From Haliscomenobacter hydrossis DSM 1100 (lineage in GTDB: Bacteria; Bacteroidota; Bacteroidia; Chitinophagales; Saprospiraceae), in the NCBI RefSeq assembly GCF_000212735.1, contig NC_015510.1, positions 7,131,001 to 7,195,000 of the forward strand: a DNA stretch of 64,000 nucleotides. Direction: 5' to 3'. The position numbers and the translations under genes are program-made. How positions within the stretch are numbered: the stretch's first letter is position 1; every line of letters begins with the position of its first letter. Shown one piece after another: positions 1 to 64,000 of the stretch. The notes below the pieces were generated by a model that had not been told where the DNA came from, did no database searches, and saw nothing but the letters and a program-made list of their open reading frames with translations.

Positions 1-1
1 C

Positions 2-2218
2 GCTATCCAACCAAACTTAAAAGAAAAAGTATTGGTGTTTTCCCTGTTGGGTTACGCACCACACGAGATAGAGGTCAAAGAAGACCTATATCTTGAGGTT
101 GAACTGCTTGCTACCAGCATTGACCTCAGTACCTTCACCATCCGTGAATTGAGCCAACAGCGCACCGTGATCGAACGTTTGCCCGAAGTGGTGGGCACTT
201 ACATTGCCTCGGGTAAAAAGAACGAGGTGATCCAGATTGCCGAAATGGATGTCAACCTGGCCGACAAAACCGGACGTCAACTCTTTGCCAAAGTGCCCGG
301 CGTGTTCGTTTACGACATGGATGGCTCGGGCAATCAACTCAACATCGCCACCCGCGGTCTCGACCCGCACCGCTCTTGGGAATACAATGTACGCCTCAAT
401 GGTGTGATGACCAACAGCGATCTGTACGGTTATCCCGCCAGCCATTTCAGCGCACCCATGGAGAGTATCGAACGGGTGGAACTCATTCGCGGCACAGCCT
501 CTTTGCAATACGGAGCCACTTACGGCGGGATGGTCAATTATGTGACCAAAACAGCAGACACTACCCGCAAAATCTCCTACGAAGGCAATTTCAACTACGG
601 CTCCTTCAATACCCGCAGCATGTATCACGCTATTGGGGGTAAAATCGGGAAATTGACCTACTACGCCTATGCGCACAACCGCGCCTCCGACGCTTATCGC
701 GATAACGGCGACAGCAAATCCAATGGGCAGTTTCTTTCCCTGGGCTACGCCTTTTCTCCAACCCTAACCTTGAAAGCGGAAATTGCGCATTCATACTATA
801 ATTACCACATTCCCGGGCCGCTTTCAGATGCGATGTTTTACGACAATCCCCGGCAGGCTACCCGCCAGCGAAATTATTATGCACCGGATATTTGGGTGCC
901 TTCACTCAATCTGGACTGGCAAATCAGTCCAAAGACCCAGCTCAGCATCATCGCCAATGGCTTATACGGTACCCGCAACAGTGTGATGTTCATCGGTTTT
1001 GCGGACAAACAAGACTTGCCCAATGCCCAGGGCGTGTATTCCAACCGCCAGGTAGACATCGATTATTTTAACAGCTTTACTACCGAAGCCCGGTTGAAAC
1101 ACCAGTTTTCTACGGGGAGCATCAAACACACCACCGTAGCGGGCATTCGGTACATCAACAATGACCTCAACCGCAAACAGATTGGCACGGGTACAGCAGG
1201 CTTTGATTATGACCTCAGCCTCACTAAACCCGGTTATGGTCGTGATTTATGGTTCAGCACAGGCAACGTAGCGGTGTTTGCCGAACACCTCTTGCAACTG
1301 ACGCCACGTTTTTCTTTTTCTGGAGGTACCCGCATCGAATATGGACAAACGGATATGACGGGCACCATCTCTTATCTGGCCCCAGCCAAAGTGCCCAATC
1401 AAATCTTACACCGTTTCCCTTTGTTTGGTGCAAGTGCACAGTACAAATTGAACGGATTTGCCAGTTTGTACGCAGGCATTTCGGAAGCATACCGCCCCAT
1501 TATTTTTGCTGATGTGATTCCTGCCAATGCCCTGGAAAAAATTGACTCCAATTTGCTGGATTCCAGGGGCTTTAATGCCGAGCTTGGGATTCGTGGAAAC
1601 TGGCGCAATCGTGTGCATTTCGACGTGTCGGTGTTTGCCTTGCATTACAACAATCGCGTGGGCAGTACGATCATCCAGGAAAACGGGCAGTCATTGGTGT
1701 TTAAAACCAACCTCGGCAACAGCATCACCCGGGGAATCGAATTTTACACCGAGATCAATGTATTGGAAACCAAAAATGCCAAAATCAGTCTCTTTACCTC
1801 TACGTCTTATTTTGATGCCAGATATGTGCAGGGCACGCTGGTGGCAGGGGGCAAAATCACCGAAATTGCTGGCAACCGCATCGAGGCCACTCCCAGATGG
1901 ATGACCCGCAACGGCCTGCAGGGACGTTATCGCGGATTGAGTGCGGCCTTACAATACAGCTGGGTCGATATGAGCTATTCTGACCCAGAAAATACGGTTA
2001 ACCCGACGGCGAATGGTTCCAAAGGAACCGTACCGGCTTATGGATTGTTGGACTTTAATGCCACTTATCGCGTCAACAAACATTGGTCAGTGCGGGCAAG
2101 TGTCAGCAATATTTCGGATACCCAATACTTCACCAAACGGCCTACGATTTATCCAGGACCCGGGGTTTGGCCTTCGGATGGCCGTTCGTTTACGATGACT
2201 TTGATGGTGAAATTGTGA
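2..2218 (+). CDS. TonB-dependent outer-membrane receptor, FecA-like (5' truncated by window edge)
   Basis: Outer-membrane receptor expected to import a ferric chelate or similar ligand using TonB energy. The reading frame is open to the left edge, so the true start lies outside the window; a TTG at 32 is only an internal codon. The first visible residues look like the end of a carboxypeptidase-like regulatory domain (VFSLLGYAPHEIEV). A plug domain follows, with NIATRGLDP, VELIRGTASLQYGA and GGMVNYVTK, and then a long beta-barrel ending in an aromatic-rich strand (FTMTLMVKL). The plug resembles the FecA subgroup of Bacteroidota receptors, but the substrate cannot be read from sequence. It converges on the phosphatase gene, with a palindrome between them. 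Confidence 0.88.
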   Translation, partial: AIQPNLKEKVLVFSLLGYAPHEIEVKEDLYLEVELLATSIDLSTFTIRELSQQRTVIERLPEVVGTYIASGKKNEVIQIAEMDVNLADKTGRQLFAKVPGVFVYDMDGSGNQLNIATRGLDPHRSWEYNVRLNGVMTNSDLYGYPASHFSAPMESIERVELIRGTASLQYGATYGGMVNYVTKTADTTRKISYEGNFNYGSFNTRSMYHAIGGKIGKLTYYAYAHNRASDAYRDNGDSKSNGQFLSLGYAFSPTLTLKAEIAHSYYNYHIPGPLSDAMFYDNPRQATRQRNYYAPDIWVPSLNLDWQISPKTQLSIIANGLYGTRNSVMFIGFADKQDLPNAQGVYSNRQVDIDYFNSFTTEARLKHQFSTGSIKHTTVAGIRYINNDLNRKQIGTGTAGFDYDLSLTKPGYGRDLWFSTGNVAVFAEHLLQLTPRFSFSGGTRIEYGQTDMTGTISYLAPAKVPNQILHRFPLFGASAQYKLNGFASLYAGISEAYRPIIFADVIPANALEKIDSNLLDSRGFNAELGIRGNWRNRVHFDVSVFALHYNNRVGSTIIQENGQSLVFKTNLGNSITRGIEFYTEINVLETKNAKISLFTSTSYFDARYVQGTLVAGGKITEIAGNRIEATPRWMTRNGLQGRYRGLSAALQYSWVDMSYSDPENTVNPTANGSKGTVPAYGLLDFNATYRVNKHWSVRASVSNISDTQYFTKRPTIYPGPGVWPSDGRSFTMTLMVKL

Positions 2219-2223
2219 ATACA

Positions 2224-2306
2224 GTTGATCAAAAGTTGATAAAGGTTGATGGGTTTGATTTGATGCTCCCATCAACCCTTATCAACCTTCATCAACCATT
2301 ATCAAT
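2224..2306. repeat. word-repeat palindrome between convergent genes (GTTGAT word)
   Basis: The left arm carries GTTGAT three times with 4-base spacers; the right arm carries the reverse complement ATCAAC/ATCAAT four times. 2235-2253 pairs with 2268-2286 at 18 of 19 positions across a loop of about 14 bases. It fills the space between two convergent stop codons and could act as a bidirectional terminator, but there is no clear T-tract. It belongs to the family of locus-specific word palindromes seen through the window. Confidence 0.75.
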
Positions 2307-2307
2307 C

Positions 2308-4209
2308 TCACTCATGCCCCAACTGAAACGGCGTAAACGGCACCGCCCCCACTTTCTCTTCCCACCAACCGGCCTGCAAAAACTGCGAGCCACTCAGCTC
2401 AAAATACTCAATCCGTATTTTGTGTTTTCCTGCTGCCAACAAGGTCTGTCCCATTTTTTTGACGGCGGGATGATCGCTAGTTTGATCAATCATCAATTCA
2501 TCATCGATGTAAAGCCTGGCGCCATTGTCCGCGCTGAGGTAGAAGGTTTTGGCTCCAGTTTCCGCCACCTCAATATAGCCTTCCAAAACTACCGCAAACA
2601 GATTGTCGTGGTGACCAATTTCGGCCAGCCCTACCTGATTGCTGATGCCCGTTTTTACCGGAGTTAAGCTTTTAAAATCGGGTAGCACGGTCCATTCCCC
2701 TTCGTAGTAGCTGAACTTTAACCCCTTTTCGGTTTTTTTGACTTTTTGTGCAGGCTGTGGAGCCATTTTCCGCAGGTTCAACGCTACGACCCGGCTGGCA
2801 CGACCGTCCTGGGTATAGGCACGAGTTTTGAGCATCGTGCTTTGTTTGATGGTCAAAGCCTGGGTATACGAAGCGCTGTTGCGGTTGGGTTCCGAGCCGT
2901 CCAGGGTGTACCGAATTTGCAAACCCTCAAAAGCAGCAGACAAATCCACCGTAGTTTGATCCTGAAACAACGTAGCAGGAGTGCTGAACTGCGGCGCTGG
3001 TGGCTGGATTACACTGGCCGTCTTTCCTTTGCTCCCGTCTTTTTGCATTTGAAAGGTATCAAACAAACGTCCCTCGTGGTCGATGGCTTTGAACACCAGG
3101 TTGTTTTCAAAAATGGCAAAGGTGCAGTAATGGTGCACAATTTGTAAATCCAGAGTGAACCAGCTGCGCGTAGGCGCGAAATCTTCCAAACCTCCCCCAG
3201 CGCCGCCAGAGTTGATGTAGACCACGCCGTTTTTCATGTTGATTTTATTGTCTTTAAGTGGCCAGCTGCGCTCGTACAAGTGGGTGTGACCAAAGAGGCA
3301 AAAATCGAGGCCATAGCGCTCGTAAAGCGGCACCAGGTTGCGGGCGGCAGTACCCAGTGTCGACAACTCGCGGGAGGTGTTGCCATGATCATCCGAGTCT
3401 GAAGAATAGGGCGGGTGGTGGTGTACTGCGATTTTCCAGGTGGCCGTGGATTTAGACAATTCCCATTCCAGCCAGTTGTACTGCTCGGAGCCTTCGGTGA
3501 GGTCACGGTTGGAATCAATCATAAAAAACTGCGCGTTGCCATACTTGAAGGTATAGTAGTATTCTGGAGCGGGAGCCACCATGTATTGGTAGTAGTAGGG
3601 CGCGTCTTGTTCGTGGTTGCCTATGGCTGTGTACACAGGCACCCGACTCATCAGGATTTGTCCATTGGGAAAAAAATTGTCAATCCAATCGTTTTTGTCC
3701 ATACCCTGATCGACCACATCTCCAGCGTGAACGACGAAGTTGGGGCGGTCTTGCCATAACTTTTCGGCAATTTTGCCCCAGGCCCAGGGGGTGCGGTTGT
3801 TGCGTTGGGTGTCGCCAACCAGGCCAAATAGATAGGCGCTGCTGTCTTTTACTGCCGTTTTGAAGGTGTACACCGGGGTTTGGATGCGTTCTCCCGATTG
3901 GGTAACGGTGGTGACTTGCCAAAAGTAGTTGGTTTCGGGCTTCAGGTTGTCCAGTAATACTTCGTGCATGAGGCGTTGGCCTTCCAAGCGCACTTCGCGG
4001 TCGAGTACCACTTGGTCAACATTGGAACGGGCTTCGCCAAATTGCACCAGGGTAGTGGCGGGTTCTTTGGTTTCCCACAGCACGTACATGCCAGTTTGGG
4101 TGGAAAATTGGAGGTAGGGTTGCACCAGAAATTTGCTCTCCGCAGGGTTGGTTTGGGCGAAAACAATTCCAGTACAAAACAGGAAAAACAAAAAGGCGTA
4201 CATTCTCAT
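2308..4209 (-). CDS. Secreted purple-acid-phosphatase-like metallophosphoesterase with PA14 domain
   Basis: Predicted secreted binuclear-metal phosphoesterase of 633 residues. A signal peptide (about 1-19, ending VFAQT) is followed by a fibronectin III-like domain (about 28-118) typical of purple acid phosphatases. The metallophosphoesterase core has GDTQ (D133), HAGD (161-164), GNHE (197-200), a run of histidines HHHPPYSSDSDDHGN, and FGHTHLYER near 310. A chitobiase-like immunoglobulin segment follows (about 395-450, LDGSEPN), then a PA14-like domain (about 490-620, YLSADNGARLYIDDE). The layout suggests an enzyme working outside the cytoplasm on carbohydrate-associated or organic phosphate; the substrate is unknown. 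The start is the ATG at 4209, just below a TACCTTTA box. Confidence 0.88.
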   Translation of the reverse strand: MRMYAFLFFLFCTGIVFAQTNPAESKFLVQPYLQFSTQTGMYVLWETKEPATTLVQFGEARSNVDQVVLDREVRLEGQRLMHEVLLDNLKPETNYFWQVTTVTQSGERIQTPVYTFKTAVKDSSAYLFGLVGDTQRNNRTPWAWGKIAEKLWQDRPNFVVHAGDVVDQGMDKNDWIDNFFPNGQILMSRVPVYTAIGNHEQDAPYYYQYMVAPAPEYYYTFKYGNAQFFMIDSNRDLTEGSEQYNWLEWELSKSTATWKIAVHHHPPYSSDSDDHGNTSRELSTLGTAARNLVPLYERYGLDFCLFGHTHLYERSWPLKDNKINMKNGVVYINSGGAGGGLEDFAPTRSWFTLDLQIVHHYCTFAIFENNLVFKAIDHEGRLFDTFQMQKDGSKGKTASVIQPPAPQFSTPATLFQDQTTVDLSAAFEGLQIRYTLDGSEPNRNSASYTQALTIKQSTMLKTRAYTQDGRASRVVALNLRKMAPQPAQKVKKTEKGLKFSYYEGEWTVLPDFKSLTPVKTGISNQVGLAEIGHHDNLFAVVLEGYIEVAETGAKTFYLSADNGARLYIDDELMIDQTSDHPAVKKMGQTLLAAGKHKIRIEYFELSGSQFLQAGWWEEKVGAVPFTPFQLGHE

Positions 4210-4229
4210 GTGTGGATCATTTGAATGCG

Positions 4230-4237
4230 TAAAGGTA
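4230..4237 (-). promoter_or_regulatory. putative -7 promoter box (TACCTTTA) of the phosphatase gene
   Basis: Read on the minus strand this is TACCTTTA, the -7 form found upstream of three other genes here (Bacteroidota consensus TAnnTTTG). It lies about 20 bases before the ATG at 4209. No TTTG is present 19 bases upstream, so only half of the expected promoter is visible. Confidence 0.35.
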
Positions 4238-4292
4238 TTTTACAATTGTTAAATTCGGGTTTCGTGGGGATTAAATGTGTATGATGTTATCT

Positions 4293-5327
4293 CTAAAACC
4301 CGATCACCGTCACCCCGGTCCCTTTAAACGAATTCAAATCCATCAATTCCTGAATGCCGTCCTCCAGCGACACCACCTTACCCAACATGCGCTGCGGCTG
4401 AATTTTTCCTGCCACAATCAGGTCCAACATTCCCGGAAACTGGTAGGCTTGCATGCCGTGGCTGCCAATGATTTCCAACTCATTCGAAATGACCGCACCC
4501 ATGGGTAGGGGAGGGTTGGCCTCGCTGCCGGAGAGTAAACCCAGTTGTACGTGCCGCCCCTGCTTGCGCAGGCTGAGGATGGAATTGCGACAGGTCTCGT
4601 GGCTCCCCAGCGCATCGATGGAAAGTTGAACCCCGCCTTTGCTGATCTCGCGCACGGCGGCCACGACGTCGGACTGTCGGGCATTGACAGCGGCTACTGC
4701 GCCCAGGGCTTTCGCCAGCGCCAGTTTTTCTTCTTCAATATCGATTGCGATGGGGTTGGCGCCAAAGGCTGCGGCAATCATGATCGCCGAAAGCCCTACG
4801 CCTCCACAACCGTGTACGGCTACCCATTCACCACCGCGTACGCGCCCTTGTGCGGTTACCCCCCGCCAGGCAGTGATGAAGCGACAACCGAGTACCGCTG
4901 CAGTTGTAAAATCCATCTCCTCGGGCAAACGCACCAAATTGTGGTCGGCATGATCGATGGCTACGTATTCAGCAAAGGAACCCCAGGCTGTAAAACCGGG
5001 TTGGAAATAGTGATCACAAATTTGCTGCTGCCCCTGATGGCACTGCGGGCAATCGCCACAACCGACACAGAAAGGGACGGTCACGCGATCTCCGCGTTTC
5101 CATTTGCGCACCCCCGCACCAACGGCTTCGATGGTGCCCGCCAATTCATGCCCCGGCACATGGGGCAAATGCACATCGGAATCGTGCCCCTGCCAGCCGT
5201 GCCAGTCGCTGCGGCAAATGCCCGTGGCGTGCACCCGGATGACGACTGCATTGGGGCCAGGAGTAGGATCGGGGAGGGTAGCCACCTGGATGGGGCCACG
5301 GAATTGTTCGAAGTAGGCAGCGCGCAT
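4293..5327 (-). CDS. Zinc-dependent alcohol dehydrogenase (medium-chain family)
   Basis: NAD(P)-dependent oxidoreductase of 344 residues, the normal length for the medium-chain dehydrogenase family. Catalytic zinc ligands are C38 (TGICRSDW) and H60-E61 (PGHELAG). The structural zinc site is complete: C90, C93, C96 and C104 in C-x2-C-x2-C-x7-C spacing. The Rossmann segment reads VHGCGGVGLSAIMIA, with an acidic residue after the second strand (IAIDIEEEKL), which favours NAD over NADP. Its substrate, a primary or secondary alcohol, cannot be assigned. It is separated from the next upstream minus-strand gene by a palindrome of about 80 bases, so it probably has its own transcript. The ATG is at 5327. 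Confidence 0.9.
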   Translation of the reverse strand: MRAAYFEQFRGPIQVATLPDPTPGPNAVVIRVHATGICRSDWHGWQGHDSDVHLPHVPGHELAGTIEAVGAGVRKWKRGDRVTVPFCVGCGDCPQCHQGQQQICDHYFQPGFTAWGSFAEYVAIDHADHNLVRLPEEMDFTTAAVLGCRFITAWRGVTAQGRVRGGEWVAVHGCGGVGLSAIMIAAAFGANPIAIDIEEEKLALAKALGAVAAVNARQSDVVAAVREISKGGVQLSIDALGSHETCRNSILSLRKQGRHVQLGLLSGSEANPPLPMGAVISNELEIIGSHGMQAYQFPGMLDLIVAGKIQPQRMLGKVVSLEDGIQELMDLNSFKGTGVTVIGF

Positions 5328-5401
5328 GTTGATACCGAATTGTTAAGAAAATCGACTAGCCTTTTAAATGCTCTGAACCCAAAAAACAGCTTATTTTTAT
5401 T

Positions 5402-5487
5402 AACACGAAGGCCACAAAGAAAGGCACAAAGTACACAAAGATGAGTACTGTCTTGTGGCCTTTGTGCCTTTCTTTGTGGCCATTGCG
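5402..5487. repeat. palindrome built on the CACAAAG word
   Basis: 5410-5431 is exactly complementary to 5460-5481: 22 perfect pairs around a 28-base loop. The arm is built from the words GCCACAAAG and GGCACAAAG. A single unpaired arm of closely similar sequence occurs at 37763-37802. It lies between two minus-strand genes. A terminator role is possible, but there is no T-run. Confidence 0.8.
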
Positions 5488-5536
5488 TTAAAATAGCGCC
5501 GCTTTGGGCGAACTCAAAATGCTAAAAGACTCTTGT

Positions 5537-6262
5537 TTACTTATGCGAAACGTAATTCGTCTGCTCGATCTTTGACAATAACACTGCCTTGCCTTCCATA
5601 AACACCCGGTCGTAGTCTTGAGTAGACAGCGTGGTGTCCTTGATTTCATAGTTGTCGTAATCTTGGAAAATAATCCCACCCACCGTAGTTCGTTTGGTCG
5701 CTTTGCGGAAACGCGGGCCTCCAGTGGCGTACGACAAATAATCCATGGTGTGGGTCTGCTGGTTGATCCAGTAGCAATACACGTCCTTGTAATCTTTTCC
5801 ACCACCTTCAGCGTCAAATGAAACCTCGATTTTGTCATATTTTTGCTTGTCGATGCTGGTTTCACCCAGGTATTTCAGGTTCACCGCAGGCTCGGTAAGC
5901 TTGAAAGGCAAGAGGGCAAAATAAGCCAGGGCATTGACACTTTCGCGGTATTTGTCTTCTGGAGTTTGGGCTTTGCCATTGATGCTACGGGTCAGGCCTT
6001 CGTTCGTCAGGATGTCGACGATGGTATTGCCCAGGGTGTCTTTGGTGCTGCGTTCGTAACGAAACTTTCCTCCCTTGTGTTGGAGCTGTACTTTAAACGC
6101 GCGAAAATCAAAAGACACATCAAAATTTCGGTAGTTGCGTCCGCCGTGTACTTCCACACATTGGCGCACAATTTCGGCAGCTTTGGGATCAGCGTCCTTT
6201 TGACCGCTGCAAGATTGGGCGATGAACAACAAACACAAAAAAGGAAATAATCTGATGAGCAT
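5537..6262 (-). CDS. DUF6503 family exported lipoprotein, function unknown
   Basis: A 241-residue exported protein. The N-terminus MLIRLFPFLCLLFIAQSCSG is a short hydrophobic signal ending in a lipobox-like AQSC, so lipidation at Cys18 is likely. The mature part matches my memory of the Bacteroidota DUF6503 family: an opening EIVRQCVEVHGG helix, then repeated beta strands (FRAFKVQLQHKGGKFRYER, YDKIEVSFDAEGG) recalling outer-membrane lipoprotein-sorting folds of the LolA/RseB kind. That fold suggestion is inference. No catalytic motif is visible. It lies 78 bases downstream of the hemolysin III-like gene on the same strand and may be co-transcribed with it. Confidence 0.72.
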   Translation of the reverse strand: MLIRLFPFLCLLFIAQSCSGQKDADPKAAEIVRQCVEVHGGRNYRNFDVSFDFRAFKVQLQHKGGKFRYERSTKDTLGNTIVDILTNEGLTRSINGKAQTPEDKYRESVNALAYFALLPFKLTEPAVNLKYLGETSIDKQKYDKIEVSFDAEGGGKDYKDVYCYWINQQTHTMDYLSYATGGPRFRKATKRTTVGGIIFQDYDNYEIKDTTLSTQDYDRVFMEGKAVLLSKIEQTNYVSHK

Positions 6263-6340
6263 AACTTTGTTTTTGGCAAAAATACAGAAGAACCATTGAA
6301 ATAGTTGTGCTGCTTAGGATTGATCTGATACAATCGTCGC

Positions 6341-6985
6341 TCAGGAGACCGCCAGGATCACTGCTGCAAAATGGCAGATGCTCGCCGCCAATACAAAAAG
6401 ATGCCAAACCAGGTGGTGGTACATGAATTTTTCCCAGAGGTAAAAAATGACGCCGAAGGAGTACAATATACCCCCAATGACAATCAGCGTCAGTACATCC
6501 GAGGGAAGACTGACAAAAAAAGTTTTGCCCGCTGCCAGCAAAAGCCAACCCATCAGCAGGTAAATGATGGTGGACAAAAAGTTGAACTTGTTAATGAAAA
6601 AGATTTTAAACACCGTACCTACCAGGGTCAAGCCCCACAGCACACAGAGCAGGGTAATGCCCACACTGTTAAAAACGTAGATCAAAATGAATGGGGTATA
6701 ACTGCCAGCAATCAGGAAATAAATGCTGATGTGGTCCAAAATTTGCAAGACGTTTTTGACCAATGGCTGCTGAAAACCGTGGTACAGCGTGGAACTCGTG
6801 TACACCATCAAAAAACTAAAGGCATAAATGCTGACGCCTAAGGTAGTCGTGATGTTCCCGGTTTTGGTGGCCAGTACCAGCAGCAACGGGATACACACGA
6901 TGCCGAAAAGAATGCCAAATCCATGTGAAACGCTATTGGCGATTTCCTGCTTTAAAATAGTGGGATGGTATGTGTTGACCGACAT
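6341..6985 (-). CDS. trhA: Hemolysin III / PAQR-family integral membrane protein
   Basis: Seven-helix membrane protein of 214 residues in the hemolysin III (YqfA/TrhA) branch of the PAQR superfamily. Visible family marks are the opening EIANSVSHGFG, the STLYHGF motif after the second helix, DHISIYFLIAGSYTPF in the middle, and the closing HLVWHLFVLAASICHF. The Ser, Asp and three His residues in these motifs are the expected metal-site ligands. Family members are linked to membrane energetics and lipid homeostasis; hydrolase activity is suspected but not shown. The gene diverges from the helicase gene, with about 240 bases between the start codons. Confidence 0.88.
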   Translation of the reverse strand: MSVNTYHPTILKQEIANSVSHGFGILFGIVCIPLLLVLATKTGNITTTLGVSIYAFSFLMVYTSSTLYHGFQQPLVKNVLQILDHISIYFLIAGSYTPFILIYVFNSVGITLLCVLWGLTLVGTVFKIFFINKFNFLSTIIYLLMGWLLLAAGKTFFVSLPSDVLTLIVIGGILYSFGVIFYLWEKFMYHHLVWHLFVLAASICHFAAVILAVS

Positions 6986-7177
6986 ACTGGCTTATTTTTC
7001 TTTGGGTGAGTGAGTGATCAAAGAGAATGAAACGATTGACAAGGAAGAATGTTGCTGAAAGAAAAAATTAGCGCAGCATTTGTAAATTCCAAAAATATCC
7101 ATATTTTTGTTTTGCCTTTCTGCTTTACACTACATTTTGCATTTGCCTTTCGTTTTGTGTCCAAATCACAACAATGG

Positions 7178-7206
7178 TTTGAATGCGTTTGATTATTTTA
7201 CCTTTA
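7178..7206 (+). promoter_or_regulatory. putative promoter of the helicase gene
   Basis: TTTG (7178-7181), 17 bases, then TACCTTTA (7199-7206), close to the Bacteroidota pattern TTTG-N19-TAnnTTTG. Transcription would begin near 7213, just before the ATG at 7227. This supports that start over the upstream in-frame codons. Confidence 0.45.
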
Positions 7207-7226
7207 CGAATGCAAAACGGAACACG

Positions 7227-9695
7227 ATGAATCCACAGTCCAACCCGCAGTTGGAGTTAGCTCATGAATATGTGCGCAATACCCGCAAGAACATCTTTTT
7301 GACGGGTAAGGCAGGTACGGGGAAAACCACTTTTTTGCGCAATCTCCAAAACGATTTGATCAAACGGATGGTGATTGTGGCCTCTACCGGGGTGGCTGCC
7401 ATCAATGCGGGGGGCATGACCATTCATTCGTTTTTCCAATTGCCGTTTGGTCCCTATTTGCCGGGCAAAATGGAAGACGCCAGCCGGATGCGGCGTTTCA
7501 CCGGACAAAAAATCAGCCTGATCAAAAGTCTGGACTTGCTGGTCATCGACGAAATCAGTATGGTGCGGGCGGATGTATTGGATGGCATTGATGAAGTGCT
7601 GCGGCGTTACCGCGATCGGTCGCTCCCATTCGGTGGAGTACAATTGCTGATGATCGGCGACTTACACCAATTGCCTCCCGTGGTCAAGGACGAAGAATGG
7701 AACCTGCTGCGCGAACATTACCGCACCGCTTATTTCTTTGGCAGCCATGCCTTGCAACAAACCGATACGGTACGCATCGAACTCAAACACATTTACCGCC
7801 AGTCAGATGAGCATTTTATTGCTTTGCTCAACAAGGTGCGCGACAACAAGATTGATGACGAAGTGTTGTCGCTGCTCAATAGCCGTTACATCCCCAATTT
7901 TCAGCCCAAAGAGGAGGACGCCTACATTACCCTCACTGCCCACAACGCCTCGGCTCGGGAAATCAATAGCCACAAATTAGCCGAATTGCCGGGTAAAGTG
8001 CAACAGTTCAGCGCCAGTGTTACCGGCGATTTTCCCAGTTTTTCCTATCCCACGGACGAAGTGCTGGAGTTCAAAAAAGAGGCGCAGGTCATGTTTGTCA
8101 AAAACGACATTTCTCACGACAAGCGCTACTACAATGGCAAAATTGGCAAAATCATCAAAATTGACGACGGCATCATTTACGTTAAATGCCCCGGTGATTA
8201 CCTGGAAATTGAGGTAAAACCCGATGAGTGGAAAAACGTAAAATACTCCCTGGACGAAGAGAATAAAGAAGTTAAAGAGGACACCGTCGGTACCTTTACC
8301 CAATATCCCCTGAAATTGGCCTGGGCCATCACCATCCACAAAAGCCAGGGCTTGACCTTTGAACGCGCGGTTATCGACGCGCAGGCTGCCTTTGCGCATG
8401 GGCAAGTGTACGTGGCGCTCAGCCGTTGCAAAAGTTTTGAGGGCATTGTATTGCATTCCAAAATTGGCCAATCGAGTGTACGCACCGATACGGTGGTCAA
8501 AAACTACACCGAAGAGGCCGATAAAAACGCTCCAGATGAAGCCCATTTGACCCAATCCAAGGTCGAGTTCCAACAAACCTTGATCCGGGAGTTGTTCGAT
8601 TTTTCAGCCTTTAAACGCCATTTGGAACACGCCAGACGTACTTTTTTAGGCCACAGCAACACCCTGTCGACCGATTCTGTAACACAATTCCAGGCAGTGG
8701 AAGAGCAAGCACAGGCTGAAGTCCTCAGCGTTGCCCAGAAGTTTAGGCCCCAAATGGAAATGTATTTCCTGCAAGGTGGCTTGCCCGAGGAAAACACCGA
8801 GTTGCAACAGCGCATCCAAAAAGCCAGTGTATATTTTGAAGACAAAGTAGGCGCAGTGATTTTGCCCCTTTTGAAAAATATTCCCCTCATCACCGACAAC
8901 AAAGCGGTGGAAAAACTGGCGGCGGAAGCGCTGGGCGACCTGTTCAAAGACCTCTTTATCAAAACGGCTTGTTTTACCAAAAGTAAAACATCCTTTGTCG
9001 CCCAGCAATATTTACAGACCAAAGCCAACGCGGAAATTGACTTCCTGCGTACTCCTACCAAACCTGCGGTGAACAAGCGCAGTGCAGCCATCAATACGCC
9101 CCACCCAGCTTTGTACCATACCCTACTGAAATGGCGCGAAGACATGGCGGCGGCATACGAAATCGAGCTTTACGATGTACTCCCCAGCAAATCCCTACAA
9201 CTCATCGTGCAAATGCTGCCCACTAGCACTGCGGCTTTGAAAAAGGTCAAGGGGATCGGTAAAGGTAAAATCAAGCAGTTTGGTACGGAGTTGTTGTCGA
9301 TCATCAAGCAATATGTGGAAGTAAATGAGTTGCAAGAAATGCAGTTATTTTTGCCGGAGATTGAAGTACCTCTGAAGCCCATTAAGCCGGACACCAAGTT
9401 ATTGAGTTTTGAATTGTACAAGGCGGGGAAAACGGTAGCAGAAATTGCCCTCGAACGAAGTTTAGCCCCAACGACCATTGAAGGCCACCTGGCGCATTAC
9501 GTGGGAACGGGCGAACTTGATGTGCTGGATTTTGTGGAACAAACTAAAATTCAGCCAATTATTGAATGTCTTCAAGCAAGTGAAACCGGATTTTTAAACG
9601 AGGCGAAAGCGGCCTTGGGCGATGATTTTTCGTATACGGAAATTCGGATGGTGCAGAAGTTTTTTGAGCGCTTGGTGGAACAGGGAGAAATTTAA
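7227..9695 (+). CDS. PIF1-type DNA helicase with HRDC and helix-turn-helix tail
   Basis: ATP-dependent DNA helicase of 822 residues. The Walker A motif GKAGTGKTT (27-35) sits close to the N-terminus; Walker B is VIDEISMV; the later motif AWAITIHKSQGLTFERAVID is the UvrD-like C-terminal motif that follows the SH3-like insertion in RecD2/PIF1 enzymes. The last third carries an HRDC-like segment (LLKWREDMAAAYEIELYDVL through VKGIGKGKIKQFG) and then a helix-turn-helix of the RQC-tail kind (GKTVAEIALERSLAPTTIEGH). The start is the ATG at 7227; the frame is open to 7107 but that part has no conserved sequence and lies upstream of the likely promoter. Probable role: unwinding of G-quadruplex or recombination intermediates (family-based inference). 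Confidence 0.88.
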   Translation: MNPQSNPQLELAHEYVRNTRKNIFLTGKAGTGKTTFLRNLQNDLIKRMVIVASTGVAAINAGGMTIHSFFQLPFGPYLPGKMEDASRMRRFTGQKISLIKSLDLLVIDEISMVRADVLDGIDEVLRRYRDRSLPFGGVQLLMIGDLHQLPPVVKDEEWNLLREHYRTAYFFGSHALQQTDTVRIELKHIYRQSDEHFIALLNKVRDNKIDDEVLSLLNSRYIPNFQPKEEDAYITLTAHNASAREINSHKLAELPGKVQQFSASVTGDFPSFSYPTDEVLEFKKEAQVMFVKNDISHDKRYYNGKIGKIIKIDDGIIYVKCPGDYLEIEVKPDEWKNVKYSLDEENKEVKEDTVGTFTQYPLKLAWAITIHKSQGLTFERAVIDAQAAFAHGQVYVALSRCKSFEGIVLHSKIGQSSVRTDTVVKNYTEEADKNAPDEAHLTQSKVEFQQTLIRELFDFSAFKRHLEHARRTFLGHSNTLSTDSVTQFQAVEEQAQAEVLSVAQKFRPQMEMYFLQGGLPEENTELQQRIQKASVYFEDKVGAVILPLLKNIPLITDNKAVEKLAAEALGDLFKDLFIKTACFTKSKTSFVAQQYLQTKANAEIDFLRTPTKPAVNKRSAAINTPHPALYHTLLKWREDMAAAYEIELYDVLPSKSLQLIVQMLPTSTAALKKVKGIGKGKIKQFGTELLSIIKQYVEVNELQEMQLFLPEIEVPLKPIKPDTKLLSFELYKAGKTVAEIALERSLAPTTIEGHLAHYVGTGELDVLDFVEQTKIQPIIECLQASETGFLNEAKAALGDDFSYTEIRMVQKFFERLVEQGEI

Positions 9696-9796
9696 AAATT
9701 AAATAAAATAAAAAGCGGCTTTCCAATTACCTTTTGCCAATCGGCTGCAATACACACCTGAAGACCAAATAAAGTAAAAATAAGCGCTTCATTGTT

Positions 9797-9804
9797 TACT
9801 TTTG
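9797..9804 (+). promoter_or_regulatory. putative -7 promoter box of the sigma/CHAT operon
   Basis: TACTTTTG matches the Bacteroidota -7 consensus TAnnTTTG at all fixed positions and lies about 33 bases before the ATG at 9837. No matching -33 TTTG is seen, so confidence is limited. Confidence 0.35.
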
Positions 9805-9836
9805 AGTCAAGTGGTGCCTTATACTGCTATCGTACA

Positions 9837-10451
9837 ATGAGTTTAACCTGGAGCGATTGGTTTTCACATGATTCTGCGAGCACTCGTTTTGCTACGCACG
9901 AAGCCCTGTTTGAAGGACTAAAAAAAGAGGACAATGCGGCCATTTTATACACCCAAATCAAGGTACTGCCGAGTGTTAAGAAATTGACGAAAGACTACGG
10001 CTTGCCCTTAGAGCAAGTTGATGACATTTTAAACCAAAGTACCCTCATCCTGCTGCGGAAAATTGGCGATGGCTCCTATCAGTTTCAAAACTATGCCCCA
10101 ACAACTTATTTGATTGAAATAGCCCGCCGAGTAGCCTTGATGGCAACCCGGGCTTTGAAAAAAACAACCAAACCCCTCGACAACATCCCGGAAACGAGTG
10201 ATCCTGATTTTGAGGCTTTGCTGCGCCACAGTGAAGCCGCAGAAACGGTCAATTTGTTGCTGGGTAAAATGGGCGACCCCTGTGAACAGGTGATTCGTTT
10301 TCACCACATCGACGGGCTCAGCGATGAAGAAGTGGTGCAACAACAGCTGACCAAATACTTAAGCCCGGATAGTTTAAAAAACAAACGCAGTGATTGCATG
10401 AAAAAACTGGTACTAATTGCGCAACAATGGAAGACCTCGACAAATATCTGA
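9837..10451 (+). CDS. ECF-like RNA polymerase sigma factor (CHAT-associated)
   Basis: A 204-residue sigma-70-family regulator. Region 2-like sequence is seen around LEQVDDILNQSTLILLRKI and FQNYAPTTYLIEIARRVAL; a region 4-like helix-turn-helix is EQVIRFHHIDGLSDEEVVQ followed by SPDSLKNKRSDCMKKL. The ATG at 9837 was chosen because the upstream extension starts with TTG and overlaps the likely -7 box. The downstream gene starts inside its last codons (25-base overlap), so the two are translationally coupled. It probably directs transcription of this operon or of the secreted proteins further on; the target is inference. Confidence 0.75.
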   Translation: MSLTWSDWFSHDSASTRFATHEALFEGLKKEDNAAILYTQIKVLPSVKKLTKDYGLPLEQVDDILNQSTLILLRKIGDGSYQFQNYAPTTYLIEIARRVALMATRALKKTTKPLDNIPETSDPDFEALLRHSEAAETVNLLLGKMGDPCEQVIRFHHIDGLSDEEVVQQQLTKYLSPDSLKNKRSDCMKKLVLIAQQWKTSTNI

Positions 10452-11209
10452 GCGGTGAAATGAATGATGCAGAACGCCAGCGCTTTGAGGCCAAACTGGC
10501 AACAGATGAGGACTTGAACACTTTGCAAGACCTGCGGCTGGGTTTGAAACATTTACATTTGAAGAAAAAAACCGGCGAGGTGGCGATTTTGCGCCAACAA
10601 TGGAGAAAAAAACAAATTCAAAAGACCTGGTTGCGTTGGGGCTTTCTGATTGGGATCAGCTTGCTGGGTGTTTTTATTGGCTATAAAAAGTATTTTTCAA
10701 GCACTGCACCAGCAGAAAAAACTGTACCCGAAGGCCAAGGCGAAGAAGTAGTGCCTGGCCTCAAAGAATCAGGCAACACCAAAAAAGAACCGGAATCAAC
10801 AACAAAACGCAAATACACTGGGCCGATTGCCGATGTCGGAGTAGTGGATCATTTTGATGTGGAGACCGGCTCAACCATGCGCGGCGTATACGAGGGTTTA
10901 GATTCACTCAGTTTGCAAGTTCTTGATACCTTGATCATCTATACGACGCAGTTACCTCCACCTTCAAAGCGCGAAAATTGGAACAAGGCATTGCAACAAC
11001 TCATCGAAGGTAAGCCCCAATTGGCCAAGTCTTCTATTTTTGAACTGGAAAAAACGGATGCACAGGAGGCCAGATGGTTGTTGGCGGTGGCACTACTGGC
11101 TGAGGGAAGAAATGAAGAATCCTTAGAAATTTTGCAAACCATTGCCCAGAGACCTGAGCACCCTAGATCGAGTGTAGCTGCCCGAGCACTTGATCTGTTG
11201 GAAAATTGA
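10427..11209 (+). CDS. Single-pass membrane protein, likely anti-sigma or signalling partner
   Basis: A 260-residue protein starting at the ATG at 10427, inside the end of the sigma gene. The N-terminus (MEDLDKYLSGEMNDAERQRF) has the short acidic helix pattern of Bacteroidota anti-sigma factors but no zinc-binding HxxxCxxC. One membrane helix lies at about 65-86 (WGFLIGISLLGVFIGY), then a charged linker, then a C-terminal helical hairpin region (NKALQQLIEGKPQLAKSSIF, ARWLLAVALLAEGRNEESLE) resembling TPR repeats. It therefore links a cytoplasmic N-terminus with a TPR-like periplasmic part, suited to relay a signal from the secreted CHAT protein to the sigma factor. That function is inference. 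Confidence 0.65.
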   Translation: MEDLDKYLSGEMNDAERQRFEAKLATDEDLNTLQDLRLGLKHLHLKKKTGEVAILRQQWRKKQIQKTWLRWGFLIGISLLGVFIGYKKYFSSTAPAEKTVPEGQGEEVVPGLKESGNTKKEPESTTKRKYTGPIADVGVVDHFDVETGSTMRGVYEGLDSLSLQVLDTLIIYTTQLPPPSKRENWNKALQQLIEGKPQLAKSSIFELEKTDAQEARWLLAVALLAEGRNEESLEILQTIAQRPEHPRSSVAARALDLLEN

Positions 11210-11245
11210 TTCCCAGCATTTGATGGGCATTTAAACCCAATACTG

Positions 11246-14200
11246 ATGAAACGAACTTCCATTTATTCGCCCTTTTTAATACAAATTCTATTCTTTATTG
11301 GCAATGGTGCCATTGCTGCCCAATCGGTTCAAGACTTGCAAGCTTCTTTCGACGCGTCCAGATCCGCTGGCGACATGAAGGCTGCGATCCCCTTTGCAGA
11401 AAAAATAATTGTTGTTTTGGAACAGCAAGGTACACCAAACAAAACTTTGTACACCCAAAAGTTGGTGCAGTTGAGCAGATCTTACAACCACGATTTTCGC
11501 AGAAAAGATGCAGAGCAGCTCAGTTTAAAAGCACTAAGTGTTAACCCTCTTAAAGATACCCTCTACGCCGATGCCTTGATTGAATGGTGTTTTGCCATTG
11601 GTGGACAGGGGCAATACGTACGTGCCGATTCCATTGCACAATTGGCCATTAACCTTCGTCGGCAATTGCTCGGTGAAAACAATCTGCCTTTCGGTGTAGC
11701 ACTTTTTGCGTCTGCCGGGATGAAATTTCAAGGAGGGCAAATTTTGCAAGCCATCCATACTTTTGAACAGTGCCGAGCTTTGTGGCGCAAAAACAACCTG
11801 GGCCGACCGGATATGCTGGTTCAAATTCTCTCCTATTTGGGCAATAGTTATTACATATCTGGAAAATCCAGTAAGGCAGAACTCTTATACAAGGAGTCGA
11901 TAACCTTAAGAAATTCGCTTACAGGGCTCAACAAGATCGCCTTTATGGAAACCTCAAATCTTGCCAATATCTTGATTGGAAAAGGCCAATACACCGAGGC
12001 AGATCAATTGATTGAGGCTTTACAAATAACCCTCCAGGATGCCGGAATTTTACACGATCCACGTTATGCCGATATTTTTTTGGTCAAAGCGCAGTTGTTG
12101 GGCAACATGAATCAACATGAGGAAGCCATAAGCAGCGTCCAAAAAGGCAAATCCATCTTGATGAAAGCCTTTGGAGCGAACAACCCTTATTTGTTTCAAT
12201 ACGACAACTTAATGGCCAATGCCTGGGTTTCTGCGGGAAAACCGGAGGAAGCCATAAAAGTATATCGATCAGCCTTGGACTCGATGAAGGTACTAGGTGG
12301 TGAAGCCTGGATAGAATACAGTATGCTCAAGGGTGGATTGGCCAATGCCTATGTATCTGCCCGCAATTATCAAGGCGCGATTGATTTGTATTTGGAATCG
12401 ATTGCTTATTACGAAAAAACCGGAGACAGCGGATATGATGTGGTGCTAAAAAGCATGTACCTGGGATTATGTGAGGCCTACCGATATGTGCACAATTATG
12501 TGGAAAGTAGAAAATATTTACAAAAATTTGAAGCCATTGGAATTCCAGACAATGCCAAGGACAACTGGGCGGCATTTTTAAACGCTGAATTATCTTTTGT
12601 AGAAAAAAACTATCCTGTGGTAGTGCCGAGTTCAAGAACCTATACGGAAACCATCAAGAAACAAATTGGCAACGAAATATTTCTGTTTGATGATCAAAAG
12701 CGCCAAAGTCAAATTCAGGATGTACAACATGCTGCAAATGCTGTGTTGACACTAATAAAGGCCGATGCTTCCCAAAAAAATATACCTGAATTAGTAGATA
12801 TTTTTCTTGATTTTCAATTGTTTAAAAAATCCTTATTGCTTACTGCTTCTCAGCGAATCCGTTCAGGCATCCTGAATGGTACCGATGACAAACTAAAAGA
12901 GCGCTACAACAATTGGATCGATCAGAAAGATGAATTGGCCTATTATTATACGCGCCCCAGGGCGGAATTAGTAGCTGAAAACATAGAACTACCACAGCTG
13001 GAAGCACGTATTGATTCATTGGAAAAAATCCTTGCTCGTAGCAATACAGCTTACAATATGACCACCAATGATTTGAAAATCAATTGGAAAATGGTTCGAG
13101 CTGCCCTCCAACCTGGACAAGCTGCCCTCGAAATTGTACGGTGGCAGGGCCAATTGTATAGTCCTGTTGATTCAGTTCATTACGCGGTATTCATTCTCAC
13201 ACCAGATCGCCCTGAACCCGCACTGGCATTCATTGCCGATGGAGATAGACTAGAGCAAGTCTTACTTGAAAAGCACTTATTGGCTTGTACAAGTCCACAA
13301 TCGGCTGCACCGACCAGTGACTTGTACAACGCGGTATGGAAAAACATCGAGCCGTATGTGAAAAATGCCAAGACCATTTTTGTGGCTGCGGATGGCTGCT
13401 TTCACAAGATCAACTTTGCCACCTTGCGCCAGCCCGACAATACCTACCTTGCGGATCGGTACAACTTTCAGCCGGTATTTTCACTGAAGGATATTTTGAA
13501 AGAACCGGGCACTGTTGTAGCATCGCGCAGTGCTTTTTTACTGGGCAACCCTGCTTTTTCACCAGAAAAAAACACGGAGGCAGCTACTGCAAGCCGTAGT
13601 CGCACGATTGAAAACACAGCTGCTGATACCACAGATTATGCCGTGTACAACCCCTTGGGCATACTCCGTGACCTCAACGCTACCCGTGGCATCGAACTCA
13701 AGTCACTCCCCGGTAGCCAAAAAGAAGTAGACGACCTTTCTGCTTTGTTGCAGCGCAACGGCTGGCAAACTACCCTCTATACCGGCACTAAGGCAAGAGA
13801 AGAAGAGGTGAAATCTTTGCGCAGTCCTAGGGTAATGCACCTGGCAACCCATGGCTATTTTTTAGCTAATGAACGAGCTGGGACCGCTGGATTGAGTCGG
13901 GAAACAGTCGTGCGCAATCCCTTGCTGCGCTCTATGTTGTTTTTTGCCGGAGCACAAAATACCCTGGATAGAAAACCTCTGGATCAAAAAGACGATGGCA
14001 TCCTTACGGCATATGAGGTGCAAAACATGAATCTGGATGGTACCGAATTGGTGGTGCTGTCGGCCTGCAAAACCGGACAAGGAAAGGTGCAAAACGGTGA
14101 AGGTGTGTATGGACTGCAACGCGCCCTCCGCATTGCGGGTGCCCAAAACCTTCTGCTTTCCCTTTGGGACGTTGACGACGAAGTTGGCCGTACGTTTATG

Positions 14201-14329
14201 CAAACATTTTATGAACAATGGCTGGGTGGAAAATCCAAACCCGAAGCATTCCGCTATACTCAACTGGCGATAAAAGCAAAATACCCCCATCCTTTTTACT
14301 GGGCCGGATTTATTTTAATTGGTAACTAA
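11246..14329 (+). CDS. Exported TPR-CHAT domain protein (putative caspase-like protease)
   Basis: A 1027-residue protein with an N-terminal signal peptide (about 1-25, IGNGAIAAQS). About 500 residues of TPR repeats follow (ANAWVSAGKPEEAIKVYRSA, LANAYVSARNYQGAIDLYLE), then a coiled segment, then a CHAT domain from about residue 700 to the end. The CHAT catalytic dyad is visible: His869 in VMHLATHGYF and Cys941 in LVVLSACKTGQG. CHAT is a clan CD peptidase fold related to caspases and separase. The signal peptide places the protease outside the cytoplasm, unlike CHAT proteases of known defence systems. It is the last gene of the sigma/membrane-protein/CHAT operon and ends before a strong terminator. 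Substrate unknown. Confidence 0.88.
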   Translation: MKRTSIYSPFLIQILFFIGNGAIAAQSVQDLQASFDASRSAGDMKAAIPFAEKIIVVLEQQGTPNKTLYTQKLVQLSRSYNHDFRRKDAEQLSLKALSVNPLKDTLYADALIEWCFAIGGQGQYVRADSIAQLAINLRRQLLGENNLPFGVALFASAGMKFQGGQILQAIHTFEQCRALWRKNNLGRPDMLVQILSYLGNSYYISGKSSKAELLYKESITLRNSLTGLNKIAFMETSNLANILIGKGQYTEADQLIEALQITLQDAGILHDPRYADIFLVKAQLLGNMNQHEEAISSVQKGKSILMKAFGANNPYLFQYDNLMANAWVSAGKPEEAIKVYRSALDSMKVLGGEAWIEYSMLKGGLANAYVSARNYQGAIDLYLESIAYYEKTGDSGYDVVLKSMYLGLCEAYRYVHNYVESRKYLQKFEAIGIPDNAKDNWAAFLNAELSFVEKNYPVVVPSSRTYTETIKKQIGNEIFLFDDQKRQSQIQDVQHAANAVLTLIKADASQKNIPELVDIFLDFQLFKKSLLLTASQRIRSGILNGTDDKLKERYNNWIDQKDELAYYYTRPRAELVAENIELPQLEARIDSLEKILARSNTAYNMTTNDLKINWKMVRAALQPGQAALEIVRWQGQLYSPVDSVHYAVFILTPDRPEPALAFIADGDRLEQVLLEKHLLACTSPQSAAPTSDLYNAVWKNIEPYVKNAKTIFVAADGCFHKINFATLRQPDNTYLADRYNFQPVFSLKDILKEPGTVVASRSAFLLGNPAFSPEKNTEAATASRSRTIENTAADTTDYAVYNPLGILRDLNATRGIELKSLPGSQKEVDDLSALLQRNGWQTTLYTGTKAREEEVKSLRSPRVMHLATHGYFLANERAGTAGLSRETVVRNPLLRSMLFFAGAQNTLDRKPLDQKDDGILTAYEVQNMNLDGTELVVLSACKTGQGKVQNGEGVYGLQRALRIAGAQNLLLSLWDVDDEVGRTFMQTFYEQWLGGKSKPEAFRYTQLAIKAKYPHPFYWAGFILIGN

Positions 14330-14350
14330 ACAGCTCATTATCAATTTTAT

Positions 14351-14396
14351 AAAAGCCTGTTTGGAGTAACATCCAAACAGGCTTTTATTTTTTTTG
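14351..14396 (+). terminator. Rho-independent terminator after the CHAT gene
   Basis: 14351-14365 pairs perfectly with 14372-14386 (15 base pairs, 6-base loop), followed by a T-rich run to 14395. It ends the sigma/CHAT operon 22 bases after its stop codon. The T-run continues into an open frame that should not be used as the next gene's start. Confidence 0.88.
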
Positions 14397-14501
14397 AAAA
14401 AAACTTCATTTTCCGGTTACCTCCACTTAGCTCCCTGCAATACACTCCCAAACGCCCACAAAACGGCGCTGCAAATTTTTAAACCCAATAATTCTACAAC
14501 C

Positions 14502-15668
14502 ATGAAAAAGACATCTTTCATCCCTGTGTTTTGCCTGATCATCGCACTTTTTGTTGCTGCAACAACTGCCCAAGCGCAGTGGATCAACGGCACCAGTATC
14601 TATCCTACCGATTTGAATAAAAAAGTAGGCATTGGACTAAAAGACCCCAACCTCCAATTAGAAGTAAAAGGTGGATTTGGCTTGCGTGCCAATGACAATA
14701 CTGTGCTTGCCAATTTTTCTGACGATGGCAAAGGCAATTTGAACATCAATTCTTACTACTCCACTTTTATTGGTAGCGTACCCAAACACATCTTACTGAA
14801 TCCCGCCCCATTTTATGGCCGCTCCGGTAATGTTGGCGTTGGTGCCACCGACCCCACAGAAGCGAAACTAGTAGTCAAAGGCAGCATCGGCAACACCGTA
14901 GCCATGTTTGGCCAAGGCCAGGCGGGTATCTCCCTGGTACGCGATTGGGCATCGATTGGCTTTAACGCTTATTACAACGGAACCTGGAAAGCCATGAGCA
15001 AAGGACGTGGCGCAGTGATTGGATGTGACCCTACCACCGGCAGAATCGAATTCATCCAAAATGGTCTCTCCAATGCCAATGAAGCAGTAAGTACTACAAC
15101 CCCAATGGTCATTGAAGCGGATGGCAAAGTCAGCATCGGCGGTAGGCTGAGCAGTGCTCAACTGACCGTGGTTTCCAATCAGAACACCACAATGGACAAC
15201 ACCCTGACCCTTTCTAATCCTGCAATCGGTCCCAATCAAAGCCATGTACACTGGGGAGCCAGAGGTGATTGGTACATCCGCAGTGCTGCTGACAATGGGG
15301 TGGTGGTCATCCAGGACAATGCCGGTGCTGTAGGTATTGGTACGGGCAACACGGCTGGCTTTAAACTTGCGGTCAATGGAAAAATCCGTGCCAAAGAAAT
15401 CCGCGTAGAAACAGGCTGGGCCGATTACGTTTTTGCCCCTGAGTACAAACTGCGCCCACTCGAAGAAGTAGAAAGTTTCATCAAAGCCAACCAGCACTTG
15501 CCAGAAATTCAACCCGCTTCCGAGATTCAAGCCAATGGATTGGATGTAGCCGCTACAACCACCAAGATGATGGCCAAAATTGAAGAACTGACTTTGTACC
15601 TCATCGAGATGAAGAAGGAAAACGACGCGCTGAAGCAACGGGTAAACACTTTAGAAAACAAACAATAA
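14502..15668 (+). CDS. Secreted fibre-like protein with C-terminal chaperone/coiled-coil motif
   Basis: A 388-residue secreted protein. The signal peptide is at about 1-27 (ending TTAQAQW). The body contains repeated short motifs with VGIG and LxVKG (KKVGIGLKDPNLQLEVKGG, GNVGVGATDPTEAKLVVKG), a pattern common in Bacteroidota fibre or tail-fibre-like proteins. The end has the common C-terminal block (KLRPLEEVESFIKANQHLPE, then a heptad coiled coil to the stop), which resembles the S74-type intramolecular chaperone tail, but no self-cleavage residues can be assigned. The ATG at 14502 was chosen because it gives the signal peptide; an upstream in-frame TTG would lie in the terminator. Role likely structural, on the cell surface. 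Confidence 0.7.
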   Translation: MKKTSFIPVFCLIIALFVAATTAQAQWINGTSIYPTDLNKKVGIGLKDPNLQLEVKGGFGLRANDNTVLANFSDDGKGNLNINSYYSTFIGSVPKHILLNPAPFYGRSGNVGVGATDPTEAKLVVKGSIGNTVAMFGQGQAGISLVRDWASIGFNAYYNGTWKAMSKGRGAVIGCDPTTGRIEFIQNGLSNANEAVSTTTPMVIEADGKVSIGGRLSSAQLTVVSNQNTTMDNTLTLSNPAIGPNQSHVHWGARGDWYIRSAADNGVVVIQDNAGAVGIGTGNTAGFKLAVNGKIRAKEIRVETGWADYVFAPEYKLRPLEEVESFIKANQHLPEIQPASEIQANGLDVAATTTKMMAKIEELTLYLIEMKKENDALKQRVNTLENKQ

Positions 15669-15723
15669 TCAGCGCTACAGCTGGTAACGCGTGCAACCTC
15701 TCCACTTCTTAAAGCTTAAAACC

Positions 15724-17412
15724 ATGAAAAAGCAATTGTTTGTTCTCAGCATCAGCATCCTTTTGTGCGCCCTTCATTTGGGCGCACAATCGGTAAGCCC
15801 TGAAACCGCCAAAACCGTAGCCCTGCACTTCTTTAATGCCCGCAGTGCGCAAGCTACTCCTGATATGAAGCTGCTTGATCAAAACAGCGCTGAAGCATCT
15901 TACTTTATTTTCGAACCTACCGATGGGCAAGGGTTTGTACTTGTGTCTTCCCAACGCAGTTTGGCTCCCGTTTTGGCTTATTCCATGACACAAAAGTTTG
16001 ACCTCCAGGGCGCTCCCGACAACCTCAAATCATGGTTGGGCAATTACGATCAACAAATCAAAATGGCGGCTATGGGGCGCAATCGAGTTGACCGCAAAAT
16101 TGAAGAGCAGTGGAGCAGCTTGAGCACTGGTGTACAAATGGAACTAAGAGGTGCCAGCAGCGCAGGGCCACTCCTCACCACCAAATGGGGACAGTCTCCT
16201 TTGTACAACCAGTTTTGCCCTAAAAACGGCATGGGTCAGCAAGCAGTGACCGGGTGTGTTGCTACTGCCATGGCGCAAATCATGAAGTACTGGAGCTATC
16301 CAACGGTAGGCCAGGGCGGAACAGCAGTTGATGATGATACCGATGGATCTGACGGAATTTCTGGTGTATTTTCTGCCAACATCAGCGGCACTGTTTACAA
16401 TTGGAACAACATGCCCGATGTGATTGATGCCAATCAGTGGGCCTCGATAGCCCAGTTGATGCGCGATGCTGGAATCAGTGTAGGCATGGATTACGGAATA
16501 AAAGAAAGTGGAGCACCTAGCGAAGAAGTTCCGGGTGCCATGCAAAGGTTTTTTGGTTATCAGCAAAGTCAACTGCTGAGCCGTGACGATTTTGACGATG
16601 AGGAGTGGGAAAACTTGTTGCGCAATTCGCTCAACAACGGTGTCCCCATCTACTACGCTGGTTCCAGAAAAGATGAAAATGGCAAAACCCGCTCGCATGC
16701 CTGGGTATGTGATGGCTACAATGAGCGTTTTTTTCACATGAACTGGGGTTGGGATGGTTCCCGGCAAGATATTTGGTTTCTCCTGGACTTCTTGAATGGC
16801 AAAGAAACATCTCCTTACCACTACAACCAAAGAGCCATTTTGGGGATTGTTCCTCCAGGTTGCAAGCCCAATCATTTTTCCAGCGGTGTAGCCATTGCCA
16901 ATGTTCAGGTAGCCCATTGGATACATGCCAACTCAACTGTTGCACCAATGCCGGGCGTAAAAGTAGTATTTGATGCCCACGATGAAATTACTTTGTTGCC
17001 CGGTTTTACAGCAGTAGAAGGCAGCAATTTCACGGCACTGATCGAAGGTTGCGGTGGCAACAATGCCCAAAACAACGAAGCCGAGGTGCTGTCAATTACT
17101 GCCCCCTCCGAGGAATTGCCCAGCGCCGATGCAGCGGAAACCAATACCAAGGAAAAGGCTTTTGGTGTAGCGCCTAATCCTTTCTCAGGGAGCACGACTG
17201 TTACTTATACCCTTGAAAACGAACAACTCGTATCTGCGCAATTGCTGGATATGACAGGTAGGCTGATGGCCACACCTCTGTCTCGTCAAACGCAGGTTGC
17301 GGGTACACACAGCTTTACTTTGGACGCCGCAAACTTACCCAATGGCCTTTATTTTTTGGTCATGCAGACGGGCACAAAAAGGCAAACCCAACGGATAATC
17401 CTTTCGAAATAA
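15724..17412 (+). CDS. C10 family (streptopain-like) cysteine protease with T9SS sorting domain
   Basis: Secreted cysteine protease of 562 residues. A signal peptide (1-20, LCALHLGAQS) is followed by a Spi-type propeptide (SPETAKTVALHFFNARS, FVLVSSQRSLAPVLAYS) and the C10 catalytic domain. Catalytic Cys178 is in TGCVATAMAQIMKYW and His325 in RSHAWVCDGYN, with the family motif HMNWGWDG after it. A linker with an IHANSTV/TLLPGFTAVEGS segment leads to the T9SS type A sorting domain at the C-terminus (about 480-562, GVAPNPFSGSTTV, LPNGLYFLVMQTG). It should be exported through the outer membrane and cleaved. Start at ATG 15724, 55 bases after the fibre protein. Both propeptide and catalytic residues are intact. 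Confidence 0.9.
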   Translation: MKKQLFVLSISILLCALHLGAQSVSPETAKTVALHFFNARSAQATPDMKLLDQNSAEASYFIFEPTDGQGFVLVSSQRSLAPVLAYSMTQKFDLQGAPDNLKSWLGNYDQQIKMAAMGRNRVDRKIEEQWSSLSTGVQMELRGASSAGPLLTTKWGQSPLYNQFCPKNGMGQQAVTGCVATAMAQIMKYWSYPTVGQGGTAVDDDTDGSDGISGVFSANISGTVYNWNNMPDVIDANQWASIAQLMRDAGISVGMDYGIKESGAPSEEVPGAMQRFFGYQQSQLLSRDDFDDEEWENLLRNSLNNGVPIYYAGSRKDENGKTRSHAWVCDGYNERFFHMNWGWDGSRQDIWFLLDFLNGKETSPYHYNQRAILGIVPPGCKPNHFSSGVAIANVQVAHWIHANSTVAPMPGVKVVFDAHDEITLLPGFTAVEGSNFTALIEGCGGNNAQNNEAEVLSITAPSEELPSADAAETNTKEKAFGVAPNPFSGSTTVTYTLENEQLVSAQLLDMTGRLMATPLSRQTQVAGTHSFTLDAANLPNGLYFLVMQTGTKRQTQRIILSK

Positions 17413-17437
17413 CCAATCACCTTTAGCTTTAAAAACT

Positions 17438-18781
17438 ATGAAAAAGCAATTCATTTGGGCCTTGTGCTGCTTATGGAGCATCACAGCCTATAGCCAAGCC
17501 GCAACTCTGGATGATTATTTCTACATCAAATCGGAATGTGGAAAATACCTCACGGTTCAGAGCAGTAGTGGTAACGCAGGATCACCCATTGTGTTGAGCG
17601 AATTCAACAACACATTGGCCCAGCAATGGAAATTTGTGTTGGCCGAGGGGACTGACAATATTTTCTACATCACTTCAGCAACAACGGGCAATCGTGTATT
17701 GGATGTCATTTGGGGAAAAGATGCCGATGGCACCCGCGTACAGTTGTGGAACAAAATGGACGCCAAGGCTCAAAAATGGTACCTGAACAACGAACATGGC
17801 GCAGGAGTAGAAGGTAAATACACCATCCAAACTTTGGTCAATGTACCCGGAGATATCCGTAATTTTAAAAACCTTGACAAAGGTGGTGGCCCTTGCGACA
17901 ATGGTACTCCCATTATGATCTGGACAAAGAACACGACTTCAGCCCAGAAATGGTATCTTGTAAAAGTAGTACCAAAAGGAGGAGAGAATATCAATAACCC
18001 CCAAGATTCCCGTAAAAGAATTGGAGATTGGGTTCTGTATCCGGGTGCTGCCAACGACCTTGCCGCTGGCGGTCCTCAGAATGATTTATATGTTACAGGT
18101 TGGATTGGCCGCCCCATTGAAGTAGGTGGCAATACAAGCGACGGTCTTATCTACAAATGGGACAACAACATCAAGAACTGGAAAGAAATCGGTGGAACTG
18201 CCACCCGGATTGCCGTAGACAAAAGGGGCTTGCCCTGGGTGGTCAATGTGGCTGGTGGTATCTTTCAACGAAATCCACAAAATACCAACTGGATACAAAT
18301 GCCTGGTCGTGCCCGTGATATTGGTGCTGGAGCAAACGGTGAGGTATGGATCATTGGTACAAATCCCTTGAGTGGAGGCTATGGCATCTTTCGGTGGAGG
18401 CCCTTGCGAATGCCAGTCGGGAGTGGCGTTGATCCCAATGGATGGGAAGCTGTGGATGGTGCTGCCGTGCGCATTACCGTAGATGCAAGCGGAAACCCCT
18501 GGGTAGTCAATTCTGCGGGAAGCATATTCAGAAGACAAAACAACCAATGGATTGCCTTACCTGGCTCGGCCAAAGACATTGCCGCCGGTGCAAATGGGGA
18601 AATTTATGTAGTGGGCACAAGTATGACCAACAACTCAAATATTTACTACTGGAATGCTAATGCCAACCAATGGGAAGTTGTGGGAGGAGTTGCACGCAAT
18701 ATTGCTGTTGGTACTACCGCTGTAAAACCATTTGTCACCAATGATGTAGGACAAATATGGGCCAAATACCTAGAACCTTGA
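17438..18781 (+). CDS. Secreted ricin-type lectin with tectonin repeats
   Basis: A 447-residue secreted protein. The signal peptide (1-20) ends in AYSQA. The first half is a ricin-B-like beta-trefoil (about 25-175) with QxW marks: AQQWKFV, AQKWYLN, AQKWYLV. The second half has tectonin-type beta-propeller repeats, each with a W-x-x-x-G-G or AxxIAVDxxGxPWVVN core (ATRIAVDKRGLPWVVN, AVRITVDASGNPWVVN, AKDIAAGANGEIYVVG). Both folds bind glycans or lipopolysaccharide, so a role in adhesion or in recognising other cells is likely (inference from family). No T9SS tail is present. It starts 25 bases after the C10 protease stop and ends at a terminator. Confidence 0.85.
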   Translation: MKKQFIWALCCLWSITAYSQAATLDDYFYIKSECGKYLTVQSSSGNAGSPIVLSEFNNTLAQQWKFVLAEGTDNIFYITSATTGNRVLDVIWGKDADGTRVQLWNKMDAKAQKWYLNNEHGAGVEGKYTIQTLVNVPGDIRNFKNLDKGGGPCDNGTPIMIWTKNTTSAQKWYLVKVVPKGGENINNPQDSRKRIGDWVLYPGAANDLAAGGPQNDLYVTGWIGRPIEVGGNTSDGLIYKWDNNIKNWKEIGGTATRIAVDKRGLPWVVNVAGGIFQRNPQNTNWIQMPGRARDIGAGANGEVWIIGTNPLSGGYGIFRWRPLRMPVGSGVDPNGWEAVDGAAVRITVDASGNPWVVNSAGSIFRRQNNQWIALPGSAKDIAAGANGEIYVVGTSMTNNSNIYYWNANANQWEVVGGVARNIAVGTTAVKPFVTNDVGQIWAKYLEP

Positions 18782-18800
18782 GCGTTTCTTAAACCTGTAG

Positions 18801-18845
18801 AAAGGCCGAAGGTGGATTTGTTTCTGCCCTCGGCCTTTTATTTTT
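18801..18845. terminator. Terminator hairpin between convergent lectin and MIOX genes
   Basis: 18801-18809 (AAAGGCCGA) pairs with 18830-18838, and TTTTATTTTT follows on the plus strand. The minus-strand MIOX stop is just beyond, so the hairpin may serve both genes. Confidence 0.75.
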
Positions 18846-18847
18846 CA

Positions 18848-19717
18848 TCAAAACTTCAGCGTCGCTGGCAAATACTTCGCGATCAAATCCTCGTAATAAG
18901 GCTTCAATTCTTTCACATTCGGTGGAACCGGAGCTTTGGAGTACAAGTCGTAAGGATTGAACAGCTTGACGTATTCGAACATCTCACGATCGTAATCGTC
19001 CATCAGGTGCTCATATGCATGCTCGCGGTGCTGAGCGTAGAAGGAGTGGTAACGGATCATGTACAATGCAGAATCAGGCAGATGATCTTTGACCATTTGG
19101 TACAAATATTCATCGTGTCCCCAGGACATGTGTACGTTGCGCAGCCCACAATTGGGTTCGTAGACGCCATAAGTGGTGTTGTACCGTTCATCCTGGCTAT
19201 CCGGGTTGAGTTCGAAAAACTCGGGATAAACAATCTTGTCCGAATGCTTGCAGCCTACGGGGAAGGTATCACCGACCACTGCCCATTGGGGCTCGCCAAA
19301 CAAACACAAGACCTTGCCCATATCGTGCAACAAGCCCGTGAGCACAAACCAGTCCGGGTGACCATCGGCGCGGATGGCTTCGGAGGTTTGTAACAAGTGT
19401 TGAAGCTGATCGAGATCGGTATCCGGATCAGAGTCGTCAACGAGGGTATTTAAAAAATTGAAGGCGTCCCAAGCAGGCATTTCCTTTTTGTCAAATTTGA
19501 GGTAATTGGCCTCTTTTTGCATGACAAAATCATAGGTCTGGTGGGTATGGTTCAAACGGTAGAATTCCTTCACTGTATCCCGCTTTGGATCGTCGTAATT
19601 CCGAAATTCCTCCTTGGCTTTAGCCGGAGTATGGGGTTCCGGATAACGGAGTAGAACATCGTCTTCCCACTCGTCGAGGCTGCCCAATGGCGCGTTGTTA
19701 TCGAAGTCCTGGTTCAT
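18848..19717 (-). CDS. miox: myo-Inositol oxygenase
   Basis: Oxygenase that cleaves myo-inositol to D-glucuronate with O2 at a di-iron centre (EC 1.13.99.1). The 289 residues match eukaryotic-type MIOX in length, and all six iron ligands can be placed: H107, H131-D132 (GLLHDMGK), H201 (SWGHDEYLY), H224 (IRYHSFY) and D257 (FNPYDLYSK). The substrate-binding block DPDTDLDQLQHLLQTSEAIR is present. The ATG at 19717 was chosen over an upstream start because family similarity begins there. It lies 85 bases after the stop of a sodium/solute symporter on the same strand; the pair suggests uptake and oxidation of inositol. Confidence 0.93.
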   Translation of the reverse strand: MNQDFDNNAPLGSLDEWEDDVLLRYPEPHTPAKAKEEFRNYDDPKRDTVKEFYRLNHTHQTYDFVMQKEANYLKFDKKEMPAWDAFNFLNTLVDDSDPDTDLDQLQHLLQTSEAIRADGHPDWFVLTGLLHDMGKVLCLFGEPQWAVVGDTFPVGCKHSDKIVYPEFFELNPDSQDERYNTTYGVYEPNCGLRNVHMSWGHDEYLYQMVKDHLPDSALYMIRYHSFYAQHREHAYEHLMDDYDREMFEYVKLFNPYDLYSKAPVPPNVKELKPYYEDLIAKYLPATLKF

Positions 19718-19802
19718 TTTTTCAATTTTTTTTGCGAAAAAATAAAGGTTTATTGCCCACCTACGGCGGATTTTCAATAGATAAAAGTAAAAGTAAGCAC
19801 AA

Positions 19803-21416
19803 TTACCAAAAGACCGTATAAAGTGCGGCTAAAATGCCGCAAATCAGGATCGAAAGCACTGCAAAAGTACCCGTGACCTTGAACATTTTGGGATCCAAGT
19901 CCAATCCTTTGGGGTTGTGGACACTTTTTTTATCCAAAAAGGAAACCACCACCATAACGGCAACCAGAATCAAAAAAGCCCAACCCGTGCGGTGCAAAAA
20001 CGGCATGGGGGTGCTGGGGATCAATTTAAACGCAACCGCCACGGGGATCGATATGGCTGCAGCAATAATCGCCGCAGTGGAAGTTGTACGTTTCCAAAAC
20101 ATGCCCAGGAAAAACAGCGCAAAGGCGCCCGGAGTCAGGTAATTGGAATATTCCTGAATGAATTGGTAGGCTTGCTCCAATTGCCGCAATTGGGGCGTGA
20201 TGCATAAAGCAATCGCGAAAGCCCCCCATACGGCCAATCGGCCAATCCACACGGTTTGTTTTTCGCTGGCCTCTGGGCGCAGGAATTTTTTGTAAATATC
20301 CAAACTAAAAATGGTCGCGATACTGTTGCATTTCCCGGCCAGAGAAGCGACGATGGCCGCGGTGAGCGCCGCAAAAGCCAGCCCTTTCAAACCCATCGGC
20401 AACAAATTCATCAGGGTAGGGTAGGCCCGGTCGGGTTTGATTTCACCGGCAGGACCCAGCAACTCTTGTTGGAAATACCCATTTTGGTGCAGCACATACA
20501 CCGCGATGCCTGGAATGACACAAATCAGGGGAATCAGCAATTTTAAAAAAGCCGCAAATAAAATCCCCGCGCGCGCCGTAGCCAAATCGGCCCCTAAGGC
20601 CCGTTGAACAATGTACTGGTTACAGCCCCAATAGTTGAGGTTGTTGATCCACATGCCGCCAAATAAAACCGCCATGCCCGGAAGTTCGTAATAGTATTTG
20701 TGGCCTTCAGCAAAAATCATGTGAAAGTGGTCGTCGGCATTGCTGCGCAGAAAACTGAGTCCATCGATTACTCCGGAACCGCCAAAATGATCAGAAACCA
20801 TGTTCAGGGCCAAATAAGTGACCACTAAACCCCCCATCACCAGGACGACTACCTGGACGATATCGGTGTAGCCAATCACTTTCATACCCCCCAGTGTGAT
20901 GAAGATGGCAAAAATAGCTAGCCCGAGCATGCAGTATAAAAACGGTACCCCCGAAATACTTTCTACCGCCAGAGCACCCAGATAAAGGATGGAGGTGAGG
21001 TTGACAAACACGTAAAGCAGCAGCCAAAATACCGCCATGATCGTGGCCACGGTGTCGTTGTAGCGCTGGGATAAAAACTGCGGCATGGTGTAAATTTTAT
21101 TCTTTAAATAAATCGGAATAAAAAATACGGCCACAATGATCAGGGTTGCTGCCGACATCCATTCGTAGGAGGAAATGGCCAGGCCCATGGCAAAACCAGA
21201 GCCCGACATGCCGATGAAGTGCTCTGCCGAGATGTTCGATGCAATCAAAGAGGCACCAATGGCCCACCAGGTGAGGGAACCTTCGGCCAGAAAAAAATCT
21301 TTGGTGTCGGTTTCGTTGGCTTTTTTGCGGTGGTAAATCCAGTACCCGTACAGGGATACCGAGACCAGATACACCAGGAAAACCAAGTAATCCAGGTAAT
21401 GTAGTTGGTTCGTCAT
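19803..21416 (-). CDS. Sodium/solute symporter (SSS family), probable inositol or sugar uptake
   Basis: Sodium-coupled transporter of 537 residues with about 13-14 membrane helices, in the SGLT branch of the SSS family. Visible marks are the opening DYLVFLVYLVSVSLYGYWIY, FFLAEGSLTWWAIGASLIAS (the sodium-site helix), ISAEHFIGMSGSG, and GLAFAALTAAIVASLAGKCN. The ATG at 21416 begins at the first helix; the upstream extension lies in a long palindrome and is rejected. The neighbouring myo-inositol oxygenase gene makes inositol the best guess for its substrate, but family members also carry glucose, galactose and sialic acid. Confidence 0.87.
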   Translation of the reverse strand: MTNQLHYLDYLVFLVYLVSVSLYGYWIYHRKKANETDTKDFFLAEGSLTWWAIGASLIASNISAEHFIGMSGSGFAMGLAISSYEWMSAATLIIVAVFFIPIYLKNKIYTMPQFLSQRYNDTVATIMAVFWLLLYVFVNLTSILYLGALAVESISGVPFLYCMLGLAIFAIFITLGGMKVIGYTDIVQVVVLVMGGLVVTYLALNMVSDHFGGSGVIDGLSFLRSNADDHFHMIFAEGHKYYYELPGMAVLFGGMWINNLNYWGCNQYIVQRALGADLATARAGILFAAFLKLLIPLICVIPGIAVYVLHQNGYFQQELLGPAGEIKPDRAYPTLMNLLPMGLKGLAFAALTAAIVASLAGKCNSIATIFSLDIYKKFLRPEASEKQTVWIGRLAVWGAFAIALCITPQLRQLEQAYQFIQEYSNYLTPGAFALFFLGMFWKRTTSTAAIIAAAISIPVAVAFKLIPSTPMPFLHRTGWAFLILVAVMVVVSFLDKKSVHNPKGLDLDPKMFKVTGTFAVLSILICGILAALYTVFW

Positions 21417-21436
21417 TTTGCTTGCGATTGATGTTG

Positions 21437-21595
21437 GAGCTTGTTTAAGTTTTTTGTTCGGGCTGCAAACGGCCCATTTTCGCCTGAATTTCGTTCCGAA
21501 AATGCTCATTTAGCGCTGCTAAACTCCGCTTTTCGTGCCTCGTTCAGGCAAAAATGGCCTCGTTTTCGCTTCCGCCCAAAAACTTAAACAAGCTC
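21437..21595. repeat. 160-base imperfect palindrome upstream of the symporter gene
   Basis: This element lies in the 399-base gap 21417-21815. The outer arms 21437-21454 and 21578-21595 are perfectly complementary (18 base pairs). Inside, the next 50 or so bases on each side also match imperfectly (GCCCATTTTCGCCTGAA against the complement of TTCAGGCAAAAATGGCC), down to a palindromic centre TTTAGCGCTGCTAAA near 21510. It is separate from the promoter at 21684. The rest of the gap (21596-21680) shows no structure. Confidence 0.75.
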
Positions 21596-21683
21596 TTGGG
21601 TGTAAAAAATAGTGGGGCGTTTTATGTTTTAAAACCGGAATTGAGTATCCGTAAATGTCGTTTTTTTCCTCCAGAACAAAAAT

Positions 21684-21714
21684 TTTGCACAAGCTTTTAA
21701 TTTAACTACCTTTA
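21684..21714 (+). promoter_or_regulatory. Bacteroidota-type promoter of the secreted protease gene
   Basis: TTTG (21684-21687), exactly 19 bases, then TACCTTTA (21707-21714), matching TTTG-N19-TAnnTTTG except for the last base. Transcription should start near 21720, giving an untranslated leader of about 95 bases before the ATG at 21816. Confidence 0.6.
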
Positions 21715-21815
21715 CTCAGTTAATACACTGCGTTAAGAGCCTGCACACAAGTCATAATTGGAGACCTTTGACATTCAGAAATATTTAAACCAGGGTTTAC
21801 TTTAATTTTATCGCT

Positions 21816-23744
21816 ATGCAAGGCAAGGTTTTGGCAGTATGGTTTAGCGCGTTGGCTTTGATGCTGACGACCGCACTAACCGCTCAAGAGCGGTTGAACA
21901 ATGCCACTGTGTCCACACGTTGGGCAACAATAACTTCGGAAAAACTACCACGTTTCTCACTCAAAAGAACCTTACAGGAGGATCGGCTGAAACCCGGCAA
22001 CCGTTTTGCGGCACCTTTGTCGGTTGACTTGGGGCTGGATAATGCTGGTACTTGGGAAAGCACCAGTGAAGGCAACAAAGTCTGGAGAATGAAAGTACAG
22101 TCAAAAGACGCTTTTGGATTGATGTTGCTGTTTGATGCCTTTTTTATCCCGCCTGGAGCTGTGCTCAATGTGTATCATGCTGACGGTCAATTGATGGACA
22201 CGTACAATGGTTTGGACAACCAAAGCCATGGCAAATTCCTCGTGGGCCTGGTACGTGGCGAAACTGCACAATTGGAATACATCGAACCAGGAGAAAGCAT
22301 TGGCCAAGGGCGTTTGCATTTGTTCAGAGTGGACCACGCCTACCACCGCGAAAATTTGCGGGCAGCTAATTTTGCAGTTTCTGGAAAATTGAGCACTGAG
22401 ATCGAGCTTGGATTTGGCGCTTCAGAACCCTGTAATGTCAATATAGCCTGTGCCGATAGTGCTGAATTTGCAAAAGAAAAACGGGCAATTTGTCGGATTG
22501 TGGTGGTGGTCAAGGAGGGAACCGGGGTTTGTACCGGCAACCTCATGAACAATACCAAACAGGATGGACGTCCTTTGCTGCTCACCGCTTTCCATTGCCA
22601 GGATGGCTTCAATCCGCTGTACGAGTTGTGGCGTTTTGACTTCAATTATGAAAGCAAAACCTGCAACAACCCCGGTAAGGAACCGCAATGGCAGACCATT
22701 TTAGGTGCCAAACTACTCGCTGGTCGCCAAATGAGCGACTTTTTGCTGTTGGAACTTTCGAATAATATTCCTCAATCTTTTAAGGCTTATTTTTTGGGCT
22801 GGGATCGTCAAAGCGCTGCCCCCACCCAGGCAGCCTTCATCCATCACCCCCAAGGAGACATCAAAAAAATATCGCTGGATACTGACCCCCTAATCGTGAA
22901 CCCCAATGCCATTACCTGGAACAATGAGGTCATTACGCCAGCCAATTTTCACCTGCGCATGGGCATCGATAAGGGTAGTTTTAAGGTAGGTTCTTCGGGG
23001 AGCGCGCTGCTCAATGAAAAGAAAAGAGTGGTGGGTCAACTGCACGGTGGCTTGGATACCTGTGTCAATCCCATTGGCTACTTTGGCCGCCTGAATGTAT
23101 CCTGGGACGGGGCTGAATTGGCTGAAGGCCGCTTAAAAGATTGGCTGGATTCGGCTGATAGCCAGGCTGACACCCTTGATGGAATCGAAAACCCGGTAAA
23201 AGGGGGAGGTACCATCAGCGGCAGCATCAAAACTGAAAAAGGCACGGGTATAGCCAATGTACGGGTACAGCTGTTGGGTACGAATGGGGCCACCATCACT
23301 ACGCTAACCGATGATCTGGGTAATTTTTCCATCGACAATGTACCTTTGTCTGAAACTTATGAAATTGGTGCAGGCAAAGCCGATGTTTATGAGAATGGAC
23401 TTTCTACGCTGGACATGATTCGGGTGCAAAAACACATCTTGAACCTGGAAGCATTGGCTACGCCTTTCCAAATGATTGCGGCGGATGTCAATAATTCGGG
23501 CACGATTAGCACCCTGGATTTGATTCAAATGCGCAAGGTGATCCTCAACCTTGAAACCAAATTCAGTTCGCCCGTTTGGATGTTTGTTCCCGCTGAAAAG
23601 AATTTTCAAGATCCGAAGGATCCCTTTAAAGGACTGGCTTCGGGGATTTACACGATACCTGGCCTGACCAACAAGGTGATGAACTTTAACTTCACCGGAA
23701 TTAAGTTTGGCGACATCAATGGCAGTGTGGATTATACGTATTGA
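21816..23744 (+). CDS. Secreted trypsin-like serine protease with carboxypeptidase-like and dockerin-like domains
   Basis: A 642-residue secreted protein with an N-terminal signal peptide (1-22, ALTAQE). A beta-sandwich pro-region (about 60-200) precedes a chymotrypsin-fold domain resembling lysyl endopeptidases: His260 in LLTAFHCQDG, Asp308 in MSDFLLLEL, Ser394 in GSSGSALLN. Then comes a carboxypeptidase-regulatory-like fold (GTISGSIKTEKGTGIANVRV), and a dockerin-like module with two similar helices, LSTLDMIRVQKHILNLE and ISTLDLIQMRKVILNLE, preceded by the calcium-loop-like DVNNSGT. There is no T9SS sorting domain, so the tail may anchor the enzyme in another way. Its stop codon lies in a palindrome shared with the convergent gene. 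Confidence 0.85.
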   Translation: MQGKVLAVWFSALALMLTTALTAQERLNNATVSTRWATITSEKLPRFSLKRTLQEDRLKPGNRFAAPLSVDLGLDNAGTWESTSEGNKVWRMKVQSKDAFGLMLLFDAFFIPPGAVLNVYHADGQLMDTYNGLDNQSHGKFLVGLVRGETAQLEYIEPGESIGQGRLHLFRVDHAYHRENLRAANFAVSGKLSTEIELGFGASEPCNVNIACADSAEFAKEKRAICRIVVVVKEGTGVCTGNLMNNTKQDGRPLLLTAFHCQDGFNPLYELWRFDFNYESKTCNNPGKEPQWQTILGAKLLAGRQMSDFLLLELSNNIPQSFKAYFLGWDRQSAAPTQAAFIHHPQGDIKKISLDTDPLIVNPNAITWNNEVITPANFHLRMGIDKGSFKVGSSGSALLNEKKRVVGQLHGGLDTCVNPIGYFGRLNVSWDGAELAEGRLKDWLDSADSQADTLDGIENPVKGGGTISGSIKTEKGTGIANVRVQLLGTNGATITTLTDDLGNFSIDNVPLSETYEIGAGKADVYENGLSTLDMIRVQKHILNLEALATPFQMIAADVNNSGTISTLDLIQMRKVILNLETKFSSPVWMFVPAEKNFQDPKDPFKGLASGIYTIPGLTNKVMNFNFTGIKFGDINGSVDYTY

Positions 23745-23827
23745 TTTCCGGAAACAAACCGGGCTCCTCGGCTCACTTCGACTTCGCTCAGTGAACGGCT
23801 CGGCGACTGGTTTGTTTCCGAAATCAA
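23741..23827. repeat. palindrome containing the stop codons of two convergent genes; GAGCGAAGTCG core
   Basis: 23741-23760 pairs with 23809-23827 over 19 positions with a single-base bulge. Both the plus-strand stop (23742-23744) and the minus-strand stop (23824-23826) lie in the arms. The core, read on the minus strand, contains TCACTGAGCGAAGTCG, shared with 63291-63308 (TCACCGAGCGAAGTCG). Confidence 0.8.
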
Positions 23828-25482
23828 TGTTGCTTCACTATACTCAAGGCTTTGCTATTTCCTTTGGCGCTCACGACCTGTACCCAATATTGCCCACGGG
23901 GCAACTCAAGACCTACCTGGATATTGCCATCTCCTGCTTTCATGGTGTGGCGCTCTACGATACGTCCAAAAAGATCGTAAACCCGTAACTCAGCCGTTTG
24001 AGCTTTCTTCCGCCAACTGTATTCCAAACGCAAGGTTTGAGTAAAGGGGTTCGGACTGGCTTTCAGGGCAACTGGAAGTTCAACAACATCCTTTAATCCG
24101 GTAATAAAACCATCGGGGCGCAACTTGACATCCAACAGGGTAACTTTTCCATTTTCCAGGGTCACTGACGAGGTATCCGGGAAATAACCCTCCTTGTAAA
24201 ATACGACCTGGTAAACACCACTTTGGGCCAAGCCTGTAGCGTAATTTCCTGATGTTTTGGAAAACTCTGAATTGATTTGTGGAGCTAATATCTGGACTTT
24301 TACCTCGCCAATTGGTTTGTTATCATTCGCATCGGTAATCAATCCTTCCAAAAAGCAGGCCTTTTGATGCGTCGGTTTTAACACCCAGAGTCCGGTTTGC
24401 ATATCAGAAGCGATGAGGATTCCACTTGGAAAATATGGAAAAATTGAGCTAACACCATTGATGCCACTGTACTCCTCAAGGTAGGTATCGTAACTACCTA
24501 CTTCGACCAAATTAGTGGGGTGGCTGGCGTCGATGATTTTTACTCCATCCGTAAAAAAAGCGGTCTTTAAAAAACCTTTGTCGTAGTGGAGGTGATGAGG
24601 GATTACGCCAGTTCCACGAGTTGCAGCAGGGGTGAAAAAATCTAAGCGCTCGATCTTGTTCAGGTTGCTTACCTTGTAAGCGTCAATATTGGCATTGGGA
24701 ACTTCATCGCAAGTAAACAAATATTTTCCATCATCGGAAAGCCAACAGCTGTGTGCATATTTTGAGGAAGTTGGAATCGTATTGAGCAAAATTGGGGCAG
24801 TCTTGTTTTTAACATCAATAATACTCACCTTACCTTCAAATATGTCTGAGTTCCATAGGGTATCGCCACGTGTGAAAACATCGTTGGTGTACCCTGAACG
24901 TATAGCACCCAAATAGCGGGGTGATTCAGGATCGGGATTAAGGTCGTACATCACCACTGCCCCATTGTTTACGTTGCACCCACACAAGTATAAAACTCCT
25001 TTTTTGTCGATCCATGAGGTAAAGCAACGAACAATAACATCAGGAACGGAGTCAATTTCCACTGGTAGTTTGACGTAATTCCAGGTAATCCGGTCTGGGG
25101 CGTGTTGCATGTTGATGATGAGTATGCCTTCATTACCACTTCCAAGCGTAGCATAGATATAGTTCTTCCATGTTTTCATTTCTATCCATGTACTTGATGC
25201 TTGTATCAGGGTGATTGCTTTGGGTTTGCGAGGATCCTCCAGTGAATAAATGGCAACCCCTTTGTCGGTACCGATAATTGCGTACTCTTTTCCGGTAGTA
25301 TCTATGTATCCATAGATGGAACTATATCGCCCTCTGGTGTATTCATCAACATTCGCCAGTAGTTCAATATTAAAATTGGGTTGTTGACTTTGAGCCCTCA
25401 TCAAATTAATGCCGATAAAGTAAACAATCAGGTATAGCGAAATTGCACCTAGGGCGGAATTGAGCAGCGATTTGTTTTTCAT
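23824..25482 (-). CDS. Choice-of-anchor B family secreted protein with T9SS tail (copy 2)
   Basis: A 552-residue secreted protein. The hydrophobic N-terminus (LLNSALGAISLYLIVYFIGI) is a signal peptide or anchor. The main part has LVIVD-type propeller repeats of the choice-of-anchor B family (GVAIYSLEDPRKPKAITLI, GVKIIDASHPTNLVEVGSYD). A carboxypeptidase-regulatory-like domain follows (about 385-455, EGLITDANDNKPIGEVKVQI), then a T9SS type A sorting domain (ASPNPFTQTLRLEY, LPRGQYWVQVVS). It is a close tandem paralogue of the next upstream gene (same domains, same order, long shared stretches), so a recent duplication is likely. Function unknown; probably a surface protein. Confidence 0.82.
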   Translation of the reverse strand: MKNKSLLNSALGAISLYLIVYFIGINLMRAQSQQPNFNIELLANVDEYTRGRYSSIYGYIDTTGKEYAIIGTDKGVAIYSLEDPRKPKAITLIQASSTWIEMKTWKNYIYATLGSGNEGILIINMQHAPDRITWNYVKLPVEIDSVPDVIVRCFTSWIDKKGVLYLCGCNVNNGAVVMYDLNPDPESPRYLGAIRSGYTNDVFTRGDTLWNSDIFEGKVSIIDVKNKTAPILLNTIPTSSKYAHSCWLSDDGKYLFTCDEVPNANIDAYKVSNLNKIERLDFFTPAATRGTGVIPHHLHYDKGFLKTAFFTDGVKIIDASHPTNLVEVGSYDTYLEEYSGINGVSSIFPYFPSGILIASDMQTGLWVLKPTHQKACFLEGLITDANDNKPIGEVKVQILAPQINSEFSKTSGNYATGLAQSGVYQVVFYKEGYFPDTSSVTLENGKVTLLDVKLRPDGFITGLKDVVELPVALKASPNPFTQTLRLEYSWRKKAQTAELRVYDLFGRIVERHTMKAGDGNIQVGLELPRGQYWVQVVSAKGNSKALSIVKQH

Positions 25483-25643
25483 GCTTGTTGATTTTAGGTA
25501 GTTTAGTGCATAACGAATTTTGACGCTAATCCCAATATAAAGAGCAGTTTAGCACAGCTTAAATCAAGCTTATGCAATAAAACAGAAATGTAATAAATCT
25601 TCAAAACACAGTCATAAAAATTGCCTGAAAATTTTATCGTTTT

Positions 25644-27308
25644 TCAATTTTTTACAATCGGAGCGGCTCTGCTACTACCGGTTACGGAGATGACTTGTAC
25701 CCAATATTGCCCACGGGGCAACTCAAGGCCCAACTGGATATTGCCATCTCCTGATGTCAAGGTATGGCGTTCCATCAAACGTCCCAAAAGATCATAAACC
25801 CGGAGCTCTCCCGCTTGGGCTTGTCCCTGCCACTTATATTCCAAACGCAAGCTTTGAGTAAAAGGGTTTGGACTGGCCTTAAGGGTAAGTGGAAGCACAA
25901 CCACATCCTTCAACCCCGTGGTAAGGCTGTCTGGACGCAATTTGACATTTAAAACGGTGACTTTGCCATTTTCCAATGTGGCGGATAAGGTATCGGGCTG
26001 ATAGCCTTCCTTGTAAAATGCGACGCGGTAAACGCCACTTTGAGCCAACCCCGTGGCATAATTACCTGAAGCTTTGGAGGATTCCTGGTTGATCTGTGAA
26101 GCTAATATCTCGATTTCCACATCACCAACTGGGTTATTGTTGTTGGCGTCAGTAATGATTCCCTCTAAAAAACAGGCCTTTTGATAAGTAGGCCGAAAAA
26201 CCCATAGTCCAGACTGAATATCAGAAGCAATGAGCAAGCCACTGGGAAAATAAGGGTAAATCCCCCAAACCCCGTTGAAACCACTATCGGGTACAAGAAA
26301 GGTATCGTAACTCCCCACTTCAACCAGGTTTGTGGGTCGACTAGCATCGATAATTTTTACCCCATCAGTGTAATAAGCCGTAGGCAAAAAACCCTTGTAA
26401 TAGTGGGTGTTGTGTGGAACGACACCACTACCACGGGTAGCCGGAGCGGTAAAAACATCCAGCAATTCAACGTTGTTCAGGTCACTCACCGAATAGGCGT
26501 CAATACTGGCATTGGAGCGTTCATCAGTGGTGAATAGGTATTTTCCATCATCCGAAGGCCAGCTATTGTGGGTAAAACGCGAGGTAGTGGTAATGGAGTT
26601 GAGGATGATGGGATTTTTTTTATCAGCAACATCTACGATGGTTACATTACCATCATAGATGTTTGAACTCCAAACGGTATCTCCCCTGGCGTAGTTGTCG
26701 TGAGAATAACCCGTTTTTAGCGCGCCAAGATAACGTGGAGATTCCGGGTTGGGCTTGAGGTCGTACATCACCACCGCACCTCGATTGACATTACAGCCCG
26801 AAAGGTACATGATGCCGTTTTCGTCGATCCAAATGGTATGGCATTTTTCAATCAAACCGGGATTGAGCGGGTCAACCGGCGCCTGGGGTTTGAGGTAGTT
26901 CCAGGTTATTTTTTCGGGTGCCTCTTTCATGTTGATGATCAACAGGCCGTCGGGAGCATTGTCGATGGTGACATAAACATAGTCTTTCCATGATTTCATT
27001 TCCCGCCAGATGCTTCGAGTACCGCCAATAAAGGCTACTTTTTTGGGCTTCGCTGGGTCAACCAATGAGTAGATGGCTGTACCAATCCGAGTTCCCAAAA
27101 TGGCGTATTCGCGGCCCTGGCTATCCACATGTCCCCATATGGCGCTGTATAAGTTTTGGGGGTACTCATTGACGTTGGCCAATAACTCCAGATTGAAGTT
27201 GGGCTGTTGGGATTGGGTAAATCCGCATGGTTTCAACCAAAAAATAAACCCAATTAAAAGGAAATACCGGATGGTAAATGTGTTGAGCGGGTGCTTCATT
27301 ATGGTCAT
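25644..27308 (-). CDS. Choice-of-anchor B family secreted protein with T9SS tail (copy 1)
   Basis: A 554-residue paralogue of the neighbouring gene, with the same order of signal peptide, LVIVD propeller (TAIYSLVDPAKPKKVAFIGG, GVKIIDASRPTNLVEVGSYD), carboxypeptidase-regulatory-like domain and T9SS sorting domain (ASPNPFTQSLRLEYKW, LPRGQYWVQVIS). The ATG at 27308 overlaps the stop of the YigZ gene as ATGA, which suggests coupled translation; an alternative ATG at 27299 would remove only three residues. The 161 bases between the two copies hold no clear element. Both copies keep intact sorting tails, so both are probably exported and functional. Confidence 0.82.
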   Translation of the reverse strand: MTIMKHPLNTFTIRYFLLIGFIFWLKPCGFTQSQQPNFNLELLANVNEYPQNLYSAIWGHVDSQGREYAILGTRIGTAIYSLVDPAKPKKVAFIGGTRSIWREMKSWKDYVYVTIDNAPDGLLIINMKEAPEKITWNYLKPQAPVDPLNPGLIEKCHTIWIDENGIMYLSGCNVNRGAVVMYDLKPNPESPRYLGALKTGYSHDNYARGDTVWSSNIYDGNVTIVDVADKKNPIILNSITTTSRFTHNSWPSDDGKYLFTTDERSNASIDAYSVSDLNNVELLDVFTAPATRGSGVVPHNTHYYKGFLPTAYYTDGVKIIDASRPTNLVEVGSYDTFLVPDSGFNGVWGIYPYFPSGLLIASDIQSGLWVFRPTYQKACFLEGIITDANNNNPVGDVEIEILASQINQESSKASGNYATGLAQSGVYRVAFYKEGYQPDTLSATLENGKVTVLNVKLRPDSLTTGLKDVVVLPLTLKASPNPFTQSLRLEYKWQGQAQAGELRVYDLLGRLMERHTLTSGDGNIQLGLELPRGQYWVQVISVTGSSRAAPIVKN

Positions 27309-27958
27309 TTTTCTAAAACTTGTTCGATGTTCATGCCCTCAACTTCTTCCAAATTGAGGGCTTCCTCCAGGCGTAAACCTGCGACCCAGGCTTTTAGTTT
27401 GAATAAGGCATCGGCGGATTCACTTTTGGGAATGGCAACACGTACTTTCCCCAAATCGCCAAAATCTTGTTCCAACATGGGAAGACCCAGCTTTTTGATG
27501 GCATTCATCACATTGCTCATGATGGCATAGTCGAAGGTAATGGTGTAAAAATCCTCCACGGTTTTTTCAACAATCTCCGCTTTTTCCAAGGCATCAGCTG
27601 CACAGAGCCGGTAGGCGTTGATGAGGCCCGAAGTGCCCAATAAAGTGCCTCCGAAATAACGTACCACCACAATGAATACATTGGTGAGTCCAAAACTGTC
27701 AATTTGACCCAGAATAGGGCGCCCGGCGGTGCCACTGGGTTCTCCGTCGTCGTTGGCGCGGAAATTGTTTTTATCCATGCCCATCCTGAATGCAAAACAA
27801 TGGTGGGTAGCCTTGGGATGTTCCTTGCGTACGGTCTCCAGGTGATGATGCCACTCTTGCTCGGCATATACCGGAAAGGCATAGCCGATGAATTTGCTGC
27901 CTCGATCTCTAAATTCGCCGATACTTGCTGCTTTGATGGTCAAATATTGATCACTCAT
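27305..27958 (-). CDS. YigZ / IMPACT family protein
   Basis: A 217-residue UPF0029 family protein. The N-terminal IMPACT domain has the signature blocks RGSKFIGYAFPV, KATHHCFAFR, ANDDGEPSGTAGRPIL and VVVRYFGGTLLGTSGLI. The second domain (about 135-217) is the ferredoxin-like UPF0029 C-terminal part (TITFDYAIMSNVMNAIKKL). Family members are tied to translation regulation or stress response, but the bacterial function is unsettled. The ATG at 27958 was chosen because the family begins there; the longer frame adds 13 unlikely residues. It overlaps the next gene by 4 bases. Confidence 0.88.
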   Translation of the reverse strand: MSDQYLTIKAASIGEFRDRGSKFIGYAFPVYAEQEWHHHLETVRKEHPKATHHCFAFRMGMDKNNFRANDDGEPSGTAGRPILGQIDSFGLTNVFIVVVRYFGGTLLGTSGLINAYRLCAADALEKAEIVEKTVEDFYTITFDYAIMSNVMNAIKKLGLPMLEQDFGDLGKVRVAIPKSESADALFKLKAWVAGLRLEEALNLEEVEGMNIEQVLEK

Positions 27959-28157
27959 TTTATAAAATTCACAAGCCATTAACAGGCATTGTCGCACAAG
28001 GTAATGATCTTTGTAACGCTCAAAAGGGGCGTCCGGGTTTATTTAAGCAGCAATTAGTATGCAAGATGCACGTCGAATGCAGCATCAGGCAGACTGATTC
28101 ATGTATTTGTTTTGCCGTATTTGTGTACTTTAGCGGCGGATTTTTATACCAATTGCA

Positions 28158-28697
28158 ATGAGCACCCTAGCACAATTTGATGCCGTAATGGCGAAATGTA
28201 AGGAGATTTTTTTAAAAAAAACGCGTGATTATGGCACCGCCTGGCGGATCCTGCGCGCACCTTCCCTTACGGATCAGCTGTACATCAAAGCCAAGCGGAT
28301 TCGCAATTTGGAAGAAACCCAAACCCAAAAAATTGCCGATTCCATTGATTCTGAATACCAGGGGATTGTGAATTACGCGATTATGGCCCTCATTCAATTG
28401 GAAGTACCAGCGGAATTGGGGGTAGATTTGGACATCGAAAAAGTAGAAGTACTCTACGATGAACAACTCCAGATCATTCGCGATTTATTGGAACGCAAAA
28501 ACCACGATTATGGTGAAGCCTGGCGCGATATGCGCATGAGTTCTTTCACCGATATGATTTTGATGAAATTGTTGCGCATCAAACAGATTGAAGAAAACCA
28601 GGGCAAAACCCTGATTTCGGAAGGTTTGGATGCCAATTACCAGGATATTGTCAATTATGCGGTATTTGCTTTGATAAAATTGGTTGAGAAGGTTTAG
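28158..28697 (+). CDS. DUF1599 protein with internal duplication
   Basis: A 179-residue cytoplasmic protein made of two copies of one unit of about 65 residues. Copy 1 has KKTRDYGTAWRILRAPSLTD and YQGIVNYAIMALIQLE; copy 2 has RKNHDYGEAWRDMRMSSFTD and YQDIVNYAVFALIKL. This is the DUF1599 family, which I recall as related to all-alpha NTP pyrophosphatases; the repeated DYG-AWR and NY blocks may be active-site parts, but the function is not established. It is followed by a DoxX/BT_3928 gene, a common neighbour in Bacteroidota. The last codons and the stop lie in the start of a palindrome. Confidence 0.85.
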   Translation: MSTLAQFDAVMAKCKEIFLKKTRDYGTAWRILRAPSLTDQLYIKAKRIRNLEETQTQKIADSIDSEYQGIVNYAIMALIQLEVPAELGVDLDIEKVEVLYDEQLQIIRDLLERKNHDYGEAWRDMRMSSFTDMILMKLLRIKQIEENQGKTLISEGLDANYQDIVNYAVFALIKLVEKV

Positions 28698-28782
28698 GAG
28701 GTTGAGAAAGTTGAGGCTACCGCGAGCGATTTTGACGCCATCTCAACCTTCTCAACGCCTCAACTTCCTCAACCTTCTCAAC
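28682..28782. repeat. word-repeat palindrome (GGTTGAG word) between DUF1599 and DoxX genes
   Basis: The left arm (28682-28716) has the word GGTTGAGAA or close variants three times; the right arm (28742-28782) has the complement CTCAACCTT/CTCAACTTC four times. The left arm begins inside the DUF1599 coding end and contains its TAG stop (28695-28697). The core between is 25 bases. The right arm ends 10 bases before the next ATG. Confidence 0.75.
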
Positions 28783-28792
28783 TGAAAGTTCA

Positions 28793-30250
28793 ATGACCAT
28801 CTTTACACTTATTTTGTACGTAGCCATAGTTGCTGCACTGTTCACTTTGGTCACCAAGTTTGTGCTCAAAAAAGTGAACAATCTTTTGGTAAGTTTCCTG
28901 CAACATTTTTGTGGGGTATTGTTCGTCTTTTCGGGATTTGTCAAGGCCATCGACCCTTTGGGCACAGCCTACAAAATGGAGCAATATTTCGCCAAATTTG
29001 AAAGCACTTTTGAGGAAACCTGGGTTTCGTTTATCGCGCCTTTGTTTCCCATGTTGACCAAGTACGTCAACGGTTTTTCGGTCTTCATGATCGTGTTTGA
29101 GATCTTGCTGGGGGTTATGTTGATCACTGGTTCCAGTCGGCGTTTTACGGCCTGGGCTTTCTTTCTGCTGGTGTTGTTTTTTACCTTCCTCACTGGCTTT
29201 ACCTACCTAACGGGTTTTGTTCCCACCGAAGCCAATTTCTTCGACTTCGGCAAATGGGGGCCTTTTGTAGAAACCAACATGCAGGTGACCGACTGTGGTT
29301 GTTTTGGGGATTTCCTCAAACTCAAGCCCAAAGTTTCCTTCCTGAAAGACATATTCCTCTTGGTGCCTGCCTTGATTTTTACCTTCGGATTCCGCAAGAT
29401 GCACCAGTTGTTTACCCTTCCTGTGCGCAGCCTTTTGAATGTCGCTACGGTACTGGGCATTACCTTATACTGCTTCAACAACTACATTTGGGACATTCCC
29501 GCCATCAATTTCCGTCCGTTCAAACCAGGTGTTGATGTGGTGAAACAAAAAGAAGCAGAAGAAAAAGCCCTGCAAGACGTAAAGATTCTGGCGTACCGCT
29601 TGACCGAGAAAAAAACGGGTAAGGTAATCGAGGTGCCCTACGATCAGTTTTTGAAAGAGTTAGACAAATATCCCGGGGAAAAATACGAGTTCGATCAAGT
29701 GAAATCAGAACCCGCTATCCCGATCACCAAAATTAACGATTTTGACCTCACCGGCCCCGATGGCAGCAGCGTAACCGAAGATTGGAAAAGCATCAAGGGG
29801 TATCACTTCATGATCGTGGCGTATAAATTGTACGGTGAAGAGACGGGGTCCAGAACCGAGACCGTGCAGGATACCGTGTTTAAAACTGGCCCTGATTCTA
29901 CTCGAGTGGTAGATTCCATCTCTACGCGCAGCATCACCATCAAGTCCTACGAGTGGGATGAACACTACCTAACGAAGTGGAAAAAAGTGGTGGAAGAGAT
30001 GACCAAAGCCGATAAAGCTGATATCATGGTTTATGCCATTACCAGCCCTTACGACCCAGCGATGATCGATGCATTTAAAGCAAAAACGGGCTTTGATTTT
30101 CTGACGCTGCGCGCCGATGACATTCTGCTGAAGACCATCATCCGCTCCAACCCCGGGGTGCTGTTGTTCAAAGATGGCACGATATTGGAGGATTGGCACA
30201 TTCGGAAATTGCCGAGCTTTGAGGAGATCAAAGCGAAATATATGAAGTAA
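28793..30250 (+). CDS. DoxX-like / BT_3928 family inner-membrane protein
   Basis: A 485-residue membrane protein. An N-terminal helix (1-22) is followed by a DoxX-like set of four helices (about 30-205), including the family block FSGFVKAIDPLGTAYKMEQYF and the conserved TDCGCFGDFLKL. The C-terminal 270 residues are soluble, with a thioredoxin-like ending (DFLTLRADDILLKTIIRSNPG, VLLFKDGTILEDW) but no CxxC. This is the BT_3928 family arrangement. DoxX proteins are linked to redox or quinone chemistry in the membrane, but no enzyme activity is shown for this branch. It probably shares a transcript with the DUF1599 gene. Confidence 0.85.
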   Translation: MTIFTLILYVAIVAALFTLVTKFVLKKVNNLLVSFLQHFCGVLFVFSGFVKAIDPLGTAYKMEQYFAKFESTFEETWVSFIAPLFPMLTKYVNGFSVFMIVFEILLGVMLITGSSRRFTAWAFFLLVLFFTFLTGFTYLTGFVPTEANFFDFGKWGPFVETNMQVTDCGCFGDFLKLKPKVSFLKDIFLLVPALIFTFGFRKMHQLFTLPVRSLLNVATVLGITLYCFNNYIWDIPAINFRPFKPGVDVVKQKEAEEKALQDVKILAYRLTEKKTGKVIEVPYDQFLKELDKYPGEKYEFDQVKSEPAIPITKINDFDLTGPDGSSVTEDWKSIKGYHFMIVAYKLYGEETGSRTETVQDTVFKTGPDSTRVVDSISTRSITIKSYEWDEHYLTKWKKVVEEMTKADKADIMVYAITSPYDPAMIDAFKAKTGFDFLTLRADDILLKTIIRSNPGVLLFKDGTILEDWHIRKLPSFEEIKAKYMK

Positions 30251-30352
30251 GGGCATCCCTGCGTGGTTGCTCCTGCCGCATCATGCAGGGGCAACCACGT
30301 AGGGCAACCACACAACCACAGGGCAACCACATAGGGTTGCCCCTACGGGCGT
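30251..30352. repeat. GGGCAACCAC repeat cluster with hairpin at the end of the TIR-TPR-SDR gene
   Basis: The word GGGCAACCAC occurs in tandem (30288-30330), with complementary copies GTGGTTGC near 30262 and GGTTGCCCCTAC near 30334. A hairpin forms between 30258-30274 and 30283-30299. The stop codon of the minus-strand fusion gene (30343-30345) and its last residues lie inside the repeat. Confidence 0.75.
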
Positions 30353-33198
30353 CCCGACCGATCAATCAACGTCGCACTCGCTTGCTGTGTCCCATATATC
30401 ACCACATCCTGAATATTGACGTGGGAAGGTTGGGTCGCCATATAAAAAATGGTATTGGCCACATCTGTAGACGTCAGCGGTTGAAAGTCGTTGTAAATTT
30501 TTGCACGTTCCGCATCGCCATCAAAGCGCACCAGCGCGAACTCGGTTTCTTCCACGTGTCCGGGCGCAATCTGGCTTACCCGGATGTTGTATTTGTACAA
30601 ATCCATCCGCATGGCCCGGGTCAGCATATCTACTGCGGCTTTGCTGGCACAATACACATTCCCCATGGGGTAGGGTTCTTTACCCGCAATCGAGCCCACG
30701 TTGATGATTTGCCCACTGTGTTGAGCCACCATGATTGGGCTGACGCAGCGGGTGAGGTAAAGCAAACCTTTGAGGTTGGTATCGATCATTTCTTCCCAAT
30801 GCTCCAGGGACCCTTCCTGAATTTCGGATAGCCCTTTGGCTTTGCCTGCGTTGTTGAGCAACAAATCGATGCTGCGCCATTCTTCCGACAATCCATTGAT
30901 GGCTGCGGATACACTGGCGTAATCGCGTACATCGAATACCAAACCGAGTACATCCGTCCCCGCTTCAACCAATTCCTGGCGTACTGCTTCCAACCTATCT
31001 TCACGGCGGCCAGTAATGATCAATCTCCAGCCGGCCTGGGCGAATACTCTGGCGGTAGCCAACCCAATTCCCGAGGTAGCCCCGGTGATCAAAGCCGTTT
31101 TAGGTGGCGCTGTTTCCACCGGTTCTTCCACTACTGTTTCTGCTTGGGCCGCCAATTCCTGCTCAATTTGTGCGGCTTTGGCCCGCAATAGTTCCTCCAG
31201 CCGCATGATGTTTTGCTTCAGGGCTTCAATGGTATCGTGTTCGCTGGAGAGCAAAGGAGAAAGGGTCGGAATGACCAACTCTTCGGCAACGACGGCAGGG
31301 ATGTCTTCGACCGGAGCTTCTTCAATGGGTACTTCCTCAACTGGAGCTTCCTCAACGGGTACTTCCTCCACTGGGATGTCAATCACCGGCGTTTCTTCAA
31401 CCGGAATCTCGACAATCGGAACTTCTTCCACCACGGGTTCCACAACCGGCTCTATGCTCAATCCCCGGAATGCGATTTCGTTTTCGGGGGTTTGCAACTC
31501 GGGGTTATTGGCGATGGCGGCCTCATAATATTGCAGTGCTTTGGCTGCATCTCCGGCGGTATGATAAATCAAGGCCAGGTCGTAATTGGCAAAGGGATGT
31601 TTGGACTGAATGGCCAGGGTTTGCAAAAAGTACTCCTCGGCTTTTTCGGTTTTGCCCATTACATCGGCCAAAATGGAGGCATACTGGTAGTGTGCATCGG
31701 CGTTGCCCGGATTGCGTTTGGCGGCTTTTTTGAAACATTTGGCGGCGTATTCCACTTCTTCCGGGAAGTTGGCTTGCAACACAGTACCCAAGCGGTAAAA
31801 AACATCCGTGAAGTCATCATTGATTTCCACCAGCCGTTCATAGTGTTTGCGTGCCGCATTAAAATCACCCTGGTGTTCGGCCAGTTCGCCCAACAGGAAA
31901 AAAGCCGCTTCATGGTCGGGATCAATTTCCGTGGCGAGGGCCAGTTGTTCGAGTGCCCCGTTGAGGTCGCGGGTATTTTGAGCCAAAATCAAGCCATAAA
32001 AATAGTGCAACTCTGCACTACCTGGATAGGTTTTGATGGCTTGTTTCATAAAAGTGATGCCACTTTCCACTTGGCCAGAAGCGACCAATCCACGGGCCTG
32101 TTGAATCAGTTCGGTGACTTTGTCATCGGGTTCATCCTCTTCTTCATCGTCGTCAGAGAGCGGTATGGCTTCCTCGTTGCTTGTTTCAGGAGCATCTTGA
32201 GCCTCTTCCTCTTCCAGCGATTCCTCGCTGTTGAGGGTATCGGTTGTATCGGCAAGGGTTGAAGCTAGATCTTCAGCAACAGCATCCAGGGCAGGAATTT
32301 CCAAGGGGACTTCCTCTTCCAACAAAGTTGCATGTTCAGAAATAACCACACCCAAGTCTTCCAGGTTTTCGGCCAATTCTTCACCACTCCATTCCTGTGA
32401 TTCAGCGGCAACTTCAACGGGCACTGTTTCTTCAACCGGTGCCATGGGTTCTTCAGGTGTTACTACTTCTACAGGCGGTTGGTACATTTCCGCCGTTGCG
32501 GTTTCTTCGACTACGGGTTCAGGAGATTCCCTTGATTCAATCACAGCAGGAGCTTCCCCGATATTGAATGACAACTGAGGTGCTTTTGCCTGTAGGGTTG
32601 CCCATTCCGATGGATCCTCTACAAAGTCAAAGAAGGCCTTGAGGTGATTGTCTATAAAATCGGAGAATTGGTAGTACTTGATGTTGCGCAATACCCGCAA
32701 AAACTCACTGGCTTCGCTGGATACCTGACGGAGGATGCGCAGGCTTTCGTTTAAGTCTTCCCGCTTATCCGTCTCACTTTCGGCTTCAAACTTGCGTTTT
32801 TGGCTGCGCAAATCGAGGTATTTGTTCTGCCAATAGTTGATGTACGGAATGATGTCTCCGATTCTTTCAAATTTGGTGGGGGTGTTTACCCATTCACCTG
32901 TAGCGTCATCTTTGGAACGGCCATCGATGACCACAGGCAAAATGTTTCCACTTTTTTGCTGTACCAGTTGCAAAGCACGGTTCATACAATGTTCAGAGCG
33001 CAAAAAATTATCGCTGATGAGCAATAGAATGGTGCCATCAAAATCGCGCAGCTGTTCGGCCAGTGTAGCCTCATCTACATTTTTTTTGCAATAACAATGC
33101 ACAACACTGTAGCTGGTCTGACTCAAGGCATTATACAGTACTTCTGCGACTGGTAAGTTGTCGATGCAGTAGGCGAGGGCTATCTTTTTTGTTGCCAT
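30343..33198 (-). CDS. TIR-TPR-SDR fusion protein
   Basis: A 951-residue cytoplasmic protein with three modules. Residues 1-140 form a TIR-like domain (KKIALAYCIDN, FDGTILLLISDNFLRSEHCM). At the place of the usual catalytic Glu of SxWCxxE the sequence has Arg74 (H70-C71-M-N-R74), so NADase activity is doubtful. An acidic linker leads to TPR repeats (about 359-585; YAAKCFKKAAKRNPGNADAH), then a Val-Glu-Pro repeat stretch (about 580-640) and a coiled coil. Residues 700-951 are a complete short-chain dehydrogenase with TGATSGIG (705-712), NNAG (782-785), N808, S836, Y849 and K853. The ATG at 33198 was chosen because a longer frame runs into the upstream gene. It is last in an operon after a TlpA-like lipoprotein and an unknown gene. 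Function unknown. Confidence 0.85.
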   Translation of the reverse strand: MATKKIALAYCIDNLPVAEVLYNALSQTSYSVVHCYCKKNVDEATLAEQLRDFDGTILLLISDNFLRSEHCMNRALQLVQQKSGNILPVVIDGRSKDDATGEWVNTPTKFERIGDIIPYINYWQNKYLDLRSQKRKFEAESETDKREDLNESLRILRQVSSEASEFLRVLRNIKYYQFSDFIDNHLKAFFDFVEDPSEWATLQAKAPQLSFNIGEAPAVIESRESPEPVVEETATAEMYQPPVEVVTPEEPMAPVEETVPVEVAAESQEWSGEELAENLEDLGVVISEHATLLEEEVPLEIPALDAVAEDLASTLADTTDTLNSEESLEEEEAQDAPETSNEEAIPLSDDDEEEDEPDDKVTELIQQARGLVASGQVESGITFMKQAIKTYPGSAELHYFYGLILAQNTRDLNGALEQLALATEIDPDHEAAFFLLGELAEHQGDFNAARKHYERLVEINDDFTDVFYRLGTVLQANFPEEVEYAAKCFKKAAKRNPGNADAHYQYASILADVMGKTEKAEEYFLQTLAIQSKHPFANYDLALIYHTAGDAAKALQYYEAAIANNPELQTPENEIAFRGLSIEPVVEPVVEEVPIVEIPVEETPVIDIPVEEVPVEEAPVEEVPIEEAPVEDIPAVVAEELVIPTLSPLLSSEHDTIEALKQNIMRLEELLRAKAAQIEQELAAQAETVVEEPVETAPPKTALITGATSGIGLATARVFAQAGWRLIITGRREDRLEAVRQELVEAGTDVLGLVFDVRDYASVSAAINGLSEEWRSIDLLLNNAGKAKGLSEIQEGSLEHWEEMIDTNLKGLLYLTRCVSPIMVAQHSGQIINVGSIAGKEPYPMGNVYCASKAAVDMLTRAMRMDLYKYNIRVSQIAPGHVEETEFALVRFDGDAERAKIYNDFQPLTSTDVANTIFYMATQPSHVNIQDVVIYGTQQASATLIDRSGRP

Positions 33199-33241
33199 GT
33201 TTTCGTTCGGTTTCAGGTTTGTTTGGTATTGAGATCCGTTT

Positions 33242-34591
33242 TCATTGTTGTTGTACGGATTTATTTGATAAAAGTTGCAATATGAAACGGTTAAATTCTG
33301 CTTTAAATTGCTTGTGTTCGCTGGTTGCTGGCCCCGAAAACCCGGTGTGGATGCGTTGAACCCGATCATTTTTGTCGATGATGATCATGGTGGGGAAAGC
33401 CAATACCGCATTGAGCATGGGCAATACTTGAGATGCCTCGGCTTTGTTGGAGTTGCCCGCCAGCAGCAGCGCGTAGTCCATCTTGAAATTGTCGCGGTAC
33501 CGGCGCAAAGCGTCCATTGCTTTGTCCTTTTCTTTGTGGCGTTCAAATGCCAGAGCGATAATTTCTAACTCTTGCTCGGGGTGCTGTTTGAGGTAATCCA
33601 CCAAAAACTCGGTTTCGTCCCGGCAATTGGGACACCAGGTGCCCATAATTTGGATGATTTTGACCTTGTTTTGGTAACGGACATCTTTCAAACTGACCAT
33701 TTTTCCTTCGGTATTTTCAAAAGAAAAATCAATCTTGTTGTAACCAGGTTTGAGGTAAGTCAGGCTATGGGCATCGGCCAGTTTTGCTTTGGGGTTAAAT
33801 TTGGCCTCCCAGGAGGTTTGATAATGATTTCCAGAACGGAAAGAGCCAATCATGCTGCTGTCTGTGGGGTTGATTTTTCCTTCAAACAAGTAAGCATGGC
33901 TACCATCGAAGCAAGAGAGATAGAGTTTATTAGCCTGCACGGTCCCCTCCAAATAGCGGTAATCGCCTGTTTCGGTCAAAAATGTCCCGGTCAAATAATT
34001 GCCTTCTTGTTTGAATTCACCGATGCCTTTGTATTCATCTGGAGTTCCTATTTCGAAAGTCGTTTCCCACCTCCCACTGACATTCATTACAGGTTCCTTG
34101 CGCAAGTTGGAAAAACGGTAATCGCGGCCATGGCGGGCCAGGAAGGGGATGCGGTAGTTTTCCCTGTTGCGTACCACCCATTCTCCGTCGATGGCGTTTT
34201 CCAAAAAATAACCCTTGATGTAGGAGTCAAATACGGGAAAATCGATCATAATGGTATCCTTGGCCTGGCTTTTATCACGCCCGATTTTGATGTCATCTAC
34301 CACGATGCGTTCATCCCCATTGATGATCTCGATGTAAAAACTGTCGGCGGTGACGTAAATGACCTCAAAAGTGAAAGGCAATTCGCCTTGGCTCACTTCT
34401 TCAAACTTGAGGTTGACTTTATCGGGCAGGGGTTCTCCCCGCGGGTTAGGGTTGACGGGGTTGTTGTCGAGTTTGAGCACCGCCCGCCATTTGCCAGGGG
34501 GTAAACCCGTATAGGGGTTTTCTGCGGAAAAAAAACAAGACTGCAAACCCAAAACCAGGACAACAAACCCCAAAATATAGTTGATTTTCAT
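33242..34591 (-). CDS. TlpA-like thioredoxin-fold lipoprotein
   Basis: A 449-residue exported protein with a lipoprotein signal (VVLVLGLQSC, Cys19). The first 270 residues are beta-rich (PGKWRAVLKL, GRWETTFEIG) and have no assigned function. The C-terminal 160 residues are a thioredoxin fold of the TlpA type with an intact CxxC in IMGTWCPNCRDE and the cis-proline strand LAFPTMIIIDK. Such proteins reduce disulfides or mature cytochromes in the periplasm; the exact target is open. It starts 2 bases after the stop of the small upstream gene and ends 43 bases before the TIR-TPR-SDR start, so the three probably form one operon. Confidence 0.87.
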   Translation of the reverse strand: MKINYILGFVVLVLGLQSCFFSAENPYTGLPPGKWRAVLKLDNNPVNPNPRGEPLPDKVNLKFEEVSQGELPFTFEVIYVTADSFYIEIINGDERIVVDDIKIGRDKSQAKDTIMIDFPVFDSYIKGYFLENAIDGEWVVRNRENYRIPFLARHGRDYRFSNLRKEPVMNVSGRWETTFEIGTPDEYKGIGEFKQEGNYLTGTFLTETGDYRYLEGTVQANKLYLSCFDGSHAYLFEGKINPTDSSMIGSFRSGNHYQTSWEAKFNPKAKLADAHSLTYLKPGYNKIDFSFENTEGKMVSLKDVRYQNKVKIIQIMGTWCPNCRDETEFLVDYLKQHPEQELEIIALAFERHKEKDKAMDALRRYRDNFKMDYALLLAGNSNKAEASQVLPMLNAVLAFPTMIIIDKNDRVQRIHTGFSGPATSEHKQFKAEFNRFILQLLSNKSVQQQ

Positions 34592-34593
34592 GC

Positions 34594-35127
34594 TTAACTT
34601 TTTTCACCAGTGAAAGAATGCTCTTTATACTTAAAAAGCACATTGAAAGTTGTCAAACTGCCGTAAATTTTGGTAATGTACTGCTGTAGGTTGACTTTTT
34701 CAATATCACTAAGCAAGGTATTGCTGTTGATGCGTTGTTCTAGTACACGCAGGCGGTCGCGGGTCATGACAATTTTGTGGAAAAAATCTTCGATGGGCAT
34801 TTCTTTCGGTTTGAGACTTTTATCTGCGGGCTGTAGAATCAGATTGCCACCTTCCCACCGGTCGCCTAAGGCCACTTCCTCCATACCATCCAGGTGAGTG
34901 CGCAAGATTTTGATCAGCGATTTTTCAGCCGCACTAAAGGTAACCGGGTCTTCTGCGGGAATGGCCTCCACAATTTCCATTTTCTCGTAATCTTTACCTA
35001 CTGTTTTGATGCCATAAATGGTAAAACAGATATCGTAAGCAATAGCATGCAGGCGAATCACCACTCCATCCCCAAAAGCAGGGTGTTTTACACGGGAACC
35101 AATGCCAAGTAGTGTGTTTTCATTCAT
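34594..35127 (-). CDS. Conserved hypothetical protein with tudor-like N-terminus
   Basis: A 177-residue soluble protein that I cannot assign to a named family. The N-terminus IGSRVKHPAFGDGVVIRL has the RVxHPxFGxGxV pattern of the small SH3/tudor-like domains at the ends of PcrA/UvrD helicases, which bind RNA polymerase or nucleic acid. The remainder is helical (EKSLIKILRTHLDGMEE, MTRDRLRVLEQRINS), with no catalytic motif. It is the first gene of the operon leading to the TlpA-like lipoprotein and the TIR-TPR-SDR fusion, and only 2 bases separate it from the next start. A regulatory or adaptor role is possible. Confidence 0.6.
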   Translation of the reverse strand: MNENTLLGIGSRVKHPAFGDGVVIRLHAIAYDICFTIYGIKTVGKDYEKMEIVEAIPAEDPVTFSAAEKSLIKILRTHLDGMEEVALGDRWEGGNLILQPADKSLKPKEMPIEDFFHKIVMTRDRLRVLEQRINSNTLLSDIEKVNLQQYITKIYGSLTTFNVLFKYKEHSFTGEKS

Positions 35128-35364
35128 TGTACGGTGTATTTGCGGCGGAAATTAAGGAAGAAATATGGAAAATTGTGAAATGTAAGCGGATTTATTGAGG
35201 TTTAGGTGAGAAACACGCTACATCACGAGGAGCCTTGTACGAGTAATTTGATCATTTTGTTACACAAATCACAGATTTTTTGTTAAAAAAGTCGGTATCC
35301 CTCAAAAAAAACAGCTTCCTGACATAAAGCCTCAAAATTTTGGCTATTATTGCACACTTAGAAC

Positions 35365-35370
35365 GGAGGT
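35365..35370 (+). promoter_or_regulatory. Strong Shine-Dalgarno site of hemE
   Basis: GGAGGT, 4 bases before the ATG at 35375. Other starts checked in this window lack a clear Shine-Dalgarno site, as is usual in Bacteroidota, so this one is unusual. In the 247 bases upstream, TATTATTG (35345-35352) resembles a -7 box, but no -33 TTTG stands at the right distance. Confidence 0.5.
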
Positions 35371-35374
35371 AATA

Positions 35375-36418
35375 ATGACAGATACAGCTGTAGCACTACA
35401 AAATGATCTTTTTTTGCGGGTGGCCAAAGGGGAGCGCTCTGATCGCCCACCCATTTGGTTGATGCGCCAGGCGGGTCGGGTTTTACCCCAATACCGGGCA
35501 TTGCGCTCCAAATTCCCTGGTTTTCGTGAGTTTTTGTTTGAACCAGCTGCTGCTGCTGAGGCTACCATTCAGCCCATCGATGAGCTGGGTGTAGATGCTG
35601 CGATTATTTTTTCGGATATATTGGTGGTGCCCGAAGCGATGGGACTGCCCTACGATATGGTGGAAAAGCGGGGCCCTTTATTCCCCAAAACCATCCAAAC
35701 TGCACAGGACATTGCCCAATTACAAAGTGGAGAGGCGGCTGCCGACAACATGGAATACGTGTACGAGGCGCTGCGCATCACCAAACGGGAGCTCAAGGGC
35801 CGCGTACCGCTAATTGGTTTTGCAGGTGCTCCCTGGACCATCTTTGCCTACATGATCGAAGGACAAGGCAGCAAAACCTTTTCGAAAGCCAAGCAATTTT
35901 TGTACCGCGAGCCAGTACTTTCCCACTTACTATTGGAACGCATCACCGATACCACGATCGCCTACCTCAAACGCAAAATTGCCAATGGAGCCGATCTGAT
36001 TCAATTGTTTGATTCCTGGGCCGGTATCCTGAGTCCTGCGCAATACAAAACTTTCGCAACGCATTACATTGGCAAAATTTGCGCGGCTATTACCGAGGTG
36101 CCGATTACCGTTTTTTCCAAAGGTGCCTGGTTTGCACTGGAAGACATTGCTGCGTTGAATTGCCAGGTCATTGGCCTAGACTGGAACATTACGCCCGCTG
36201 AGGCACGGGCCAGGGTAGGGGAGAACCTGGTTTTGCAAGGCAATCTGGATCCTTGTTTTTTGTATGCTGACCACAAGACCATTCGTGCTGGTGCTATTCA
36301 GATGATGGAGGATTTTGGCCAAAAGCACATTGTCAACCTGGGGCATGGATTGTATCCAGACATTGAACTGGATTCCGTTAGAGTATTTGTGGACACGGTT
36401 AAAGCCTATCGTTATTAA
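35375..36418 (+). CDS. hemE: Uroporphyrinogen decarboxylase
   Basis: Heme pathway enzyme that removes four carboxyl groups from uroporphyrinogen III to give coproporphyrinogen III (EC 4.1.1.37). The 347 residues are the normal length. Signature 1 is [19 protein letters not shown]; signature 2 is [19 protein letters not shown]. The catalytic aspartate is in [12 protein letters not shown], and later conserved blocks are [11 protein letters not shown] and [19 protein letters not shown]. The ATG at 35375 has a strong Shine-Dalgarno site. No other heme genes are near, so it seems to be a single transcription unit, or followed by the small gene at 36509. Confidence 0.97.
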
Positions 36419-36508
36419 AATTCAACCAGAAATTTAGATCAAATGTCCGTTGTCTAAGTACGTTAATATGCTGTTTTATTTAAAAAATGTGTTAAAAATA
36501 ATCCAACA

Positions 36509-36922
36509 ATGAAACAAACACCTTTTCTCTTGTTGGGGATTGGCTTGGTTGTTTGGTCTTGCCAATTCAAAACTGCCTCGGCTCAAATCGACGAAGTACC
36601 ACCTCAGCCAGGAGTATTTGAATATTCTTGCCGGGGCACTGAGCCTTTTTGGCTCATTGAAATTTATCAAGACAGCATTGTATATCAGCGTGCAGGTGGG
36701 AAAAAGATTTTGTACCCCTATTATAAAGCAAAGCTAAAAGGAGATTCTACCTGTTATACCACCAAAACCAAAGTGTATGGCAAGTCAAGCAACATGATCA
36801 TTAAGATTGTGGCGGATACATGCAGCGACGGCATGTCGGAAAACAGGTATCCTTATACGGCGTTCATTCTCCGCGATGGCGAAGTGCTGCACGGTTGTGC
36901 CATCAGCGAACCGCAAGATTAA
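36509..36922 (+). CDS. Small exported COG3650-like protein
   Basis: A 137-residue exported protein with a signal peptide; Cys18 in VVWSCQ may be a lipobox cysteine, or cleavage may follow TASAQ. The mature part has the pattern I recall for COG3650-type proteins: YSCRGTEPFWLIEIY near the start, and DGMSENRYPYTAFILRDGEVLHGCA near the end, with paired cysteines (C44, C77, C107 and C130 region) that may form disulfides. Function unknown; some relatives are fused to META domains and to lysozyme-inhibitor-like proteins. It starts 90 bases after hemE and ends 21 bases before the aldolase gene. Confidence 0.68.
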   Translation: MKQTPFLLLGIGLVVWSCQFKTASAQIDEVPPQPGVFEYSCRGTEPFWLIEIYQDSIVYQRAGGKKILYPYYKAKLKGDSTCYTTKTKVYGKSSNMIIKIVADTCSDGMSENRYPYTAFILRDGEVLHGCAISEPQD

Positions 36923-36943
36923 TTTTGTTTGTAACTTTACGGA

Positions 36944-37738
36944 ATGGAAGTAACAAAAAATAAATTCAAAAGAGCGGTGCAGAGCACTACGCCGCAACTA
37001 GGGCTTTGGAACGGCCTGGTCGACAGTTCCGTAGTCGAAATATTGGCCACTTCAGGTTATGACTGGGTGTTGGTAGATGGTGAACATGCACCGTTTGACT
37101 TACAAACCATCCTGATTCAACTGCAAGCTACGGCGCGTTATGATGTACCCATCTTTGTACGGGTACCCAAAAGTGATCCCGTTTTTATCAAGCAAATTTT
37201 AGAGCTGGGGGTACAAAATATTTTGGTACCGATGGTGGATTCTGCCGAAGAAGCGGAACTGATGTACAAGGCTACACAGTACCCGCCTAAAGGCATCCGG
37301 GGCATCGGCACGGCCATGGCGCGTGCAGCACATTGGGCACAAAATGAGGATTATCTACACACGGCGGGGCCGGAGATTTGTATGGTGGTTCAGGTTGAAA
37401 ACGTGGAAGGGATCAAAAATCTGGATGCCATTCTAGCCGTGGAAGGATTGGACGGTGTCTTCATCGGACCTGCTGATTTGGCTGCTTCAATGGGTCATTT
37501 GGGCGAACCCAATCACCCGGAAGTAAAAGCTACCGTACTCGATGCGCTCCGCCGCATTCGTGCTGCGGGGAAAGTAGCCGGATCAATGGCGCTAGACAAG
37601 GCTACTGCCGATGATTACATCGCCGCAGGATCAAATATGGTGGCGATAGGCATTGATACTTTGCTGCTGGCGAAGGGTTGCCGGGATTTGTTGCGTTCTT
37701 TTCGGACAGATCAAGATAGTGCAAATACCAGGTATTAA
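36944..37738 (+). CDS. HpcH/HpaI-type class II aldolase
   Basis: Metal-dependent aldolase of 264 residues, related to 2-keto-3-deoxy-L-rhamnonate, 2-dehydro-3-deoxyglucarate (GarL) and 4-hydroxy-2-oxoheptanedioate (HpaI) aldolases. Family blocks: LGLWNGLVDSSVVEILATSG; DWVLVDGEHAPFDLQ, with the catalytic His in GEHAP; IFVRVPKSDP; GVQNILVPMVDSAEEAE; CMVVQVENVEGIKNLDAI, with the metal-binding Glu; and GVFIGPADLAASMGH, with the metal-binding Asp. It cleaves a 2-keto sugar acid to pyruvate and an aldehyde; the precise substrate cannot be told. Start ATG 36944, 21 bases after the preceding gene. Confidence 0.9.
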   Translation: MEVTKNKFKRAVQSTTPQLGLWNGLVDSSVVEILATSGYDWVLVDGEHAPFDLQTILIQLQATARYDVPIFVRVPKSDPVFIKQILELGVQNILVPMVDSAEEAELMYKATQYPPKGIRGIGTAMARAAHWAQNEDYLHTAGPEICMVVQVENVEGIKNLDAILAVEGLDGVFIGPADLAASMGHLGEPNHPEVKATVLDALRRIRAAGKVAGSMALDKATADDYIAAGSNMVAIGIDTLLLAKGCRDLLRSFRTDQDSANTRY

Positions 37739-37762
37739 ATATTCCGTAAAAGCGGCATTTTT

Positions 37763-37802
37763 TAACACAAAGGACACAAAGGGAAGCACAAAGTGCACAA
37801 AT
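37763..37802 (+). repeat. single arm of the CACAAAG word repeat
   Basis: ACACAAAGG words in tandem, closely similar to the arm at 5402-5440, but here with no complementary partner nearby. It looks like a half element of the same repeat family. It lies 25 bases after the aldolase stop. Confidence 0.6.
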
Positions 37803-37885
37803 ATATAATAGACTTGAGGTGAGTTGATTATCAGGCGATTGATAAAAATAGGATTTAAGTACATCGGTGCTTTTCTTGGCTTTAA

Positions 37886-38010
37886 TTGAGTGACGAGTAC
37901 ACGAATTTAGAAGTTAGCTACCGCAGCAACTTAAACCAAAGCGGTGTCTAAATTGCTGCGGTAGCTCACTTCTTAACTCGTAACTCATGTATTCGTCACT
38001 CGTAACTCAA
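37886..38010. repeat. palindrome with GAGTTACGAGT/GAGTGACGAGT words
   Basis: The inner stem is perfect: AGCTACCGCAGCAA (37916-37929) pairs with 37953-37966. Outer arms of 30-44 bases match imperfectly and carry the words GAGTGACGAG and GAGTTACGAG or their complements. It lies between the convergent aldolase gene and the secreted-protein gene. With the half repeat at 37763 it accounts for most of the 292-base gap; the remainder shows nothing recognisable. Confidence 0.7.
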
Positions 38011-38030
38011 AAGAGCCTTTTTCCAAATTT

Positions 38031-39041
38031 TTACAGATTTCTCCGCTCGAACTCCCAACGTGCGCATTCCTCCAACACATTGATCTCATTGCTCAGTAGG
38101 GTATGTTGCCCCGTCAGCATCAGGGTTTGTGCCTGTAAAACCTGATTGTAGAACATCCCAAAATTGTAGGCTTTGCCATAATTCACTTCTTTAAAGGCCG
38201 CATTGAGCTGGCTGATTCGTTCACTGAACTGTTTTCTGAATTGCAGGAAGAGTGGCCTCATTTCTTTGAGCATGGTATTGGCCACATCAGCGTGTTTCAC
38301 CCGGGCTTGTTGCTGAATGGCTTTGACTTTTTCCGGGTCGTGGTCGTGCCCGTATTCTCCAAATGAAATCATGGGCAGTTTTTTAATTTCGGTTTCGGCC
38401 CATTTGTTGACTTCAGCATGTTTTTCGGTGTAACGAACCTGGACTTCGCTCTGGAGGTTCATCCAGCTCATGTCGAGGGTAGACTGCATCAGTTCGCTAC
38501 ACATTTCCATCCAGTTTTTGTCCAATCCTGCTGGTGCGGCAACGTTGCGATTGGGTGTCCCCGCTACAGGTTTGATGCCGTGTTTGCTCAATTGTTCAGC
38601 CAGGTAAGCATGTTGTTCGGCTTCACTCATTTGAGCAAATTTTTGGGCAAAAGCCGGGTCGCTCAGCATTTTTTGAGCCAAATCGCGGGTGGCCGCCTCC
38701 ATGGAAACTTGCTGTGCAGGGCTGACGTTGTTGCTGGTCACGGGAACCGAAGCAGGGGTAAAGCCCAGGGGATTTTGGCGGTAAAAATTGGCCGAGAGGG
38801 TTTGGGCCTGCTGTGCATAGGCTTCTAATTTGCTGGACCAGGCATGATAAAAGGCCGCAGTGTTGGGCGTTTTGGCTTCCAGGGGATATACGCGTTGGAA
38901 GGCGTCGGTCAAAGTGCTGCAAGGTTGGGGCAATTCATGGAGTAACACAAGAGCGTCGACGGAAACGAGTGCCTGGGTGAAGCCGGGTGTAGTGAAACTG
39001 CACAAAACGCTAAGTAGGCCTAGCAAGGTGATTTTTTTCAT
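38031..39041 (-). CDS. Secreted helical protein of unknown function
   Basis: A 336-residue exported protein that I do not recognise. The signal peptide is MKKITLLGLLSVLCSFTTPG (mature start near FTQA). The mature part is almost wholly helical and rich in Gln, Ala and Glu. The middle part has DLAQKMLSDPAFAQKFAQMS and AEQHAYLAEQLSKHGIKP; the end has LRPLFLQFRKQF-like helices (actual MRPLFLQFRKQFSERISQ). No membrane span, no catalytic motif. The ATG at 39041 was chosen for the signal peptide; the frame extends 10 residues upstream. TAACTTTA on the minus strand at 39074-39081 may be its -7 box. Surrounded on both sides by long palindromes. Confidence 0.65.
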   Translation of the reverse strand: MKKITLLGLLSVLCSFTTPGFTQALVSVDALVLLHELPQPCSTLTDAFQRVYPLEAKTPNTAAFYHAWSSKLEAYAQQAQTLSANFYRQNPLGFTPASVPVTSNNVSPAQQVSMEAATRDLAQKMLSDPAFAQKFAQMSEAEQHAYLAEQLSKHGIKPVAGTPNRNVAAPAGLDKNWMEMCSELMQSTLDMSWMNLQSEVQVRYTEKHAEVNKWAETEIKKLPMISFGEYGHDHDPEKVKAIQQQARVKHADVANTMLKEMRPLFLQFRKQFSERISQLNAAFKEVNYGKAYNFGMFYNQVLQAQTLMLTGQHTLLSNEINVLEECARWEFERRNL

Positions 39042-39060
39042 GGTGTCTACAATGTTAAGC

Positions 39061-39213
39061 GACGGAAACAAAATAAAGTTACAATCTGACTGGACTCTTT
39101 TTTGATTTGGCTGCGTTACTCGTCAGTTGCGTAGGCTGGCTATGCGCCTTCCTCGCGCCTTCCCAAATCAAAAAATAGCCGAGTCAATTTTGCAACTCTA
39201 TTTAATTTCCGTC
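39061..39213. repeat. 150-base imperfect palindrome with GCGTAGGCTGGCTATGCGC centre
   Basis: Arms of about 50 bases (39061-39110 and 39163-39213) share blocks GACGGAAA, AAATA-AGTT-CAA, GACT and TTTTTTGATTTGG in inverted order. The centre (39111-39160) contains GCGTAGGCTGGCTATGCGC, itself almost palindromic, and CCTTCCTCGCGCCTTC. The architecture matches the element at 21437-21595 with a different sequence. It lies in the gap between the secreted-protein gene and the cyclase gene. Confidence 0.72.
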
Positions 39214-39284
39214 CCTTAGGGTTAAAATAGGTGTAATCAACCCTCGGTAGACACCGGATTGTAGGCAGGGGTGGCAAAATTTGT

Positions 39285-40328
39285 TTACTCCACGACCTGA
39301 TAAATTTGGATGGGCTTGGTTTTGTTTTTCACCACCGCATCATCTTTGCGCTGGCAAACGAAGGCTTGTTTGATCAATTCGTAGGTATTTTCACCTACCA
39401 AAATTTCTCCTGGGCTACCATGAGCCTGGATGCGTTGAGCGGTATTGACTACATCGCCAATGACCGTATAATCCAGGCGTTTTAAAGAAACTGAACCGAT
39501 ATTGCCCGAGACCATTTCGCCACTGTTGATGCCGATGGAAACATTGGGGTGATAGCTGGCTGAAGCCTGTAAATCTTCGTGGATGGTAGAAATTTGTTGG
39601 ATCACCGCAAGCGAAGCCTCTACCGTTTTGTCGGCATGAAATTCTCCCTTAAATACCGCCATCACCGCATCGCCCATAAATTTGTCGACATAGCCACCGT
39701 AATTGGTGATTTCTTTGACGATGATGTCAAAATATTTATTCAATAATTTTACGACAATATCTGGTGCCTCATTTTCGGCAATGCTCGTAAAACCACAAAT
39801 ATCGATAAAGGCCACAGAGGCTTCAATGGTTTCATTGACGGTAACATCCTGAGCAAATTCGGAGCGGGTCATGTATTGCAACACCGTAGGGTCGACGTAC
39901 ATCTTGAGGATGTTGTTTTCCCGAATGGCCTGGACGGTACTTTGCAATTGATTGACGTATTCAAGGGTTTTATCAATGGTGATTTCGAGGTCTTCAAAAT
40001 TGATGGGCTTGCACAAAAAATCGAAGGCACCGCGGTTCATGGCGGTGCGGATGTTGTCCATATCACCGTAGGCAGAGAGGATCACGGTCTTGATCAGGGG
40101 GTTGATCTCATTTAGTTTGAGTAGCAAGCTGAGTCCATCCAATCGGGGCATGTTGATGTCACTGAGGATGGTTTGAATTGAATTGTCGTTGTTGATGATT
40201 TTGAGGGCTTCCAAGCCATCGCTGGCAAAAACAAACTGGTATTTGCCCTCGCGGATTTGTTTGCGCAGCTTTTGTTTGATCAGCACTTCCAGATCTTGTT
40301 CGTCGTCAACTACCAGGATTTTATTCAT
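39285..40328 (-). CDS. Response regulator with class III nucleotidyl cyclase output
   Basis: A 347-residue receiver-cyclase protein. The receiver (1-122) has D8-D9, phospho-acceptor D57 in LSDINMP and K107 in CKPINF. A short helical linker joins it to the cyclase domain (about 165-347). Metal ligands D176 (AFIDICGFTSI) and D220 (FMGDAVMAVF) are present, as are substrate-binding K216, transition-state N295 and R299 (VVNTAQRIQ), and Thr288 at the base-selecting position, as in class IIIb adenylate cyclases. Phosphorylation by the adjacent kinases should control cAMP (or less likely cGMP) output. Last gene of a four-gene signalling operon; 10 bases after the previous gene. Confidence 0.9.
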   Translation of the reverse strand: MNKILVVDDEQDLEVLIKQKLRKQIREGKYQFVFASDGLEALKIINNDNSIQTILSDINMPRLDGLSLLLKLNEINPLIKTVILSAYGDMDNIRTAMNRGAFDFLCKPINFEDLEITIDKTLEYVNQLQSTVQAIRENNILKMYVDPTVLQYMTRSEFAQDVTVNETIEASVAFIDICGFTSIAENEAPDIVVKLLNKYFDIIVKEITNYGGYVDKFMGDAVMAVFKGEFHADKTVEASLAVIQQISTIHEDLQASASYHPNVSIGINSGEMVSGNIGSVSLKRLDYTVIGDVVNTAQRIQAHGSPGEILVGENTYELIKQAFVCQRKDDAVVKNKTKPIQIYQVVE

Positions 40329-40338
40329 ACCAATGGAG

Positions 40339-40704
40339 TTATTGTAGTTTTTCCTTGAGGGAGCTAAAATCGATGGGTTTGGTCAGGAAATCGTCGGCAC
40401 CGAGTACATCGGCGCGTTCACGGTTTTCTTTATCGCCGTAAGCAGTAATCATGTATACTTTGGGTGGTGCTTCGGGGTAAATACCGCGTACTTTCCCCAA
40501 CAATTCGAGGCCACTCATGCCGGGCATGTTGATGTCAGAAAGTATCAACACGATGTTGCTGCCTTTTTCTTGTAAAAGGCTCAAAGCGGCTTCACCAGAA
40601 TAAGCGAAATCAAAAGTAAACACGTTATCCCTGATTTCTTTGCGAAACTTTTGCTCAAATAGGGTGCGGATATCCATTTCATCATCAACTACGAGGATGT
40701 TCAT
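40339..40704 (-). CDS. Single-domain response regulator
   Basis: A stand-alone receiver of 121 residues. The acidic pair is D7-D8 (VVDDEMD), the phospho-acceptor is D57 (ILSDINMPGMSGLE), the conserved Thr/Ser is in MITAYGDKEN, and K109 is in LTKPIDF. There is no output domain, so it works by protein contact or as a phosphate sink or relay. It lies between two histidine kinase genes and a receiver-cyclase gene, 12 bases after the upstream kinase stop; its own ATG at 40704 lies next to a TTTTAGG word repeat. Confidence 0.92.
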   Translation of the reverse strand: MNILVVDDEMDIRTLFEQKFRKEIRDNVFTFDFAYSGEAALSLLQEKGSNIVLILSDINMPGMSGLELLGKVRGIYPEAPPKVYMITAYGDKENRERADVLGADDFLTKPIDFSSLKEKLQ

Positions 40705-40733
40705 ACGTTTTAGGTTTTAAGTTTTAGGTTTTG
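40705..40733. repeat. single-arm TTTTAGGTTTTAAG word repeat at the kinase stop codon
   Basis: Tandem TTTTAGG/TTTTAAG words, with no opposite arm nearby. The last residues of the upstream kinase (NTKPKT) and its stop codon (40717-40719) are encoded by it. The same word forms the arms of the palindrome at 47358-47445. Confidence 0.65.
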
Positions 40734-42885
40734 TGTTAAAGGGCAATTCGATGATGAAAGTTGTACCGTTTCCTGCGGATGATTCGATGCCGAGGCTTCC
40801 ACCGTGCCCTTTGGTAATGATTTCATAACTGAGGGATAGACCCAATCCCGTTCCCTCTCCAGTAGGTTTGGTGGTGAAAAACGGCTGAAAAACCTTGGTT
40901 TTTAAAGCTTCGGGAATACCTGTGCCATTGTCTTTTACCCTTATTTCAATGCCAGTTTCCGTTTTGCAACTGGAAACGGTAACCTTCGGTACAAAATCCA
41001 CCGCAAAATGAGTTTCGGTTTGGTTTTCGGCAAGTTGTTTTTTCTTTTCGTAAACGGCGTAAAAAGCATTATTGAACAGGTTGAGCAATACCCGTCCAAT
41101 GTCTTGTGAAACCGTTGGAATATTTGGCAAATTTTCGGCCAACTGTAAGGCATAATCGGCTTGAAAACCACGGAGCTGAGCGCGTAAACCATGATAACTG
41201 AGGCGCAAGCACTCGTCGATCAGGGCGTTGAGGTCCGTGGGCTCTTTTTGGCCGGAGCTCGTCCGCGAGTGTTCGAGCATGTTTTTGACAATGCTACTGG
41301 CACGTTTGCCATGGTAGTTGATCTTTTGCAGGTTCTGTTTGAGGTCTGTAGCGATGGCTTGCACCTCCTCCTGGTTGCCTTTGTGCATTTCCTCGGTCAT
41401 CTCGTCTACCAACTCGTTACTGACCTCGGCAAAGTTGTTCACAAAGTTAAGCGGATTTTGGATTTCATGGGCGATTCCGGCGGTAAGTTCTCCGAGGGAG
41501 GCCAATTTTTCGCGTTGAATGAGTTGGGCCTGGGTGGATTTGAGGGTTTCGAGGGATTGCTTGAGTTCGGTGGTACGTGTGCTGACCTGGCGTTCGAGGG
41601 TTTCGTTCTGGGCGGCGAGGAATTGTTGTTTTTCGCTGGAAAGATGTTCTACTTCCAGGAGTTTGGCGCTCAATTCTCGATTCATTTTAGCAAAATCAAC
41701 CGCCAACATCAAAGAATAAGAAACAGGCACACTGAGCAATCCCAAATTGGCAAACAGATTGGATAACACCAAATTAAAAGGGAGAAAACCAAAAATCATT
41801 AAATAAAACAAGCCCATAAATATAATGTAAGCCAACCACCCTGCGGTAATAAATTTTACACCAGTTTGATTTTGCTTGTAGTTGATCAAGGACAGTCTAA
41901 ATGCTTCAAAAGCCAAAAGTCCGCTATAAATAAAAGCCGTAAAAATGATACTGAAAGTAGGAAAAGAGAGGCAGAAAGGATATGCGACGACCAACAAACT
42001 TGTCATCAACCAAAACATCTTTTGTTTGGGTATTTTTAAATAGGCGTAGATGGTCAATAGTGAAAAAATCCCGTTAAGAATAATGAAAACGATGTTAAAA
42101 TGGGTGTACCAATAGAGTTTTTCGCCAGTGATGGGTAACGTAGAAACGTTGTTGTCTATATGGAAGCTGATGCTATGAAAAAAAGCATAAAGTGCAATAA
42201 ACAAATTGGCCTTTTTGCTCGGATGCATTATAAATAACAACAAATGTAAGATTCCTAAAAAAAGCAAAATTCCGAATTTGTAGTAGCTTAAAATAGTATA
42301 AAAAACCTTGTCTTCGGTATACAATTGGTTCGCTGCATCTAAATCGCCCAGCACGGCTTTGAAAGCGATATAGTTTACCGGTCGATACTTGAGCAGGATG
42401 TTTTTACTGGTAAAAGAGTAGCGAATGGCCAGGGTTTGTTGCCCAGCTTTGGTGAATAGGATGCTATAAGGAGTACCCTGCACCAAGAGCGTTTGCTCTT
42501 GGTTGTGGTTTTGACTCACTCTACCCAATTGATGAATAAGTTGGCCATTCAGATAAATTTCGGAAGCACCAGTCTGCCAGATTTTTAAAGCCAAAATTTT
42601 GTTTAGCACGTTTGAATCTACCCAAACAGTTAGCCGAAAAAAACCTATTTCCGCATTTTTGAGTTGAGGTAAATCGCTGATTTCTTTCGTCGGATCAATC
42701 CCTTCCCACTCCGCATCATCGTACTCCGCCTTCGCCCACTCCGGATTATCCCCTGCGTGCCATTTCCAACCCTTGTCCAATACAATCCCCTGCTTCGGTA
42801 AACTGTCGATGCGAAATACCGCACTGTTTTGGGCAAAAGTGCAAGCAGACCAGCAGAGTAGTATAAACAGGGTTATGTGCTTCAT
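40717..42885 (-). CDS. 7TM-DISM sensor histidine kinase (copy 2)
   Basis: A membrane sensor kinase of 722 residues. A signal peptide (1-18, CWSACTFAQ) is followed by a periplasmic beta-sandwich of the 7TMR-DISM type (about 20-180; KGWKWHAGDNPEW, FRLTVWVDS), then seven membrane helices (about 195-400), a coiled coil, and the HisKA/HATPase core. The H-box is [20 protein letters not shown]; the N-box is RVLLNLFNNAFYAV; the G1 box is VKDNGTGIPE; the F/G2 region is [20 protein letters not shown]. The start is the ATG at 42885; the TTG at 42897 is less likely. It directly follows a paralogous kinase and precedes two receivers. Its last six residues come from a word repeat. Confidence 0.9.
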   Translation of the reverse strand: MKHITLFILLCWSACTFAQNSAVFRIDSLPKQGIVLDKGWKWHAGDNPEWAKAEYDDAEWEGIDPTKEISDLPQLKNAEIGFFRLTVWVDSNVLNKILALKIWQTGASEIYLNGQLIHQLGRVSQNHNQEQTLLVQGTPYSILFTKAGQQTLAIRYSFTSKNILLKYRPVNYIAFKAVLGDLDAANQLYTEDKVFYTILSYYKFGILLFLGILHLLLFIMHPSKKANLFIALYAFFHSISFHIDNNVSTLPITGEKLYWYTHFNIVFIILNGIFSLLTIYAYLKIPKQKMFWLMTSLLVVAYPFCLSFPTFSIIFTAFIYSGLLAFEAFRLSLINYKQNQTGVKFITAGWLAYIIFMGLFYLMIFGFLPFNLVLSNLFANLGLLSVPVSYSLMLAVDFAKMNRELSAKLLEVEHLSSEKQQFLAAQNETLERQVSTRTTELKQSLETLKSTQAQLIQREKLASLGELTAGIAHEIQNPLNFVNNFAEVSNELVDEMTEEMHKGNQEEVQAIATDLKQNLQKINYHGKRASSIVKNMLEHSRTSSGQKEPTDLNALIDECLRLSYHGLRAQLRGFQADYALQLAENLPNIPTVSQDIGRVLLNLFNNAFYAVYEKKKQLAENQTETHFAVDFVPKVTVSSCKTETGIEIRVKDNGTGIPEALKTKVFQPFFTTKPTGEGTGLGLSLSYEIITKGHGGSLGIESSAGNGTTFIIELPFNTKPKT

Positions 42886-42897
42886 AAAATAGAACAA

Positions 42898-45126
42898 CTA
42901 AAGGGGCAAGTTAAGAATAAATTCTGAACCTTCACCTGTGGAGGAAACTACATGTATACTTCCACCGTGGCCCTTGGTGATGATGTCGTAACTGAGGGAA
43001 AGGCCCAGGCCCGTGCCTTGCCCGGTGGGTTTGGTAGTGAAAAAAGGCTGGAATATTTTGTCTTTTATCGTGTCAGGGATGCCATTGCCGTTGTCTTGGA
43101 CTTTGATGATGATCTGATTGTCAATTTTTTGTGTGGAAACAGCAACAGTTGGTTGGTACATAGTGTCGGCGTGACTCGAAGTCACGCCGACACTCGCCCG
43201 CTGTTGCACAGCATAAAAGGCATTGTTGATCAAGTTCAACAGCACCCGCCCGATGTCTTGCGGTATGACCGAAACCAAGGGCAAATCTGGGTCAAAATGC
43301 GTTTCCATCGTCGCATTGAAGCTACTGTCTTTGGCCCGCAGGCCATGATAGGCCAAGCGCAGGTATTCATCGGCCAGGGCGTTGATATCGGTAGGTTCTT
43401 TCATGCCAGAACTGGCTCGCGAGTGCTCCAGCATGCCTTTGACGATGGAAGAGGCACGTTGGCCGTGGTGGTTGATTTTCTCCAGATTTATTTTTAGATC
43501 AGTGGAAATGGCAATAGCCTCGGTAGTATCCCCTTTTTCCAGCTCTTCGTGCATCTCGTCCAGCATTTCCGCGCTGACTTCGGCGAAGTTATTGACGAAA
43601 TTCAGCGGGTTTTGAATCTCGTGGGCGATGCCTGCGGTGAGTTCGCCGAGGGAGGCGAGTTTTTCGGATTGGATGAGTTGGGCTTGGGTGGATTTGAGGG
43701 CTTCCAATGATTCTTGCAATTTATGCGTTCGTTCTTCAACCTGGATTTCAAGCTCTTCTTTTTGTTGTGTCATCAATTGATTGCGTTCAATTTCTTTTTC
43801 TAATTCTTTCTGGACGACCTGCTTACGCAACACATTGTATCTTTCCAAGAGCACCCAGCTAAAATAAACAACCGTCCAGATTAAACAGATTATTTCAATA
43901 TCAGACCAATGTTCAATGAGCCAAATATAAAAGAATGGCGGCGTAACGCCAAGCCACCTTATTAACTGGGTGATTACAACACTTAATGACCAGCAAACTA
44001 CCCATGTGCCAAAAGGTGGCAACAGGATAAATGCCATACTTTTATATAATTTTTCAGGCATTCGAACAAATGAAATTAGGGTTGCTAATAACAAAAGGTA
44101 AACAACTACCGCAGTTAATTGAGTAAAACTATTAAATATGGAAACCCATTGGGGTGACACTATGTAATAAATAAAAAACGATCGAGCCCAATAACAAATA
44201 AGACTTATTGCACTTAAAATCAATAGCAACTTATCCAAAACAGGGTAGTAAAGATATGTTCTGAACAAATTGCGAAAAAAGTAGGTCGTAAAAAAAGGGA
44301 TAAATGCAAGGGAGAAAGTAGAGAAATAAGGGAAAAGGATAGTGGGGTGCTCCCTGAAAAAAAGATGATATAGGGGTGTCAGGAATCTTGTAATCCCAAG
44401 AAAGAAAACATACAAAGCGAAATATAAGTAGACGCGCTCTTTCACAATTAAAAAAAAGAATAAATTGAAGATGGCAACCCAAAGCAAAATTCCAAAAAAT
44501 AGCGAGTTTTTGATCGTGTGGATATAATTGATATCCTCACTCTGACTCAATTCAGATCTCATTTTATCCATATCATGTAGCCGAATCAACAATCCTGGAG
44601 GCATAGTGCCTGGGCCGGTCATTGTACTATTTTTCATATAAACCACCCATTCATCACCTGCTGAAATGGAAACAGGCATATACGATTTGGCCAGGTTTTT
44701 TGTTGTATAGCCATCTCTTCTGCTCCATGGAATTATGCCACTCCTGAAATGGCGTTCTTTTTGATTAGGATCAAATATATATATATCAGATTGCCACGGA
44801 CTAGAAAATTCCAAAGCAATTTGAGCCTCTTGCTGCATTGTATTTTTCAAGCGGAAACGCACCCAATAGTTGTACATAGGATCCATGTTTCCCGATTTTT
44901 TAGCGGTATGGCCACGAAATTTAGCCTCAATAGCCTGTTGGCGTATGGAGTCGATTGTCCAAATGCCAGCCCTGTCCTCGACGTATTGCCAATGCCTGGC
45001 AGGAAGGGTTATTGTGCCAAAAGTATCGGATACAATGTCAAAAGTAGCCGGAAAGGGGGTTTGGCTGGTGCCTGGCTGGGAAAATATAGCACAAATGACA
45101 ATAATGAATGTTTGTATCGTTCTCAT
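42898..45126 (-). CDS. 7TM-DISM sensor histidine kinase (copy 1)
   Basis: A 742-residue paralogue of the next kinase. A signal peptide (1-21) precedes a DISMED2-like periplasmic domain (about 30-185; [20 protein letters not shown]), seven helices (about 200-420), a long coiled coil ([20 protein letters not shown]), then HisKA with an H-box nearly identical to the neighbour ([20 protein letters not shown]), and an HATPase domain with [10 protein letters not shown] and [20 protein letters not shown]. Only 12 bases separate its stop from the next start. The shared kinase cores and divergent sensor domains suggest duplication followed by change in the signal sensed. It is the first intact gene of the signalling operon; a decayed third kinase lies upstream. 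Confidence 0.9.
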
Positions 45127-45150
45127 TTTAGGTGTTTTTTATGGCTAAGG

Positions 45151-45440
45151 TCATACGAAATACTGAGCCAGTCTACTCTTCAATACTTGCAAAAGCCTCC
45201 TTGAGAGCGGGTCCCTGGAAAGTAAAAGCCACTTCCAGCATTCCCCATGGCTCTTCACAACCATATCATACGCCAGCGAAAGTCCCAAACGTGTACCCTG
45301 TCCGGTAGGCTTAGTGCTAAAAAACGGCTGAAGACTTTGTCCTTGATGCTTTCAGGTATGCCATTCCTGTTGTCTATTAAACTAAGCTCATCGGTACGAT
45401 TCATTGGTTGCAAGGCCGGAGGTAGATTGTAGTTCTCCGC
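45151..45440 (-). pseudogene. Remnant of a third histidine kinase (HATPase domain), frameshifted
   Basis: This lies in the 496-base gap 45127-45622. Read on the minus strand, one frame gives LIDNRNGIPESIKDKVF (ending near 45330), and the next frame continues [20 protein letters not shown] and YDMVVKSHG. Joined, these match the G1, F and G2 boxes of the two neighbouring kinases, with one base missing at about 45330. After SHG the kinase ending is lost. There is no H-box, no start and no sensor domain. It is a decayed third copy, on the same strand and just upstream of the intact pair. Confidence 0.8.
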
Positions 45441-45583
45441 CCTTTAAATGTAAGCAAAGCGTGGCAGGAATAAGAAGCGTCTTTCCCAAAGTGGCATTTG
45501 ACCTTCCGAATGGTAGAAAATGAGTTCCAAAGGGTAGGACAAGTTAGCAATTATTATTTTTTTGTACGATAAGCTTTTAACTT

Positions 45584-45603
45584 TATACCCCGCGTGGGGT
45601 ATA
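45584..45603. promoter_or_regulatory. CsoR/CstR-like palindrome upstream of the MFS gene
   Basis: TATACCCC, a 4-base spacer GCGT, then GGGGTATA: perfect 8-base arms, ending 19 bases before the ATG at 45623. The form recalls operators of CsoR-family repressors (copper, nickel or persulfide sensors), which bind ATACCC...GGGTAT palindromes. No CsoR-family gene is in the window. The role is inferred from shape and position only. Confidence 0.45.
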
Positions 45604-45622
45604 TCCTAAAACTACATCAACG

Positions 45623-46930
45623 ATGAGCACGGATAAAGCAACAAAACAGGCCTGGTTCGCCCTGTGGATTCTTTTTGGCATCAACTTGATGAATTTTTAC
45701 GACCGCCAAATTATGGGTGCGCTAGCCGAAACGATCCGCAAAGAATGGTCGCTTAGTGACACCATGCTGGGCACCTTGGGCACGGCTTTCATCCTGATGT
45801 ATGCCGCAGTGGGCCTACCGCTGGGGCGCCTGGCCGATACCTGGAGCCGCCGAAAAATCCTGTCTATCGGCGTGAGTATCTGGAGTGTGCTTACCGCTGC
45901 CTCGGGTTTGGCCCCCAATTTCGCCTGGTTGTTTGCGACTCGACTGGGCGTAGGCATCGGGGAAGCCAGTTGTGCCCCCGCTGCCAATTCCCTGATTGGC
46001 GATTTGTTTCCGCCGCGCCGCCGAGCTTTGGCCTTGTCTATCTTTATGTTGGGGTTACCCATCGGTACATTTTTGTGCTATAGCCTGAGTGGACTCATTG
46101 CTTCGGCGTATGGTTGGCGCTATGCCTTTTATTTTGCCTGCATACCGGGCTTGATCCTGGGGCTACTTGCGCTCAAACTTCCCGACCCGGCGCGGGGGGC
46201 TACCGAAGAGCGCCCCATGTCGGCCCAAACCCACAGCAGATCGCCGTTTTGGCTGGTGCTGGGGATTCCCACCATCTTGTGGATCATCATTTCGGGCGCG
46301 CTGCACAATTTCAACATGTACGCGGTCAACTCCTTTTTGCCTGCTTTTTTGATGCGCACCCACTTGTTGGGGCTGAAAGAGGCTACTACCGTATCTTCCA
46401 TTGTTCTTGGAGCCGTGGGGGTAATTGGTTTGTTGGGAGGAGGATGGGGCGCCGACCGTTTGAGCCGCAAACGCGCGGACGGGAAACTTTTGCTATCGGC
46501 CATTGCCACGGCCATTGCCGCGCCTTGTATTTATTTTGCTTTGAACCAAGCCCCTGGTGCCATCCTTCCGTTTATGCTTTTGATGGGCACTGGTATCATG
46601 CTCATGTTTGTGTATTACTCTGGTGTATACGCGGCCATTCAGGACGTGATCCCGGCGGCTTTAAGGGGCACGGCCATGGCCATTTACTTTTTTGCGATGT
46701 ATTTATTGGGGGCAAGTTTTGGCCCGGTCATCACGGGCATGTTAAGCGATTATTTTGCCAAACAGGCCATGACTGTAGCCCGGGCTAGCGCCATGTCGGA
46801 GCAATTTAAAGCGATCGGCTTGCACCATGCCATGTACATCATCCCAATTTTGTGCGCAGTGTTGGCACTGGTGTTGTTTGCGGCATCGCGTACCGTTGCT
46901 GCGGATATGGAGAAGAAGAAAAAAATGTAA
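45623..46930 (+). CDS. MFS transporter (spinster-like)
   Basis: A 435-residue major facilitator with 12 predicted membrane helices. The N-half has MNFYDRQIMGALAETIRKEW at the first helix and the MFS motif A variant GLPLGRLADTWSRRKILSIG between helices 2 and 3; GVGIGEASCAPAANSLIGDLFPPRRR follows helix 4. The second half begins after an EERPMSAQTHSRSP loop. The N-terminal pattern resembles spinster-like exporters and some organic anion permeases; the substrate cannot be assigned. A perfect CsoR-like palindrome stands just before the start, which may mean regulation by metal or sulfur species. It runs alone, followed by the YCII gene 84 bases on. Confidence 0.85.
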   Translation: MSTDKATKQAWFALWILFGINLMNFYDRQIMGALAETIRKEWSLSDTMLGTLGTAFILMYAAVGLPLGRLADTWSRRKILSIGVSIWSVLTAASGLAPNFAWLFATRLGVGIGEASCAPAANSLIGDLFPPRRRALALSIFMLGLPIGTFLCYSLSGLIASAYGWRYAFYFACIPGLILGLLALKLPDPARGATEERPMSAQTHSRSPFWLVLGIPTILWIIISGALHNFNMYAVNSFLPAFLMRTHLLGLKEATTVSSIVLGAVGVIGLLGGGWGADRLSRKRADGKLLLSAIATAIAAPCIYFALNQAPGAILPFMLLMGTGIMLMFVYYSGVYAAIQDVIPAALRGTAMAIYFFAMYLLGASFGPVITGMLSDYFAKQAMTVARASAMSEQFKAIGLHHAMYIIPILCAVLALVLFAASRTVAADMEKKKKM

Positions 46931-47014
46931 TTTCTTTTCAATAGTGTCCAATTCTTTCCAGTTCATTTGTCATGAAGGTGAACAAACATTTGATCAACTT
47001 CAAACAGTTACCCA

Positions 47015-47356
47015 ATGAAAGATTTCATTTTGATTTTCCGGCACGAAGATGGCGGTAAATTGGCCTCGCCCGAACAAATCCAGATTTGGATGCAACTCAC
47101 CATGGACTGGTTAGGCGGCATCGCGGCGCAAGATAAGTTGGTCAGCCGAGGCAACGGTTTGTCCTTTGACGAAAGCAGGGTAGTGGGACACAACAACCTC
47201 GTGACCAACGGCCCTTTCGGCGACATCAAAGAAACCATCGGTGGTTACGTCATCGTACGTGCCGAATCGATAGATGAAGCCGTTGAATTTGCCAAAGGCT
47301 GCCCGGTTTTGATGGGGGAGGGGAATACGGTAGAGGTACGGAAATTGGCCAAATAA
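47015..47356 (+). CDS. YCII (DGPF) family protein
   Basis: A 113-residue protein of the YCII/DGPF family: MKDFILIFRHEDG at the start, and VTNGPFGDIKETIGGYVIV carrying the DGPF-type block (here NGPF), followed by SIDEAVEFAKGCPVL. Family proteins have a ferredoxin-like fold; a catalytic role is suspected, but none is established for this branch. The ECF sigma gene next to it is of the kind known to pair with DGPF proteins (ECF42). A word palindrome begins one base after its stop codon. Confidence 0.88.
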   Translation: MKDFILIFRHEDGGKLASPEQIQIWMQLTMDWLGGIAAQDKLVSRGNGLSFDESRVVGHNNLVTNGPFGDIKETIGGYVIVRAESIDEAVEFAKGCPVLMGEGNTVEVRKLAK

Positions 47357-47357
47357 G

Positions 47358-47445
47358 TTTTAGGTTTTAGGTTTTAAGTTACTGAGCGCAAACGAAGTAA
47401 GCCGAAGTGCCGACAACCTAGAAACCTAAAACCTGAAACTTAAAA
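47358..47445. repeat. TTTTAGG word palindrome abutting the ECF42 start codon
   Basis: The left arm 47358-47380 has TTTTAGG/TTTTAAG words; the right arm 47415-47445 has their complement (AAACCTAAAACC, AAACTTAAAA). The core 47381-47414 contains ACTGAGCG...GAAG...CGAAGTG, related to the GAGCGAAGTCG core at 23790 and 63300. The right arm ends one base before the ATG at 47447, so a hairpin in mRNA would cover the ribosome site. Confidence 0.75.
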
Positions 47446-47446
47446 T

Positions 47447-48703
47447 ATGGAGCAACAAAAAATAATTCCCCACCTCTTCCGCAACGAATTCAGCAAAATC
47501 ACAGCGGTGCTCGCCAAGTTTTTAGGCATCGAACACCTCGAACTGGCCGAAGACATCGCCAGTGAAACCTTTTTATTGGCCCTCGAAACCTGGCCGCACC
47601 GGGGTATTCCCGAAAACCCTAGCGCCTGGCTGTACACTGTGGCCAAAAACAAGGCCAAAAATCACCTGAAGCGTGGGCAAATTTTTGCAGAAAAAATTCG
47701 ACCTCAAGTCGCCTCAGCTTTCGATGAGATCCTGGAAAAAGACCTCGATTTATCCCATCAGAACATCACGGATAGTCAACTCCAGATGTTGTTCGCCATT
47801 TGTCATCCCGCTATTTCCACTGAAGCCCAAATCGGATTAGCCCTGCGGATTCTATGTGGATTTGGCATCGACGAGATAGCCAATGCTTTTTTGAGCAACA
47901 AAGAAACCATCAACAAACGCTTGTTTCGGGCCAGGGAAAAATTGCGCTTCGAACAAGTAGCCATCGAAATCCCGGGAGAGGCAGCAATCCACCAGCGTTT
48001 GGAAACTGTGTTGACTACTTTGTACCTGCTCTTCAACGAAGGGTATTATTCCGAAAGTCAGGATGCTGTACTGCGTCAGGATCTGTGTCTGGAGGCCATG
48101 CGCCTGACTTATTCTTTACTTGAAAATCCTGCCACCAATCAGCCCACAGTGAATGCTCTTCTGGCCTTGATGTGCTTTCATTCCTCCCGCTTTGAAGCCC
48201 GTAAAAATGCCCAGGATGAACTGGTTTTGTACCACGAGCAGGATGAAAGCCTCTGGAACCAGGAATTGATTGAGCGGGGAATTTATTTTTTGCATCAGGC
48301 AGCTCAGGGACCCAAATGGTCGAAATATCACTTAGAAGCCAATATTGCTTATTGGTATACCATCAAAGCCGATACTCAGGAGAAATGGGAAAATATTCTG
48401 CAATGCTACAACCACTTGTTGGTGTTGGAATATTCACCCATCGTAGCGCTCAATCGCACCTATGCACTGGCCAAAGTGAAGGGCAACGCTGTTGCCATCA
48501 TTGAGGCGGAAAAACTGAGCCTGGAAAACAATCATTTTTACTTTACCCTGCTTGGAGAACTGTATAAAGATATCGACAAGGGTAAAGCCAAAACGAACTT
48601 TGTAAAAGCCTTATTCTTGGCCAAAACACATACCGATAAACAAACCATTCAACAAAAAATTGACCATTTACAAATTGTAGAAACCCAAAAACCAGGGTTT
48701 TGA
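47447..48703 (+). CDS. ECF42-type RNA polymerase sigma factor with C-terminal TPR-like extension
   Basis: A 418-residue sigma factor. Region 2 is in the first 90 residues (LAEDIASETFLLALETWPHR and SAWLYTVAKNKAKNHLKR); region 4 is a helix-turn-helix near 140-175 (CGFGIDEIANAFLSNKETIN, KRLFRAREKLRFE). The 240-residue C-terminal extension (DUF6596-like and TPR-like: LYLLFNEGYYSESQD, YTIKADTQEKWENILQCYNH, ALNRTYALAKVKGN) is characteristic of the ECF42 group, which has no classical anti-sigma factor and is typically encoded beside DGPF/YCII proteins, as here. It probably drives its YCII neighbour in response to a signal sensed by the extension (inference). Confidence 0.9.
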   Translation: MEQQKIIPHLFRNEFSKITAVLAKFLGIEHLELAEDIASETFLLALETWPHRGIPENPSAWLYTVAKNKAKNHLKRGQIFAEKIRPQVASAFDEILEKDLDLSHQNITDSQLQMLFAICHPAISTEAQIGLALRILCGFGIDEIANAFLSNKETINKRLFRAREKLRFEQVAIEIPGEAAIHQRLETVLTTLYLLFNEGYYSESQDAVLRQDLCLEAMRLTYSLLENPATNQPTVNALLALMCFHSSRFEARKNAQDELVLYHEQDESLWNQELIERGIYFLHQAAQGPKWSKYHLEANIAYWYTIKADTQEKWENILQCYNHLLVLEYSPIVALNRTYALAKVKGNAVAIIEAEKLSLENNHFYFTLLGELYKDIDKGKAKTNFVKALFLAKTHTDKQTIQQKIDHLQIVETQKPGF

Positions 48704-48767
48704 GTCGATCCACAAACTGCTAGTTTTCCAAAGCTCAGGATCACCCGAGCGACAAAAACAAACCGTT

Positions 48768-49349
48768 ATGAACGACGCAAACATCCTCGATAAACCCAAA
48801 ATCCATACTGCCATAGTAGCCAAATCCCGTGAAATTGGCTTCTCCATGCCTTCCGATTTGTACATCGGAACCTTACTCAAAACCCTGATGACCTCCAAAC
48901 CCGCTGGCAACTTTCTGGAATTGGGCACGGGTATCGGCCTGTCCTTATCCTGGATGATCGATGGCCTGGATGCCACATCCAAACTAACCAGCATCGACAA
49001 TGACCCTGAACTTTGCGCCATTGCCCGGCAGTTTTTTGGCATTGAATCAAGACTCAACATCGTTTGCGCCGATGGAACCGAGTGGATCAAAAACTACCGT
49101 GGCGAAGCATTCGATCTGATTTTTGCCGATGCCTGGCCGGGTAAATACAGCGAAATTGAAGAAATCCTGGCTTTGGTAAAAGTGGGCGGTTTTTACGTCA
49201 TCGACGACATGTCGGCGCAGCCCAATTGGCCTGCTGGGCACCAGGATAAGGTGGACGGTTTGATTGCGTATCTGGAGCAGCGGGAAGACTTTAACTTGAC
49301 CAAAATGAATTGGTCAACGGGGGTGATCATCGCAACCAAAAAGCAATAA
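48768..49349 (+). CDS. SAM-dependent O-methyltransferase-like protein
   Basis: A 193-residue class I methyltransferase. The SAM-binding motif I is NFLELGTGIGLSLSWM; motif II is LTSIDNDPELCAIARQFFG; the acidic loop after strand 4 is DLIFADAWPGKYSEIE; and VKVGGFYVIDDMSAQPNWP follows. The arrangement resembles CmoM/catechol O-methyltransferase-like enzymes of Bacteroidota, but the substrate is unknown. Starts at ATG 48768, 64 bases after the ECF42 gene, and could be part of its regulon. Confidence 0.85.
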   Translation: MNDANILDKPKIHTAIVAKSREIGFSMPSDLYIGTLLKTLMTSKPAGNFLELGTGIGLSLSWMIDGLDATSKLTSIDNDPELCAIARQFFGIESRLNIVCADGTEWIKNYRGEAFDLIFADAWPGKYSEIEEILALVKVGGFYVIDDMSAQPNWPAGHQDKVDGLIAYLEQREDFNLTKMNWSTGVIIATKKQ

Positions 49350-49402
49350 TTTTATCCCTGATATTACGTTTTTAGGAAGACCAATTAAAAAATGCAACAC
49401 TT

Positions 49403-49873
49403 ATGAACGACCTAAATCAAGATGTTCTGGATAACGAATTTCAGCCTCCCCGCAAGAGTAGGCGTGCTTTGTTGCCAACATGGATTAAAATTTTTGTTTG
49501 GATTTTTATGATATTTGGTTTAATCGCCCCGCTTGGTTTGATTGCTGGATTGTTGGGTATGAATTTTGAGTTATCCCTTTATGGGCTAGAAACCTTTCAC
49601 CCGATTTCATTATTGGGGTTAGTGATCATTTTACTTTTTGCCTTGAAAGGAATAGTCGCCTTTGGATTATGGTGGGAGAAAGCATGGGCAGTATTATTGG
49701 CAATGATTGACGCCACTGTAGGGGTACTCATTTGTATTTTTTCAATGGCAATATTGCCGTTTATTGCTGAGAATGGATCTCAGTTCATCACTTTTCGAAT
49801 CGAATTATTGTTGTTGATCCCTTATTTTGTAAAAATGAACAACATCAAAACGGCATGGACCAACAGAGAATAA
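49403..49873 (+). CDS. Small four-helix membrane protein, unknown
   Basis: A 156-residue integral membrane protein. A soluble, charged N-terminus (about 1-27) precedes four predicted helices: IKIFVWIFMIFGLIAPLGLI, ISLLGLVIILLFALKGIVAF, AWAVLLAMIDATVGVLICIF and a last one near FRIELLLLIPYFV. No family motif is recognised. It starts 53 bases after the methyltransferase gene and ends before the secreted protease, whose longer open frame overlaps its last codons; the functional start of the protease is downstream. Confidence 0.65.
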   Translation: MNDLNQDVLDNEFQPPRKSRRALLPTWIKIFVWIFMIFGLIAPLGLIAGLLGMNFELSLYGLETFHPISLLGLVIILLFALKGIVAFGLWWEKAWAVLLAMIDATVGVLICIFSMAILPFIAENGSQFITFRIELLLLIPYFVKMNNIKTAWTNRE

Positions 49874-49971
49874 TGACTCTCATCACGCATTTTTTTATTC
49901 CGTTACAAACTTTTACATTTCATTCAAACTATGCATGCCATTCCATAGTAAGTTGCGGTAAAATCACCCAT

Positions 49972-51126
49972 ATGACGTACCCGAATGTTGCTGTATTCGC
50001 TTTATGTTTACTCCCTTTGACTGGACTGTCACAAAGCAAAGAAAAATGGATCGATGCACCTAAGTCAGCATGGCCTCAAATCGCTCTGATCAATACGGTC
50101 CAGTTCAAAAACGGCGACCGCTATATTGATCCTTCCTTCACTTACGCAGGTACCGGTTTTTTAATTGACAATGGCCGCGATACCCTCGCTGCTACCGCCA
50201 AACACGCATTGTGGATTGCCAAAAACAAAAAATCCAAAGCCGTGGAAATCAATGCGGAACTCAAAGAATGGGTGATGCGCCCCAAGGGTAACACCCGGGA
50301 TTCGGCCATCATGGATCGTTTGTTGAACGAAGACCCCAATGAAGTCCTGGAAGGACGCGGTTCCAGCGTTACAGAAAGAGACTGGATTGTTTTTTCGGTA
50401 AAAATAACCTCAGCACAGCTTTACCCTTTGAAGCCGCGTTATACCCCTTTGACCCCCGGTGAAAAGGTATACATACTGAGCAATGCCTACAATGACGCTA
50501 CGACCATGGTGTACGAAGGAACCGTGTTGCGCAAACTGGGCATGGACATTTTGATCGAGCGCAACATGCAAGATCACAAGGGCGGCTCCAGCGGCTCGCC
50601 AGTGATTGATGCCAATGGCTTTTTGATTGGCATCATCTCTTCCAGCTCCAGCGACAGCAAAACGGGTAAAGGTGTCAGCGTAGCCATTTCCACCGAATAC
50701 CTGGCCAATGTACTGAGCAAAAAAGCAGGATTGAATGACCCTAAAAAGGACTACGGTGAATTGCTCCTGAAAACCGCCCAGGAACGCAACGCCAAAGCAG
50801 TCATCAAACAGTACCTTCAATTGGTTCAGGATCCGCAAAACTATTATAGCTACAACCTGCGTAGTTCAGACCGCAATGGTTTGCGGGAAACCGGAATAAA
50901 ATTGATGGAAATGAAACGCTTTCAGGATGCGGTCGAAATTTTACAATTTAATGCCCGGGAAAACAGCAATTTCTACCTGAATTACAACCTCCTGGCCGAA
51001 GCACAACTGCTGCACGGTGACAAAAAAGGAGCCATCAAAAGTTATCAGGTTTCAACGGAAAAATACCCTGACGCAGTAAATAATCCGGCCTTTAAAGCAT
51101 TGGAGAAACTACTGTCCAAGAACTAA
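49972..51126 (+). CDS. Exported trypsin-like serine protease with TPR-like tail
   Basis: A 384-residue secreted protein. The signal peptide is at about 1-20 (ALCLLPLTGLSQS). The chymotrypsin-like protease domain has a visible triad: His78 in LAATAKHALWIA, Asp137 in TERDWIVFSV, and Ser207 in KGGSSGSPVID. The last 110 residues form helical pairs (KTAQERNAKAVIKQYLQLVQ, KLMEMKRFQDAVEILQFNAR, LLAEAQLLHGDKKGAIKSYQ) resembling TPR repeats. The ATG at 49972 was chosen because it gives a proper signal peptide; the frame runs back to 49855. It converges on the DUF418 gene with only 13 bases between stops. Confidence 0.82.
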   Translation: MTYPNVAVFALCLLPLTGLSQSKEKWIDAPKSAWPQIALINTVQFKNGDRYIDPSFTYAGTGFLIDNGRDTLAATAKHALWIAKNKKSKAVEINAELKEWVMRPKGNTRDSAIMDRLLNEDPNEVLEGRGSSVTERDWIVFSVKITSAQLYPLKPRYTPLTPGEKVYILSNAYNDATTMVYEGTVLRKLGMDILIERNMQDHKGGSSGSPVIDANGFLIGIISSSSSDSKTGKGVSVAISTEYLANVLSKKAGLNDPKKDYGELLLKTAQERNAKAVIKQYLQLVQDPQNYYSYNLRSSDRNGLRETGIKLMEMKRFQDAVEILQFNARENSNFYLNYNLLAEAQLLHGDKKGAIKSYQVSTEKYPDAVNNPAFKALEKLLSKN

Positions 51127-51139
51127 CCGTTTGAAAAAA

Positions 51140-52369
51140 TCACCCCAATCCAACGACGCTTTCCCTGCGCAAGTTTGCCCAGCGCCGTTGGGTTCCCGAG
51201 CGCCACAACCACTCCAGTGGACCATATTGATAATGTTTCAGCCACCACTTGCTGAACTGTACCTGGAGGATGTACAGCAGGATGGCCAGTCCAAAATTAA
51301 TGCTGGCCCCCCAGGCTCCAATTTGCCCTAATCCCCAACCAAAAAAGATGAACGTACCGATCAGGGACTGCATCACGTAATTGGTCAGTGCCATTTTGCC
51401 ATAGGGTGCCAGGGCGCTGATTACGCCGTTGCCCCATTTACCCAGGCACAGCAGCAGGAACAGGCTGACTTCGAACAAGGCAATCAAACAATTGCCAATG
51501 TCACCGAGGGACATGCCAATCATGGCAGGTAAGCTATTGTAATCTTTGATCTGGCTGAACATCAGCGCCAGCACCAGTCCCAAGGCCACAATGGCCAAAA
51601 AACTTTGCCAAACCAGGCGGATCAACAAGCGTCGATTTTCATGTAACCGTTCAAAAAAACGGGTGCGCCCTACCCAGATGCCCAACAAGAATAAACCAAA
51701 AGTTATGTAGCCTCGGCTGACAGTATCGAATTGAAAGAAAAGTTTCATCTTAAAACCCACGGTAGCATTAGCCGCAAAAACTTCGAGCAAGGAACCATTT
51801 TTAACGGTGTCGTAATACCAGGCATTCTGTGGTTCAAAAGATTCCCATTCGATCGGCGGAATGTCAAGGGCATAACGTACCCCCCAAAGCAGCAGCCGCG
51901 GAATGCCTCCGATAAAAATCCCCGCAACAATCAACAGCGTACGGTTTGAAGCTCGATAGAACAGGATCAGACCCAGGCCAACCATGGCGTAAATACTGAG
52001 AATGTCCCCCCGGTAAAAAAGACTATGGATGAATCCGATCACAAACAAAAGCACCAAACGCCAGACGAACTTGCCAATAAATGGTTCTCCTCGGCGCGCT
52101 GAAGCGTCCATTTGTAAAAAAAAGCTCAAGCCAAAAAGAAAAGAAAAGATGGCAAAGAATTTGCCCTGTAGAAAAATGCCAGAAATGGCCATAAAAACAT
52201 GATCTACATCGTGTTGCGCGGCATAATTGCTGTACTCTTTTGGTGGTCCGGCTGCCAGGTATTGCTCGATCATGTGGACAATCATGATGCCCAGCAAGGC
52301 AAAACCGCGTAGGGCATCAACGCTGAGGATACGTGAAGCCGGAGTTGAAATAGGTGTAGTAGTGGACAT
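51140..52369 (-). CDS. DUF418 family membrane protein
   Basis: A 409-residue membrane protein with about 10 helices. The N-terminal block ILSVDALRGFALLGIMIVHM and the segment LQGKFFAIFSFLFGLSFFLQM, together with the C-terminal DUF418 part (YGKMALTNYVMQSLIGTFIF, FGWGLGQIG, then WLKHYQYGPLEWLWRS), mark the YeiB/DUF418 family, distantly like heparan-alpha-glucosaminide N-acetyltransferase. Transport or acyl-transfer functions are suspected but unproven. The ATG is at 52369, and the gene is separated from the upstream aminotransferase gene by 89 bases. Confidence 0.9.
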   Translation of the reverse strand: MSTTTPISTPASRILSVDALRGFALLGIMIVHMIEQYLAAGPPKEYSNYAAQHDVDHVFMAISGIFLQGKFFAIFSFLFGLSFFLQMDASARRGEPFIGKFVWRLVLLFVIGFIHSLFYRGDILSIYAMVGLGLILFYRASNRTLLIVAGIFIGGIPRLLLWGVRYALDIPPIEWESFEPQNAWYYDTVKNGSLLEVFAANATVGFKMKLFFQFDTVSRGYITFGLFLLGIWVGRTRFFERLHENRRLLIRLVWQSFLAIVALGLVLALMFSQIKDYNSLPAMIGMSLGDIGNCLIALFEVSLFLLLCLGKWGNGVISALAPYGKMALTNYVMQSLIGTFIFFGWGLGQIGAWGASINFGLAILLYILQVQFSKWWLKHYQYGPLEWLWRSGTQRRWANLRRESVVGLG

Positions 52370-52458
52370 CGGGTGAATTTAAAAAGCATGTATTCTTAAT
52401 CCCAAACACACGCTAAAGATGCTGTAATACCCTAATGACCCCTATTGAGCGGAAAAGG

Positions 52459-53310
52459 TTACATTTTCACGATCTTTTCATTCACCCATTCCTGAAGTTT
52501 CTGACTGTGTTGCTTGCCATAATTCCGATCGCCAAACAATTTGACCCAACGAATACCTTTTACAGCATTGCTGAGGAAAACTTCGCCCGATTGCCGCAAA
52601 TCGGCCGGGCGAATGGGCTTTTCTTGAATGTCCCAACCAGCCTTGGGTGCTTCGCGCAACAAGAATTTGCGGAAAACACCATCGATACACCCTTCCATTA
52701 AAGGAGGTGTGTAGATGACTTCATCACGTACCAGATAAAGGTTGGAGCTTGAACTTTCTGCCAAACGTTCGTGCTGGTTCAAGAGCAAACTATCCCCCAA
52801 TTGGTGTTTGCGTGCAAAAATAGAACCCAAAACATAAGGCAGGCTATTGCAGGTTTTTAAGTTGGCCAGTAGAGAGCCGGCATGGACCTGCGAGATATTA
52901 CAAATGGCTACACTGAGGCCATCTTTATTCCAGGTATACTGACTCTCCTCAATTTTTTCGGCCTCAATGAGAAATTGCGCCTCGTTGTTGGTCGGGGTAT
53001 ACAGTCCACCCTCTGCCCGAAACACCGTAATGCGAATGCGGGCATTGGCTAGTTTTCCACTGATGCGCTCAATTTGCTCTTTCCAAAAATCCAAGGTCCA
53101 TTCCACGGGCGGTTTGATTTCCAGCGCGGCCATACCCACGTGGAGTCGCTGCAAGTGAAGTTGCAGCAAGGGGATCTGATGGTTTAGTTTTCGAATGCTT
53201 TCGAAAAGACCATCGCCATAATGAAAAGCGCGGTTGTTTGCACTTAGGCAGGCTTGATTGGACTCAATCAGCCGGCCATCCAAGTTGATGTATTGCTTGC
53301 TCAATTGCAC
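52459..53310 (-). CDS. Class IV aminotransferase (PabC/IlvE-like)
   Basis: A PLP-dependent fold-type IV enzyme of 283 residues, similar to 4-amino-4-deoxychorismate lyase and branched-chain aminotransferases. The N-terminal lobe has NNRAFHYGDGLFESIRK, with the substrate-binding YGDG. The PLP lysine is probably in NLKTCNSLPYVLGSIFARK. The cofactor-binding segment is LAESSSSNLYLVRDEVIYTP, followed by the glycine-rich MEGCIDGVFRKFL. No ATG starts the frame; GTG at 53310 is the best start (a TTG lies two codons on). Which of the two reactions it performs cannot be told from sequence. Confidence 0.88.
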   Translation of the reverse strand: MQLSKQYINLDGRLIESNQACLSANNRAFHYGDGLFESIRKLNHQIPLLQLHLQRLHVGMAALEIKPPVEWTLDFWKEQIERISGKLANARIRITVFRAEGGLYTPTNNEAQFLIEAEKIEESQYTWNKDGLSVAICNISQVHAGSLLANLKTCNSLPYVLGSIFARKHQLGDSLLLNQHERLAESSSSNLYLVRDEVIYTPPLMEGCIDGVFRKFLLREAPKAGWDIQEKPIRPADLRQSGEVFLSNAVKGIRWVKLFGDRNYGKQHSQKLQEWVNEKIVKM

Positions 53311-53502
53311 GGGTATTAAGATGCAAAATTAAGTAAGACTTCTTTAATCTAAGTTTTATTCGCGGTTTTATCTCCTATCTTTCTCCTCTTGTCGATAAAT
53401 TCAGCATCTCGTGCCCTAAATCCATAAATTTGAGTTCAAAATTCTCCAACAGTGAAGAAGCAATTGTTTGATTTTGCCAAAAACACGCTAAAAAATAGTT
53501 TT

Positions 53503-54180
53503 ATGACGGAACAAGATAACGAGCGTTCCAAACACGCAGAAACCATCATTCGCAATCACGTACTCTGGTCGATGGGTGCTGGTTTTATTCCAGTGGTTAT
53601 TGCCGATGTTTTTGCCGTTAGTGCCCTCCAACTGGACATGATTCGCCAATTGGCACGGGTGTACAACATCGATTTTTCTGAAACCCAGGGAAAAGCCATC
53701 GTCACCTCTCTGACCAGTGCAACCCTTGCGCGTATCGCTGCGGGTAGTGTTGCCAAAATGATTCCCATTGTGGGTACGGTGATTGGAGGCATTTCCAATT
53801 CCATTTTTGCTGGGGCATCTACTTATGCTTTGGGAGAAGTGTTCAAAAAACACTTTGATTCAGGGGGCACTTTTCTTGATTTTGATACGTCTCGCCTGAG
53901 CAAGATGTACAAAGAAAAATTTGAGAAAGGCAAAAAAGTGGCCGAACAGTGGCATAAAGAAGAAAAAATTCGTAAAAAACCTACCGAGGAATCTACGGAA
54001 GTGCCACAGGAAGCCAAGCCCAGTGAAGCCGCCGCACCCACTCCAGAAAAAGCCGCCAAACCAAATGGCCAGGAAATTCTGGCAAAACTGAAGGAATTGG
54101 CCGAATTGCGGGACAGTGGTATCCTTTCTGAAGAAGAATTTGCAACGATGAAAACGAAACTCATCGAGATGTTTAAATAA
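53503..54180 (+). CDS. DUF697 membrane protein with C-terminal SHOCT domain
   Basis: A 225-residue protein. The DUF697-like part (about 10-130) has two hydrophobic helices: NHVLWSMGAGFIPVVIADVF, and MIPIVGTVIGGISNSIFAGA, with the amphipathic block LDMIRQLARVYNIDFSE between. A charged, Pro/Ala-rich linker (about 145-195) leads to a short C-terminal SHOCT domain (ILAKLKELAELRDSGILSEE and EFATMKTKLIEM). Both parts are common in small bacterial membrane proteins with no settled function. The ATG at 53503 was chosen because relatives begin near there; a GTG at 53452 would add 17 residues. A palindrome follows its stop. Confidence 0.8.
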   Translation: MTEQDNERSKHAETIIRNHVLWSMGAGFIPVVIADVFAVSALQLDMIRQLARVYNIDFSETQGKAIVTSLTSATLARIAAGSVAKMIPIVGTVIGGISNSIFAGASTYALGEVFKKHFDSGGTFLDFDTSRLSKMYKEKFEKGKKVAEQWHKEEKIRKKPTEESTEVPQEAKPSEAAAPTPEKAAKPNGQEILAKLKELAELRDSGILSEEEFATMKTKLIEMFK

Positions 54181-54190
54181 CCTACCGTAC

Positions 54191-54240
54191 GGGCGCCCCT
54201 ATGTGGGCGCCTCTGTATGGGCGCCCACACAGGGGCGCCC
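54191..54240. repeat. GGGCGCCC palindrome
   Basis: 54191-54211 pairs with 54220-54240 at 20 of 21 positions, with an 8-base loop. The arms are built from the word GGGCGCCCCTA/GTGGGCGCC. It sits 10 bases after a stop codon and just before the accD promoter. Confidence 0.8.
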
Positions 54241-54253
54241 ATACATTTATGAC

Positions 54254-54283
54254 TTGTCCCATTCAAATTTTTTCCTACCTTTA
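54254..54283 (+). promoter_or_regulatory. Bacteroidota-type promoter of accD
   Basis: TTG (54254-54256), 19 bases, TACCTTTA (54276-54283). Same form and same spacing as the promoter at 21684. Start of transcription expected near 54290; the ATG is at 54314. Confidence 0.55.
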
Positions 54284-54313
54284 CCGCCAGCCAAAAAAAA
54301 GTAACGATCGCTC

Positions 54314-55180
54314 ATGGGTTGGTTCAAACGATTAAAAGACGGTATCCAAACTGCCACCCGCAACAAAAAAGAAGCCCCCGAAGGGCTTTGGCATCAGTGT
54401 GTACGCTGCAAAGAAGCCAGCACGATGAAAGAAATGCGGGAGAATTTTTACAAGTGCCCTAAATGTAATTACCATACCAGAATTGGTTCCTACGATTATT
54501 TTGATATCCTCTACGATCATCAGGAATATGGTTTGTTGTTCGAAGAACTGCGCTCCAAGGATATGCTGCATTTCACCGATTTGAAACCTTATCCTGATCG
54601 CCTCGCCGATGCGTACAAAAAAAACCGGGTCACGGATGCCATTACCGTAGGTGTTGGAAAAGTCAATGACCTGCCTTTGGTGGTAGCGGCGATGGATTTC
54701 AAATTCATTGGTGGATCAATGGGCTCAGTAGTGGGCGAACGCATCGCCAAAGCCATCGATTTTTGCATTGAAGAGCGTTTTCCCTTCATGATCATCTCCA
54801 AAACTGGCGGTGCCCGTATGATGGAGGCGGCATTTTCACTGATGCAAATGGCCAAAACCTCGGCCAAGCTCACCCGTTTGGCCAGAGCCAAACTCCCATT
54901 CTTTTCCATGCTGACCGATCCAACCACGGGGGGCGTTACTGCTTCGTTTGCCATGTTGGGGGACATCAATTTTGCTGAACCAGAGGCTTTGATCGGTTTT
55001 GCGGGTCCACGCGTCATCAAAGAAACCATCAAGCGTGAATTGCCCGAAGATTTTCAAACTTCAGAATTTCTGTTGGAGCACGGCTTTTTGGACTTCATCG
55101 TCGACCGCAAGGACTTAAAAGAGAAAATGACCGAGTTACTCGAAATGTTTGCTGTGGTTCATGCCGATCGTGCGCATTGA
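54314..55180 (+). CDS. accD: Acetyl-CoA carboxylase carboxyltransferase subunit beta
   Basis: Beta subunit of the acetyl-CoA carboxylase carboxyltransferase, which with AccA moves the carboxyl group from biotin to acetyl-CoA, the first step of fatty acid synthesis. 288 residues, normal length. The N-terminal zinc ribbon is intact: C29, C32, C48, C51 (HQCVRCKE, YKCPKCNYH). The crotonase-like core has FKFIGGSMGSVVGERIAKAI, ISKTGGARMMEAAFSLMQM, LTDPTTGGVTASFAMLGDI and EALIGFAGPRVIKETI. It has its own promoter after a palindrome and is not next to accA. Confidence 0.96.
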   Translation: MGWFKRLKDGIQTATRNKKEAPEGLWHQCVRCKEASTMKEMRENFYKCPKCNYHTRIGSYDYFDILYDHQEYGLLFEELRSKDMLHFTDLKPYPDRLADAYKKNRVTDAITVGVGKVNDLPLVVAAMDFKFIGGSMGSVVGERIAKAIDFCIEERFPFMIISKTGGARMMEAAFSLMQMAKTSAKLTRLARAKLPFFSMLTDPTTGGVTASFAMLGDINFAEPEALIGFAGPRVIKETIKRELPEDFQTSEFLLEHGFLDFIVDRKDLKEKMTELLEMFAVVHADRAH

Positions 55181-55294
55181 TATTAGATTGCTAATGAACT
55201 TTAGCATCTCCATTGTCATTTATCATTGTACGCTTGCTCACAATTGTATTTAATTGGGACTGGCTTTCATTTGTATTAGACAAAACACTTTACA

Positions 55295-56314
55295 ATGCGC
55301 GAATACATCACCGAAATCGATCGTTGGCTAGAAAATGGCAAACCTTTTAGTGCTGCTACGGTAATCAACACCTGGGGCAGTGCGCCACGCCCCATTGGCA
55401 CCATGATGTTTGTGGGGCCAGAACTCGAAATGCTCGGCTCCGTTTCAGGAGGCTGTGTAGAGGGCGTGGTATTGAAAGAAGCGGAAGAAACCAGCAACGA
55501 TAATAAGATTAAAAACCTCAAGTTTGGGGTATCGGACAACGACGCCTGGTCGGTAGGCCTTACCTGCGGCGGTACCATCGAAATATTTTTGGAAAAATTT
55601 GTGGCTTACGATGCCCCGGAAATCTGGCAGGCCCTGCGCAACAACCTTCTCGAAAACAAAAGTTGTGTGCTGGTTTCCAAACTTTCGGGCGAAACCGGCA
55701 AGCATTACCTGGTATATCCCAACGGAACTACGCTCGGGGAAACGCCCCCTGAACTGATAACTGCGGCACAAGCAGCATATCAAGAACGCAAAAGCCAAGG
55801 GGTAGAGGCAGCAGGCGAAAAATGGTTTTTGCGGGTTTTTCCCAAAAAACACCAACTCTTTGTCATCGGTGCCGCACATGCTGCCGCTGAATTGGTGCAT
55901 CTGGCCAATTATTTCGATTTTCAAACCATCGTCATTGATCCGCGGGGCACTTTTGCTCAAAATACCCATTTCCCTACGGCGCCAGACAAAATGTACGAAG
56001 ACTATCCCGCCGAAATTCTGCCAGAATACGAGCTGGATGAATACACCTTTGCCGTGGTAATGGCCCACGACCCTAAAATTGATGACCAGGCACTGCACCT
56101 CTTGCTTCGCTCCAAAGTAGCCTACATTGGTGCGCTGTCCAGCAAAGGCTCCAATGAAAAACGCAAAGAAAGACTCCTCGCGGCAGGTTTTACCGAAGAA
56201 GAGTTCAAACGAATCCACGCACCCGTAGGTATCCCCATCAAGTCAAAAACTGCCGCCGAAATTGCGCTGAGCATCTTGGCGCAGATGATTTTGGTGAAAA
56301 ATCAATACCTGTAA
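55295..56314 (+). CDS. XdhC/CoxI family protein
   Basis: A 339-residue protein with the two XdhC parts. The N-terminal XdhC/CoxI domain has ATVINTWGSAPRPIGTMMFV and GSVSGGCVEGVVLKEAEE, the cysteine motif expected for cofactor handling, and NDAWSVGLTCGGTIEIFLE. The C-terminal Rossmann-like XdhC_C domain has LFVIGAAHAAAELVHLANYF, YTFAVVMAHDPKIDDQALH, AYIGALSSKGSNEKRKERL and PVGIPIKSKTAAEIALSILA. XdhC inserts the sulfurated molybdenum cofactor into xanthine dehydrogenase-type enzymes; no such enzyme is encoded in the window. A word palindrome starts one base after its stop. Confidence 0.9.
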   Translation: MREYITEIDRWLENGKPFSAATVINTWGSAPRPIGTMMFVGPELEMLGSVSGGCVEGVVLKEAEETSNDNKIKNLKFGVSDNDAWSVGLTCGGTIEIFLEKFVAYDAPEIWQALRNNLLENKSCVLVSKLSGETGKHYLVYPNGTTLGETPPELITAAQAAYQERKSQGVEAAGEKWFLRVFPKKHQLFVIGAAHAAAELVHLANYFDFQTIVIDPRGTFAQNTHFPTAPDKMYEDYPAEILPEYELDEYTFAVVMAHDPKIDDQALHLLLRSKVAYIGALSSKGSNEKRKERLLAAGFTEEEFKRIHAPVGIPIKSKTAAEIALSILAQMILVKNQYL

Positions 56315-56383
56315 GGGTTCGGGGGTTCGAGGGTTCGAGGGTTGCACCCAATTCTCCCCCGAACCCTCGAACCCTCGAACCCC
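56315..56383. repeat. GGGTTCGA word palindrome after xdhC
   Basis: The left arm 56315-56341 has the word GGGTTCGA repeated three to four times; the right arm 56356-56383 has the complement TCGAACCC repeated in tandem. The loop is about 14 bases. It begins immediately after the XdhC stop codon (56312-56314). Confidence 0.8.
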
Positions 56384-56473
56384 AAAAAATGGTTCCCCCT
56401 TTCCCCAAAGTGGCACCCCAAAAACTTGGATACTGCGCCAGGGTTCTTTTTCTTGTCGAAAAATAATCTTTGT

Positions 56474-58420
56474 ATGAAATCTATCAGATCGTTTTGGGGA
56501 GGATTGATGTGTTTGTTTTTCTTCAACCAATCTCCACTCTTTGCACAAACCATTTACGACCAAGACCCGATGCAACGCTTGCCGATCGGCATGCAACTCT
56601 CGGTCTATCAGCCGCATTTGCCTACCGGTGGTCAAGTTGACAAAACCCGCATTTGCCCGCCCAACTGGTGGGTGGGGATGGAAAATCCCAACCTTCAATT
56701 GATGATCTACGACCAGAACATCAGCCAGTGTGCGGTCAAAATCAAATACCCTGGGGTTAAAGTACTGAAGGTACATCCTGCTACCAACCCCAATTACCTG
56801 TTTATTGATTTGCAAATCAATCCCTCTGCCAAGCCGGGGAAATTCACGATTGTTTTGTCTGGTAGTGTAGAAAAAACCTACACCTATGAACTTCAAGCGC
56901 GCGATCGTAGCCCCAATCGCAACCAGGGATTGAGTCCTGCCGACAACATGTACCTGATCATGCCCGACCGCTTTGCCAATGGCGATCCAACGAACGACAG
57001 TTTTAAGGACATGAGCTCTGATTTGGTGAATCGGAACAAGATTTATTTTCGGCACGGAGGAGACATCCAAGGCATCATCGACCACCTGGATTATCTGCAA
57101 GAGTTGGGCATCACGGCAATTTGGGTCATGCCCTTAGTGGAATCCGACCAACCCTATGAATCCTATCACGGTTATGCCCCCACCGACCATTACACCATCG
57201 ACAAGCGTTATGGCACGAATGAATTGTACAAGCAGTTGGTAGACAAAGCCCATGCCAAGGGAATCAAAGTGATCATGGACATCATCCACAACCACGTGGG
57301 GGATCGTCACTGGACCATTCGCGACATTCCGTTCAAAGACTGGATCAATCAGGAATGGCCAACTTATACCAAATCCAATTATCGGGATGCTGTTTGGATC
57401 GACCCCTATGCTTCGGAAGCTGACCGCCGCAGACTGGCCGATGGTTGGTTCGACAGCCACATGCCCGACCTCAATCAGCGCAATCCTTTTTTGGCCAATT
57501 TCTTGCTGTACAGCAATTTGTGGTGGATGGAGTATTCAGGACAAGATGCCTACCGCATTGATACCTATTTTTATCCCGAACAGGATTTTATGATCAATTG
57601 GGGCAAAAGGATGCAGCAAGAGTATCCCGGCTATACTTTTTTTGGAGAAACCTGGGTACAAAGTACGCTCGCACAAGCCCAATTTACGCTGGGCAACCGC
57701 TTGAGTGAAGGGCAGCGTTACCTCCCCGCCGTAACCGATTTTCAACTCAATTACGCTTTACTCGAAGCAGGTGCAGGAAAACAAGGCTGGACGGATGGCG
57801 CCAATCGGCTTTACCTCACCCTCAGCAATGACTTTTTGTACCAGGACGCGCGGCGCAACGTCACGTTTTTGGACAACCACGATGTAAGTCGGGCACTTTC
57901 GGTTTTTAACAATGATTGGAAAAAATTCCAGACCAGTTTGGCCGCATTGTTGACCATCCGGGGTTTGCCTTGCCTGTATTACGGTACTGAAATTGGCATT
58001 TCCGGCGCTGGTGGATCATTTGGCGAAGCGGGACGGCGCGACTTTATCGGCGGTTGGCGGGAAGACAATCTCAATAAATTTACCGCTGCGGGCCGTTCAG
58101 ACCAGGAAGAGGAAACCTACCAATTGTTGCACAAATTGCTCCACTACCGCAAAAATACGCCCGCGTTACAGACCGGGAAGACGCGGCATTTTATTCCAGA
58201 AGATGGCGTGTATGTATTTTTTCGTTACGATGATGCAAAACGGGTGATGGTCTTGTGGAACACCAGCGATAAATCCCAAGAACATGCCCTGAACCGTTAC
58301 CGCGAAATGCTAAGCGGATTCACGGCTGGTCAAGATGTACTAAGTGGAAAAAGTGACAATTTAAATTCCATATCCATCGATGCCCATTCCCTGCGCATCA
58401 TTGAGTTGAAAAAACCCTAG
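56474..58420 (+). CDS. Exported GH13 alpha-amylase / cyclomaltodextrinase-like enzyme
   Basis: A glycoside hydrolase family 13 enzyme of 648 residues. The signal peptide is at 1-24 (QSPLFAQTIY). An N-terminal cyclomaltodextrinase-like beta-sandwich (about 40-145) precedes the TIM barrel. Region I is MDIIHNHVGDRH; region II is AYRIDTYFYPEQ with nucleophile Asp363; region III is FFGETW with acid/base Glu392; region IV is FLDNHDVSRA with Asp470. A short C-terminal beta domain follows (YVFFRYDDAKRVMVLWN). It probably hydrolyses starch oligomers or cyclodextrins in the periplasm or at the surface, like SusA-type neopullulanases. The ATG at 56474 is fixed by the signal peptide; the longer frame would run into the palindrome. 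Confidence 0.92.
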   Translation: MKSIRSFWGGLMCLFFFNQSPLFAQTIYDQDPMQRLPIGMQLSVYQPHLPTGGQVDKTRICPPNWWVGMENPNLQLMIYDQNISQCAVKIKYPGVKVLKVHPATNPNYLFIDLQINPSAKPGKFTIVLSGSVEKTYTYELQARDRSPNRNQGLSPADNMYLIMPDRFANGDPTNDSFKDMSSDLVNRNKIYFRHGGDIQGIIDHLDYLQELGITAIWVMPLVESDQPYESYHGYAPTDHYTIDKRYGTNELYKQLVDKAHAKGIKVIMDIIHNHVGDRHWTIRDIPFKDWINQEWPTYTKSNYRDAVWIDPYASEADRRRLADGWFDSHMPDLNQRNPFLANFLLYSNLWWMEYSGQDAYRIDTYFYPEQDFMINWGKRMQQEYPGYTFFGETWVQSTLAQAQFTLGNRLSEGQRYLPAVTDFQLNYALLEAGAGKQGWTDGANRLYLTLSNDFLYQDARRNVTFLDNHDVSRALSVFNNDWKKFQTSLAALLTIRGLPCLYYGTEIGISGAGGSFGEAGRRDFIGGWREDNLNKFTAAGRSDQEEETYQLLHKLLHYRKNTPALQTGKTRHFIPEDGVYVFFRYDDAKRVMVLWNTSDKSQEHALNRYREMLSGFTAGQDVLSGKSDNLNSISIDAHSLRIIELKKP

Positions 58421-58460
58421 ACTTATTGCGCTGAGTCCTTTAACTTGTGATAAAAAGCGT

Positions 58461-59003
58461 ATGTCAAAATGCACACTTTTATCGAAGGGTCTGGTGTTGA
58501 CCCTCTTGATTCTCCCATTTTTGGGACAGGCGCAGACCAAGCCATCGAAAATTGACCAAAAATTGAAGGAATTGGGACTAGTACTCCCTGCTACCTCGGC
58601 GCCAATTGCCAATTATGTCAACGCCGTGCAAACCGGGAAATTGATTTTTCTGGCCGGGAAAGGCCCAAAACGTGAGGATGGAACTTACATCACGGGTAAG
58701 GTGGGCAGCGATTTAACGTTGGAACAAGGTTACGAAGCCGCTCAACTAACCGCTTTGCACCAACTCGCGGCACTAAAAGCCCAGATTGGCAACCTCGATC
58801 GGGTAAAACGCATCGTAAAAGTACTGGGAATGGTCAATTGTGGTCCCGACTTTGGTGATCAACCTAAGGTGATCAACGGATTTTCCGATTTGATGGTCAA
58901 AGTTTTTGGTGAAAAAGGGAAACACGCCCGTTCGGCAGTGGGCGTGGGCTCACTGCCCAGTAAAATGGCGGTGGAGGTGGAAATGATTGTGGAAATTGAA
59001 TAG
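58461..59003 (+). CDS. Exported RidA/YjgF family protein
   Basis: A 180-residue RidA-fold protein with a signal peptide (1-25, LILPFLGQAQT), which is unusual for a family that is mainly cytoplasmic. Family marks: KLIFLAGKGPKREDG, YITGKVGSDLTLEQGYEAAQ, VKVLGMVNCGPDFGDQPKVI and HARSAVGVGSLPSKMAVEVE. Arg157 (in HARSAV) corresponds to the catalytic Arg of enamine/imine deaminases, so activity may be kept. It starts 40 bases after the amylase stop and may share its transcript; a perfect-stem terminator follows. Confidence 0.88.
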   Translation: MSKCTLLSKGLVLTLLILPFLGQAQTKPSKIDQKLKELGLVLPATSAPIANYVNAVQTGKLIFLAGKGPKREDGTYITGKVGSDLTLEQGYEAAQLTALHQLAALKAQIGNLDRVKRIVKVLGMVNCGPDFGDQPKVINGFSDLMVKVFGEKGKHARSAVGVGSLPSKMAVEVEMIVEIE

Positions 59004-59027
59004 GGGAGTAGAGACAGTTTTGTTTTT

Positions 59028-59072
59028 AAAAATAGCCAAGCAATATCAAAGTTGCTTGGCTATTTTTAAGAC
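59028..59072. terminator. Perfect 16-base-pair terminator stem after the RidA gene
   Basis: 59028-59043 pairs perfectly with 59052-59067 (8-base loop). The stem ends are A- and T-rich, so it can stop transcription from both sides; the convergent serine hydrolase gene ends at 59101. Confidence 0.85.
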
Positions 59073-59100
59073 AAAAACATGGCTTCACGCTTGCACGGCA

Positions 59101-60900
59101 TCAAGGCTTCCGTTTGGCCGTAAATTTTCCGTTGGGTTGGTCAAAAGTGGCGGAAATGATTTTCCCTGCTTCTTCTGCAAAAATGAGTTGATAGCCCTTC
59201 GCCACTTTCAGGTCAAACTTGTGGGTGGCCACGGGTACCAGTTCATAGTCGGGCTGACCCGGGACGTTGACAAATAAGGTCTCCCCGCGCAGGAAACATT
59301 TGATGTTGGCGCCCATCAAATCGTAGTCTCCCACGTATTTTTCCAAATCATTTTTTGAGGATTTGATGGCCTCGTTAAAACGGTCGAAACGAAGCGGTTT
59401 TACCCCGGGCTGGAGTTCTATTTCGAGGGTTTCAATTTCTCCTTTCAAGTTGCTCAATGCGGAGAATTGGATGTTTGCACCGTCAGCGTTTGCGCTAAAA
59501 ATATCGTAATGGAAATGGCTTACTTTCAGCTTCAGGTCATTGAATTTACCGCCCAAAGTATCCCCGCTGGCTGTGATTTCGATGATGCCATAAGCTTCAT
59601 TTTTGTATTTACCAATGTATTCGCTTAGTGCATGGCTGGGTTTGGTATCCAATTTGCGGCTTGTTTGTACCTTTTGAGCGGCTTCTTCGCCAGCTATGAG
59701 GGCTTTTTTCAAGGCACTGAGTTGTTTGTCATTCCAGTCCACGCTAGGCAAACCCAATAAACGATCGGCCACATAATTGCGCACGACTCCCGGTAAGCCC
59801 GTACCATTCATGTTGGTCAGGACGATGATGCCCAGCGAATCGCGAGGGTAAAGCGCTACATTTGCCGAAAAACCATCGATGTTGCCACCGTGGTCATGGC
59901 GCAAATGCCCCCTGTAATCGGTGATGAACCAACCCAGGCCGTATAGTCCATAAAAAGTGTAGTAGCTCGAATCCAGTGCAGTGGAAGCGATGCTGCGTGG
60001 ACGGAACAGTTCCTGGTGCATGTCTGGATTGATAAGGGTTTGGTCTTCGTACTTTCCTTTCCGCAACAGCATGGTCACCCATTTCGCCATTTCGTTGGGA
60101 CTGGAATTGATCGAACCCGCTGGCCCCATGGCGTCAATGTTGCGGAAATCCAGTTTTTTTACTTTGCCCATGGGTTTGTCTTCCCAGCCATAGGGTAGGG
60201 CATGATCTGCTGTTTTTTGCAGGTCGGCGACCGAAAAATTGGTTTCTTTCATGCCCAAAGGTCCCAGGATTTTGGCGCGGGTGTAATCTTCCCAACTTTG
60301 CCCCGACATTTTTTCGATGAGGTATCCCGCAGTCATGAACATAAAATTGTTGTATTGCCATTGTTGCCGAAAACTCACCGTAGGTTCAAATAGTGGAATG
60401 GATTTATACAATTCTTCTCTTGAACGAGGCGAGCCGTACCAGGCAAAGTCATGCCGGGGCAAACCGGAAATATGGCTGAGCATATCCGCTGGGGTCAGTT
60501 TTTCGCCAGCATATTCATCGTGTAGTTTAAAGTCGGGCAGGTATTCCACCAAGGGTTTGTTCAGGGAAATTTTTCCGTCCTGGGCCAATTGGCAAACGCC
60601 AAATGCTGTGAATGCTTTAGAACAAGAACCAATGGCAAATTGGGTGTTGGCCGTGACCGCTGTTTTTTGCTCCAGATCCTTGAATCCAAATCCTTTGGCG
60701 TAAATGATCTTTCCATTGCGGACTACCGCCAGCCCCACCCCAGGAACCAGCCAGTCCTGGCGGGCTTTTTCGATGTAGGTCTCAATGTCACGGAAAGGAT
60801 CAACAAGGGCTGCGGGTGTTTTGCTCTTTTTTTGAGCCAACAGGCTCAAAGGCAGACCTATTGTGCAAAACAAGAGCAGTAGGAAAGTTTGTTTTTTCAT
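59101..60900 (-). CDS. Exported serine hydrolase (class C beta-lactamase/DUF3471 type)
   Basis: A 599-residue secreted hydrolase. The signal peptide is 1-22. The beta-lactamase-fold domain (about 35-390) has the catalytic SxxK as S92-C-S-K95 (IGSCSKAF) and YxN as Y183-N-N185 (QWQYNNFMFM), and the HDHGGNIDGFSANVALYPRD block near its end, standing for the KTG-like motif. The C-terminal 200 residues are beta-rich DUF3471-like and a second lipocalin-like part (YVGDYDLMGANIKCFLRGE). Such enzymes act as D-amino-acid or cell-wall peptidases or esterases. Substrate unknown. ATG at 60900; the 193 bases upstream hold nothing recognisable. Confidence 0.9.
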   Translation of the reverse strand: MKKQTFLLLLFCTIGLPLSLLAQKKSKTPAALVDPFRDIETYIEKARQDWLVPGVGLAVVRNGKIIYAKGFGFKDLEQKTAVTANTQFAIGSCSKAFTAFGVCQLAQDGKISLNKPLVEYLPDFKLHDEYAGEKLTPADMLSHISGLPRHDFAWYGSPRSREELYKSIPLFEPTVSFRQQWQYNNFMFMTAGYLIEKMSGQSWEDYTRAKILGPLGMKETNFSVADLQKTADHALPYGWEDKPMGKVKKLDFRNIDAMGPAGSINSSPNEMAKWVTMLLRKGKYEDQTLINPDMHQELFRPRSIASTALDSSYYTFYGLYGLGWFITDYRGHLRHDHGGNIDGFSANVALYPRDSLGIIVLTNMNGTGLPGVVRNYVADRLLGLPSVDWNDKQLSALKKALIAGEEAAQKVQTSRKLDTKPSHALSEYIGKYKNEAYGIIEITASGDTLGGKFNDLKLKVSHFHYDIFSANADGANIQFSALSNLKGEIETLEIELQPGVKPLRFDRFNEAIKSSKNDLEKYVGDYDLMGANIKCFLRGETLFVNVPGQPDYELVPVATHKFDLKVAKGYQLIFAEEAGKIISATFDQPNGKFTAKRKP

Positions 60901-61093
60901 AAAATGATTTTTAAGCTGCTCTAAATAAGCAATAAATAAGCTATTTTTTGTAAAAAATCACCTCATTTTTCCAACCCCCGTTTGGATTCCCACGTCTTCA
61001 AAAAATGAAGTAGCTGCTTCGGCATTTAAATTCTGATAACTCCGGACTTGCTTAAACTTTTTTTTAAAAGGCATGTCCTAAAAACCTGACACC

Positions 61094-62383
61094 ATGCTAC
61101 GTAAACATTACCTGACTGGAATATTGGGGCTATTGCTGGCTACCGCACTCACCAGTTGTTTGAAGGATTCCTGTGAAACCTCTACAACTTATATTCGGCT
61201 GGATCCCGTTCGGATCACTGCAACTGAATTGCGCAAAGACATCAAGCCAGAAGCTGCAAGGCCGCTGAAAGATGCTGGAAAAATATACGTCTATGAAGGC
61301 TACCTGATCATCAACGAGCCGGAGCAAGGACTACATATCATTGACAACCGTAATCCAAAAAGTCCTGTTCCTGTTTCTTTTGTGCCGATTCCAGGTAATA
61401 TCGATATGGCCATCCGCAACAATATTTTGTATGCAGATAGCTGGGTGGATCTGGTGATGTTCAACATTGAGGATCCCGCCAACCCGAAATTTACCGGACG
61501 TGTTCAAGATGCTTTTCCAAATTTTGGAGTTGACCCCGTATTGGGCATCACTGTAACCTACAAGGAATCCGAAGTAACCGAAAGTATTCCTTCTTGTGAT
61601 CAGGGGGGCATCGTTTTTTTTAGAGGCCAGGAACTGTGGATGCAATCCGCTGATGCCGCCGTACGATTCAGTTCAAATTCCGGCAGTAAAGTTGGTGCGC
61701 CAGGTGGTACTACGGTTGGGGTAGGCGGTTCTACGGCTCGGTTTACGATTACAGAGAATCACCTCTATACGGTAGACAATGCCAATTTGCGGGTCTTTAA
61801 CTTGCTGAATGCCACCGAACCCAAGCTGGCCAATACCGTAAATATTGGTTGGGACATCGAAACCATTTATCCTTACGACAACAAACTCTTCATTGGGGGT
61901 ATGTCAGGTATGCGGATTTATGATGCAACTGATCCCGAATCACCCAAGTTTTTGTCCAATTTCCAACACGCCCGGGCTTGTGATCCGGTGGTAGCACAAG
62001 GGAATCGGGCTTACGTGACCCTGCGGGAAGGTACAGTTTGTGAAGGCTTCAACAATCAACTGGACGTGTTGGACATCACCGATGTTACGCAGCCCAAGCT
62101 GATCAAAACGTACCCTTTGCATCGTCCCATTGGTTTGTCGATCACCGGAGAAATCCTGATGATTTGTGAAAGTGATCAGGGGCTGAAAGTGTTCAATGCC
62201 AAAGATGATCAGGCGATTGATAAAAACTTGTTGCAACACCTCGATGAGTTCGATGCTTTTGACATCATCGCCTTGGAAAAAGAGTCCTTGGCCATCATTA
62301 CGGGCAAAAACGGAATTTATCAGTATGATTATTCCAATCCGAAGAAACTACAACGTTTAAGCGTACTGAATATCGCGAAGTAA
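61094..62383 (+). CDS. LVIVD-repeat lipoprotein
   Basis: A 429-residue exported lipoprotein: LLLATALTSC puts the lipidated cysteine at 22. The mature part has LVIVD-like propeller repeats (GLHIIDNRNPKSPVPVSFVP, LVMFNIEDPANPKFTGRV, MRIYDATDPESPKFLSNFQ, QLDVLDITDVTQPKLIKTYP). Single cysteines in the loops (CDQGG, RACDPVV, VCEGF) may form disulfides. No T9SS tail. It is distantly like the tandem choice-of-anchor B proteins at 23.8-27.3 kb, but is a separate family member. Function unknown; surface or periplasmic. It may be co-transcribed with the small gene downstream. Confidence 0.87.
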   Translation: MLRKHYLTGILGLLLATALTSCLKDSCETSTTYIRLDPVRITATELRKDIKPEAARPLKDAGKIYVYEGYLIINEPEQGLHIIDNRNPKSPVPVSFVPIPGNIDMAIRNNILYADSWVDLVMFNIEDPANPKFTGRVQDAFPNFGVDPVLGITVTYKESEVTESIPSCDQGGIVFFRGQELWMQSADAAVRFSSNSGSKVGAPGGTTVGVGGSTARFTITENHLYTVDNANLRVFNLLNATEPKLANTVNIGWDIETIYPYDNKLFIGGMSGMRIYDATDPESPKFLSNFQHARACDPVVAQGNRAYVTLREGTVCEGFNNQLDVLDITDVTQPKLIKTYPLHRPIGLSITGEILMICESDQGLKVFNAKDDQAIDKNLLQHLDEFDAFDIIALEKESLAIITGKNGIYQYDYSNPKKLQRLSVLNIAK

Positions 62384-62482
62384 GTAAGTTCTAAGGTGGT
62401 GGCAGGTTTTGGCCTGCCTCCATTTCGCTTCCTATTCCCAAAACTTACCTATATTTATACAAGTGCTTTAACACCAAGGCCT

Positions 62483-63283
62483 ATGAAATACGCTCTTTAC
62501 CTTTGTTTCGTTTTATTCCTGGCTGGTTCAAGCTTGTATGGGCAAGACGCGGCGCTTGAGCCGGCGACTGGTACGAATAATGACCTGGTCATTCTCAAGA
62601 CAGGGAAAAGACTCCGGGGGGAGATTCTGAAGTACGAAGTCGGAAAAGAAATGATTTTTCTGACCGATGCCGGGATACGGATGAAAATTCCGGCTGAGGT
62701 ATTGGAGCGGTTTGTTGCTGGTGCACGAATGGGGGAAATCAACAACTCGCTTAAACCGGAGAAACCGGAGAAACCCTTTTTGGCAGCCGGAAACTTTTAC
62801 AATAACTTTGCGCAGGTCATGCCATTTGGGGCCAAAACTGCGGGAAATAGCAGCACCGGCTTTGGGTTTGAATATAGCTTTGGCATGCAGATGAGCCCAA
62901 AATTGGGCCTGGGTGTCGGAACAGGTATGAACTTTATGTTCGGCAGTCTTTCCGATCGATTGATCCCCCTGGTGGCGGAAATTCGTTACTACAACAACCC
63001 GGAGCGCCGGCATCGCGCTTATGCGCTGCTGGATAGTGGGTACAGTATGGGCTGGATGGCAGACAAAACCAGTGAGGCTTACAGCCTAAAAGGTGGCTGG
63101 AGGATCCATCCAGCATTGGGTGTTGCCTGGAACAGCAGAGGCGGTAGCCGCTTCAGCACAGAATTGGGTTTTTTGCACCAACGGGCTACTTTGGTAGAGG
63201 ATTGGTGGGAATCGAGTCGTTGGAAACGAGAAAATGACTACAAAATGAATCGTTGGGTGTTTAAAATGGGTCTACTGTTCTAA
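62483..63283 (+). CDS. Secreted beta-barrel-like protein, unknown
   Basis: A 266-residue exported protein. The signal peptide ends near LAGSSLYGQD. A short beta-rich unit (about 32-75, VILKTGKRLRGEILKYEVGK, FLTDAGIRMKIPAEVLERFV) precedes a region of alternating strands (FGFEYSFGMQMSPKLGLGVG, LIPLVAEIRYYNN, HPALGVAWNSRGGSRFSTEL) ending in an aromatic strand WVFKMGLLF, as in outer-membrane beta-barrels. Not assigned to a named family. The ATG at 62483 gives the signal peptide; the frame extends 29 residues upstream. The stop lies in the arm of a palindrome. Confidence 0.68.
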   Translation: MKYALYLCFVLFLAGSSLYGQDAALEPATGTNNDLVILKTGKRLRGEILKYEVGKEMIFLTDAGIRMKIPAEVLERFVAGARMGEINNSLKPEKPEKPFLAAGNFYNNFAQVMPFGAKTAGNSSTGFGFEYSFGMQMSPKLGLGVGTGMNFMFGSLSDRLIPLVAEIRYYNNPERRHRAYALLDSGYSMGWMADKTSEAYSLKGGWRIHPALGVAWNSRGGSRFSTELGFLHQRATLVEDWWESSRWKRENDYKMNRWVFKMGLLF

Positions 63284-63329
63284 CATCCACGGTCACCGAG
63301 CGAAGTCGGGGGGTCGTTGATGTTAGAAC
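63277..63329. repeat. palindrome with GAGCGAAGTCG core before the ECF sigma gene
   Basis: 63277-63290 (GTTCTAACATCCAC) pairs with 63316-63329 at 13 of 14 positions. The core has TCACCGAGCGAAGTCG, nearly identical to that in the palindrome at 23741-23827, although the arms differ. The stop of the preceding gene (63281-63283) lies in the left arm. Confidence 0.78.
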
Positions 63330-63354
63330 GTACTCGACAAGCAACTATCGAACT

Positions 63355-63921
63355 ATGGCGCAAAACCCGCAACAACATACCGAAAAAGAGATCGTAGCCG
63401 GCTGTGCGGCCAACAGCCGTTACTATCAGGAACTCCTTTACCGAAAGTACTTTCCGGTGATGTTGAGGATGTGCATGCGTTATACCGAAGACCGCGACGT
63501 AGCGCTGGAAATCATCAACAATGGTTTTTTGCGGGTTTTCCAAAAGATCGACACCTTTACTTTTAGTGGTTCACTGGAAGGTTGGATACGCCGGGTGGTG
63601 TTCCATTGCTTGTCGGATTATTTCCGGCAAAATACCCGGAAAATCGACTTTTTGGAACTGGACGGAAGGGATGCGCCAACCCGTACTTCGGCCCTCACGG
63701 ACTTGTATCTCGAAGACCTGCTGAGCCTGGTGGAGCGTTTGCCCGATGTGAGCCAACGCGTGTTTCGCCTGTATGCTATTGAAGGATATACCCACGCCGA
63801 AATTGGCGAGATGTTGAGCATGAGTGAAGGTACTTCAAAATGGTACCTGTCTATTGCACGAAAAGAATTGAAAGAGATGATCAATCGTCAACTCAATAAC
63901 CAACGGAACTATGCGGGATAA
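63355..63921 (+). CDS. ECF RNA polymerase sigma factor
   Basis: A 188-residue sigma-70 ECF factor. Region 2: YRKYFPVMLRMCMRYTEDRD, ALEIINNGFLRVFQKIDTF, FSGSLEGWIRRVVFHCLSDY. Region 4: LPDVSQRVFRLYAIEGYTHA followed by EIGEMLSMSEGTSKWYLSIA, the DNA-reading helix. The following gene begins inside its final codons (11-base overlap), as is common for a sigma factor and its membrane partner in this phylum. ATG at 63355. Confidence 0.93.
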   Translation: MAQNPQQHTEKEIVAGCAANSRYYQELLYRKYFPVMLRMCMRYTEDRDVALEIINNGFLRVFQKIDTFTFSGSLEGWIRRVVFHCLSDYFRQNTRKIDFLELDGRDAPTRTSALTDLYLEDLLSLVERLPDVSQRVFRLYAIEGYTHAEIGEMLSMSEGTSKWYLSIARKELKEMINRQLNNQRNYAG

Positions 63922-64000
63922 TTTACACGACGATTTATTTGCCGATCACGCCTGGCAGGAAATGCACAAGGTTCTGGATCGGGAAATGCCGGAGCACAAG
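63911..64000 (+). CDS. Start of a gene cut by the window edge (ECF sigma partner)
   Basis: Thirty codons are visible: MRDNLHDDLFADHAWQEMHK and then VLDREMPEHK. The acidic, helical N-terminus with AWQEMHKVLDREMP resembles the start of the membrane or outer-membrane proteins that follow ECF sigma genes in Saprospiraceae, but no domain can be seen in so short a piece. Its ATG overlaps the sigma gene by 11 bases, so coupled translation is likely. Confidence 0.6.
   Translation, partial: MRDNLHDDLFADHAWQEMHKVLDREMPEHK

What the first reader, a model, noticed from the sequence alone, without database searches (positions are those of the whole stretch)
30343..33198. TIR-TPR-SDR fusion with a degenerate TIR active site and an intact dehydrogenase
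A single 951-residue protein joins an N-terminal TIR-like domain, an acidic linker, TPR repeats, a Val-Glu-Pro repeat stretch and a complete short-chain dehydrogenase. Seen: the TIR catalytic Glu position (SxWCxxE) reads Arg74, while the SDR keeps TGATSGIG, NNAG and the N-S-Y-K tetrad (N808, S836, Y849, K853). Known: bacterial TIR domains often cleave NAD or bind NAD-derived signals, and SDRs use NAD(P). Inference: the TIR part may be a protein-assembly or nucleotide-binding module that gates an NAD(P)-dependent enzyme through the TPR. I do not know of a described system with this order of domains.
Basis: partly seen in the sequence, partly recalled or inferred. Interest (0 to 1): 0.75.

Follow-up and report, generated by a model that had tools for sequence, protein, structure and literature searches.

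The report
Dehydrogenase carrying a retired immune domain
One bacterial family has placed an immune-type signalling domain that has lost its cutting residue, plus a protein-binding arm, in front of an ordinary housekeeping reductase, and has kept the combination in many genomes, which suggests an immune part was recruited to hold or steer a metabolic enzyme.

Summary
The gene is on the minus strand (ATG 33198, stop 30343; 951 aa): TIR-type domain plus helical extension (1-205), disordered acidic tether, TPR (357-578), second tether, intact short-chain dehydrogenase (697-951). It is not an assembly artefact: 87 of 150 same-family genomes (window's included) carry this TIR. In 75 TIR and SDR share one open frame; in 7 the TIR frame is cut by a contig end; 5 differ (2 split into two genes, 1 with an in-frame stop, 1 without SDR, 1 with a decayed SDR). 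Elsewhere in the family the same SDR stands alone at the same place, behind the same TlpA-like gene (37 of 40 loci; 69 of 85 fused loci). So a TIR-TPR arm sits in frame between TlpA and a YdfG-like NADP(H) reductase. The TIR Glu is present in 3 of 86 family members but in 13 of 15 related TIRs of other proteins: Arg74 reflects a lineage-wide loss. The SDR catalytic Tyr is kept in 77 of 78, the other tetrad residues in 78 of 78. Most likely: a domesticated, non-catalytic docking arm on a serine/3-hydroxy-acid-type reductase. Catalytic death is inferred from sequence; the partner is unknown.

The parts
32584..33198 (-). TIR-type domain with helical extension, residues 1-205 (Arg74 at the catalytic Glu position)
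32131..32583 (-). acidic disordered tether, about residues 206-356 (residues 200-363: 31% D/E, 2% K/R; pLDDT under 50 at 216-276 and 282-355)
31465..32130 (-). TPR superhelix, residues 357-578
31258..31464 (-). Val-Glu-Pro-rich tether, about residues 579-647
31138..31257 (-). single 40-residue helix 648-687; a similar 'ALKxNIxxLEELL' motif is seen, by eye, in part of the family only
30346..31110 (-). YdfG-like short-chain dehydrogenase domain, residues 697-951, intact N-S-Y-K tetrad and Arg731-Arg732
33242..34591 (-). TlpA-like redoxin gene, next upstream; the common neighbour of both fused and stand-alone SDR
34594..35127 (-). 177-aa gene with no Pfam or NCBIfam match at E<=0.001, next upstream of the TlpA-like gene (a relative was found in 43 of 85 fused and 29 of 40 stand-alone loci, many of which are short)

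Best explanation
A cytosolic NADP(H)-dependent reductase/dehydrogenase of the YdfG type (serine, 3-hydroxy acids, small oxo-acids) that carries, on long disordered acidic tethers, an N-terminal arm made of a TIR domain that no longer cleaves NAD and a TPR superhelix. The arm came from an immune-type TIR lineage, entered in frame between the TlpA-like gene and the SDR gene once in the ancestry of this family, lost the catalytic Glu, and was kept as a binding arm: the conserved face (ends of strands 1, 3 and 4, helix aE with the YxNYWQDxYLxLR motif, and the extension helices) and the TPR groove bind a partner and so place or concentrate the enzyme. If the SDR is a tetramer like its relatives (recalled), one enzyme would show four arms. 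Shown from sequence: architecture, conservation, loss of Glu, locus, intact SDR. Inferred: no NADase activity, docking role, substrate, partner, single origin with later losses.
For: TIR and SDR in one frame in 75 of the 87 family genomes that have this TIR, one copy per genome. Glu at column 74: 3 of 86 in the family, 13 of 15 in related TIRs of other proteins. Family TIRs are one side of a branch against 10 other TIRs (SH-aLRT 100, quick tree). The TIR is not decaying: between the window and L074 dN is 0.081 in the TIR, 0.087 in the SDR, 0.044 in the TPR and 0.455 in the first tether (dS not computable for the TIR). TIR, TPR and SDR distances go together (r 0.53-0.66, 0 of 999 permutations as high, 78 rows). 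Same place with and without the arm: TlpA-like gene upstream on the same strand in 69 of 85 fused and 37 of 40 stand-alone loci. SDR Asn, Ser and Lys kept in 78 of 78 fused rows, Tyr in 77; all four in 40 of 40 stand-alone rows. Nearest solved structures 2nwq, E. coli YdfG-type 3asu/3asv, sulfoacetaldehyde reductase 6ixj, yeast YMR226C 3rku (TM to target 0.89-0.95). In four loci of one Lewinella-type clade the fused gene lies beside a hydroxy-amino-acid dehydratase.
Against: No partner is known. The BB loop is not conserved, against a classical TIR assembly. The arm is dispensable: 45 of 150 family genomes have a bare SDR frame of under 300 aa instead (counted; 40 loci examined). In G102 the arm stands without any SDR found and in G045 the SDR is decayed, so its role may not be about this enzyme. 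Three family members keep a Glu (L109, L116, L121), so NADase activity may persist in some. L153 has no TPR match and in L096 only sub-threshold ones. Conserved residues near the ends of the strands could also mean a kept nucleotide pocket rather than a docking face.
Confidence: 0.5

Rival explanations
1. Ligand-gated enzyme: the TIR pocket still binds an NAD-type molecule (NADP, ADP-ribose, a cyclic ADPR) without cleaving it, and binding changes SDR activity through the TPR arm.
For: N14, S62, D63, N64, G93 and T108, which by topology lie near the ends of the strands, are kept in 72 to 83 of 86 rows (D92 in 47) although Glu74 is gone; the SDR is an NADP(H)-type enzyme.
Against: The S-D-x-x-L-x-S-x-x-C motif is shared with the other TIRs, so its conservation may be structural. 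Two disordered tethers of very different aligned length between homologues (15-319 and 20-342 residues) make direct allosteric coupling unlikely. Bare SDR orthologues exist.
Confidence: 0.17
2. Immune sensor or decoy: the TIR-TPR arm still takes part in anti-phage defence (partner of active TIRs), and the SDR is the guarded or effector part.
For: Related TIRs elsewhere sit in what look like NLR-type, Roco/STAND-type and GTPase proteins (read by eye) and in a TIR-TPR protein with Glu (L234).
Against: One copy per genome, co-inherited with the SDR, shared locus with a bare enzyme, only one weak PADLOC match (PrimPol, E 0.0023, to the TPR part), no defence family among the five neighbours scanned with Pfam.
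Confidence: 0.1
3. The TIR is still an NAD(P)-cleaving enzyme that uses another acidic residue, so the protein makes and uses nicotinamide nucleotides.
For: Glu at column 74 in 3 of 86 rows and at column 73 in 9 of 86.
Against: No Glu is conserved near column 74; the window has N73-R74-A75; the Asp that most related TIRs carry before the BB loop is gone too.
Confidence: 0.05
4. A neutral gene fusion: read-through joined a TIR-TPR gene to the SDR and the arm has no role for the enzyme.
For: The fused label needs 11 changes on the SDR tree, at least 5 forced by starred branches; two genomes with separate overlapping frames (L098, L099) and one with an in-frame stop between TIR and TPR-SDR (L237).
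Against: In the one close pair tested dN in TIR and TPR is no higher than in the SDR; one-frame fusion seen in 75 genomes.
Confidence: 0.13

Closest known systems
YdfG / NADP-dependent 3-hydroxy acid (serine) dehydrogenases (E. coli 3asu/3asv; yeast YMR226C 3rku; sulfoacetaldehyde reductase 6ixj)
   Same: SDR domain aligns nearly end to end, same tetrad and Arg-Arg after the second strand; best NCBIfam model is YdfG (234 bits); TM to target 0.89-0.95
   Different: Those solved chains are 248-287 residues long; the score is below the YdfG equivalog cut-off (411), so substrate is not assigned; here about 690 residues precede the enzyme
TIR domains of plant/animal receptors and bacterial TIR NADases
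   Same: Fold; family profile hits MyD88 TIR
   Different: Catalytic Glu absent in 83 of 86; BB loop unconserved; C-terminal helical extension with a YxNYW motif
Other Bacteroidota TIR proteins with the same helical extension (L155, L156, L157, L158, L161, L163, L164, L167, L229/L234, L230/L233)
   Same: Align over most of the 196-position profile including the extension; L234 is TIR-TPR
   Different: Keep Glu, 10 of 10; attached to other parts, no SDR seen, though most were read only in part
MyD88/MAL-type scaffold TIRs
   Same: Works-like: a TIR used for protein contacts, not catalysis (PMC8635717, passages)
   Different: Their assemblies run through the BB loop, which is not conserved here

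Membership tests
TIR domain superfamily | TIR fold and profile similarity | tested here: met
   the window's own Pfam score is below the cut-off and no Foldseek hit reaches E<=0.001
TIR NADases | catalytic Glu in SxxCxxE | tested here: not met
   Arg74; 3 of 86 family rows have Glu
TIR NADases | NAD(P) cleavage in vitro | not testable with these tools
   needs protein
BB-loop TIR assemblies (MyD88/SARM1 type) | conserved BB loop | tested here: not met
   mean top-residue fraction 0.22 against 0.53-0.69 in five other segments; role of the loop from PMC8635717 passages
Classical SDR | TGxxxGIG, NNAG, N-S-Y-K tetrad | tested here: met
   NNAG, Asn, Ser, Lys 78 of 78 and Tyr 77 of 78 fused rows; the three Gly of TGxxxGIG invariant in 78 rows; fold
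YdfG 3-hydroxy acid dehydrogenases | equivalog-level score | tested here: not met
   234 of 411 bits needed, though it is the best model
YdfG 3-hydroxy acid dehydrogenases | activity on serine, 3-hydroxypropionate and the like with NADP | not testable with these tools
   Arg-Arg after strand 2 fits NADP (recalled rule)
Known anti-phage systems (PADLOC) | match to a system protein | tested here: not met
   one match, PrimPol E 0.0023, no stretch passing on its own, to the TPR part

The most novel reading that the evidence does not exclude
An immune-type TIR-TPR sensor was domesticated by a whole bacterial family into the regulatory arm of a housekeeping NADP(H) reductase: the TIR stopped cutting nicotinamide nucleotides, kept the pocket as a reader of an NAD-derived signal or of active TIR proteins, and through it couples immune signalling to redox metabolism.
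Probability: 0.15. Interest if true: 0.85.

Novelty: new variant of a known kind. Interest (0 to 1): 0.58.

Why it matters
It looks like an immune-type TIR that lost its catalytic residue and was kept as part of a metabolic enzyme, with natural controls at one locus: fused, split, bare-enzyme and arm-only genomes. That makes 'what does a dead bacterial TIR do' directly testable.

Tried and rejected
Two genes joined by a sequencing error: rejected by recurrence in 75 genomes. Defence-system membership: one weak PADLOC match only. A family-wide coiled coil before the SDR: the motif is present, by eye, in part of the family only. Promoters and terminators: 5 and 9 found where shuffles give means of 5.7 and 7.8. 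Literature; none of the papers listed was about this architecture; passages read of PMC8635717, PMC8195603 and PMC7159879, the others seen only as listings with the start of the abstract. dS was saturated or not computable for several segments, so only dN is used. The weak hits in G047 and G145 turned out to be another TIR family and were dropped from the count of 88; G115, missed by the sequence search, was added. L088, L115, L122, L126 (cut), L098, L099 (split), L118 and L084 were left out of the full-length alignment A2. The degenerate L084 SDR and three paralogous outgroups were left out of the SDR tree. Five of 15 other TIRs were left out of the TIR tree as short, partial or doubtfully aligned. 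Of the 45 family genomes with a bare SDR frame (counted), 40 loci were fetched and examined; G053, G089, G094, G099 and G142 were not.

Full report
WHAT IS THERE. The ORF is on the minus strand, ATG 33198 to stop 30343, 951 aa. The model of the whole protein (78-row alignment; mean pLDDT 81.4, pTM 0.41) shows ordered blocks at about 1-205 (TIR plus helices), 357-578 (TPR), one helix 648-687 and 697-947 (SDR), with stretches of pLDDT under 50 at 216-276, 282-355, 581-647, 649-654 and 688-695. The low pTM and the absence of PAE output mean that nothing can be said about how the blocks sit relative to each other.

IS IT REAL. The first 199 residues were sought in 150 genomes of the same family, the window's own included; 88 matched at E<=0.001. 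A profile search of the 62 others found 4 with matches: G115, a fused family member, and G049, G101 and G129, which are other TIRs. Two of the 88 (G047, G145) also proved to be another TIR family. That leaves 87 of 150. Of these 87: 75 show TIR and SDR in one open frame (73 rows of alignment A2 that come from these genomes; plus G115 and G036; in one of the 73, L108, the frame runs to the contig end just after the SDR); in 7 the TIR frame runs off a contig end (G138, G022, G123, G132, G008, G010, G110); 2 have TIR-TPR and SDR as separate, slightly overlapping frames (G048, G148: L098, L099); in G059 (L237) one in-frame stop separates a TIR frame of 405 aa from a TPR-SDR frame of 420 aa, which may be real or an assembly error; in G102 (L118) no SDR is found; in G045 (L084) the SDR has lost Tyr, Lys and Asn of the tetrad by alignment. 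Wider: in a class sample 8 of 295 genomes matched at E<=1e-5, 2 of the family and 6 others; in a phylum sample, which overlaps it, 8 of 296 matched, 3 of the family and 5 others. No SDR fusion was seen in the others, but most of those loci were read only in part. The ten same-order, other-family genomes listed had no match.

THE LOCUS. In the window the order on the minus strand is a 177-aa gene (34594-35127), a TlpA-like redoxin gene (33242-34591; AhpC-TSA 3.6e-11), then the fused gene. The TlpA-like gene lies upstream on the same strand, or overlaps, in 69 of 85 fused loci and in 37 of 40 stand-alone SDR loci (distances are between stop-to-stop frames; 68 of the 69 are within about 420 bases, L075 at 1.1 kb). 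So the TIR-TPR part sits between two genes that are neighbours without it. The 16 fused loci without the TlpA-like gene include four (L043, L046, L047, L131) in which the next gene upstream is a PLP dehydratase whose best NCBIfam models are beta-hydroxyaspartate dehydratase and threo-3-hydroxyaspartate ammonia-lyase, all below their cut-offs; they belong to one five-row clade of the SDR tree, whose fifth member, L135, has neither gene in its locus by BLAST, so this counts as one event. In 25 genomes of other families 22 have the SDR orthologue at E<=1e-40 as a bare 253-300 aa frame; the TlpA-like gene was found in none of the 20 loci held, of which 18 have 1.3-1.5 kb upstream of the SDR frame, L222 0.8 kb and L224 0.1 kb.

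EVOLUTION. Family genomes with an SDR orthologue at E<=1e-50: 127 of 150, two of them with a second copy. On the SDR tree of 123 rows the fused label needs 11 changes, at least 5 forced by starred branches (bootstrap not settled; 37 of 120 inner branches open). The family TIRs are one side of a branch against ten other TIRs (SH-aLRT 100; quick method; long branches meet). TIR, TPR and SDR distances correlate (r 0.53-0.66; 0 of 999 permutations; 78 rows). The simplest reading, which is an inference, is one gain and several losses of the arm with vertical inheritance; the trees themselves cannot tell gain from loss.

THE TIR. At the catalytic column the family has G 21, N 16, R 14, Q 9, K 5, H 5, D 5, S 4, E 3 and four singletons (86 rows); fifteen related TIRs of other proteins (four of them from genomes of the same family) have E in 13, including all ten that cover the helical extension. 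In the two without (L165, L232) a Glu lies one or two places on in the printed alignment. The BB loop columns 36-46 have a mean top-residue fraction of 0.22 against 0.53-0.69 for strand 1, strand 3-helix C, strand 4, helix aE and the second extension helix. W123 is invariant; L66, T108, Y119 and R131 are at 90% or more. Thus catalysis by the standard mechanism is unlikely and a conserved face remains. In the pair window/L074 the TIR changes as slowly as the SDR (dN 0.081 and 0.087; TPR 0.044; first tether 0.455; second 0.300).

THE SDR. Tetrad residues N, S and K in 78 of 78 fused rows and Y in 77; all four in 40 of 40 stand-alone rows. Nearest solved structures by sequence: 2nwq, 3asu, 6ixj, 3rku; by fold 6ixj, 3rku, 3asv, 2nwq, TM to target 0.89-0.94. 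Relatives reduce or oxidise serine and sulfoacetaldehyde (entry titles) and 3-hydroxy acids (NCBIfam title) with NADP(H). NCBIfam's YdfG model is best but below its cut-off.

MECHANISM. Committed reading: a non-catalytic TIR plus TPR arm on flexible acidic tethers that docks an NADP(H) reductase to a partner. Shown from sequence: domains, locus, loss of Glu, conservation. Inferred: absence of NADase activity, docking, substrate class, tetramer. Against it: the arm is found without a working SDR in G102 and G045, many relatives do without the arm, and no partner is known.

ORIGIN OF THE WINDOW. The window lies in an 8.77-Mb genome of 4 contigs; the size recalls Haliscomenobacter hydrossis, but that name comes from memory, not from a call. 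The link to Saprospiraceae/Lewinellaceae rests on the record titles.

Noticed in passing
window 23824-25482 and 25644-27308, minus strand: Two tandem paralogous genes of 552 and 554 aa, 64% identical over 546 aligned columns.
   Followed up: partly
L241 (2174 on, +) and L242 (1933 on, +): A TIR protein that keeps the Glu, with what looks by eye like a transmembrane segment, lies near a gene that looks like a patatin-type phospholipase in two family genomes (G047, G145); a possible defence pair.
   Followed up: no
L118 (G102): TIR-TPR protein of the same family with no SDR domain, and no SDR orthologue found in the genome at E<=1e-50.
   Followed up: partly
L084 (G045): TIR-TPR with a decayed SDR: SGATEAIG, NYAG; tetrad Asn, Tyr and Lys not kept by alignment.
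   Followed up: partly
L237 (G059), about 3487: One in-frame stop between the TIR frame and the TPR-SDR frame of a family member; real or an assembly error, not decided.
   Followed up: partly
L153 (G005): TIR-tether-SDR of 632 aa with no TPR match in Pfam at E<=0.01.
   Followed up: partly
L043, L046, L047, L131: In a Lewinella-type clade the fused gene lies behind a hydroxy-amino-acid dehydratase instead of the TlpA-like gene.
   Followed up: yes
L233 and L156/L157: The same TIR-plus-helices subfamily in what looks by eye like an NLR-type protein with beta-propeller repeats, and fused to what looks like a dynamin-like GTPase.
   Followed up: no
L109, L116, L121: The three family members that keep Glu at the catalytic column; L109 and L116 are sisters on the SDR tree and may still be active.
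   Followed up: no
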